In this document: piece after piece, positions 1 through 34,250 of the stretch | Numbering within the stretch: position 1 is the stretch's first letter | Layout: the number at the start of each line of letters is the position of its first letter | From: a virus | DNA: 34,250 nt | IMG/VR virus record: IMGVR_UViG_3300045921_000849 | Span: 1 to 34,250 of that record | Direction: 5' to 3' (one strand) | Notes under the pieces: generated by a model | The model's database searches: none | Seen by the model: only the letters and a program-made list of their open reading frames with translations | Told to the model about the DNA's origin: nothing | Program-made: the position numbers and the translations under genes

Positions 1-1
1 G

Positions 2-214
2 CCGCCGGTGTTTGCTCACCTATCGACGCTGCAACAGCAGCGTGACGAGTGCCACGAACTGCTGTTGCGGATCACCGAATCGATTCGGCCGATCGGCGGG
101 GGCATTCAGCAACAAGCCGCCGTTGTGCTGACGCGGCAGGGGGTCGAAGCCACCTTCCCCGACACCTCGCATCGCACGTCTCGCCCGCCGGCGGGCAACC
201 GGACGGCGGGGTAA
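2..214 (+). CDS. C-terminal part of an unknown protein, cut by the window edge
   Basis: An open frame enters from the window start and ends at the stop at 212-214, giving about 70 residues. The visible part starts with a Gln/Glu-rich helical stretch (LQQQRDECHELLLRI) and ends in a basic, Pro-rich tail. A GTG at 8 is possible, but the frame is already open at the edge and no clear ribosome binding site precedes it, so this is more likely the end of a longer gene. No family was recognised. It lies upstream of the replication genes on the same strand. Confidence 0.4.
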   Translation, partial: PPVFAHLSTLQQQRDECHELLLRITESIRPIGGGIQQQAAVVLTRQGVEATFPDTSHRTSRPPAGNRTAG

Positions 215-257
215 AGACGGACTGTAGGTTGTTGACGCGAAAGGAAAACCACAGGTC

Positions 258-297
258 GCCCGATGCCGGGCCTGAAATGGGTCGCCCGATGCCGGGC
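258..297. repeat. Two copies of the GC palindrome (variant GCCCGATGCCGGGC)
   Basis: Copies at 258-271 and 284-297, 26 bp apart, each preceded by GGTC. Both carry T in place of C at the seventh base, which leaves one mismatch in the dyad. They sit in the leader of the replication initiator gene, which starts at 331. Confidence 0.85.
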
Positions 298-330
298 ATT
301 GGGTGCGGCTTTTTAGGAAAAGGAGAGTAC

Positions 331-1359
331 ATGGCACGCTATTGCAAGGTGGAAATTCGCATGTGGGGAGACGAAAAATTCGCCTCGCTGTCCCCCCTCA
401 AACCCAGTGGTCAAGCCCTCTGGCTGGCCCTGCTAATAGGGCCTTGGCCCCGATTCATTCCGGGGGTGATCCCGGTCGGTTTGGGCGCGCTTTCGGACAC
501 GATTCGATGGAAAAAAAACGCGTTGCTGAAATTTTTGAACGAGATCCGTTCCAAAAAGATGATCGACTACGACATGGCCGCCGGCCTGATCGTCGTCCAC
601 AACGCGCTGAGGCTCAATTTTCCGACCTCGTCCAAGGTCGTTTTGGGCTGGCGGAACGCCTGGCTGGATGTGCCCGAGTGCTCGCTTAAAAAACAACTGG
701 CGCAACAACTTAGGGCGGTTGTTGGGGCCAAGTTTCCCGAAGCGGTGGAGGCCGTTTTGGGGAGATATGACAGCGATATCATATCGGATATCACAGGTGA
801 TACAGTATCCGGCACGATATGCCAAGCCAATAGTATAAAGGAAATAGTAAAAATATATCCCCCTCCCCCCAAAGGGGAAAAAGGTGGTTTTGCGAGAGAG
901 CAAAAAGAGCAAAAAACGACCGAACCGACCTCGGCGAATCGCCGAACGCTTTCGGATCATCCACACCTGGACATACCTGCAACTCGTTTGGCGCAAAAGT
1001 ATGAACAATCGGTGACGATGGCGCATGGCCGAGGCGCGAAAACGGCCATCGTCGAATTGCTCGCCCAACACATCAACGAATCGGAATTAGAAACAGCCAT
1101 CACGAATTACGCTACGTTTTGTCAAACAAGCGGCATCGACCCAACCAAGCGCAAATCCGGCGCGGTGTTTTTTCGTTCAGGGGTTTGGCGGGAGTATTTG
1201 ACGCCTGTTCCGGATCTTCCCGAGATGCAATTTGGGCAGAATAGGCTACCTACGGTCGAAGAAAACATGCGTATACAGGCGCAAAGACGTGAACAATTGG
1301 ATAGAGAATGGCGCGAAAAAAAGGCACGGGAAGCCGGTTTGAAACCGAAGGAGGAGTGA
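331..1359 (+). CDS. Phage replication initiator (lambda O / replisome-organizer-like)
   Basis: A 342-residue protein, probably the origin-binding initiator that loads the helicase encoded next door. The N-terminal 110 or so residues (start MARYCKVEIRMWGDEKF, then a helical stretch ending in GALSDTIRWKKNALLKFL) resemble the winged-helix N-terminus of phage replication proteins that begin by asking whether a plasmid or phage chromosome segment is bound. The middle (about 145-200) is low-complexity with a Pro/Lys run, and the C-terminus is a charged helix. The start at 331 was chosen over upstream in-frame ATGs because GGAGAG lies just before it and because the residues encoded upstream are palindrome-derived. 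It ends 4 bp before the helicase gene, as expected for an O-P or DnaD/DnaC-type initiator and helicase pair. Family placement rests on weak similarity plus context. The linker-coding DNA holds a candidate origin. Confidence 0.7.
   Translation: MARYCKVEIRMWGDEKFASLSPLKPSGQALWLALLIGPWPRFIPGVIPVGLGALSDTIRWKKNALLKFLNEIRSKKMIDYDMAAGLIVVHNALRLNFPTSSKVVLGWRNAWLDVPECSLKKQLAQQLRAVVGAKFPEAVEAVLGRYDSDIISDITGDTVSGTICQANSIKEIVKIYPPPPKGEKGGFAREQKEQKTTEPTSANRRTLSDHPHLDIPATRLAQKYEQSVTMAHGRGAKTAIVELLAQHINESELETAITNYATFCQTSGIDPTKRKSGAVFFRSGVWREYLTPVPDLPEMQFGQNRLPTVEENMRIQAQRREQLDREWREKKAREAGLKPKEE
764..858. other. Candidate phage replication origin: spaced GATA repeats plus AT-rich tract
   Basis: GATAT/GATAC words begin at 764, 775, 787, 799 and 816, that is 11, 12, 12 and 17 bp apart. 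Two perfect dyads overlap them: TATCAC-AG-GTGATA (789-802) and GATAC-A-GTATC (799-809). An AT-rich tract follows at about 828-858, within a GC-rich genome. In lambda the origin lies inside the O gene in the same arrangement of iterons followed by an AT-rich segment. The segment codes for the low-complexity linker of the initiator. Origin function is inferred. Confidence 0.45.
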
Positions 1360-1363
1360 TTGC

Positions 1364-2752
1364 ATGGCCCTCAAATCGCATACGCGGCCCGCTGAGCCGC
1401 TTGGAGCCGACGAGTCGACAATTGCCTCGACTTCGGAACGCGATGTCTCAGGAGCGATTTTACGACGTCCGGCGATTGTGGACGAGTTACGCCGATGGTG
1501 CGTTCCGGAGGATTTTTGCGGGACGTTCTATCGGCAGATTTACGAGGTGGCTCTTGCCCTGGTCGGTCGAGGAGAGTGCGCCGACCTGTCGATCTTCGCG
1601 CAGGAGATGCACCGACTGGACCCGCATCAGTCAATCGGACCGCTCGCTTCCCAGTTGGCCGAGCTTTATCAGAGTGTTCCTTCGGCCTCGAGTTTCGCCT
1701 ACCACGCCCGACAGGTTCGCAATGCCGCGACGCTTCGTCGGCTCAAAACGGTTGGCGAACAGATTGCCTTTCTGGCGGATCGGCCTCACGGCCCGGCGGC
1801 CGAGATGCTGCAAGAGGCCGCGAAATTGCTGGAAACGCTGGCGGATCGCGGGCTTTCTTCCGAACCGCGCCGCCTGCAAGAAGTGCTGACGGACACCCTG
1901 GACGCGATCGATCGTCGCCGGCTGGAGCCCCAACGTCGAGGATGGAAGACCGGGATCGAGTCGCTGGATCAGCAGCTGGGCAGCTTTCGACCCGGCGAAC
2001 TTATCGTTTTGGCGGCCCGGCCTTCGGTGGGCAAGACGGCGGTTTCGATTGCTTTCGCGACGGCGGCGGCGCGTCAGGGGTGCCATGTCCTGTTTGCTTC
2101 TTGCGAGCAACGCGACCAGGAGTTGGCCGAACGACTGTTGGCCAGTGCGGCCTGTGTGCCTCTGAATTCGATTCGTGGAGATACGGCTTTGTCTACGGAT
2201 GAGACCGAGCGCCTTCTGTCCGCGCGCGACCAGCTGGACCCGTTGCCGTTGTGGATCGATGATGAGCCGCGACAGACCGTTCGGCACATTGCCGCCCAGG
2301 CGCGCTTCCTTCGTCGGCGGGTTGGTTTAGGAATGATTGTGATTGACTATTTAGGTTTGATGGATGCAAAGGTTCGTCCAGGACAAAAGCGTTATGAAGT
2401 GGTGGCAGAGATCACCCGAAACTTAAAGATTCTGGCGCGAGACATGGAAGTGCCTGTTGTTGTGTTGGCTCAACTCAATCGCGATGTGGATTCACGGGGT
2501 AGCAACAGTCGGCCTCGTTTGGCGGATCTGCGCGAAAGCGGTTCGATTGAACAGGACAGCGACGTCGTTCTACTGCTGCACCGGCCCAACCATCAAGCGA
2601 CGAATGACGCCAACCAGCGTCTGGAAATCCTGGTGGCGAAACAACGCAACGGTCCCACGGGCGAAATGACCGTCCGCTTTGTTCGCGACCAGATGCGTTT
2701 CGAGAGCGTCGGTGTCGCCCAGCTACCCACGCCTTTTGAACGCAACATCTAG
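1364..2752 (+). CDS. dnaB: Replicative DNA helicase, DnaB family
   Basis: A 462-residue hexameric helicase that unwinds DNA ahead of the fork in the cytoplasm. The N-terminal helical domain (about 20-165) matches the DnaB N-domain that contacts primase (GAILRRPAIVDEL, then YHARQVRNAATLRRL). The C-terminal RecA-like domain starts near 190 (GWKTGIESLDQQLGSFRPGE). Walker A is ARPSVGKT (218-225, Lys224). Walker B is MIVIDYLGLM with Asp328. Further DnaB signatures are VVLAQLNRDVDSR and LADLRESGSIEQDSDVVLLL, followed by AKQRNGPTG. Length is normal for the family. The ribosome binding site GAGGAG overlaps the end of the initiator gene, so the two are probably translated together. A phage copy is inferred from the neighbours, since hosts carry their own dnaB. 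Confidence 0.95.
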   Translation: MALKSHTRPAEPLGADESTIASTSERDVSGAILRRPAIVDELRRWCVPEDFCGTFYRQIYEVALALVGRGECADLSIFAQEMHRLDPHQSIGPLASQLAELYQSVPSASSFAYHARQVRNAATLRRLKTVGEQIAFLADRPHGPAAEMLQEAAKLLETLADRGLSSEPRRLQEVLTDTLDAIDRRRLEPQRRGWKTGIESLDQQLGSFRPGELIVLAARPSVGKTAVSIAFATAAARQGCHVLFASCEQRDQELAERLLASAACVPLNSIRGDTALSTDETERLLSARDQLDPLPLWIDDEPRQTVRHIAAQARFLRRRVGLGMIVIDYLGLMDAKVRPGQKRYEVVAEITRNLKILARDMEVPVVVLAQLNRDVDSRGSNSRPRLADLRESGSIEQDSDVVLLLHRPNHQATNDANQRLEILVAKQRNGPTGEMTVRFVRDQMRFESVGVAQLPTPFERNI

Positions 2753-2903
2753 GCGCTACAAAGGATACAGACTAACAGATGCTTTTCATTTCTATATGAA
2801 AGGATGTTAAAGATGCTTGATTGTTAATCACAAAAATGCAATGCTTAAAAGGTTGCAATCCTTCAACCGTACGTGAGAAAACAGACAGGAGGCGAAACGC
2901 CCC
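2753..2903. other. AT-rich spacer with ATGCTT repeats; possible promoter/operator
   Basis: This is the most AT-rich spacer in the first 10 kb. AGATGCTT occurs at 2777-2784 and 2811-2818, and ATGCTT again at 2841-2846. A dyad TTTCAT/ATGAAA lies between the first two. The spacer separates the helicase from the sigma-like gene, so a promoter or operator for the latter is plausible, but no convincing -35/-10 pair was found. The ribosome binding site AGGAGG (2887-2892) closes the region. Confidence 0.3.
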
Positions 2904-3776
2904 ATGCCCCCCGGTAGCCAAGCAGAGCTTTTCCCGGAATGGGTACCGCCGCCCAAGAGCGGACCGGCGGCGGGGAAGGTGCGGGCTTCCTCAAAGCCCG
3001 ACGCCGGGCGGCCTTTGACACCGGAGCAGCAGGAGCGGGCGGCGTCGGCGGTTGGTCTGGTGTACACGGTGATGGAGCATCTGCGGGTGCCCCAGGCTTG
3101 GCATGACGAAGCCGAGAGCGATGGCATGCTGGGGCTGGTCCACGCGGCGCGGTCGTTTGTGCCGGGCAAGATCGGCTGGGGAGCGTTTGCCTATCTCTGC
3201 ATCGAGCGACGCCTTAAAAACACTCTGCAGCGCCTGCGCAATTACGAGAAGCGGCGTGATGGCGAGGCAGTGGCGGAGGTGGTGATTCCCGCGCCCGAAG
3301 TAGTGGGGGGAACCCAAACGCGAGTGCCGCCCCGCTACCGAGCTTTTGGCGAACTGGCCGAAGCGGTCTACGCCCTGCCGACGCGGATTCGTCAGGCGTT
3401 GTGGTTGATCTTTGTCGCGGGCCGCAATCTACGGCAAGCCAGTCGGAAGTTGGATTGCAGCAAGGAGCAGGTTCGCCATCTGGTCAAGGCGGGGTTGTTT
3501 ACCCTGTGGCCGGTGGTGAGTGGCTACGTGTCGCCCGGCGTCGGGCATCCCGTGTCGCCCGGCGTCGGGCCTGGAGGGTGTCGCCCGACGTCGGGCCCTT
3601 CCCGCGAGTGGACCAGTCGGGAAGATGCCGCCTTGAGGCGCGTGCTGCGTAGCCCGTCTCACGGCCATCGTCGGCTTGCTTCAACGCTGCTGGCCTGGCG
3701 TTGGAATCGCCCGCTGGCCTGTTTGCAGCAGCGGATGGACTACCTGAAAGAAGAATCGACGCGGGGCGAGAGATAA
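2904..3776 (+). CDS. Sigma-70-like factor with a C-terminal Myb/SANT-like domain
   Basis: A 290-residue protein that probably redirects host RNA polymerase to phage promoters. Residues about 45-115 match sigma region 2 (GLVHAARSFVPGK, then AFAYLCIERRLKNTLQRLR). Residues about 150-202 match region 4, a helix-turn-helix (LPTRIRQALWLIFVAGRNL, then ASRKLDCSKEQVRHLV). Residues 236-280 (EWTSREDAALRRVL and onwards) look like a Myb/SANT-type helical domain, a weaker call. The link between the sigma part and this tail, residues about 208-233, is encoded almost wholly by three copies of the GC palindrome and is read as VSPGVG peptides; another copy encodes KPDAGRP near residue 32. AGGAGG lies 11 bp before the ATG. 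The position between replication and head genes suits a middle/late switch. Confidence 0.75.
   Translation: MPPGSQAELFPEWVPPPKSGPAAGKVRASSKPDAGRPLTPEQQERAASAVGLVYTVMEHLRVPQAWHDEAESDGMLGLVHAARSFVPGKIGWGAFAYLCIERRLKNTLQRLRNYEKRRDGEAVAEVVIPAPEVVGGTQTRVPPRYRAFGELAEAVYALPTRIRQALWLIFVAGRNLRQASRKLDCSKEQVRHLVKAGLFTLWPVVSGYVSPGVGHPVSPGVGPGGCRPTSGPSREWTSREDAALRRVLRSPSHGHRRLASTLLAWRWNRPLACLQQRMDYLKEESTRGER
2996..3009. repeat. GC palindrome inside the sigma-like gene
   Basis: A single perfect GCCCGACGCCGGGC in frame near the N-terminus, read as PDAGR. Confidence 0.85.
3533..3596. repeat. Three GC palindromes forming an interdomain linker
   Basis: Copies at 3533-3546, 3557-3570 and 3583-3596, each preceded by TGTC. 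The first two are GCCCGGCGTCGGGC; the third is GCCCGACGTCGGGC. All lie inside the sigma-like gene, between region 4 and the Myb-like segment. Confidence 0.9.
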
Positions 3777-3787
3777 GGGGGTTTCCG

Positions 3788-3850
3788 ATGGCGCGTCGGC
3801 GCAAGTACCGCAACCAGCCGGTTACGGTCGGTGACTACTCCGCCGCATAA
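3788..3850 (+). pseudogene. 5' fragment of a gene interrupted by the IS200/IS605 element
   Basis: The ATG at 3788 has a good ribosome binding site (GGGGG just upstream) and opens a basic N-terminus, MARRRKYRNQPVTV, before entering the IS right end at about 3831. Reading then continues through the IS hairpin to a stop at 3848-3850, giving only 20 residues. If the element is removed with ends at 3831 and 5505, the frame runs straight into the coding region at 5508-6011 and yields a protein of about 182 residues. This is the likely original gene. Confidence 0.55.
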
Positions 3851-3990
3851 ATGCGGCGGCTTCCCTGGACAGCACTCGATTCGTGCTTGAGTCCAGCTGG
3901 CTCCGTCCGAGCCAGTCCTCTTGCGAGGATAACCTGAGCCGAAACGTGGTCCCTATGCAACGACAAGCTACAATTCGGACAGTCGTGCCA
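3831..3990 (-). ncRNA. Probable omega (right-end) guide RNA of the IS200/IS605 element
   Basis: TnpB nucleases use an RNA made from the right end of their own element, overlapping the tnpB 3' end, with the guide taken from flanking DNA beyond the end. Here tnpB reads through the right-end hairpin and stops in AGTAG, as in that arrangement. The guide would be the minus-strand DNA just outside 3831, within the interrupted gene. The upper limit given is a guess; only the hairpin is directly visible. Confidence 0.4.
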
Positions 3991-4992
3991 GCGAACCGAG
4001 AGGTCTTTGCGAACTTCCGCTCCGCAGACGCACGTTTGGCTTGTTCCGCGAGGATCTACCTCTACATACCGAACACCGGCGCTTTCAGCCTTGTGTTTCA
4101 GCACGTTCAGGAAGCCGCCCCAGGCGGCATCGCTGATTGCCCTGGCCAGCCTGCCGTTCCTCAGCATCCCTCGGATGTTGAGGCTTTCGACAACGATCAG
4201 GCCATAGGCACGGACCAAACGACAAGCAACTTGGTGATGATGCTCACGCCGCATATTCTTGACGCGTGCGTGGATCTTCTGAAGACGACGAACGGCTTTT
4301 CTCCGGTTGCGTCCGCGCAGTTGCTTGCGGCTGACAGCGCGACCGGCGCGGCGAAGGGCGGGAAGCTCAGCCTTCTGGTAGCGGGGATTCGGCTCCCTGG
4401 TCCCGTCGCTAGCGGTGAGAAAGTGTTCCAACCCCAGGTCGATTCCCACGGGCGGTTTGCCGCTCTCTACCAGCGGCACGTCGGGAAGCTCACAGGAGAA
4501 TACGGCGTACCACTTGTCCGCTTCGCGTTTGAGGGTGACGGTCTTGATCGTGCCTTCCACGGGCCGGTGCAGCTTGACCCTGATTGTGCCGACGTGCTGG
4601 ACGCGGAGCCGGTTGTCCAGAAGCCGGACGCCATCTCGGTAGGCGGGAAATGTGAAGCTCTCGAAACGGCCACGAGCCTTAAAGCGCGGGTAGCCGGGTT
4701 TCTCGCCGGACCGGACGCGGCGAAAGAACGCTTGAAATGCCTTATCCAGACGGCGCATCGTGTCCTGAGCGCTGGAGAAATTCAGCCGCGAGAAGAATGG
4801 GTTGACGGCCCGTTCATTCTTGAACCACGCCGATTGCTCGGTGTACTTGACGGCTTGTTGTTTGGTCTCCCACATCGTCTTACGCTGTTCCAAGCAGGCA
4901 TTGTACAGTCGGCGATGTGTCTCCAGAGCAATACCAAGCTCGCGCTGCTGGTTAGCGTTGGTCCACAACCTGTACTTGAAGGAACGACGCAT
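3835..4992 (-). CDS. tnpB: TnpB RNA-guided nuclease of the IS200/IS605 element
   Basis: A 385-residue protein, the usual TnpB size. In this family it is an RNA-guided DNA endonuclease, ancestral to Cas12, that helps keep the element in place. The N-terminus (SFKYRLWTNANQQREL, then LETHRRLYNACLEQR) is the classic helix-turn-helix/OrfB start. The RuvC residues appear intact: Asp185 in GIDLGLEHFLT, Glu269 in IVVESLNIRGM and Asp348 in LHRDHVSAQVIL. The zinc ribbon has Cys321, Cys323, Cys338 and Cys341; the first pair is CxC where many relatives have CxxC. The ATG follows the tnpA stop directly. The last 12 codons run through the right-end hairpin. Confidence 0.93.
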   Translation of the reverse strand: MRRSFKYRLWTNANQQRELGIALETHRRLYNACLEQRKTMWETKQQAVKYTEQSAWFKNERAVNPFFSRLNFSSAQDTMRRLDKAFQAFFRRVRSGEKPGYPRFKARGRFESFTFPAYRDGVRLLDNRLRVQHVGTIRVKLHRPVEGTIKTVTLKREADKWYAVFSCELPDVPLVESGKPPVGIDLGLEHFLTASDGTREPNPRYQKAELPALRRAGRAVSRKQLRGRNRRKAVRRLQKIHARVKNMRREHHHQVACRLVRAYGLIVVESLNIRGMLRNGRLARAISDAAWGGFLNVLKHKAESAGVRYVEVDPRGTSQTCVCGAEVRKDLSVRWHDCPNCSLSLHRDHVSAQVILARGLARTEPAGLKHESSAVQGSRRIYAAE

Positions 4993-5391
4993 CTACTTGT
5001 CTCTCTGTTCGGCGATGTACTTCTTGACAACAACCTCGCTGACATGTCCCACCGTGCCTGCGTAGTACGATCGGGACCAGAGAGTCGGCAGGCGCGTGCG
5101 CAGGGATGGAAATTCCTGTCTCAATACGCGGGAGGTGAAGCCCTTCAGACGATTGACGATCTCCGCCACGCAGCGCGTCGGGTCAGACTCGACAAACAAG
5201 TGAACGTGGTCCGGCAGGATCTCCAGAGCATGAACAGTCATCTCCAGTTCCGCCGCCTTGGCGACCAAAAGATCGCGCAAGCGACCTTCTACTTCATCGA
5301 CCAGAACGGGTCGACGGTACTTGGGGCACCAGACCAGGTGGTACTTCAGAGAGAAGATCGCCCCAGCGTTTTTGACGTAACGAGCACCCAT
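4993..5391 (-). CDS. tnpA: TnpA, single-strand Y1 (HUH) transposase
   Basis: A 132-residue transposase that cuts and joins single-stranded DNA at the element's hairpin ends. The HUH metal motif is PDHVHLF with His62 and His64. The catalytic tyrosine is most likely Tyr125 in VVKKYIAEQ, with Gln129 in the usual metal-assisting place. The N-terminal FSLKYHLVWCPKYRRPVL is typical. Length and motifs are complete. It abuts tnpB with no gap, which sets it apart from stand-alone REP-associated transposases (RAYTs) that share the fold. Confidence 0.95.
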   Translation of the reverse strand: MGARYVKNAGAIFSLKYHLVWCPKYRRPVLVDEVEGRLRDLLVAKAAELEMTVHALEILPDHVHLFVESDPTRCVAEIVNRLKGFTSRVLRQEFPSLRTRLPTLWSRSYYAGTVGHVSEVVVKKYIAEQRDK

Positions 5392-5469
5392 GCTGTCTAT
5401 TATAAGTCTGCCGGACAGCTAATCAAGAGTAGGCGGACGATTCTGATTTTGGGAGGTGCGGCGATTCCC

Positions 5470-5489
5470 CCACTTGCTAAAGCAAGTGG
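5470..5489. other. IS left-end hairpin
   Basis: A perfect 8-bp stem CCACTTGC/GCAAGTGG with loop TAAA, 80 bp upstream of tnpA. It shares the TAAA loop and 8-bp stem length with the right-end hairpin but has a different stem sequence. Confidence 0.75.
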
Positions 5490-5507
5490 TCCCCTCGCCG
5501 CTCACTT

Positions 5508-6011
5508 ATGGACACGCTTCCCCTTCCCGGGCTTCAGTTGGAGGACTGGACGATTGCCAGGGGGCCTATCGCCGTGGCGAAGCGATCGTTGCAAATTGTC
5601 CTTGAAACAATTCGCGACTTCCCCCTCGAGATGAAGCCTACCGAGGCGCGGCAGCGCCTGAAGATCCTGAGCGAGCAATCGTGGTGCAGGCCACACAGCC
5701 GCAGAGCGATCAGCCAACTGATGGGCTACGGCCGGCCCCATTTGCTTGGAGCACGTGGCGGTACTCCTGTTCGCATCCACGCGATGTGGGGCACGCTGTG
5801 CGATTGGTGTGACTACAAAGGCTGCCCCGCCTGTGCGGCAGCTTCCAACAAACTGGACGCCCTAACCATGCGGCAACGGATCGAACTGCTCGGTCTGCAC
5901 TTGGCCGCGATGAACGGGGACGAGGTCGCCTTGTTGGTGGCGCGGGACTGGCACGAGGAATATCTAAGGTCGCGTGTCTTGGGTATCTGGGCGCCACGAT
6001 TGGAGGTTTGA
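5508..6011 (+). CDS. Unknown Cys-containing protein, probably the 3' part of the IS-split gene
   Basis: 167 residues from the ATG at 5508. The visible features are a helical N-terminal half (SLQIVLETIRDFPLEM), a Gly/Arg-rich middle, and a compact four-cysteine pattern LCDWC...GCPAC (two CxxC pairs), suggesting a small zinc site. A final helical segment ends in RSRVLGIWAPRLEV. No family was recognised. No ribosome binding site precedes this ATG, because the upstream DNA is the IS left end. That supports the view that translation originally began at 3788 and that this fragment is now poorly expressed or silent. It may still be expressed from within the element. Confidence 0.6.
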   Translation: MDTLPLPGLQLEDWTIARGPIAVAKRSLQIVLETIRDFPLEMKPTEARQRLKILSEQSWCRPHSRRAISQLMGYGRPHLLGARGGTPVRIHAMWGTLCDWCDYKGCPACAAASNKLDALTMRQRIELLGLHLAAMNGDEVALLVARDWHEEYLRSRVLGIWAPRLEV

Positions 6012-6115
6012 GCGTGATGCCCTATGTGGGGTGGGGACGTGACGGCTGAGAAGCGTTTGGAGTACGGCAAGTAGTTTTCCCGGGCGGATGACTGAATACA
6101 CGGAGGAGAAACACG

Positions 6116-6472
6116 ATGCACGTTGCGTACTACCGCGACCGTGAGGGCGAGTCTTTGGACCGCGAAACCTGGGCCCTCCTGCTGGCGGACACGACGTATA
6201 CCCAAGTAGTGAGCCACGTCCTGGAATTGCGCGAGGGTGCACCGTCGCGGATAGTTGAGGGCTTCTGGTTGGGCTGGTGCAGTACCCGCGAAGTGGTACC
6301 CACCCCGTTTGGTGTGCGCATCCAGAAGCGAACCAAGGTCGGCTGGGCAACCGAGCACCTGCAATGGCTCACCGACGAGCAGCAGGTAAGGAATGCGGTG
6401 GAACAGATTGTCAATAACCACGGCCCGAAACCGGGCAGCCATGCCGCGGAGGGTTCAAGAGATGTTCGATAG
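6116..6472 (+). CDS. Unknown 118-residue phage protein
   Basis: The ATG follows a strong ribosome binding site (GGAGGAG, 8 bp upstream). The protein looks globular: an N-terminal HVAYYRDREGESLDRETWALL, which could be a small alpha/beta fold, an aromatic middle (EGFWLGWCSTREV) and a polar C-terminus. It has no signal peptide, membrane segment or palindrome copy. It lies between the split gene and the terminase genes, a place where phages often keep HNH nucleases or small packaging helpers, but no such motif is visible. Function unknown. Confidence 0.7.
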   Translation: MHVAYYRDREGESLDRETWALLLADTTYTQVVSHVLELREGAPSRIVEGFWLGWCSTREVVPTPFGVRIQKRTKVGWATEHLQWLTDEQQVRNAVEQIVNNHGPKPGSHAAEGSRDVR

Positions 6473-6545
6473 CGAATTCGCGAGGCGTGTTGGCATTTAG
6501 ATAAGGCGGACGCTTGTCGCCCTGTTTGTCGGAGTCCTCGCCTTG

Positions 6546-6583
6546 GTGACTACTCCGCCGCATTTATGCAACGAAGTAGTCAC
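6546..6583. other. Isolated IS200/IS605 right-end-like palindrome
   Basis: GTGACTACT (6546-6554) and AGTAGTCAC (6575-6583) form a perfect 9-bp inverted repeat. The interior CCGCCGCATTTATGC is identical to the right-end hairpin of the element at 3831-5505. In plus orientation the region matches that right end from CCGCCGC to AGTAGTCAC with three changes. No transposase lies beside it. It may be a decayed end, a mini-element, or a transcription-stop hairpin. Confidence 0.6.
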
Positions 6584-6610
6584 TTCGCACAACGGCACGT
6601 CCCATCTCAG

Positions 6611-6624
6611 GCCCGACGCCGGGC
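6611..6624. repeat. GC palindrome, intergenic
   Basis: A single perfect GCCCGACGCCGGGC followed by GACA, 64 bp before the terminase small subunit gene. Confidence 0.85.
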
Positions 6625-6687
6625 GACATTGCCCGCTGTTCTCTTCATCGCCGTGGTAGCTTCTTTTGAAACAAGGAGGCTGCCGCG

Positions 6688-7152
6688 ATGGCGTACGCTA
6701 CCCAACTCAACGAACAGAAGATTAATGAACTGTGCACTATTTTACCGGTGGCGCTGTACATCGAGACGGCAGCAGATTTATGCGGCATCAGTAAGCGAAC
6801 ACTGCAACATTGGTTGCGGCGAGGCCGGGAAGCCAGGCGGCAGAGTTGGCGTGACAAGTTGCCGGTTTCGGCGGCCGATCAAATTTACGTCACTCTGGCG
6901 GATCGTCTCAAGCACGCGGTTGCCGCCTCTCAAGTGAACGCGTTGCGTGTGATCTTTAACGCGGCCAACGATGGTCAGTGGCAGGCGGCCGCCTGGCTGC
7001 TGGAGCGACGATTCCCCGGAAAGTGGGGCAAGGATCGTGCCGAGATTGTGGAGATCAAGTCTCGTTTGGCGGAACTGGAAAAGTCCTACGCCCCCATCCG
7101 GCCCGACGCCGGGCGACCTCAGGAAAGGCCCGACGCCGGGCGACAGGGGTAA
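6688..7152 (+). CDS. Probable terminase small subunit
   Basis: 154 residues. It would bind phage DNA at the packaging site and present it to the large subunit. The N-terminus has a homeodomain-like helix-turn-helix (TAADLCGISKRTLQHWLRRG, about residues 30-50), as in many small terminases, then helices ALRVIFNAANDGQWQAAAWL and a long C-terminal helix. The last 20 or so residues (RPDAGRPQERPDAGRQG) are encoded by two GC palindromes and probably form a disordered tail. AAGGAGG lies 11 bp upstream. The stop is 5 bp before the large subunit start, the usual pairing. Confidence 0.75.
   Translation: MAYATQLNEQKINELCTILPVALYIETAADLCGISKRTLQHWLRRGREARRQSWRDKLPVSAADQIYVTLADRLKHAVAASQVNALRVIFNAANDGQWQAAAWLLERRFPGKWGKDRAEIVEIKSRLAELEKSYAPIRPDAGRPQERPDAGRQG
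7101..7141. repeat. Two GC palindromes at the 3' end of the terminase small subunit gene
   Basis: Copies at 7101-7114 and 7128-7141, in frame, each read as RPDAGR. The second ends 9 bp before the stop. Confidence 0.9.
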
Positions 7153-7156
7153 GCTC

Positions 7157-8653
7157 GTGTCTTGGCCTGAGAGCCAAAAGCCACGCCGGGACTTGCTGGG
7201 CCGCATGCGTAAGCGGCTGGCGGACCTGGCCGACCGTGCGGCCCATCCGCCCGCCGTTTGCGTTCCCTCTTTTGGCGAGTGGCTGCAGCAGACCAGCCCG
7301 GAACACCGCTGGGACTGGCCGCACCTGGTCTATCTGCGGCAGCGGCTCGAGGCCCTGGCCCGTCGAGAGATCCGGCGGCTCGCGATCTTTATGCCCCCCC
7401 GGCATATGAAAACGTCGCAGAGCACGATACGCTTTCCGCTCTGGTGTTTGGAACAAGACCCCAGGATGCGGATTGTCCTGGGTGCCTACAACCAGACCTT
7501 TGCCGAAAAGCTCTCCCGCGAGATGCGCAAGATTGCCCGCCTGCGGCCGGGCCTCCGGCTGTCCGCGGATCGCAAGGCGGTCAAGGCGTGGGAGACTCTC
7601 CAGGGCGGCGGCGTGCGGGCGTGCGGTGCCGGGTCGCCGCCCACGGGGGAAGGGGCTAACTTGCTGGTGATCGACGACCCCATCAAAAGCCGGCAGGAGG
7701 CCGATAGCCCAACGTTGCGTGACAAGATTTGGGACTGGTACTCCCAGGATCTCTTGACCCGAGTTGAACCCGATGGCGCGGTTTTGCTGATTCAAACCCG
7801 CTGGCATGAGGACGACCTGGCCGGGCGGATACTGGCTAGCGAGAGGACCAAAAAAGGCCCGACGCCGGGTGAAATTGGAGACCCCCGACGTCGGGCCGAA
7901 GGGGAGTGGACCGTCGTTTGCCTGCCCGCCCTGGCCGAAGCCGACGACCCCATGGGCCGAGCGGTCGGCGAGGCACTCTGCCCCGAACGCTATTCGGTGG
8001 CAGACCTCGAGCAGTTGCGGCGAACGATGGGCGACAACGCGTTCGAGGCCCTTTATCAGCAACGGCCCACGCCGCGTTCCGGCGGACTGTTCAAGGAGTG
8101 GTGGTTCCATCGTTTCGTCGACTTTCTGCCTGCGGGCTGCACGCTGGTTCGTTACTGGGATAAAGCCGGGACGGCGGGCGGGGGCTGTTACACCGCCGCG
8201 GTTTTGATGGCTCGCGACAAAGAGGGGCGGTTCTACCTGGTGGATGTACGCCGCAAGCAACTGGATGCCGCCGAGCGGGAAGCCTGGATTGTCTCCACGG
8301 CACACGAGGACCGCGAACGGTACGGACGGGTTGAAATCGGAATCGAACGCGAGGGCGGCTCAGGGGGCAAGGAGTCGGCCCAAGGAACGATCCGCCGACT
8401 GGCGGGCTTTGCTTGTTTTGAAGATGCCCCCACGGGCAGCAAAGAAGCCCGCGCCGAGCCGCTGGCCGCTCAATTCGGTGGCGGCAATGTCGCGGTTGTC
8501 AACGTCGAAGGGGTGGCTCCCGCATGGTTTCGCGCGTTTCGCGATGAAGCCCTGACGTTTCCACACGGCAAGTATCTCGACATGGTCGATGCGGCTTCCG
8601 GAGCCCTGGCCCGATTGACCGGTGGTCGACGACCCACGCGGATCCTTCTGTGA
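7157..8653 (+). CDS. Terminase large subunit
   Basis: 498 residues. This is the ATP-driven motor and nuclease that fills the prohead. The ATPase Walker A-like motif is MPPRHMKTS (79-87); many relatives have PPRHGKS, so Met replaces Gly. Walker B is LLVIDDP with Asp173-Asp174, and QTRWHEDDLAGRIL is a known terminase signature. The C-terminal RNase H-like nuclease begins at RYWDKAGT (Asp335) and ends with YLDMVDAASGALARL, which supplies a late acidic residue. The GTG at 7157 has AGGGG 8 bp upstream; the in-frame region further upstream overlaps the small subunit and is not used. A palindrome pair is inserted between the ATPase and nuclease domains (KKGPTPGEIGDPRRRAEGEW). Confidence 0.93.
   Translation: MSWPESQKPRRDLLGRMRKRLADLADRAAHPPAVCVPSFGEWLQQTSPEHRWDWPHLVYLRQRLEALARREIRRLAIFMPPRHMKTSQSTIRFPLWCLEQDPRMRIVLGAYNQTFAEKLSREMRKIARLRPGLRLSADRKAVKAWETLQGGGVRACGAGSPPTGEGANLLVIDDPIKSRQEADSPTLRDKIWDWYSQDLLTRVEPDGAVLLIQTRWHEDDLAGRILASERTKKGPTPGEIGDPRRRAEGEWTVVCLPALAEADDPMGRAVGEALCPERYSVADLEQLRRTMGDNAFEALYQQRPTPRSGGLFKEWWFHRFVDFLPAGCTLVRYWDKAGTAGGGCYTAAVLMARDKEGRFYLVDVRRKQLDAAEREAWIVSTAHEDRERYGRVEIGIEREGGSGGKESAQGTIRRLAGFACFEDAPTGSKEARAEPLAAQFGGGNVAVVNVEGVAPAWFRAFRDEALTFPHGKYLDMVDAASGALARLTGGRRPTRILL
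7857..7896. repeat. Two degenerate GC palindromes in the terminase gene
   Basis: GCCCGACGCCGGGT (7857-7870) and a CCCGACGTCGGGC copy near 7883-7896, in frame at the junction between the ATPase and nuclease domains. Confidence 0.75.
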
Positions 8654-8711
8654 AAGACCCCGTTCGGTAGATTTCCTAGAACGATCCCACGGGGTGGAGG
8701 GGCGAAACGCG

Positions 8712-10133
8712 ATGGCATTGTCGACCATTGACCGATGGTTGATTTGGGGCTCTCAAACCCTTTTTAACCTGACCCAGGTTTCGCGTTCGGTTGGCTTCCG
8801 TGTCGCCCGGCGTCGGGCATCCCCTGTCGCCCGGCGTTGGGCATCCCTTGGAGACGGGGAAAGCCTCAGCAGGGGCGAGCGTGCCTTGAGTGGCCTGTGG
8901 TCGGGCGGTGGCTCATTTGGCGGCTGGAGTTCGGATCGACTCGAGCAGGCCCGGCACTACCGGCAGTGGATTTATATCGGCATCAGTGCGATCGCCGACG
9001 AGGTCGCCCGAGCCACGCCCCAGGTCTGTTTTCGGGTCACACCGCACCTTTCGCCCGATGCCGGGCGGGATTCGAAAACCCGGGCTGCAAGCAAACCGTA
9101 TCACACCTTGCGTTCCGACTGGCACCCCTCCCGCGCCAACGCCTATACGCGACACTACCACGCCAAGGGGCTGGGCCAACGTCCGCAGGGCTACGAACTG
9201 GAGCCCGCCGCCCCAGACCATCCCTTGGTTCGTCTGCTTGCCGATCCCAACGGCCCCGATACCGGACCCGATTTCTACTTTGAACTTACCCTGTTCTGGA
9301 AGCTCACGGGCAACGCCTACGTTTGGGCGATCCCCAACGGCCTGGGTTTGCCGGCGGAACTGTGGGTGATTCCTTCCCACTGGATTGCCCCCGTGGGTGG
9401 CGAGGATGGCCAGATCGGTCATTACCGCGTTCAGCCCTTTGGCGGCAGCGGCCGGGGTGGCCTGCTGATCCCGGCGGAAGAAATCATTCACATTCGCGAC
9501 AAGAACCCGCTGAGCAAAATCGATGGCATGGCCCCCCTGCAAGCGGGCGCGGAGTGGATCGACACCAGTGAGGCCGTCGCACGCAGCTGGTGGGCACACT
9601 TTAAGGAAGGGGCCTGGCCGGGCCTGCATCTGAGCCTGCCCGACGATCCCGACGATGAAACACTGGAACGGGTCTACGCCAGGTTCCTGGATCGCTTCGC
9701 CGGCGAACAAAACATGGGCAAGCCCATTATCACCACCAATGGCGCGGAACTTCATCGGCTGACCCTTACCCCCGAGGAGATGCATTACACCCAGAGCGCT
9801 GCCGAGTTGCGGGATTATGTCCTGGCGTTGTTGCGCGTCCCCAAGGGAGTGGTGGGGCTGGAGCCGGCCGGAGACAATATATCGGCGTACGCCCCTTTAC
9901 GGCAGTTTTGCCGATTCTCGATCAGTCCCATCCTGACCCGGCTAGGAGCAACGTTTACCGAAAAGCTTGGCCGACGATTCCCCGGCGAGCCGATGGTTTG
10001 GTATGCCGATCCGACGCCAGACGATCCGGCTCAACTCAACGCGGATATCACCACGGACTTTGCTTGCGGCGCGATTGATGCCGACGAGATTCGCGCTTTG
10101 CGGGGCCGGCCGCCGCGTGCAACCGGCGCGTAA
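8712..10133 (+). CDS. Phage portal protein, HK97 type
   Basis: 473 residues. It forms the dodecameric ring at the head vertex through which DNA passes. The family signatures are RQWIYIGISAIADEVA near the start of the core, the wing region FYFELTLFWKLTGNAYVWAI, then PAELWVIPSHWI, IPAEEIIHIRDKNPLSKIDG and the late motif ELRDYVLALLRVPKGVVG. The C-terminal part (PTPDDPAQLNADITTDF, then GAIDADEIRALRG) is also typical. The ATG at 8712 follows GGTGGAGGGG. Two palindromes near the N-terminus are read as VARRRASPVARRWAS, and one more as SPDAGR at about residue 115. Both sites lie outside the core, where inserts should be tolerated. Confidence 0.93.
   Translation: MALSTIDRWLIWGSQTLFNLTQVSRSVGFRVARRRASPVARRWASLGDGESLSRGERALSGLWSGGGSFGGWSSDRLEQARHYRQWIYIGISAIADEVARATPQVCFRVTPHLSPDAGRDSKTRAASKPYHTLRSDWHPSRANAYTRHYHAKGLGQRPQGYELEPAAPDHPLVRLLADPNGPDTGPDFYFELTLFWKLTGNAYVWAIPNGLGLPAELWVIPSHWIAPVGGEDGQIGHYRVQPFGGSGRGGLLIPAEEIIHIRDKNPLSKIDGMAPLQAGAEWIDTSEAVARSWWAHFKEGAWPGLHLSLPDDPDDETLERVYARFLDRFAGEQNMGKPIITTNGAELHRLTLTPEEMHYTQSAAELRDYVLALLRVPKGVVGLEPAGDNISAYAPLRQFCRFSISPILTRLGATFTEKLGRRFPGEPMVWYADPTPDDPAQLNADITTDFACGAIDADEIRALRGRPPRATGA
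8805..8842. repeat. Two GC palindromes in the portal N-terminus
   Basis: GCCCGGCGTCGGGC at 8805-8818 and GCCCGGCGTTGGGC at 8829-8842, 24 bp apart and in frame. Confidence 0.85.
9053..9066. repeat. GC palindrome variant in the portal gene
   Basis: GCCCGATGCCGGGC, in frame, read as PDAGR. Confidence 0.8.
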
Positions 10134-10134
10134 G

Positions 10135-10239
10135 GCCTGACGCCGGGCAAGGCTGGGAAGCACGGTAGTTCTTTGCAAAGGACAGGTTCCCGTGTCGCCC
10201 GACGCCGGGCTGAATTCCACGTGTCGCCCGACGTCGGGC
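10135..10239. repeat. Three GC palindromes between the portal and protease genes
   Basis: A degenerate copy GCCTGACGCCGGGC at 10135-10148, then perfect copies at 10197-10210 and 10226-10239. The GGTAGTT...TGCAAA motif (10163-10180) sits between the first and second. Confidence 0.85.
10163..10180 (+). promoter_or_regulatory. Recurring motif GGTAGTTCTTTGCAAA, copy 1
   Basis: CGGTAGTTCTTTGCAAAG, 76 bp before the protease gene. It is one of four near-identical copies, all next to a GC palindrome and all ahead of a gene. Its role is unknown; a phage promoter or part of a larger repeat are the main options. Confidence 0.4.
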
Positions 10240-10255
10240 CTTTGAGGATGGTTCC

Positions 10256-12187
10256 ATGCAGATTCTGAAGCGTCTGAAGCAGCGGCAAAAAGAAGCGGGT
10301 TTTGCGCACTGGGCCAAGTCGCACCGGGTGGCGCAGCCCGTCCCCGGCCGGCCAGGCGTCCTGGCCTTCAAGGATGCCGACTCGTCGGGTGTCAGCGACG
10401 ATAGCGCCATGACGGCCGACTTCGTGATTAGCACCGCCGGCAAGGATCGGCATGGCGACAGCGTGCAAAGCGAGGGGTGCAAGGAAACGCTTAACACGTA
10501 TCTGGACAACCCCATTGTTTTGCTCAATCACCAGTGCCGGAACGCGCCGATTGCGACCGCTCGCCGGCCTGATGGGAGTGTTTGCTTGACGATCGAGCCG
10601 ACGCGGATTCTTTCTCGAGCGCACTTTAGCAACGCCTCGGACGACTCCCGGCAAACGTACGCGCTGATCAAGGCGGGAATCTTTCGCGGCGCTTCGATTG
10701 GTTTTCGGCCCCGCCTGGCTCGTCGGCTTAAAGCACCTTACGCCGACCAGACGTCGGATCTGCCGCGGGATTTGATCGACTTTGAAGAAGACCGCTGGTC
10801 CCTGGTGTTTCTCAAATGGGAACTGCTGGAATGGTCCGTTGTCGGCATCCCGGCCAACCCGGACGCTTTGGTGATCCAGTCGGCCAACGAGATCCTTGGC
10901 AAGGGCGTGCTCGATTCTCGACCTCTTAGCAGGCAAATCCAATCACACCTTCAACCGCTGGCGCGGCCGCGTCGGCTTTGGGAGACACACATGACAAAAA
11001 GCCTTTCGGCGGCAGTTTCTGGCCAGAGCCAGTCGACCGCGACAGGGGTAAAAAACGCGGCCACCCTGGCCAAAGAACTTGAGGACCAGACGCCCAAGAA
11101 GGCGGTGCAGGCGTTGCTTGTTCCCAAGGAAACGTACGCCGAAGTCACCGACGCCGCCGCCAAGGTGGAGGAGTTGGGCTTGGATGCCAGCGATGTCGAA
11201 ACGTTCACCCTGGAAGAAATCACCTACTGGGCCTTCATCCAGTTTGAGCCGGACCTGTGCGGCGTGAACACCGCTGAGTATGAGATTCTTGAAGGCGGAC
11301 TGATTGCGGTTCTGTGCAGTCAAGGCGACAAGGTGGAAGAGGGCAAAACCTCTCGCGTTGTTGCCAAGCCGAGTCAAGACGGTGGCGAAGAGGGTGACAC
11401 CCAAGGCCCGACGCCGGGCGACAAGGGAGGCCCGACGCCGGGCGACAAGAAAGGCCCGACGCCGGGCGACAAGAAAGGCCCGACGCCGGGCGACAAGAAA
11501 GGCCCGACGCCGGGCGACAAGGGAGGCTGTAACGCGGGCGTCTGCGGCTGCAAGCAGGGATCGTCCGCGGCGCGCGAAAAGAAAGCCGAAGGCGAAGCAG
11601 GCAGCGAAAGCGAAACCCAAACAAGCACGCCCCCCGTTCTGCCGGGCGTTGCTCTCGCCAAAGCCTTGGCCCATATTCTGACAACGATGGCGCCTTTGCA
11701 AGAGAACGCCGCTATCCAGAAAGCCTGCGCGAAAACCATTCGGATTTGGAAGGGTGTTTGCTCCAGCGAGTACCCCGAAGAAACGTTTGCCTGGCCCGAA
11801 GAAGAGACCCGCGCGGAAGCCGACTCCCAGAGCGACGAGGAAGAAGACAGTGAGGACGAATCCGACGACGAGGCGAAGAAGCATCTTTTGGTCTGGCACA
11901 AGATGTCCAAAAAACGGCGGGGCGTTTGCCGGGACGTTGCGGATTGGCTGGGCGATCACGCCGACGAGGTCAACTTGACGCGCGCTCAAAAAGCCGCGTG
12001 CAAGTTCCATCATGCCGCCTTGGTTGCCCTGCTCGCCGAGGTCGAAGAGTCCCCCGAAGAAGAGAGCGACGAGGAGAGCGAAAAGGCCTTGGCCGCTTTG
12101 CTCGACGAGGCGATGGCTCCGTTTCGCGAGAGCACGCAGCAACTCAAGACCGCCTTCGCTCAGTTGACGGGCGTGCGGGTTGGTTGA
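10256..12187 (+). CDS. HK97-type prohead protease fused to a long acidic scaffold-like region
   Basis: 643 residues. The N-terminal 230 or so form the serine protease that trims the capsid during maturation: YLDNPIVLLNHQ carries the candidate catalytic His92, GIFRGASIGF the candidate Ser147, and WELLEWSVVGIPANPDAL is a family hallmark. From about 246 onward the protein is quite different: helical (LAKELEDQTPKKAVQALL), then a palindrome-coded linker of five GPTPGDK units (about 384-421), a Cys-containing patch (CNAGVCGCKQG), a very acidic Glu/Asp run (DSQSDEEEDSEDES) and a helical C-terminus. Scaffolds are commonly helical and acidic, so a protease-scaffold fusion is the likely reading. An internal ATG at 10991 could make the scaffold alone. 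A ribosome binding site is weak at the ATG at 10256 (GAGGATGGTTCC). Confidence 0.85.
   Translation: MQILKRLKQRQKEAGFAHWAKSHRVAQPVPGRPGVLAFKDADSSGVSDDSAMTADFVISTAGKDRHGDSVQSEGCKETLNTYLDNPIVLLNHQCRNAPIATARRPDGSVCLTIEPTRILSRAHFSNASDDSRQTYALIKAGIFRGASIGFRPRLARRLKAPYADQTSDLPRDLIDFEEDRWSLVFLKWELLEWSVVGIPANPDALVIQSANEILGKGVLDSRPLSRQIQSHLQPLARPRRLWETHMTKSLSAAVSGQSQSTATGVKNAATLAKELEDQTPKKAVQALLVPKETYAEVTDAAAKVEELGLDASDVETFTLEEITYWAFIQFEPDLCGVNTAEYEILEGGLIAVLCSQGDKVEEGKTSRVVAKPSQDGGEEGDTQGPTPGDKGGPTPGDKKGPTPGDKKGPTPGDKKGPTPGDKGGCNAGVCGCKQGSSAAREKKAEGEAGSESETQTSTPPVLPGVALAKALAHILTTMAPLQENAAIQKACAKTIRIWKGVCSSEYPEETFAWPEEETRAEADSQSDEEEDSEDESDDEAKKHLLVWHKMSKKRRGVCRDVADWLGDHADEVNLTRAQKAACKFHHAALVALLAEVEESPEEESDEESEKALAALLDEAMAPFRESTQQLKTAFAQLTGVRVG
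10980..10993 (+). other. Possible internal start for a separate scaffold protein
   Basis: GGGAG (10980-10984) lies 6 bp before an in-frame ATG (10991) and would give a product of about 398 residues beginning MTKSLSAAV, exactly where the protease domain ends. Nested protease and scaffold genes are known, for example lambda C and Nu3. This ribosome binding site looks better than the one at 10256. Confidence 0.45.
11405..11519. repeat. Five-copy palindrome array of 24-bp period in the scaffold region
   Basis: GCCCGACGCCGGGC starts at 11406, 11430, 11454, 11478 and 11502, always 24 bp apart, so the reading frame is kept. The unit reads GPTPGDKK, or GPTPGDKG at the outer copies. Spacers are GACAAGAAAG or GACAAGGGAG. 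Confidence 0.97.
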
Positions 12188-12212
12188 AGTTTTTTTTCGT
12201 ACGACACCTAAC

Positions 12213-12333
12213 GCCCGAAGCCGGGCAGCACGTGCGGTTCAGGCCCGACGCCGGGCGAAAATCGGCGGTCCTGCCCGCGATACCACACACGCACCGCCCA
12301 CACCGGGCAATCCTCCGCCGCCCGACGCCGGGC
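12213..12333. repeat. Three GC palindromes ahead of the capsid gene
   Basis: Copies at 12213-12226 (GCCCGAAGCCGGGC), 12243-12256 and 12320-12333 fill most of the 167-bp spacer between the protease/scaffold gene and the capsid gene. A T8 run follows the protease stop but has no GC stem just before it. Confidence 0.85.
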
Positions 12334-12354
12334 AACACTTGTAAGGGAGTGACC

Positions 12355-13656
12355 ATGAGCAAGCAGGGCAACACGCCTCCGATTGGATCGGCCGCCGAAG
12401 CCATCAAAGAACTGGCCGCCCAGACGGCCAGTCTGAAAGAGTTCCTTCTTGCTGCCGCCAAGCCGGCCAGCGGCGCCACAACGCTCCGGCCAGACGGCAC
12501 GCAACGCCCCGCTCAGGGCAAAGACATCGAGGCCGGGTTCACCGTCAAGAACGGCCGGGTTTATGCTCCGGATGGCAGCAGCACTCCCTTGCATCTGGGC
12601 AAGACTCTGGGTTGGGGCGAGTTCTTGCAGGACCTTTGGAAAGTTTCCTCCAACCCGCTGAGCGACGAATCGCAAAAGCGGATGGAGCGGCATGGCAGCG
12701 TCTACCACAAGGACCTGTCCAGCCAGGGCGGCACGACGGGTGGCTACCTGGTGCCGCCGCAGTTCCTGGGCCGACTGCTCAGCGTTGCCACGGAACTTTC
12801 GCACATTCGCCCCCGGGCGACCGTGCTGCCCATGTCCACCAAGACCTTGCAAATCCCCGCTCTGGACATGACCGGCGGAACGGCAGGGAAGTCGGCCACG
12901 CTGGGTGGGGTGCAGGCCACCTGGACCGAAGAGGGCACCGAGATTCCCGAGACACAGCCCAACTTCAAGCAGGTCGATTTGACCTGTCATGAGTTGTCCT
13001 TGATTTGCAACACCAGCAACTCGCTGGTTCAGGATTCGTTGCCGACGCTGGACGGGATCTTAACAAACCTGTTTGCCGCTGCCATCGCCTGGTATGAGGA
13101 TTATGCTTTTCTCAGCGGGGATGGCGTCGGCAAGCCGCTGGGCATGCGCAATTCCGGGGCGGCCCTGGGAATTGCTCGGGCGGCGGCCAACAGTATCCGC
13201 CTCGCGGACATCGCGGGCATGTGGGCACGCATGATGGCGGCGGGCATGCAAAACGCCGTCTGGTTTGTCTCGCAAAGTGCCATTGCGCAGCTGATCCAGC
13301 TGCAAGGCACCAACGGGGACGTCGTCTTTATCCCCAACTACGGCGGGGCGGCCCCCGGCCAGGGCGGCATCGCCCAGAACATGCCTGGCACGCTCCTGGG
13401 CCGGCCGCTGATCATTACCGAGAAGTTGCCCCCTCTGGGCAGCGCCGGCGATATCCTCCTGGCCGACTGTTCGATGTACCTGATCGGCGATCGCGACGAG
13501 ATGGCGATGGACGCCAGCACGCACGTTCGCTTCAATCGCAACCAGACCCAGTGGCGTGCCATCAAGCGTGTGGGCGGCCAACCCTGGATGACCGCTGCCG
13601 CGTCGTTGGCGGACGGTGCCACGACGGTAAGCCCGTTCGTGTACCTTAACGCTTAA
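12355..13656 (+). CDS. Major capsid protein, HK97 fold
   Basis: 433 residues. It builds the icosahedral shell. The N-terminal 110 or so residues are helical and probably form a delta/scaffold-like region that the protease removes. The core starts around SSQGGTTGGYLVPPQFLG (about 122-139), the standard entry of the HK97 capsid family, followed by LLSVATELSHIRPRATVLPM, a tight domain with ATWTEEGTEIPETQPNFKQV, and LSLICNTSNSLVQDS. The late core includes GDGVGKPLGM, WFVSQSAIAQLIQLQG, LLGRPLIITEKLP and DILLADCSMYLIGDRDEM. The ATG follows AAGGGAG. There is no palindrome inside this gene, in contrast to its neighbours. Confidence 0.95.
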   Translation: MSKQGNTPPIGSAAEAIKELAAQTASLKEFLLAAAKPASGATTLRPDGTQRPAQGKDIEAGFTVKNGRVYAPDGSSTPLHLGKTLGWGEFLQDLWKVSSNPLSDESQKRMERHGSVYHKDLSSQGGTTGGYLVPPQFLGRLLSVATELSHIRPRATVLPMSTKTLQIPALDMTGGTAGKSATLGGVQATWTEEGTEIPETQPNFKQVDLTCHELSLICNTSNSLVQDSLPTLDGILTNLFAAAIAWYEDYAFLSGDGVGKPLGMRNSGAALGIARAAANSIRLADIAGMWARMMAAGMQNAVWFVSQSAIAQLIQLQGTNGDVVFIPNYGGAAPGQGGIAQNMPGTLLGRPLIITEKLPPLGSAGDILLADCSMYLIGDRDEMAMDASTHVRFNRNQTQWRAIKRVGGQPWMTAAASLADGATTVSPFVYLNA

Positions 13657-13678
13657 GCAGGAACCCCTGGCCAAGTAA

Positions 13679-13700
13679 GGCCCGGCGTCGGGCCTTTGTT
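13679..13700 (+). terminator. Palindrome acting as a likely terminator after the capsid gene
   Basis: GGCCCG-GCGT-CGGGCC, a perfect 6-bp all-GC stem, is followed directly by TTTGTTTT, 22 bp after the capsid stop. This is a standard intrinsic terminator shape, built from one copy of the repeat extended by one base pair. It could lower expression of downstream genes relative to the capsid protein. Confidence 0.6.
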
Positions 13701-13754
13701 TTGGAATCCTTCTCAGGCCCGACGCCGGGCGATAGGGAATGCCCGACGCCGGGC
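13680..13754. repeat. Three GC palindromes after the capsid gene
   Basis: Copies at 13680-13693 (GCCCGGCGTCGGGC), 13717-13730 and 13741-13754 (both GCCCGACGCCGGGC). The first faces the opposite way to the other two and forms the terminator-like hairpin. Confidence 0.9.
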
Positions 13755-13779
13755 GATATTTGAAGTCGAGGGACAAACC

Positions 13780-14208
13780 ATGAGCAGTTGGGCAAGCGAA
13801 AAGATGGCTGTTTTGGCCAAAACCTTTCCGGTAAACGGCAACAACGCCGCGACCGCCACGACGGGCTTTCACGCCAAGAACTTTGACGAGTACCTGGCCA
13901 TGCTTAGCCTGGGCGTGATCGACCAGACCGTGGATTTCAAACTCCAGTGCAGCGACCTCGTGAGCGGCACCTACACCGACATCCCCGGCAAGGCCATCAC
14001 GCAGGTGCCCGGCACCGGGGATAATACGGTGCGGATAATTGACCTGAAGGCCGAGGAGATCCCCGAAGGTCGGCCGTTTATTCGCGCCTTGACAACCGTT
14101 GCCAACGGTACATCGTCGCTAATCGATGTCACCATCTTCGGTCTGCGGCCGCGCACTGGCCCCGCGACCGATTACGACCTGGCATCGGTGGCCCAAATCG
14201 TCCGCTAA
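13780..14208 (+). CDS. Small virion protein next to the capsid gene, possibly head decoration
   Basis: 142 residues. It is rich in Thr, Ala, Asp and beta-prone segments (VDFKLQCSDLVSGTYTDIPG, then NTVRIIDLKAEEIPEGRPFI and SSLIDVTIFGLRP), so a small beta-barrel or sandwich is likely. It has no signal peptide or membrane segment. The ATG follows GAGGGACAAACC. Genes directly after the capsid gene often encode capsid-stabilising or decoration proteins; the small size and beta content fit, but no family was recognised. Confidence 0.65.
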   Translation: MSSWASEKMAVLAKTFPVNGNNAATATTGFHAKNFDEYLAMLSLGVIDQTVDFKLQCSDLVSGTYTDIPGKAITQVPGTGDNTVRIIDLKAEEIPEGRPFIRALTTVANGTSSLIDVTIFGLRPRTGPATDYDLASVAQIVR

Positions 14209-14249
14209 GAATGGGCACCTTTTGCCGCCGGCCGAAAACAGCACGTGTC

Positions 14250-14289
14250 GCCCGACGCCGGGCCTTGGGTGTGTCGCCCGGCGTCAAGC
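14250..14289. repeat. Two GC palindromes, intergenic
   Basis: A perfect copy at 14250-14263, and a degenerate GCCCGGCGTCAAGC at 14276-14289 whose right arm is broken. Confidence 0.8.
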
Positions 14290-14343
14290 CGGATTTGGGG
14301 TGGCGTCGTCTGCAAGAAGGCAAGAACCGAAAGGGAGCAACCT

Positions 14344-14709
14344 GTGGCCAAGAATCGACGGGAACAAGCCAATGATGACCCTGTCGCGTATTTGCGAGCG
14401 GCGGGCTGGAAGCAACTCAGCGTCGAAGAGCGGCCGTGCTTTTCTCGCTGCTGGATCGAGCCGGGCAAGAAGCTGTCCAGCGCCGCGAAAGAGGGGCCCA
14501 AGACGATTCGCGAAATCGTCCTGCCGGGCAAGACCAAAAGTTCGCCGCCACGGATTATTGAGCAGACGGTGGTGCCGGGGATGACCTGGATTTGCACCTT
14601 GGAAGAAGCGGTGCGGATTCAGCTTCTGGCCGACAGCGGCAAACCCGAACCGACCTCGTCCGAAGCGGCAACAAGCACTCCCTCTTCTTTGCTGCCCGAC
14701 GCCGGGTGA
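14344..14709 (+). CDS. Unknown 121-residue protein in the head module
   Basis: It starts at GTG 14344 with GGGAG 6 bp upstream. The basic N-terminus (MAKNRREQANDDPVAYLRAAGW) leads to a short beta-rich core (REIVLPGKTKSSPPRII, then VPGMTWICTLEEAVRIQLL) and a Ser/Thr/Pro-rich tail whose last residues LPDAG come from a palindrome copy. No family was recognised. It lies between the capsid and connector genes, so a head or connector accessory role is possible. Confidence 0.6.
   Translation: MAKNRREQANDDPVAYLRAAGWKQLSVEERPCFSRCWIEPGKKLSSAAKEGPKTIREIVLPGKTKSSPPRIIEQTVVPGMTWICTLEEAVRIQLLADSGKPEPTSSEAATSTPSSLLPDAG
14695..14708. repeat. GC palindrome supplying a C-terminus and stop
   Basis: GCCCGACGCCGGGT; the final T belongs to the TGA stop of the gene at 14344, so the substitution from C coincides with the gene end. 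Confidence 0.75.
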
Positions 14710-14734
14710 CATTCCGTGTAGCGAGACGTAAACC

Positions 14735-15466
14735 ATGCCTTCGGAGATCGCAACAGTCGAACGGTTGCAAGTGATCCTGGGTGTGGGCGATGCCCGCGTA
14801 CAGGCGTTGGACCTGGCCGTCGCGGCCGCCAATCAAGTCGTCGTCCGTTACTGCAAGCGCGAGTTTGAGCAGAAGGTGCGGACGGTCTTTCTCTCGGGAA
14901 GCGGTCGCCCGGAACTGATTCTGCGCCAGCGGCCCGTTCAGGAGATCCTCGGGCTTTGGGTGGATCCGTGTGGCTATTACGGCAAGCGGGCTGGTGCCTT
15001 TCCGCAAAGCACCCAGTGGAGCGAGGGCACGCACTTTGTCCTGCGCTACGACGACCCCGATGGCCAGATGCAATCGCTTTCGGGAATCGTCGAGCGAATC
15101 GGTGGCAGCCCTTCCGGGTCGCCCGGCGTCGGGCATCACTGGTGGCCGACCGCTCGGGGTGTCGAGGGCGGGTTAGCCTACTGTGCCTTGCCCTCCTGGC
15201 CCCGAGGACAGGGGAATATCAAGATCACCTACGAATCGGGCTACGCGGTAATGCCCGAAGACCTCATCAGTGCCGCCGAGCAAATCGCTGTCTGGATCTT
15301 CAAGACGTTGCCCGAAGGCGGCATGCCGCTGCAATCCGAACGCTACGAAGAGTACGCCTGCTCCCGAGCGGCCCACATGCTCCAAACCGGCGGCGGCGAG
15401 GCCATCCTTGGCTCCGCTCGGCAGATTCTGGCCCGCTACCGCGAGCCTCAATCGTTCTTTGGTTGA
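14735..15466 (+). CDS. Head-tail connector (gp6-like adaptor)
   Basis: 243 residues. It probably forms the ring that sits under the portal. The N-terminal helices (IATVERLQVILGVGDARVQA, then VVRYCKREFEQKV) and the late helical segment (VMPEDLISAAEQIAVWIFKT) follow the pattern of the gp6/Phage_connect family, in which an alpha-helical bundle is interrupted by a beta loop. It is longer than most members because of a middle insert (about 75-165) that includes a palindrome-coded SPSGSPGVGHHWW. Order after portal, protease and capsid is as expected. The family call rests on pattern and position. Confidence 0.7.
   Translation: MPSEIATVERLQVILGVGDARVQALDLAVAAANQVVVRYCKREFEQKVRTVFLSGSGRPELILRQRPVQEILGLWVDPCGYYGKRAGAFPQSTQWSEGTHFVLRYDDPDGQMQSLSGIVERIGGSPSGSPGVGHHWWPTARGVEGGLAYCALPSWPRGQGNIKITYESGYAVMPEDLISAAEQIAVWIFKTLPEGGMPLQSERYEEYACSRAAHMLQTGGGEAILGSARQILARYREPQSFFG
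15121..15134. repeat. GC palindrome inside the connector gene
   Basis: GCCCGGCGTCGGGC preceded by GGTC, in frame, read as SPGVG. Confidence 0.85.
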
Positions 15467-15494
15467 ACGTGAGTCCAAGCTCAGGCCCGACAAG

Positions 15495-15508
15495 GCCCGA
15501 CGCCGGGC
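15495..15508. repeat. GC palindrome, intergenic, with broken copies on both sides
   Basis: A perfect copy is flanked by the partial GGCCCGACAAG (15484-15494) and GTGCCGGGCGACA (15514-15526), which look like half-palindromes left by rearrangement or recombination. Confidence 0.8.
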
Positions 15509-15554
15509 GACACGTGCCGGGCGACAGGATCGAATACCGACGAGGAGGAGTTGC

Positions 15555-15941
15555 ATGCTTGACCTGGAATCGACTCGGGACGTATGGGAACGGATGGCTC
15601 CCGCACCCGAAGCAATCGTCTTGGGTGTTCGCCAAGCGGGCAACAATCAGCCCACCTTTGACGAGTACGCGATTCCCCGAGCCAAGCGTAAGCGGCTTAC
15701 CGAAGAGCAAATTGCCGCGCTGAAGGGCACCTACCTGGCAACACGCTACCGCGTCTGGCAAATCTGGCTTGACGCGCTGCAAGAAGCTCGCCCCCTGGAT
15801 GGCGGGCCGCTGCCCTGCCCCGAACCCAAAGTAGCCGACCGGATTCGCGACGAGGAGGCCGTTGAATGGATTGTGGAAGATGTCGAGATCAAACTGTTTG
15901 GCAACGTCCGCAATCTGATGTGCAAACGCAAGATTACTTAG
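15555..15941 (+). CDS. Unknown neck-region protein
   Basis: 128 residues, with a strong ribosome binding site (GAGGAGGAG). The N-terminus reads like a short strand/helix mix (VWERMAPAPEAIVLGVRQAG). The middle is basic and helical (AKRKRLTEEQIAALKGTYLA, then YRVWQIWLDALQEA), and the end has acidic and beta-prone stretches. No membrane segment or repeat is present. It lies between the connector and the next neck-like gene, so a connector, stopper or tail-joining part is likely by position only. Confidence 0.65.
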   Translation: MLDLESTRDVWERMAPAPEAIVLGVRQAGNNQPTFDEYAIPRAKRKRLTEEQIAALKGTYLATRYRVWQIWLDALQEARPLDGGPLPCPEPKVADRIRDEEAVEWIVEDVEIKLFGNVRNLMCKRKIT

Positions 15942-15954
15942 GGGCATCCCTTGT

Positions 15955-16055
15955 CGCCCGGCGTCGGGCATCCCTTGTCGCCCGGCGTCGGGCCTGGTGT
16001 GTCGCCCGGCGTCGGGCCTGGTGTGTCGCCCGGCACGTGTCGCCCGGCGTCGGGC
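15955..16055. repeat. Four GC palindromes plus one half copy
   Basis: GCCCGGCGTCGGGC at 15955-15968, 15980-15993, 16004-16017 and 16042-16055, with a half copy GCCCGGCA at 16028-16035. Each is preceded by TGTC. Spacing is 24-25 bp for the first three. The array takes up most of the spacer before the gene at 16087. Confidence 0.95.
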
Positions 16056-16086
16056 CTTGTCGGGCCGGATGGGGGGAGAACTTCCC

Positions 16087-16545
16087 GTGGACAGTATGAC
16101 CGCCGCCCTAAATGCTCTGATCGCGCTGCTGCCGGCGATGCTCCTGGAGATCAACGGCAAGCCCCTCGTGGTGCAGAAACGCAAACTGCCGGGCATTGGC
16201 GAGCGGCTGGACGTGGTGCCTGTTTTGGTGATCACGCCCGCCGAACAGCAGCCACCACGTATCCCCTTCGATTCGCGGCCCAGCATGCTGAGAACCTGCG
16301 TCGTTACGATTGGCCTGGTGGCGGCGGGCAACAAGGATCCCATCACGGCTCAGGACGATTACCCGGACGTGCTTGGCGCGGTTGCCGGGCTCTTTGCTCA
16401 CCCGCGCACCCTGATGCCCTATTTGCCGGGCTACCTCCGAGGCGAGGTGCAGGCCGAAACCTACTTTGACCGCACCGCTTACGCCGAGGGGTACGACTAC
16501 CTGATTCTCACCGCCAAACTCGAAGTGGTCGAACGGCTGCATTAG
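16087..16545 (+). CDS. Probable tail-terminator/neck protein
   Basis: 152 residues from GTG 16087 (GGGGGGAG about 9 bp upstream); ATG 16096 is the alternative. It has an N-terminal helix (TAALNALIALLPAMLLEING), then strands (LVVQKRKLPGIG, DVVPVLVITPAEQ, RTCVVTIGLVAAGN) and a last strand-rich part ending in TAKLEVVERLH. A small alpha/beta fold at this place in the gene order fits tail terminators or tail-completion proteins, but no conserved motif proves it. Confidence 0.6.
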   Translation: MDSMTAALNALIALLPAMLLEINGKPLVVQKRKLPGIGERLDVVPVLVITPAEQQPPRIPFDSRPSMLRTCVVTIGLVAAGNKDPITAQDDYPDVLGAVAGLFAHPRTLMPYLPGYLRGEVQAETYFDRTAYAEGYDYLILTAKLEVVERLH

Positions 16546-16575
16546 AAACCCGACGCAAAGCCACTGAGCAACCAG

Positions 16576-16589
16576 GCCCGACGTCGGGC
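16576..16589. repeat. GC palindrome, intergenic
   Basis: GCCCGACGTCGGGC, 11 bp upstream of motif copy 2. Confidence 0.85.
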
Positions 16590-16600
16590 AAAAGGGAGTG

Positions 16601-16617
16601 CGGTAGTTTTCTGCAAA
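16601..16617 (+). promoter_or_regulatory. Recurring motif GGTAGTTTTCTGCAAA, copy 2
   Basis: CGGTAGTTTTCTGCAAA, 11 bp after a palindrome and 52 bp before the gene at 16669. It differs from copies 1 and 3 by two bases in the middle. Confidence 0.4.
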
Positions 16618-16668
16618 CGATCCCCCACCCGGCGGCGGCCGGGCGAGTTATTTCGCGCGAGGTGCCTG

Positions 16669-17265
16669 ATGCCAAATTTCCGGTTCACGCAGGGGCTGAA
16701 CCTGCTCAATTACAACTTCTCCACGACGCAAAATGTGCAGGTGGATGGCACGATTCTCAAATCGCCGATTCTTCCTGCCGCCAAGGCGGGAACCCTGACG
16801 ACACGCACCAACGATACCACCGGCGAGCTTACCTTGGCCTCAGGCCATGGCGTCACAACGGGCGATCGGCTCGATGTCTACTTCGCGAGCGGAATTCGGG
16901 TGAACGTCACGGTGGGTACCGTCGCGGGGAACGTCGTCCCCATCTCTTCGGGATCGGGCGCGATTCTCCCTGCCCAGGGGGCAACGCTTACGGTTTGCGT
17001 GCCGCAAGAGGAGGCCTTTGTGGTGCCCACGGCCAGCCTGAATGCGTTGGGCGTGCGTGGCAACGGCGTTCGCTGTGTGGCCCGCTTTGTTTCCGACAGC
17101 CCGGCGGACGTGCTCGTCGTGGCGCTCCACGATGGCACGCAGGATTTTATCTGGGCGGGCATAGGCACCAACCCCTTCGATAGTGACGACGTTGTCGCCG
17201 TCTTCTTGTCCCACGCGGATGCGAACAGTGCACGTCAGGTCACCGCTTTGGCGGCGGTGGATTAA
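16669..17265 (+). CDS. Unknown beta-rich virion protein
   Basis: 198 residues. The ATG follows GCGAGGTGCC. The sequence is dominated by Gly/Thr/Val strands (SHGV-type turns, e.g. GELTLASGHGVTTGDRLDVY, then RVNVTVGTVAGNVVPISSG and QGATLTVCVP). The second half has aromatic and acidic strands (VLVVALHDGTQDFIWAGIG). This resembles beta-sandwich tail or carrier proteins, but no family was recognised. It is one step upstream of the probable tube protein and on the same strand. Confidence 0.6.
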   Translation: MPNFRFTQGLNLLNYNFSTTQNVQVDGTILKSPILPAAKAGTLTTRTNDTTGELTLASGHGVTTGDRLDVYFASGIRVNVTVGTVAGNVVPISSGSGAILPAQGATLTVCVPQEEAFVVPTASLNALGVRGNGVRCVARFVSDSPADVLVVALHDGTQDFIWAGIGTNPFDSDDVVAVFLSHADANSARQVTALAAVD

Positions 17266-17287
17266 CCCTCGCCCGGCGCTTCGTGTC

Positions 17288-17379
17288 GCCCGGCGTCGGG
17301 CCTAAAGGGGGTCGCCCGGCGTCGGGCCTAAAGGGGGTCGCCCGGCGTCGGGCCTAAAGGGGGTCGCCCGGCGTCGGGC
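17288..17379. repeat. Four-copy palindrome array of 26-bp period
   Basis: GCCCGGCGTCGGGC at 17288, 17314, 17340 and 17366. The three full 12-bp spacers are identical (CTAAAGGGGGTC). The array is intergenic, which may explain a period (26) that does not keep a reading frame, unlike the 24-bp arrays inside genes. Confidence 0.97.
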
Positions 17380-17430
17380 AAGATGGGGCAACACTAAACG
17401 CAACCAGGGCCTTTTTCAGGAGACATCGCG

Positions 17431-17889
17431 ATGGCGCAGTTAGCCGGGCATTTTGTGCAGGTCGATATTGACGGGGTGCCCTACACCGTCAGCGAGTGGA
17501 GTTTTGATGACAACTGCCCCGCTCTGGATACCACCAATTCCGAGGGGGTGGACGGGTCGGGGGCACCCAACGTGGTTGCGTTCGCGACCAATACCAGCGG
17601 CGTCGCGCAGGCGACCATTATGCTGAAAACCGCCACCTTTGACGACACCGACGACATCTTTGCCCCGCCTCTGATCTTGCGATCCGGACTGGTGGTGCGG
17701 ATCTTGATTTACCTGGACGGCCGGGCGGCGGCCAATCCGCACGTCTTCCCTCGGGTGCGTATCACCAACGTCAAGGACGAGGGCCAGACAACCGGCCTCC
17801 AGCCGATCACCCTGGAAGGGGTCACCGATGGCGTGTACTTCCTGCGCGGCCAAACCGGCACGCCGCGAATCCTGACCGCTCGGCTCTAA
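17431..17889 (+). CDS. Probable major tail tube protein
   Basis: 152 residues. It is mostly beta (GHFVQVDIDGVPYTVSEWSF, then GVAQATIMLKTATFDDTDDI, LRSGLVVRILIYLD and LQPITLEGVTDGVYFLRG), consistent with the split beta-barrel of siphophage tube proteins. It sits immediately upstream of the chaperone-like and tape-measure genes, as tube genes do. The ATG follows CAGGAGACATCGCG. The family was not confirmed by a specific motif. Confidence 0.65.
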   Translation: MAQLAGHFVQVDIDGVPYTVSEWSFDDNCPALDTTNSEGVDGSGAPNVVAFATNTSGVAQATIMLKTATFDDTDDIFAPPLILRSGLVVRILIYLDGRAAANPHVFPRVRITNVKDEGQTTGLQPITLEGVTDGVYFLRGQTGTPRILTARL

Positions 17890-17935
17890 GGGGAGTGGTC
17901 CGTTCGCGGAATGCGAAGAAGAAAGAGAGCAATCG

Positions 17936-18475
17936 ATGGAACAGCCGATGGAATTTGTTTTCGAGGGCCGGACCTACTTGATTGGTCGGCGGAACTTTGA
18001 AGTGGAAGAACTCTTTCGCCGCTATCTCGAGCGCAACGCACTGAGTGTAATCCAGCGTCATGCCGAAGCTCTGTCCGCGCCGGACTACCAACTGCACATG
18101 GATGCCTGGCGGCGGGATTGTGCCGCCGAGATTTTCGACTTCGAAGGCTACCACGCGTTGATGGCCGGCATGAGTCGACCGGGGCAAAAGGAGTTGGCTT
18201 ATCTGACCTTGGGGACGTTCAACAAAACCGCCGGGGTCAACCGGGCCTTGATCGAACGGCTTTGGAGCGACAAGGCCAAGTGGGCCGAGTTCCAGACGAT
18301 CCAAGGGGCCGTGAACGCGGACCCAAACGGGACAAGCCCCCCGGCAGCAAGCACGGGATGCCCGACGCCGGGCGGCACGGGATGCCCGACGCCGGGCGGC
18401 ACGGAACGCCCGACGCCGGGCGACACGGCCGCGGGGGCACCGAAGGCGCCCGCCGACTCCGCAAGTCCAGCCTGA
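17936..18475 (+). CDS. Probable tail assembly chaperone (gpG-like)
   Basis: 179 residues. Helical after a short strand start (EFVFEGRTYLIGRRNFEVEE, then ELFRRYLERNALSVIQRHA). It lies just before the tape measure and overlaps a second small gene by one base (TGATG at 18473-18477), the classic place of the G/GT chaperone pair. The last 45 or so residues, from about residue 142, are palindrome-coded: GCPTPGG twice and RPTPGD. A candidate -1 slippery heptamer lies at 18337-18343, ahead of the palindromes. The function call is by position and size. Confidence 0.65.
   Translation: MEQPMEFVFEGRTYLIGRRNFEVEELFRRYLERNALSVIQRHAEALSAPDYQLHMDAWRRDCAAEIFDFEGYHALMAGMSRPGQKELAYLTLGTFNKTAGVNRALIERLWSDKAKWAEFQTIQGAVNADPNGTSPPAASTGCPTPGGTGCPTPGGTERPTPGDTAAGAPKAPADSASPA
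18337..18343 (+). other. Candidate -1 ribosomal frameshift site, C CCC CCG
   Basis: The heptamer is in the correct phase for -1 slippage relative to the gene at 17936. A slip would read through the palindrome array in the -1 frame (MPDAGRHG units) and on into the gene at 18475, giving a fusion of about 285 residues. Lambda and many siphophages make their GT chaperone by such a shift. Confidence 0.4.
18360..18421. repeat. Three-copy palindrome array of 24-bp period
   Basis: GCCCGACGCCGGGC at 18360, 18384 and 18408 inside the 3' end of the chaperone-like gene. The 24-bp period keeps every frame open, both the gene's own frame and the -1 frame. Confidence 0.97.
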
Positions 18476-18792
18476 TGGCCCTGTTGGAAGATGCGGGATA
18501 CCGCATTCACGAGCAGGGCCAATTGACGCGCTACTACGTGCTCAACGTTCTGCAACACCGCCGCAACCGCGAAGGGCAACTGGTGCTGGAGTATGCCGGC
18601 GACGAGAGCAAACCTTTAAGCCGCGCCGAAGTGTTGGCCCTGCTTTATCGTCGACGAGGTTTTAGCGCCTGGCGTATCCCGGGCATGGTCCAGGAGCAGT
18701 TGCGACGGGACAGCGAAGAGTTGACGGCAAAACAGGGTTGCCGATCCCGTGGCCCGCAAGCAGGAGAACAGCCGCATGGCCACCGCTCTTGA
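18475..18792 (+). CDS. Second tail assembly chaperone part (gpT-like)
   Basis: 105 residues from the ATG at 18475, which overlaps the stop of the upstream gene (TGATG). It is helical and charged (YYVLNVLQHRRNREGQLVLE, then SRAEVLALLYRRRGFSAWR). The 3' end overlaps the tape-measure start. It may be made on its own by reinitiation, or as the C-terminal half of a frameshift fusion. Its last 20 or so codons overlap the next gene's leader and give a low-complexity tail. Confidence 0.55.
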   Translation: MALLEDAGYRIHEQGQLTRYYVLNVLQHRRNREGQLVLEYAGDESKPLSRAEVLALLYRRRGFSAWRIPGMVQEQLRRDSEELTAKQGCRSRGPQAGEQPHGHRS

Positions 18793-20707
18793 TGCCCACC
18801 TGGATGCCACCGCGTCGGCCTTGGCCCGCCTGAAAGGCAACGCCGATGCGCTGGGCGCGGGTATGGCATCGGCGATCGATCGGCTCGCCGATGTGCCCGC
18901 CCGCTTGCTGGCGCTGGGACGCGCCGGCCCGACCTTCACCCCGCCCTCGGCCCCGGGAAGCATGGGCCGGCTTCCCTCTGGGCCCTTGCCGGTGTTGCCC
19001 CCACCCGCGAGCCGGTTGCCGGTATCGGCCCTGGCTTCGTCCTTGCCCCTGGAGTTTGCCAAACCTTCCGCGTTGGCTCTTGCTCCCACACCCGCCGGCC
19101 CGACGTCGGGCGATTTGGGGGCGAAGCTGCCGTTGCCTTTGCCCGTGCGCGTTGTCGCGATGGATTCGCGGGTTCAGGCCGTCCTGGCGGCATCGGCGTT
19201 GCCTTCGCAGATTGCCACCGTCGCGGCCCAACGCGGTGCCGCCTCGGGGGGCAAGATGTCCAGTATGGCCGACTGGATGCAGGGGGCGGGTTCGCGGGCG
19301 GTGGGCGCGTTTGGGCAAGTCAAGGATACCTTGATGTCCCTGGCCAGTGTGGGCGATCCTTTCCTGGCCTGGCCGACCTATCAGGCATCGGTGGAAGGAC
19401 TCAGCATCACCATCGGCCAGATGTTCAGCCCGGCGTTGCTGGAAGTCTCGAAATACATTCAGAGCGTCACGGCCTACCTGGATGGCCTGGACGAGGCCAC
19501 CAAGTCGTACTACGCCAAGATTGTCCTCGCGAGCGCCGGCACCCTGGCGGGCGTCGCGGTTCTGTACAAACTGGGCCAGGCGTTCTACGCGGTGAGTGTC
19601 GCGGCACGCGCGGCCGGCATTGCCATGATGACCACCCCTGTTGGGATGATTCTTGGAATCGCCGGCGCGGTGGCCGCCGTGGCGGCGGCGTGGTATCTGG
19701 CGGGCAACAACGCGAACAATGCGGCCACGGCGGCAAGCAAAGTGGCCGGCATCGTGGCCGGCCTTCGTGGGGCAGCCTCGGCGGAAATTCAGCCCGGAGA
19801 CCTGGAGCAGGTAAGTCCGGAAACAAGACAACAAATCCAGTGGGCTTCCCAGACGAAGTCGCCGACGAATTTGAATAAAGCGAGAGAGGCTCTGGCAAAA
19901 GAAGCGGAGTCGGTTCAGGCGGCGTATGAGAAAGCCGACAAGCTCTTTCAGGCAACCGTACCCACCCGCGATGCGGCAATCCAGTTTGACGCGGCCGTTC
20001 GCAAGACGTTCGCGGACACCGTGCGGCAGTCGACGACGACCATCTCCCTGTTCAACCAATACCCCGATTTGCTTCAAGGCAAAGTCCCCGAGGGCGTTAA
20101 GCTGACCCCTTTTCAGCAAAGCATCTTCCGCGAACGCCCGCAAACGATGGATCAGGTTCATCGACTCGTTGGCAACGAAGCGGACGCCCGGTTTTCCTCG
20201 TCCCTGGTGAACCAGGCCACGGCCTTGCCGGATGCCTTTCGGGACCGGGTTATTGCCGAGTTGCGGTCCGAAATCCCTTCGACATTCTTCACGCAAGGGT
20301 ACCGTTCCGCGCCGCTGGGTACTCTTGCCAAAACACGGCCGGAATTGGTTGACCCAGAACGCATACCGTATGTCACCCCCGCCGCGGATGTGATGATCGA
20401 TCGCAAGCTACGTCTGGAATACCTCCGGGCGAAAGACAAGCTCGACGCGGTCTTGCGGCTGCAAGCGACGGTGGGTGGGTCGGCGCCCGCCGGCCCCCTG
20501 CTGGCGACGAGCGGCCTGCCCGCGCCGGTGATCAGTTCCACCGAAGCCCTCGCCGACCGCATGCAAGTGGCGGCCCTCAAGGGCGACGACCTCCAGTCGG
20601 CCAACTTGCAAAAGCAATTGCAGGCCCTGGAGCAGAACAACGTTCTGCTTCGCGAGATCAAAGACGCCATCCGCGATTCCCGCGCTTTGCCCTCCTGGAT
20701 GTACTAG
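18776..20707 (+). CDS. Tape measure protein
   Basis: 643 residues from ATG 18776, chosen because AGGAG lies 8 bp upstream; GTG 18749 is possible. It sets tail length and may help DNA cross the envelope. It is helical and rich in Ala, with a Pro-rich segment (about 45-110) and a central hydrophobic block (about 250-310: AKIVLASAGTLAGVAVLY, then AVSVAARAAGIAMM, and VGMILGIAGAVAAVAAAWYL), as tape measures typically have. The C-terminal half is charged and helical, ending with a coiled-coil-like LQSANLQKQLQALEQNNVLL. One palindrome copy (19098-19111) is read as GPTSGD in the Pro-rich part. It is on the short side, suggesting a short tail. Confidence 0.8.
   Translation: MATALDAHLDATASALARLKGNADALGAGMASAIDRLADVPARLLALGRAGPTFTPPSAPGSMGRLPSGPLPVLPPPASRLPVSALASSLPLEFAKPSALALAPTPAGPTSGDLGAKLPLPLPVRVVAMDSRVQAVLAASALPSQIATVAAQRGAASGGKMSSMADWMQGAGSRAVGAFGQVKDTLMSLASVGDPFLAWPTYQASVEGLSITIGQMFSPALLEVSKYIQSVTAYLDGLDEATKSYYAKIVLASAGTLAGVAVLYKLGQAFYAVSVAARAAGIAMMTTPVGMILGIAGAVAAVAAAWYLAGNNANNAATAASKVAGIVAGLRGAASAEIQPGDLEQVSPETRQQIQWASQTKSPTNLNKAREALAKEAESVQAAYEKADKLFQATVPTRDAAIQFDAAVRKTFADTVRQSTTTISLFNQYPDLLQGKVPEGVKLTPFQQSIFRERPQTMDQVHRLVGNEADARFSSSLVNQATALPDAFRDRVIAELRSEIPSTFFTQGYRSAPLGTLAKTRPELVDPERIPYVTPAADVMIDRKLRLEYLRAKDKLDAVLRLQATVGGSAPAGPLLATSGLPAPVISSTEALADRMQVAALKGDDLQSANLQKQLQALEQNNVLLREIKDAIRDSRALPSWMY
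19098..19111. repeat. GC palindrome in the tape-measure gene
   Basis: GCCCGACGTCGGGC, in frame in the Pro-rich segment. It is the last copy before a stretch of about 2.7 kb with none. Confidence 0.85.
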
Positions 20708-20717
20708 AGGAATGCCC

Positions 20718-21839
20718 ATGCCTTACAGCCGCCAAAATCCTCTGTCCGGCCTGTGGACCGATGGCGTTTTCTTCACCTGGCAAACGCCCGACGTTGGCGG
20801 CGTCGATATCCAGCTGGCCAACAACGGCTCAAGGCTCACGGTGGCCGCCCAGGTTCCTTACGACGACCTCAACGTATTTATCCGCGACATGATTGGTTTT
20901 CCGGAGATTGTGACCGTCTTTCCCAACGGCCAGCCCGCGCGGGCGATTGCACGCACCCGTCCTTACCTCTGGCCGGACCTGCTCGACAACGATGCCATGC
21001 CCTACCTCTACTGCCAGAGCGTGGCCCGGGTGGAAGGCGTCGGGCCACGGGGCAACTACCCGCTCACGGGCACGCCGCGCTACGATATCGCTCGCGTCTG
21101 GCTGACCTTCGCGACGGTACCCTACGGCATCCGTTACGACAGCGATCCCGCGATGTTTCCCAGCGTCGACCTGGCGAACGATCCCGACGGCGCACCGTTC
21201 TACGATCCGCCTTCGATGTCGCACCTGGCGCCCGACGAGGCGACCTTGAACCGCTACGTGGCTACCGGCGGCGATCCTTTCGACCGAGCCATCTCGATAC
21301 CCACGGGACTGATGCGGGCGGTTTACGCTACCGGCGACCTCGTGCCCATCCCGGGTGCAACCCCCCCCGCGCGGAATCCCGCTGTCAACGAGGCCGGCCC
21401 GTTCATCGGTGAATCGCTGGGGCGGATCGAGCCGGGCTGGGATCGTGTCTACACGCACCACCACGTCCCCGAGGTGCCCGTTCGGACGATCCTGTCGGCG
21501 ATGGGCTGTGTCAACGCATTGCCCTTTGGCGGCTTCCCGGCGGGAACGCTTCTGTGTCTGGCTCCCAAGGTTCGGCCCTTCAACTCGGCGCTGGGTACGC
21601 TGATCTTCGATATCGACTACCGCTTCCGCTACCTTGCCAAAACCCGTCGGTTCGATGGCGCCGTCGTGGGCCACAACCACTTCTTGCGGCGGGTGATCCG
21701 GGGCAGCCTGGGGCCGCCGGCCACCTTGGAAGCCGACGTCGATTATCGGCTGGTGACCTTGACCGGCCTGGCCAACGGTCGGCCCACCTACGAGCCGTTT
21801 GACTTCCGCAAGCTGTTTCGCCCTGACCCCGCACCCTAA
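20718..21839 (+). CDS. Unknown baseplate/distal-tail-like protein
   Basis: 373 residues from ATG 20718, preferred over ATG 20712 because GAGG (20707-20710) is then 7 bp away. It is soluble, with Pro/Tyr/Asp-rich loops and repeated beta stretches (LWTDGVFFTWQTPDVGGVDI, then RLTVAAQVPYDDLNVF and GTLIFDIDYRFRYLAKTRRF). It follows the tape measure, where distal tail (Dit) and tail-tip proteins are found. No family was recognised. The first strand pair and size are compatible with a baseplate hub part. Confidence 0.7.
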   Translation: MPYSRQNPLSGLWTDGVFFTWQTPDVGGVDIQLANNGSRLTVAAQVPYDDLNVFIRDMIGFPEIVTVFPNGQPARAIARTRPYLWPDLLDNDAMPYLYCQSVARVEGVGPRGNYPLTGTPRYDIARVWLTFATVPYGIRYDSDPAMFPSVDLANDPDGAPFYDPPSMSHLAPDEATLNRYVATGGDPFDRAISIPTGLMRAVYATGDLVPIPGATPPARNPAVNEAGPFIGESLGRIEPGWDRVYTHHHVPEVPVRTILSAMGCVNALPFGGFPAGTLLCLAPKVRPFNSALGTLIFDIDYRFRYLAKTRRFDGAVVGHNHFLRRVIRGSLGPPATLEADVDYRLVTLTGLANGRPTYEPFDFRKLFRPDPAP

Positions 21840-21841
21840 GA

Positions 21842-21854
21842 CCCGACGCCGGGC
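21842..21854. repeat. GC palindrome, one base short
   Basis: CCCGACGCCGGGC preceded by A, in the short spacer before the gene at 21873. Confidence 0.75.
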
Positions 21855-21872
21855 AAGAAGAGGCCAAGCTCC

Positions 21873-24262
<2,390 letters not shown>

Positions 24263-24266
<4 letters not shown>

Positions 24267-25528
24267 GCGATCACGCCAGGCAACAATTCCGCAAAAAGAT
24301 AGAGTCTTTACGGGCCAATCGAGGAAATCCAAAAAAGCCTGTTCCTGGAAACAGTCCCAAACCACGCGAAGACCACGCCGGCTTGCTGTTGGAGCAGCAA
24401 GCACCTTGTGTGCATCGTGGGCCGGCAACAGGAAAGACGAGTCTGTGTTTGGTGGGGTGCGGCCAGGCGCAAAGGCCCTTGTATTCTTGTGCCTTACACG
24501 GGGTTTGCTCCGGGCTGGTGCCTACCCAAGAGGGTCGATCCTGCCTGCGATGCAACGATCGTCTGGTTCGGCAGATCGTGCCAGGCCTTGCCGATCCTCT
24601 GCCTGGTGACGAAGTAAAGGATAAACCCAAAGATTGGGCGAATCGTTTCGCCATCCAGCAACGCCACATCGAGGCCCTTCGCCATTTGCTTACGGTCGAT
24701 CTTCCCGAGCCGCCGCCGATGCAAGGGGATGGGGTGCTGATCGTCGGGGGTGGCAAATACTGGCTTATGGCGGTCTTGTCGGTCCGCATGCTTCGCTCGA
24801 CGGGATGCACGCTTCCCGTGCAGGTGTGGTATCGCGGCGCGGAGGAGCCGGTGAATCCTGCCGACGTGGAAGGGCTGGATGTGCGGCTTGTCGATTCCCA
24901 CGCCCATGCACAAAGCCTCCCACCAGAGCAAAGGCCGCGCATTCTGCGCGGCTGGGAAAACAAAACCTACGCGATGCTGCACTGCGGCTGGCGGCGCATC
25001 TTCTATCTCGATGCCGATGCGTATTGCCTCGCGGACCCTACTCTGCTGTTTGACCTGTCCGACGACCGGATTGTCTACTGGGTCGATCTTCCGGATACCG
25101 CCAACCATGTGCGTTGGTCTGCCTTTGGAATGGAGGTGCCTCAGGGCAACCGAGTCCCCATGATTCAAGGCGGACAGGTGCTGATCGACATGCATTTATT
25201 CTGGCGAGAGTTTGTACTTGCCCACTGGTTAAATCAGCACAGCGATTACAGCTACCAGCACGGCTACGGGGATCAGGATCAATGGCGCGTCGCGCTGGCT
25301 CTTACACAGGGAAGCTATCGCGTGCTGGGTTTCGCGCAGTGGCAACACCCCGCTTTTACCTACGTCTGGGAGGGAGTATGCTGGCTCGTCCACCGCTGCC
25401 GGGGCAAATTCTTCCCCGGCCAAAAGCTACCCGATCGCAACGACGCCCTACCCCGCGAAGCCGAAGTGTTCGCGCTTTGGGAGAAGGTACAACACGTGTC
25501 GCCCGGCGTCGGGCCGGATGTGCGGTAG
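24263..25528 (+). CDS. Glycosyltransferase with Cys-rich N-terminal domain
   Basis: 421 residues from ATG 24263, which overlaps the upstream stop. The N-terminal 115 or so contain a Cys pattern (PCVHRGPATG, LCLVGC, SCALHGVC, SCLRCNDR) with seven or eight Cys, probably a zinc-binding module; similar modules are known to me from planctomycete glycosyltransferases. The catalytic domain begins at GVLIVGGGKYWLMAVLSV and has a likely DxD motif, FYLDADAYC (Asp about 250), that binds a metal and a nucleotide sugar. Overall it resembles GT71/GT8-like A-fold enzymes. It may modify phage structural proteins or the host surface. A palindrome encodes the last residues (HVSPGVGPDVR). It is an unusual cargo within a tail cassette. 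Confidence 0.75.
25501..25514. repeat. GC palindrome at the 3' end of the glycosyltransferase gene
   Basis: GCCCGGCGTCGGGC preceded by TGTC, in frame, read as VSPGVG, 8 bp before motif copy 3. It is the first copy after a gap of about 3.6 kb. Confidence 0.9.
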
Positions 25529-25540
25529 TTCTTTGCAAAA
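25523..25540 (+). promoter_or_regulatory. Recurring motif GGTAGTTCTTTGCAAA, copy 3
   Basis: CGGTAGTTCTTTGCAAAA, overlapping the glycosyltransferase stop (TAG at 25526-25528) and 17 bp before the next ATG. The first 17 bases are identical to copy 1. Confidence 0.45.
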
Positions 25541-25556
25541 AAGGGAGGGTTGAACC

Positions 25557-26126
25557 ATGGGCCTGTTGTCCGCCGTCCAAACCGCCGGCACATCCAGAAC
25601 ATCCGCCGAGGTGCTACAGTGGTTGGGAGAGTCCGTAGAGGTCAGCCGTGACCGCACCGCCTATACCTGGGCCGGGTTGAGCGATCGCCTTGGCTTGACG
25701 ATCACGGCGGGAGTACGGCAGCTGGTCAACGTTTTGAAGCAGCAGGGGGGCGAAGAGCAGATGCTAGCCGCCGAACTCTTCGATGACTCGCTGAAGTCGG
25801 GCGGGGTCAACTTCGCAAGCCCTACGGTGCAAGCCGCCCTCGAGCAGATCCGCGCCGGCTTGGATCAAGCCGGGCAAGCGCAGGGGGTCGCCCTGGTTCG
25901 TGCCCTGCTGAGCTTGGGGATTACCTACGCTCCACGCTATACGCTTTATGGGTTAAGGGAACTACCCCGCTTGGAAGAGATTGAGGCGGCCCAGAGGCAA
26001 GCGGCGCAAAAAGCCCGCCTCGTGGCCTGGCAGAACGAGATTCTCAACCCGTTGCTTGCCGCAGGCGGCACGGTGGAAGAAGTGCTTGATGCGATTCTCT
26101 CCCAGACGGAAAGGTGGGAAGGTTAA
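25557..26126 (+). CDS. Unknown 189-residue helical protein
   Basis: The ATG follows AAGGGAGGGTTG. The protein is mainly helical (AEVLQWLGESVEVSRD, then GVRQLVNVLKQQGGEEQM, VQAALEQIRAGLDQAGQ, and a C-terminal AAQRQAAQKARLVAWQNEIL). Its internal phrase DSLKSGGVNFASPTVQAAL reads like a loop between helices. It has no membrane segment. It lies between surface-protein genes and might be a tail-fibre assembly helper, but nothing in the sequence proves that. Confidence 0.65.
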   Translation: MGLLSAVQTAGTSRTSAEVLQWLGESVEVSRDRTAYTWAGLSDRLGLTITAGVRQLVNVLKQQGGEEQMLAAELFDDSLKSGGVNFASPTVQAALEQIRAGLDQAGQAQGVALVRALLSLGITYAPRYTLYGLRELPRLEEIEAAQRQAAQKARLVAWQNEILNPLLAAGGTVEEVLDAILSQTERWEG

Positions 26127-26129
26127 GTC

Positions 26130-27596
26130 ATGTCCGACTACCGAGAGTTTACCCTGCGTGAAGGGGGGCACCGTCTCAACGCGGGCACTTTAGACGGCAC
26201 TACGGAAGCTGCTACTTCGCCCATACTCACCTACGTCAATGGTAGCTGGAACGCCACTACGAGAGTTTACACGGTTCCAGGCGGCTCCAATCCAGTTGCC
26301 GATGGGGTTACGACGGGGATGTACGCTTCCCTGGCGGCAGATACTAACACCGCCGGGCCGGCAGGATATTATGCTGCAGTCGTTGGTGTGACCACAACAA
26401 CGATTACTTTGAATAGCACTTTCTTCCTCGCTCCTGTTGCCGTCCCAGCAACAGGAGGAAGTTTTACGCTGCGTATTGGTGGAGCTTGGGCAGTTCCTGC
26501 TGGTGGTAGCGGTGCAGATTCTTTTCCGTTCAATTACAATTTGACTCCGCTGTCTGGTAGTAACACCTGGCCACGCCTGAATGTCAAAGCACGAAGTGGT
26601 GGCGCGGCGCATCGAATCACGGGAACTCTTTTATATGGAGTTGCCAGCGCACAAGGGGCATTGCTTCAGGGATACGGAACAACCTTCGGAGATGGTGTAC
26701 CTGCTTTATTTGATGTGGGTAGTGTTGGTTCGTTTATCTTGTTGCAATTTCAAATCGCAAACCTCCACTTGATAGATTTTATCTTTGACTGCTCAAACTT
26801 CACAAGTGGCAGCAACTCAGCGATTGTAGCCAATGTAAACACGCCAACAATCGAACGTGTGGCCATCCTGAGCGCGCCGGGACATGGCATTGAAATAGGA
26901 GCCTCTGGGACTGGATTTCAGGTCCTGAATTGTGCCGTCCTTGGATTCGGGCGATACACGACGGGCCGCGCCGGAATTGTTACTGCGGAAGAAGGGGTAA
27001 TCGACCAGTGCTTTCTTGATGGTACGGGTTCCAGTAACGACTGCGACGGGATTCAGATGACTATTGCGACAAACGAGCCAATCTTTCTGGGCAACACCAT
27101 CATCAAAAATTGCACGCGAGCCGGAATTCGCGCGACTTCAACTCCGGTGATGGTAGCCAGTCACTTGACAATTGATAACTGCTCCCTGGGTGTCCAGCTT
27201 ACAGCAGCTATGACTTCTGCCGGAAATTGGTACATGCGCGATAGCATCATCACTCGATGCGCGACCGGAATGGATGCTCCGACTTTCGCGAATCAGTCCA
27301 ACGTTTTGGGATTCCGAAACATTTATTTTTGGGACGTAACGACACAATCGTCGAACTTGAGGGATGGGGCCAAAGAAAATTGGGTGACGATTACGGCCAA
27401 TCCCTTTGTGGATGCAACAAACAACGATTACCGGTTGAACAACAACAATCCCGGCGGCGCTGAGCTAACAAATCAAGCGGTAGCCTTTCATCCTGTCTTT
27501 CCTGCGGACTTTCCTAGTTACGCGGAGCCGGGAGCGATGCAACGGGAAGTAACCAGCAGCAGCGGCGGTGGTGTGATCTTGATCGAGGAGGATTGA
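26130..27596 (+). CDS. Tail spike-like protein with right-handed beta-helix
   Basis: 488 residues. The N-terminal 170 or so have a mixed Thr/Gly-rich domain. The middle is a run of short strands with regular Ile/Val/Leu ladders and Asn/Cys turns (SAIVANVNTPTIERVAILSA, then GIEIGASGTGFQVLNCAVLG, then GVIDQCFLDG, IFLGNTIIKNCTRAGI and ASHLTIDNCSLGVQLTA), typical of pectate-lyase-type beta-helices in phage spikes. It probably binds or cuts host surface sugars. The DNA is clearly poorer in GC and uses more A/T-ending codons than its neighbours, so recent gain from another phage is likely. No catalytic residues were identified. Confidence 0.75.
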   Translation: MSDYREFTLREGGHRLNAGTLDGTTEAATSPILTYVNGSWNATTRVYTVPGGSNPVADGVTTGMYASLAADTNTAGPAGYYAAVVGVTTTTITLNSTFFLAPVAVPATGGSFTLRIGGAWAVPAGGSGADSFPFNYNLTPLSGSNTWPRLNVKARSGGAAHRITGTLLYGVASAQGALLQGYGTTFGDGVPALFDVGSVGSFILLQFQIANLHLIDFIFDCSNFTSGSNSAIVANVNTPTIERVAILSAPGHGIEIGASGTGFQVLNCAVLGFGRYTTGRAGIVTAEEGVIDQCFLDGTGSSNDCDGIQMTIATNEPIFLGNTIIKNCTRAGIRATSTPVMVASHLTIDNCSLGVQLTAAMTSAGNWYMRDSIITRCATGMDAPTFANQSNVLGFRNIYFWDVTTQSSNLRDGAKENWVTITANPFVDATNNDYRLNNNNPGGAELTNQAVAFHPVFPADFPSYAEPGAMQREVTSSSGGGVILIEED

Positions 27597-27599
27597 GCC

Positions 27600-29579
27600 G
27601 TGGCCTTCGACGCAACGCTACGGGCGGGGACCACTTCCAAGATCATCGAAGTGATGATCCGAAGTGAGACGACCGGCCAGGGAGTAACCGGCCTGGCTCA
27701 TGGCAGCGTGACCGCTTCCTATTGCCGGGAAGGCGGGACACGCACAGCGATTACCCTAGCGAGCGGGACCGTGGGCGATGCCTACTCTTCGGGGAAGTGG
27801 GCGCAAGTGGACAGCACCAACACGCCGGGCCTTTACCAGCTGCACCTACCGAATGCCGCGCTGGCCTCAGGCGCGGCTAGTGTTTCCATCTTCCTCAAAG
27901 CGGCGGGCACCATTGACAAGGTAGTACGAATCAACCTACTGGGTGCGGACCTGTACGATGCGATACGCGCCGGTCTGTCGGCTCTACCCAACGCCAACGC
28001 GTCGGCGACCGGCGGGCTGCCTACGGTGGACAGCAACAACGCGGTACGGATTCAAAGCGGCACGGGGACGGGGCAACTCTCGTTCACGGCGGGGATTGCG
28101 GCGGTAAACGTCGCCCAGTTTGGCGGCTCGGCCGGCACCTTCGCGGGTGGTCGGCCCGAGGTGAACGCCACGCACTGGGGAGGGACGGCGGTAGGATCGG
28201 CCAACGTCCGGTCCAATGTGGTTCAGGTGGCCGGGCAAGCCGCGAGTGCGTCGGCGGGGGTAACCTTCCCGGCATCCATTGGGACCAGCACTCTGGACGC
28301 GGCGCAGGTGCGCTCGGCAGTGGGCCTGGCCTCGGCGAACCTGGATACCCAACTTGGGGCGATCGATACGGTTGTCGATTCCGTCCTGGTCCACACGGGC
28401 CGCATGGATGGGCTGATTGAGAACGTGGGCGGGGACCGCTTCACACAGAAGGCTCTCGAGCAAGGGCCGGTTAGCACAGGCGGCGACAGTGCGGCGGATA
28501 TCTACACGTACTTCACTGCCTCGAACCGTCAGGACGTTTTCAAAGCAGACATCTCCGGCCTGCTTACCACGACTGCCTTTAATGCACGGATTCCATCGGC
28601 GATTACCATCACGGGTGGGCGTGTCGCATCGGATGTTGAGCGGTGGCGTGGGACACAACCGGGCACACTGGATAGCAATGGTTTCGTGCCCGGTAATCTC
28701 GCCGCGATCAACGGCAACACCACACGGGCCGGCACCCTTTCCACCTGGATCGATAACAACCGCCTGGATGTCGCCGTGTCTACCGTGGGCGGTGATAGCG
28801 CAGCGGATATCTACACCTATTTCACAAGCAGCAACCGACAGGACACCTTCCGCGCCGATGTGTCGAGTTTGGCGACGACGGCCCAGCTGAACGCGCGCAC
28901 CTTAGCGGCAGCGGACTATGCGACGGCAGCGGCGGTTGCGGCGTTGCCGTCCGCAGGGGCAATTGCTATCCAGGTGGACAGCACCTTGTCGGCGGCCCAC
29001 GGGGCGGGTTCGTGGACGACGGCGACGGGCTTTGCCCTGGCCGCAACCGCCCCCAGCTGGTGGCTAGCGCCGGTGGACGTGTCGGCCGATGTCTCGAGCA
29101 TCAAGGCCAAGACGGACCAGCTGGTGTTCGTGGAGGGCAAGGTGGAGGCCAACGCGACAGCCGTCATCGATGAGTCGACGGTGTCCACCCTGATTTCGGG
29201 CACAACGCAAGGGGTGGTTGCGGGCCTTGGCTCGGCGCGGATCACCGTGCGGTCGCCGCTCTCCCCGCGCGGCAAGACGTTGACGATTCGCCCAGGCGAC
29301 GATTACTTCGCCACCGACCGGGCGGTGCCCGAGTGGGAGGAGGAGGCTGCCGGTTGGCCCGTCCTGACCGGGGCGGCGATTACCTTGTCGGTCAACGGTG
29401 GGACGCTGGGAATCGCCGGCTCGGTCGTCGTGGCCACGGGCAGCAACAAGAAAGTGCGCGTCGAGATGACCGCCGCCCAGTCGATCCAGATTCAGCAGTC
29501 GCCCTACGAACTGCTCGCGACGTTACCCGGCAGCGGCCACGTCGTCACCCTGGCCAAGGGCATGGTGATCACGGAGTGA
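27600..29579 (+). CDS. Tail fibre protein with internal repeats
   Basis: 659 residues from GTG 27600 (GGAGGA 8 bp upstream). The N-terminal 110 or so look like a virion-attachment beta domain (AFDATLRAGTTSKIIEVMIR, then LYQLHLPNAALASGAASVSI). The body is a Thr/Ser/Ala/Gly-rich fibre. A repeat unit GGDSAADIYTYFT(A/S)SNRQ occurs at about 294 and 397, and shorter related SALPNAN/LDTQLGAIDTVVDSV segments look like trimeric coiled-coil parts. The C-terminal domain (about 575-659) is beta. It is 4 bp after the spike gene. The product probably determines host range. Confidence 0.75.
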   Translation: MAFDATLRAGTTSKIIEVMIRSETTGQGVTGLAHGSVTASYCREGGTRTAITLASGTVGDAYSSGKWAQVDSTNTPGLYQLHLPNAALASGAASVSIFLKAAGTIDKVVRINLLGADLYDAIRAGLSALPNANASATGGLPTVDSNNAVRIQSGTGTGQLSFTAGIAAVNVAQFGGSAGTFAGGRPEVNATHWGGTAVGSANVRSNVVQVAGQAASASAGVTFPASIGTSTLDAAQVRSAVGLASANLDTQLGAIDTVVDSVLVHTGRMDGLIENVGGDRFTQKALEQGPVSTGGDSAADIYTYFTASNRQDVFKADISGLLTTTAFNARIPSAITITGGRVASDVERWRGTQPGTLDSNGFVPGNLAAINGNTTRAGTLSTWIDNNRLDVAVSTVGGDSAADIYTYFTSSNRQDTFRADVSSLATTAQLNARTLAAADYATAAAVAALPSAGAIAIQVDSTLSAAHGAGSWTTATGFALAATAPSWWLAPVDVSADVSSIKAKTDQLVFVEGKVEANATAVIDESTVSTLISGTTQGVVAGLGSARITVRSPLSPRGKTLTIRPGDDYFATDRAVPEWEEEAAGWPVLTGAAITLSVNGGTLGIAGSVVVATGSNKKVRVEMTAAQSIQIQQSPYELLATLPGSGHVVTLAKGMVITE

Positions 29580-29580
29580 C

Positions 29581-29598
29581 GGGTAGTTTCCTTTGCAT
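29581..29598 (+). promoter_or_regulatory. Recurring motif GGTAGTTTCCTTTGCA, copy 4
   Basis: GGGTAGTTTCCTTTGCAT directly before a palindrome (29600-29613) and 36 bp before the gene at 29635. It has one extra base in the middle compared with copies 1 and 3. Confidence 0.4.
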
Positions 29599-29599
29599 A

Positions 29600-29613
29600 G
29601 CCCGACGCCGGGC
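29600..29613. repeat. GC palindrome, intergenic
   Basis: A perfect GCCCGACGCCGGGC immediately after motif copy 4. Confidence 0.9.
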
Positions 29614-29634
29614 GGATTTGCAGAGGAAACCGCC

Positions 29635-29787
29635 ATGCACGAGCAGTGGTTGCGACCCGGGGAAATCAAACTGACCATCGATTTAGCCCAGATGGCCGCG
29701 CCGTGGTGGGCGGGTGTTACCGTTGGCGCCGTTGTCACCGCTATTGTCCTCTTGGTGCTCTACAACTTCATCCACCCTCGGAGGTGA
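29635..29787 (+). CDS. Small single-pass membrane protein
   Basis: 50 residues: a polar N-terminus (HEQWLRPGEIKLTIDLAQMA) then one strong membrane helix (WWAGVTVGAVVTAIVLLVLY) and a short basic end (NFIHPRR). AGAGGAAA precedes the ATG. Size and shape fit a small holin, antiholin or other envelope protein at the start of a lysis cassette. The next gene starts 2 bp after the stop. Confidence 0.65.
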   Translation: MHEQWLRPGEIKLTIDLAQMAAPWWAGVTVGAVVTAIVLLVLYNFIHPRR

Positions 29788-29789
29788 TC

Positions 29790-30074
29790 GTGACCCGTGA
29801 ACAACGAAATCACCTGCTGTTCGGCCTGCTCACCGCCGCCCTGGCCGCCGGCGTGACCTACCTGGCGGAGAACACGACCGGAACTAGCACAACCGTTCGT
29901 GTCGGCGACCTGATTGCTTCGGCATTGTTCGGCGCTGCCAGTTACTTCATCGCCTGGTACCAAACGACCAAACCGAACCCCACGCCGCCGCCCGCTGCCC
30001 CGCAACCCCCCAACCTGCCGCCGATTCCCGACGCCGGGCGACACGAGGGTGCCGACAATGAAGCGAAAGACTAA
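29790..30074 (+). CDS. Holin-like protein with two membrane segments
   Basis: 94 residues from GTG 29790 (GGAGGT 4 bp upstream, overlapping the end of the previous gene). Two membrane helices are visible (HLLFGLLTAALAAGVTYLA and VGDLIASALFGAASYFIAWY), followed by a Pro-rich tail that ends in palindrome-coded PDAGRH. The layout of short N-terminus, two helices and a charged/proline tail fits class II holins, but no motif is specific. It overlaps the next gene by 17 bp. Confidence 0.6.
   Translation: MTREQRNHLLFGLLTAALAAGVTYLAENTTGTSTTVRVGDLIASALFGAASYFIAWYQTTKPNPTPPPAAPQPPNLPPIPDAGRHEGADNEAKD
30028..30040. repeat. GC palindrome in the holin-like gene, one base short
   Basis: CCCGACGCCGGGC preceded by TT, in frame, read as PDAGR. 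Confidence 0.8.
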
Positions 30075-30729
30075 TCACAACCTGTTTGGTGCCCTACTCC
30101 TTCTGGGCGGTCTGGGTCTTTCCCTGACCACCGGCAGCCAGGTTCTTGGACCTGTTGCCGAGCAGTACGGGGCTTACGTCACCCCGGAGCCGGTCAGCAA
30201 AGAAGGTGTTGTCGCTCGGGCCGCCGTGCCCCGCGAGTGGCACATCAAGAACAAAGGGGGGAGCGACGGCGCGGGTTTGTGCGTCTACGCCAGTGCCGCG
30301 CACATGGGCCGCATGCAGGGCGACCCGGTCTTCGCGGGCATGTTTGAATGGATGCGGAATTTCCCCGGAGGCAGTTACCCGCGGAAGTTTAAGGCCAGTG
30401 TCGAACGCTACGCTCGCGAGAAGGGACTGCCTGAGCCTAGTTGGGTCCAGGTGGAACGCGCCGACTGGGAGTTGCTGCGGATTGCCTGCGAGTCGGGCCG
30501 AGCGGTGGGAACCACCTATTCGATTAGCCCCACGGGCCGCTATGGCGGTCGGCGCATCGCCCACATGGTCAACACGGTTCACTTTGATGGGCAGCGACTG
30601 GCTATCCTCGACAACAACTTTCCCGGATCGTACGAGTGGATGACCCGCGACGAAGCGCAGCGGGTGGGCGTGCTCGACTGGGTGATTATCCTTCTGACGC
30701 CAGGCGTTCCGCCACGGCCATGGAACTGA
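30058..30729 (+). CDS. Exported cysteine-peptidase-like protein; possible endolysin
   Basis: 223 residues. The N-terminus has a signal peptide or anchor (MKRKTNHNLFGALLLLGG onward). The mature part has DGAGLCVYASAAHMGRMQG with Cys75 at the start of a helix, then IAHMVNTVHFDG (His169 or His175) and LDNNFPGSYEW (Asn186/Asn187), in the order Cys, His, Asn/Asp of papain-like or C39-like peptidases. No known endolysin family was recognised. Position next to a holin-like gene makes wall degradation plausible, through an amidase or endopeptidase of this fold. A processing protease is the other option. Confidence 0.6.
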   Translation: MKRKTNHNLFGALLLLGGLGLSLTTGSQVLGPVAEQYGAYVTPEPVSKEGVVARAAVPREWHIKNKGGSDGAGLCVYASAAHMGRMQGDPVFAGMFEWMRNFPGGSYPRKFKASVERYAREKGLPEPSWVQVERADWELLRIACESGRAVGTTYSISPTGRYGGRRIAHMVNTVHFDGQRLAILDNNFPGSYEWMTRDEAQRVGVLDWVIILLTPGVPPRPWN

Positions 30730-30738
30730 GGTGAAAAC

Positions 30739-31374
30739 GTGATGCTCTATGCCAAACTTCTGCTTCTTGTGGGCCTTGTTTCCCTGTTCTTTGTGGCCCC
30801 ACCCCAGCCGGGGCCAACCTTTCCCACGGGTCCGGTCTACGGCGATACGGACCTGCCCACGGGGGTAGTCCGCGAACGGCTTTCACCGGTGCCCCGCTAC
30901 GAGGTGGATGGCGACCCCGTGACACGCCAAGAGGTGATTGATGCCATTGGCCGAGTCCCGGACGACACGCGCAAAACCTGGGTGGTGATCGTCGGTCGGG
31001 AGGCGGACACCCAACGGGTACTGGACGACTTCGGCAAGCCTGAACTGGCCCGCTTTCGCGACAGCATTATTGTGCGTGCCTACACGCCGGATCACCCGGT
31101 GGTCCGCGATCGCGGCTACGTCGGCACCGGCAGCCCCTCGATCACGGTGGTTCAGCCGGACGGCCGGGTAATCGCGCGCAACCGCGACGGCCAGTATTAC
31201 GGTGCGGCCTGGCTGTCCAGCGCTATCGAACAAAAACCCTACACCCCGGACACGGACCCGGACATCCATCGACCTCGCCTGCCCCAATCGGTAGCTGAAG
31301 TGCCGTGGTGGGCCTGGGCCGTTGGCGGTGCGGCGTTGGCGTTCTTCCTCCTCAACTATCGGAAGCGAGACTGA
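30739..31374 (+). CDS. Exported membrane-anchored protein with possible thioredoxin-like core
   Basis: 211 residues from GTG 30739 (GAGGTG 7 bp upstream); ATG 30742 is the alternative. It has a signal peptide or anchor (LYAKLLLLVGLVSLFFVA) and a C-terminal membrane helix (VPWWAWAVGGAALAFFLLNY) with basic end RKRD. The middle has alternating strands and helices (TWVVIVGREADTQRVLDDFG, then SIIVRAYTPDHP and SPSITVVQPDGRVIARNRDG), which could be a thioredoxin-like fold without the CxxC motif. No family was recognised. It is one of four successive envelope proteins of similar build. Confidence 0.6.
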   Translation: MMLYAKLLLLVGLVSLFFVAPPQPGPTFPTGPVYGDTDLPTGVVRERLSPVPRYEVDGDPVTRQEVIDAIGRVPDDTRKTWVVIVGREADTQRVLDDFGKPELARFRDSIIVRAYTPDHPVVRDRGYVGTGSPSITVVQPDGRVIARNRDGQYYGAAWLSSAIEQKPYTPDTDPDIHRPRLPQSVAEVPWWAWAVGGAALAFFLLNYRKRD

Positions 31375-31377
31375 ACA

Positions 31378-31881
31378 TTGAAAGCCAAGACCTGGATTGC
31401 CCTGCTGGTGGTGGTGTGTGCCGGCGCGGCCCTCATCCCGATGCTCCCCAAGCCGGCAGACCCTTTCCTTGAGCCGGTAGAGAAACCACCCATCGAAGAC
31501 ACTCAAAGGCCCGACGCCGGGCGACACGTTGAAAACCCACCCCGAGCTTGGGACCACTCCGGTCCGACGCCGGGCAACACGTGCGGCCCGATGCCGGGCG
31601 ACACGGCCGGCGTTACGATTCGCTCGCTCAGCCTGGAGAGCAATGGCACCTTGCTACAGCTGAGCAAAGACCGTTTGGGTTTGGCGGTCCTACAGATCCG
31701 TGACGGCCAAGGCCGTTGGTGGGCGATTCCCGTGGACAACTTGCCGGCGATTGCCCAGCGATACCACACGCGAGGCCCGACGCCGGGCGACAAGAAAGGC
31801 CCGACGCCGGGCGACAAGAAAGGCCCGACGCCGGGCGACAAGGGGGAACTTGGCCTACTCGAAAAAGGAGACAAGGAATGA
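31378..31881 (+). CDS. Exported or anchored protein with palindrome-coded repeats
   Basis: 167 residues from TTG 31378; a weak ribosome binding site precedes it, so the start is uncertain. An N-terminal hydrophobic helix (WIALLVVVCAGAALIPML) is followed by a Pro-rich linker with three palindromes, a small beta domain (TIRSLSLESNGTLLQLSKD, then VLQIRDGQGRWWAIPVDNLP), and a tail of three GPTPGDK units. The small domain is the only part not derived from repeats or linkers. Function unknown. The stop overlaps the next start (ATGA). Confidence 0.6.
   Translation: MKAKTWIALLVVVCAGAALIPMLPKPADPFLEPVEKPPIEDTQRPDAGRHVENPPRAWDHSGPTPGNTCGPMPGDTAGVTIRSLSLESNGTLLQLSKDRLGLAVLQIRDGQGRWWAIPVDNLPAIAQRYHTRGPTPGDKKGPTPGDKKGPTPGDKGELGLLEKGDKE
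31509..31599. repeat. Three GC palindromes inside the gene at 31378
   Basis: 31509-31522 perfect; 31562-31575 GTCCGACGCCGGGC; 31586-31599 GCCCGATGCCGGGC. All lie in the Pro-rich linker. Confidence 0.85.
31775..31836. repeat. Three-copy palindrome array of 24-bp period
   Basis: GCCCGACGCCGGGC at 31775, 31799 and 31823 with GACAAGAAAG spacers, in frame, read as GPTPGDKK. The same 24-bp unit in the same frame is used in the scaffold-like region at 11430-11515. Confidence 0.97.
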
Positions 31882-32396
31882 TTTACGCCCTCTTGCTTCT
31901 TACGCTCGGCCAATCATCGGTTGAGCATGCCCCGCCCCTTAAGCACGATCCGGGCAATCTGGCGGTCAACGCGACGGTGACTCGTCTGGGCACGCCGCAG
32001 CAAACCTATATTGGTGTGATCGGTCGGCGTGACGATGGATCTTATGGCTTCGTCAACGAGGTGCCCGGTAGCAACTACCTCTACCAGTTCGAGCCGGGCT
32101 TTGGCTGTTACTACACCCACCCCAGCAACCAGAAAGAGGCGGAGAAGTTCGCCCATGCCAACGCGGCCCTTCCTCGCTGGGAAGCGGAGCGAATCATGCA
32201 GCGTGTGCTGGAGCAGCGATGTCCTGGCCCTGGCCCCTGCCCGGCACCTCAGCCAGAGCCGTATCAACCAGCGCCCCAGCCGCAGCCCTATCGGCCGGCC
32301 ATGCCGACCATGCAGCCGTGGTACATGCAGCCCTCGTACCTCCTCGCGGGCGGCGCGGTGCTGCTCGGGCTTGTACTTCTCTTGCGAAAGGATTGA
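31878..32396 (+). CDS. Exported protein with C-terminal membrane anchor
   Basis: 172 residues. It has a signal peptide (MIYALLLLTLGQSSVEHA), a small domain (NATVTRLGTPQQTYIGVIG, then YGFVNEVPGSNYLYQFEPGF), a Pro/Gln-rich stretch (PQPEPYQPAPQPQPYRP) and a C-terminal membrane helix (YLLAGGAVLLGLVLLLRKD). This matches the layout of the gene at 30739. AAGGA lies before the ATG. No family was recognised. The two could form an envelope complex, but this is inferred from build and neighbourhood only. Confidence 0.6.
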   Translation: MIYALLLLTLGQSSVEHAPPLKHDPGNLAVNATVTRLGTPQQTYIGVIGRRDDGSYGFVNEVPGSNYLYQFEPGFGCYYTHPSNQKEAEKFAHANAALPRWEAERIMQRVLEQRCPGPGPCPAPQPEPYQPAPQPQPYRPAMPTMQPWYMQPSYLLAGGAVLLGLVLLLRKD

Positions 32397-32399
32397 CCC

Positions 32400-32747
32400 G
32401 TGCCCACGTACTACGCCACACCCCCGGCCGACAACACCCTACTCCTCCTAGGTGGCCTGCTCGCCTTGGGCTACTTCCTCTTGCGGAACAACCCGGACCT
32501 GGCCAGCCAACTGGGCCTCGGCCACCCGGCCAAACGTCCACCGAGCACGCCTGCCGCACCCGAGTTGCCGGCGGAACCCGAGCCGGTAGACGTAGACGGC
32601 AAGCTCGCCACCCGGCCAGCCCTGCGTCTGCTTCTAGACGCCCTGAGCGTTGCCGCCGCCGTCACACCCAACAAGATCGACGATGTCTTGCTGACCCTGG
32701 CCCGGCAGGTAATCGGCGATGCGAAGAAAGAAGAACCCAGGTCCTGA
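32400..32747 (+). CDS. Small membrane protein ending the envelope-protein run
   Basis: 115 residues from GTG 32400 (AAAGGA 8 bp upstream). An N-terminal membrane helix (NTLLLLGGLLALGYFLL) is followed by a Pro-rich linker and a helical end (PALRLLLDALSVAAAVTPNK, then DDVLLTLARQVIGDAKK). It is the last gene of the phage-like plus-strand run. No family was recognised. Confidence 0.6.
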   Translation: MPTYYATPPADNTLLLLGGLLALGYFLLRNNPDLASQLGLGHPAKRPPSTPAAPELPAEPEPVDVDGKLATRPALRLLLDALSVAAAVTPNKIDDVLLTLARQVIGDAKKEEPRS

Positions 32748-32761
32748 TTGGCGACACCCTT

Positions 32762-33055
32762 CTAGCCCGGCGTCGGGCCTTTCTTCTTTTGCCCGACGCC
32801 GAGCCTTTCTTCTTTTGCCCGACGCCGAGCCTTTCTTCTTTTGCCCGACGCCGAGCCTTTCTTCTTTTGCCCGGCGTCGGGCTCCTCCTCTTGCGAGAGA
32901 TACTCTTTCTCCAAAGCCAGTAGACCGGCTCGGAACACGTCCGACCGGGATAGACGGGATATCCCCAGCCGCGCAGCCATGGCGACCGCCAGGGCGTCGG
33001 CCCTGGCAAGATCCGCTTCGCTGAAGCGATAGCTGGTCATTTTTGTCTCGGACAT
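32762..33055 (-). CDS. Ribbon-helix-helix DNA-binding protein
   Basis: 97 residues. The start at 33055 was chosen because AGGGAGG lies 6 bp upstream on the minus strand; longer in-frame starts lack this. Residues 5-55 fit the CopG/Arc-type fold: strand KMTSYRFSEADLARADALA, then helix and RLSRSDVFRAGLLALEKE. The last 40 or so residues (GQKKKGSASGKRRKARRRA...) are encoded by the palindrome array and form a strongly basic tail. This is the only minus-strand gene outside the IS. It may regulate the phage genes or its own promoter, or be the antitoxin part of a lost pair; no toxin-like gene is next to it. Confidence 0.7.
   Translation of the reverse strand: MSETKMTSYRFSEADLARADALAVAMAARLGISRLSRSDVFRAGLLALEKEYLSQEEEPDAGQKKKGSASGKRRKARRRAKEERLGVGQKKKGPTPG
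32765..32790 (+). terminator. Likely terminator at the end of the phage operon
   Basis: GCCCG-GCGT-CGGGC followed by CTTTCTTCTTTT, 18 bp after the last plus-strand phage gene. The next four array units have the same shape, so termination signals are stacked five deep. The T-tract is only on the plus-strand transcript, so it should not stop the minus-strand regulator gene. Confidence 0.5.
32765..32882. repeat. Five-copy palindrome array with T-rich spacers (26-bp period)
   Basis: Units start at 32765, 32791, 32817, 32843 and 32869. The outer two are perfect (GCCCGGCGTCGGGC); the inner three are GCCCGACGCCGAGC, with one broken base pair. All four spacers are identical, CTTTCTTCTTTT. Confidence 0.97.
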
Positions 33056-33141
33056 TCGCGCCTCCCTATCGGTATCCTGCTTAGCATATTCTACCGTATC
33101 GACACGGACTGGAAACTTTTCCGGAAGATCGCCTCGCCGTA

Positions 33142-33170
33142 TTGACACTGTATATACACTCGTATAAACT
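33142..33170 (+). promoter_or_regulatory. Candidate promoter for the LRR gene
   Basis: TTGACA at 33142-33147, then TATAAA at 33163-33168 (15 bp) or TAAACT at 33165-33170 (17 bp), 37-40 bp before the LRR start. It is the most AT-rich stretch in this part and lies in the divergent spacer shared with the regulator gene. Confidence 0.4.
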
Positions 33171-33206
33171 AATAGAGCTAAAGAAAAACACGCACCCAAA
33201 GGAACC

Positions 33207-34163
33207 ATGCCTATGTGGCCTGCCTGCTCCACTGACCCACAAGGGATCGCCCTGATCCAGGGTGCCAAGGACTACCCTCACGACACCCTGCGCCGCCTCA
33301 TCCTCGCCGACTGGCTCGAGGAACAAGGCGAACTCGAGGTCGCCAACTGCCTCCGCAAGACGCTACATAGCGTCAAGGCGCGGGGCCTTATTCCCGGTGT
33401 AAAACCGGCCGCACGGTGGGCACCGTGGAACGGTTTCATTGGCGGGTGGCCCGCCATACGGGCCACCGTGGAAGATCTTCCCAACTCGCCCTGGTTTTGT
33501 GCCTTAGAGGTAGGCACACACCCGCCGCGCGGCGGGGACGGGCTAGCCACAGCCTTGGCTTTTTGTCCACGAACCAAAAATTTGGTTGTCCTGGTGATGC
33601 GGGATAACCTCATCTCTGCCGACGGGGCCGAGGCCCTGGCCGAGTCGCCGAACTTGGCCAGCCTGGTTCATCTCGATTTATCCGACAACGACATACCATC
33701 CGCCGGGGCCGAGGCTCTGGCCCAGTCGCCGCACCTGGCCAGACTTGCTACCCTCGATCTGGCCAGCAACCGGATCGGCTCCAGCGGGGCTGAAGCTCTG
33801 GCCAACTCGCCGCACCTGGCCAACCTCACCTCCCTGTGCCTGTGGCTCAACGGCATCGGACTCGCCGGAGCCATCGCCCTGGCCTACTCGCCCAACCTGA
33901 CGAACCTCACCAGGCTGAGCTTGGGGGGCAACGACATCGGCGACGCCGGAGCCATCGCTCTGGCCCAGTCGCCGCACCTGGGGAACCTCACTTCCCTGTG
34001 CCTTGTTCGAAGTGCGATCGGCGACACCGGAGCCATCGCTCTGGCCCAGTTCCCCCATCTGGCCAACCTCACCTCCCTCTACCTGGAATACAACCATATC
34101 GGACCCGCCGGGGCGCGGGCCTTGGAAGGGCTAAGAGCTCGCGGAATTGAAGTCAGCTTTTGA
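33207..34163 (+). CDS. TIGR02996-type domain plus leucine-rich repeats
   Basis: 318 residues. The N-terminal unit (GIALIQGAKDYPHDTLRRLI then LADWLEEQGELEVANCLRK) matches the TIGR02996 repeat-companion domain, which I know from Gemmata-type planctomycetes, where it precedes repeat proteins. Residues about 130-318 hold about seven leucine-rich repeats of 27 residues each (pattern LxxLxLxxNxIxxAGAxALAxSP), of the ribonuclease-inhibitor type. It has no signal peptide or membrane helix, so it is probably cytoplasmic and binds proteins. AAAGGAACC precedes the ATG. The function of the family is unknown. This part is probably host chromosome. Confidence 0.85.
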   Translation: MPMWPACSTDPQGIALIQGAKDYPHDTLRRLILADWLEEQGELEVANCLRKTLHSVKARGLIPGVKPAARWAPWNGFIGGWPAIRATVEDLPNSPWFCALEVGTHPPRGGDGLATALAFCPRTKNLVVLVMRDNLISADGAEALAESPNLASLVHLDLSDNDIPSAGAEALAQSPHLARLATLDLASNRIGSSGAEALANSPHLANLTSLCLWLNGIGLAGAIALAYSPNLTNLTRLSLGGNDIGDAGAIALAQSPHLGNLTSLCLVRSAIGDTGAIALAQFPHLANLTSLYLEYNHIGPAGARALEGLRARGIEVSF

Positions 34164-34184
34164 AACGGACGAACCAAAGGAACC

Positions 34185-34250
34185 ATGCCTATGTGGCCTG
34201 CCTGCTCCACCGACCCACAAGGAATCGCCCTAATCCAGGGTGCCAAGGAC
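34185..34250 (+). CDS. Start of a second TIGR02996/LRR gene (cut by window end)
   Basis: 22 codons are visible, beginning MPMWPACSTDPQ, the same residues as the gene at 33207. The DNA from about 34172 (ACCAAAGGAACC before the ATG) nearly matches the corresponding part at 33195 onward, with a few third-position changes. It is a recent tandem duplicate including its ribosome binding site. Confidence 0.85.
   Translation, partial: MPMWPACSTDPQGIALIQGAKD

Follow-up and report, generated by a model that had tools for sequence, protein, structure and literature searches.

The stretch of DNA analysed here (34,250 bases, referred to below as the window) makes up an entire virus record, which is classed as linear, and the genes for a terminase, a portal, a major head protein and a tape measure protein found further to the right identify it as a tailed phage. 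Its left part contains an O-like replication initiator gene of 342 amino acids (331..1359, plus strand), adjoined on the downstream side by a gene for a DnaB-type replicative helicase on the same strand (1364..2752; PF03796, E 1.5e-77; PF00772, E 8.3e-13; phrog_19). The initiator gene consists of a region for a predicted winged-helix domain, a linker that holds an array of short words, and a C-terminal part. With tblastn, homologues were detected in Citrobacter phage Chris1 ("DNA replication protein O") and in the Actinobacillus phage pPE4 ("primosomal protein").

The N-terminal domain of the product (residues 1-144; 331..762, plus strand) was modelled with AlphaFold2 at a pLDDT of 92. The predicted structure shows a winged-helix core (residues 17-93), in which residues 62-74 (514-552) form a candidate recognition helix, and it could be superimposed on CRP-type DNA-binding domains (Z 9.3, 2.1 Å over 68 residues). 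With Foldseek, no PDB entry matched this model at E below 0.001; the structure alignment behind the CRP comparison returned CRP-type winged helices for the most part, with no replication initiator among them, a result that rules nothing out, and a sequence search of solved structures brought no relevant match. In profile searches, the N-terminal domain matched phrog_25711, which has no assigned function, and phrog_1701, annotated as "DnaD-like helicase loader" (E 5e-10 and 1.5e-5, respectively), and it has the invariant columns of the family alignment. Among viral models, the predicted structure aligned best to a "Replisome organizer" (E 7.8e-7). The O-like gene of the original prediction encodes an initiator-type protein with a homologue in the O protein of Chris1; no similarity to lambda O or P22 gp18 was detected. 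The domain PF04492 (Phage_rep_O), matched by both lambda O and P22 gp18, was detected neither in the window protein nor in any of 40 family members, and profile comparison of the initiator with those two proteins gave nothing (the probability for P22 gp18 was 0.4%). As judged from its sequence, the initiator is outside the lambda O family (PF04492).

The array begins immediately behind the final helix of the N-terminal domain, for which the model is of high confidence. GATA starts at positions 764, 775, 787, 799 and 816, with spacings of 11, 12, 12 and 17 bp, and TATC starts at 777, 782, 789 and 806, so that nine GATA/TATC words lie inside 764-819, whereas any other stretch of the same size in the window has at most four. 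Read on the plus strand, the iteron words are GATATG (764..769), two palindromic GATATC (775..780 and 787..792), GATAC (799..803) and a second GATATG (816..821), the latter 17 bp from the fourth word and off the 12-bp register. Overlapping perfect dyads with arms of 5-7 bp extend over 764..811: 764-785 (7-bp arms, 8-bp loop), 774-786 (6-bp arms, loop of 1), 775-792 (6, loop 6), 789-802 (6, loop 2), 785-811 (6, loop 15) and 799-809 (5, loop 1). Next comes an A+T-rich, purine-biased tract (820..858, plus strand; 74% A+T, 67% purine), a candidate unwinding element; the window mean is 38.5% A+T, and only 0.05% of its 39-mers are as A+T-rich. The five GATA words 11-17 bp apart and the A+T-rich tract behind them had been described beforehand and are as described, and the dyads are indeed perfect and overlapping, although there are six of them and not two. 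The remainder of the linker (859..921, plus strand) is of low complexity (PPPPKGEKGGFAREQKEQK), and its position matches that of a CAGGAR repeat tract in many relatives.

Conservation was analyzed in related phages. L045, the one close relative, shows 99.7% identity in the left part common to both and no change in 764-858; this near identity makes it uninformative for the refutation proposed with the original prediction, a loss of the GATA words in close relatives. All other relatives found were distant. The first three of these (the Syntrophaceae locus L003, Chris1 and pPE4) carry a 12-bp-spaced array in the corresponding linker, composed of words unlike those of the window. An alignment search then provided 80 viral loci, which together with the first set gave 46 non-redundant genes, the window included. 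In 39 of the 46 the best 12-bp self-match was located 50-180 nt after the PECSLK motif of the domain, i.e. in the same linker, and the self-match reached P < 0.05 in 45 of the 46 genes against codon-order shuffles and in 30 against amino-acid-preserving (synonymous) shuffles. With arrays of relatives in the same linker, that of the window can be regarded as a positional homologue rather than a one-gene curiosity. Lag-12 self-similarity of the window array itself was weak (P 0.21 with synonymous shuffles, 0.047 with codon order); its peak was at +102 nt, the expected place in the linker, and its words are 11-12 bp apart.

The commonest word among the relatives was AAGSCTT. Genes that carry it two or more times contain 171 copies in total, where synonymous shuffles predict 46, and 73 of the gaps between copies measure exactly 12 bp. 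Two reading frames are used for the word (read as EAF and as KPS/KAF), and this, along with the excess over the synonymous expectation, indicates that the DNA and not the protein is conserved. Enrichment was seen before the linker (72 copies vs 17.5 expected) and in the linker (96 vs 27.6), but not after it (5 vs 4.6), which served as an internal control. At places where an AAGSCTT array switches frame, neighbouring words lie 11 bp or 35 bp apart (the latter being three 12-bp steps minus one base), a register of 11-12 bp of the kind seen in the 11, 12 and 12 of the window. Other branches have other words: ACCATTACCAAT in L066, GGAACGTTCC in L090, GAATGATT in L003 and GATATC in the window, whose gene has no copy of AAGSCTT in either the domain or the linker. 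No GATATC/GATA array was found in the other family members in which it was looked for, so GATA is identified as the iteron by its position, its spacing, the choice of codons and the statistics of one genome. Many relatives (L051, L054, L056, L063 and others) also have a CAGGAR tract, encoding Gln-Glu repeats, behind the iterons, and in G+C-rich phages this purine-rich strand may stand in for the A+T-rich unwinding tract. The 6-bp repeat contributes to the lag-12 signal of these genes, which makes the AAGSCTT count the cleaner test. In addition, a second 12-bp-spaced AAGSCTT cluster covers the predicted recognition-helix codons in many relatives, about 187-244 nt into the gene (e.g. L049, L058, L062 and L071; GCATACGGGAAG in L071), unlike in the window.

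With respect to function, 23 of 40 relatives matched phrog_1408 ("replication initiation protein") and 22 of 40 matched phrog_6251 ("replisome organizer DnaA-like"). The initiator gene is followed by a DnaB helicase gene in L051, L066, L086 and L090, and by one for a P-like loader in the enterobacterial L105. Members without AAGSCTT mostly show divergent recognition helices; this is no more than suggestive of a link between the helix and the iteron word, as the helix codons themselves contain AAGSCTT and relatedness was uncontrolled. L003 combines the N-terminal domain of the family and a 12-bp linker array with a lambda-O-type C-terminal domain (BLASTP E 7e-14 with lambda O; phrog_391, "replication initiation O-like"). 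From this composition it seems that DNA-binding domain, array and helicase-recruiting part can be exchanged as modules, the N-terminal domain of this family taking the place of PF04492. When viral contigs were scanned for the whole window array, only L045 was retrieved. The looser pattern GATATC N6 GATATC N6 GATA gave at least 119 matches and, among those read, none lay in an initiator of the family, so that the word pattern alone cannot identify an origin. The terminase relatives that were checked brought in no initiators of the phrog_25711/phrog_1701 family, and a plasmid search returned one E. coli record.

The organization of the locus resembles that of phage origins located within initiator genes. 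The lambda origin has four iterons that are bound by the O protein, and unwinding requires the A+T-rich region beside them (PMC7466680); in phage L, six imprecise 11-bp repeats within the coding region of gene 18 probably form the origin, and the neighbouring gene encodes gp12, an expected DnaB helicase (PMC8022706). Like ori-lambda, the window has repeats in the middle of the initiator gene, then an A+T-rich, purine-biased tract (79% A+T and 71% purine in lambda, 74% and 67% here) and a helicase-recruiting gene downstream (PMC7466680). It differs in having short GATA/GATATC words 11-12 bp apart instead of four 18-bp iterons 20-24 bp apart (according to the lambda annotation), and a DnaB helicase gene as neighbour instead of one for a P-type loader, in addition to the lack of PF04492 and of detectable similarity to lambda O. 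The parallel with genes 18-12 of P22 and L lies in an initiator gene that contains its own iterons and has a DnaB helicase gene immediately downstream, and the 11-bp repeats of phage L are close to the spacing in the window (PMC8022706); the repeat sequence, however, is different, and P22 gp18, unlike the window protein, belongs to PF04492. Also close are the phrog_25711/phrog_1701 initiators (e.g. that of Chris1), which share a homologous N-terminal domain and an array at the same place in the linker, with words spaced near 12 bp (11-12 bp in the window, where the lag-12 signal is weak), although the majority have AAGSCTT, many with CAGGAR, where the window has GATATC and an A+T-rich tract. 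The proposal of a lambda-like layout with a different iteron sequence is thus upheld: domain, linker repeats, A+T-rich tract, C-terminal part and helicase gene match both lambda and P22, while the iterons do not match those of lambda in either length or spacing.

Considered together, these features make it very probable, as far as sequence can tell, that 764-858 is the replication origin of the phage, located inside its own initiator gene. We concluded that this in-gene iteron origin works like ori-lambda, with an initiator that is not of the lambda O family. By analogy, the winged-helix domain of the gene's own product would bind the GATA/GATATC words, probably as dimers or stacked protomers, given the palindromic core and a spacing of about one helical turn (11-12 bp). 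Our guess is that the GATATC palindrome implies two-fold symmetric binding, unlike a plain direct repeat. As in lambda and P22, the assembled complex would strain and open the A+T-rich tract 820-858, and the C-terminal part would then recruit the phage-encoded DnaB helicase, allowing replication to begin. The array could also be read as an operator for a phage repressor or for an autorepressing initiator, controlling transcription through the gene; palindromic words at 11-12 bp would suit a transcriptional regulator as well, and the predicted fold of the initiator's domain is common to many regulators. We consider this improbable, since dozens of initiator genes have an array at this same place, behind the part for the DNA-binding domain and deep in the reading frame, a position known for phage origins (PMC7466680, PMC8022706) and not for operators, and since an adjacent A+T-rich tract and a helicase gene are expected of an origin.

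Slightly less probable still is that the cluster lacks a DNA function and is a by-product of an A+T-rich, low-complexity linker with Asp and Ile codons. The peptide DSDIISDITGD is indeed rich in Asp and Ile, and synonymous shuffles alone yield about three words. Nevertheless, a scan of all 4-6-letter words in the 34-kb record placed the cluster at 764 first, and with the amino acids fixed the probability of at least nine GATA/TATC words was between 0.0001 (phage codon usage) and 0.002. For any 4-letter word at any 60-bp place in the gene, amino-acid-preserving shuffles gave P = 0.0003 to 0.001 when words were non-overlapping and had at least three different letters. A cruder statistic that included overlapping runs such as AAAA was not significant (P = 0.09 to 0.28), which favours a by-product; in our view runs of A and C dominate it, and it was replaced by the one without low-complexity words, both being given here. 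The GATA words occupy three reading frames, so they do not reflect a repeated peptide, and the rare codon ATA is used in 5 of the 7 Ile codons of the array region as compared with 13 of 231 in the other genes counted. The positional arrays of the relatives, with motifs independent of the reading frame, also argue against a by-product and for an origin at this place.

An origin elsewhere, for example in the intergenic stretch 2756-2850 after the helicase gene, with the lowest G+C of the window and a few repeated words (AAGCAT, three times), is the least probable of the alternatives, since the word scan shows no array there comparable to 764-816 and the relatives carry their arrays in the homologous linker instead. 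The cumulative GC skew, suggested as a check of the original prediction, has its minimum at 189, near the array, but is uninformative, its range being not significant (P 0.14) and the record linear.

In-gene origins with their own iterons are known from lambda, P22 and L, and the window is a further well-supported example. Beyond it, we find it on balance credible that these genes represent a widespread initiator family without PF04492, with origin iterons mostly 12 bp apart in the gene's own linker and words (AAGSCTT, GATATC, GAATGATT, GGAACGTTCC and others) that change with the recognition helix, so that initiator and origin would change together and the DNA word would be kept in more than one reading frame. 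A search of the literature, covering mostly freely accessible papers, gave no description of the 12-bp pattern in the phrog_25711/phrog_1701 family, and the family-wide pattern seems to be new to the literature searched. The results provide a concrete, testable origin for an uncultivated phage, extend the in-gene design beyond the lambda O domain to a large family of initiators and offer a simple route to origin prediction in metagenomic phages. As the DNA-binding domain and its presumed sites lie within one and the same gene, the family is a ready data set for the analysis of co-change between recognition helix and DNA word.

Some other elements of the window deserve mention. The intergenic stretch 2756-2850 (29.5% G+C, the lowest of the record), between the helicase gene and a sigma-like gene, contains short palindromes besides its three AAGCAT words and is a candidate promoter, terminator or second replication element. 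The sigma-like gene (2904-3776), just past the replication genes, gave marginal matches to sigma-70 regions 2 and 4, below the Pfam cut-offs, and is a candidate for a phage sigma factor or late regulator. On the minus strand of the early region, at 3835-5391, a tnpB-like gene (385 amino acids) and a tnpA-like gene (132 amino acids) of the IS200/IS605 type were recognized by eye, and the pair is also present in L045. Exactly at the edge of this element (3830/3831 in the window), L045 has 929 extra bases (L045:3803-4731), in which the end of a DUF1064-like nuclease gene and the start of a Dam-like methylase gene could be discerned by eye; it seems that the window lost these bases, or that the IS605-like element moved with a deletion. 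Finally, a 14-bp palindrome, GCCCGNNNNCGGGC, is found across the whole window in 51 copies against 0.27 expected, mostly as GCCCGACGCCGGGC or its complement. Examples lie at 11406-11515, 15956-16055, 17288-17379, 18360-18421 and 31775-31836, and the copies often form short tandem series spaced at 24 or 26 bp. Among the viral contigs searched, only the near-identical L045 contained the 20-mer AGGCCCGACGCCGGGCGACA. The palindrome looks like a REP-type repeat spread through the phage genome.
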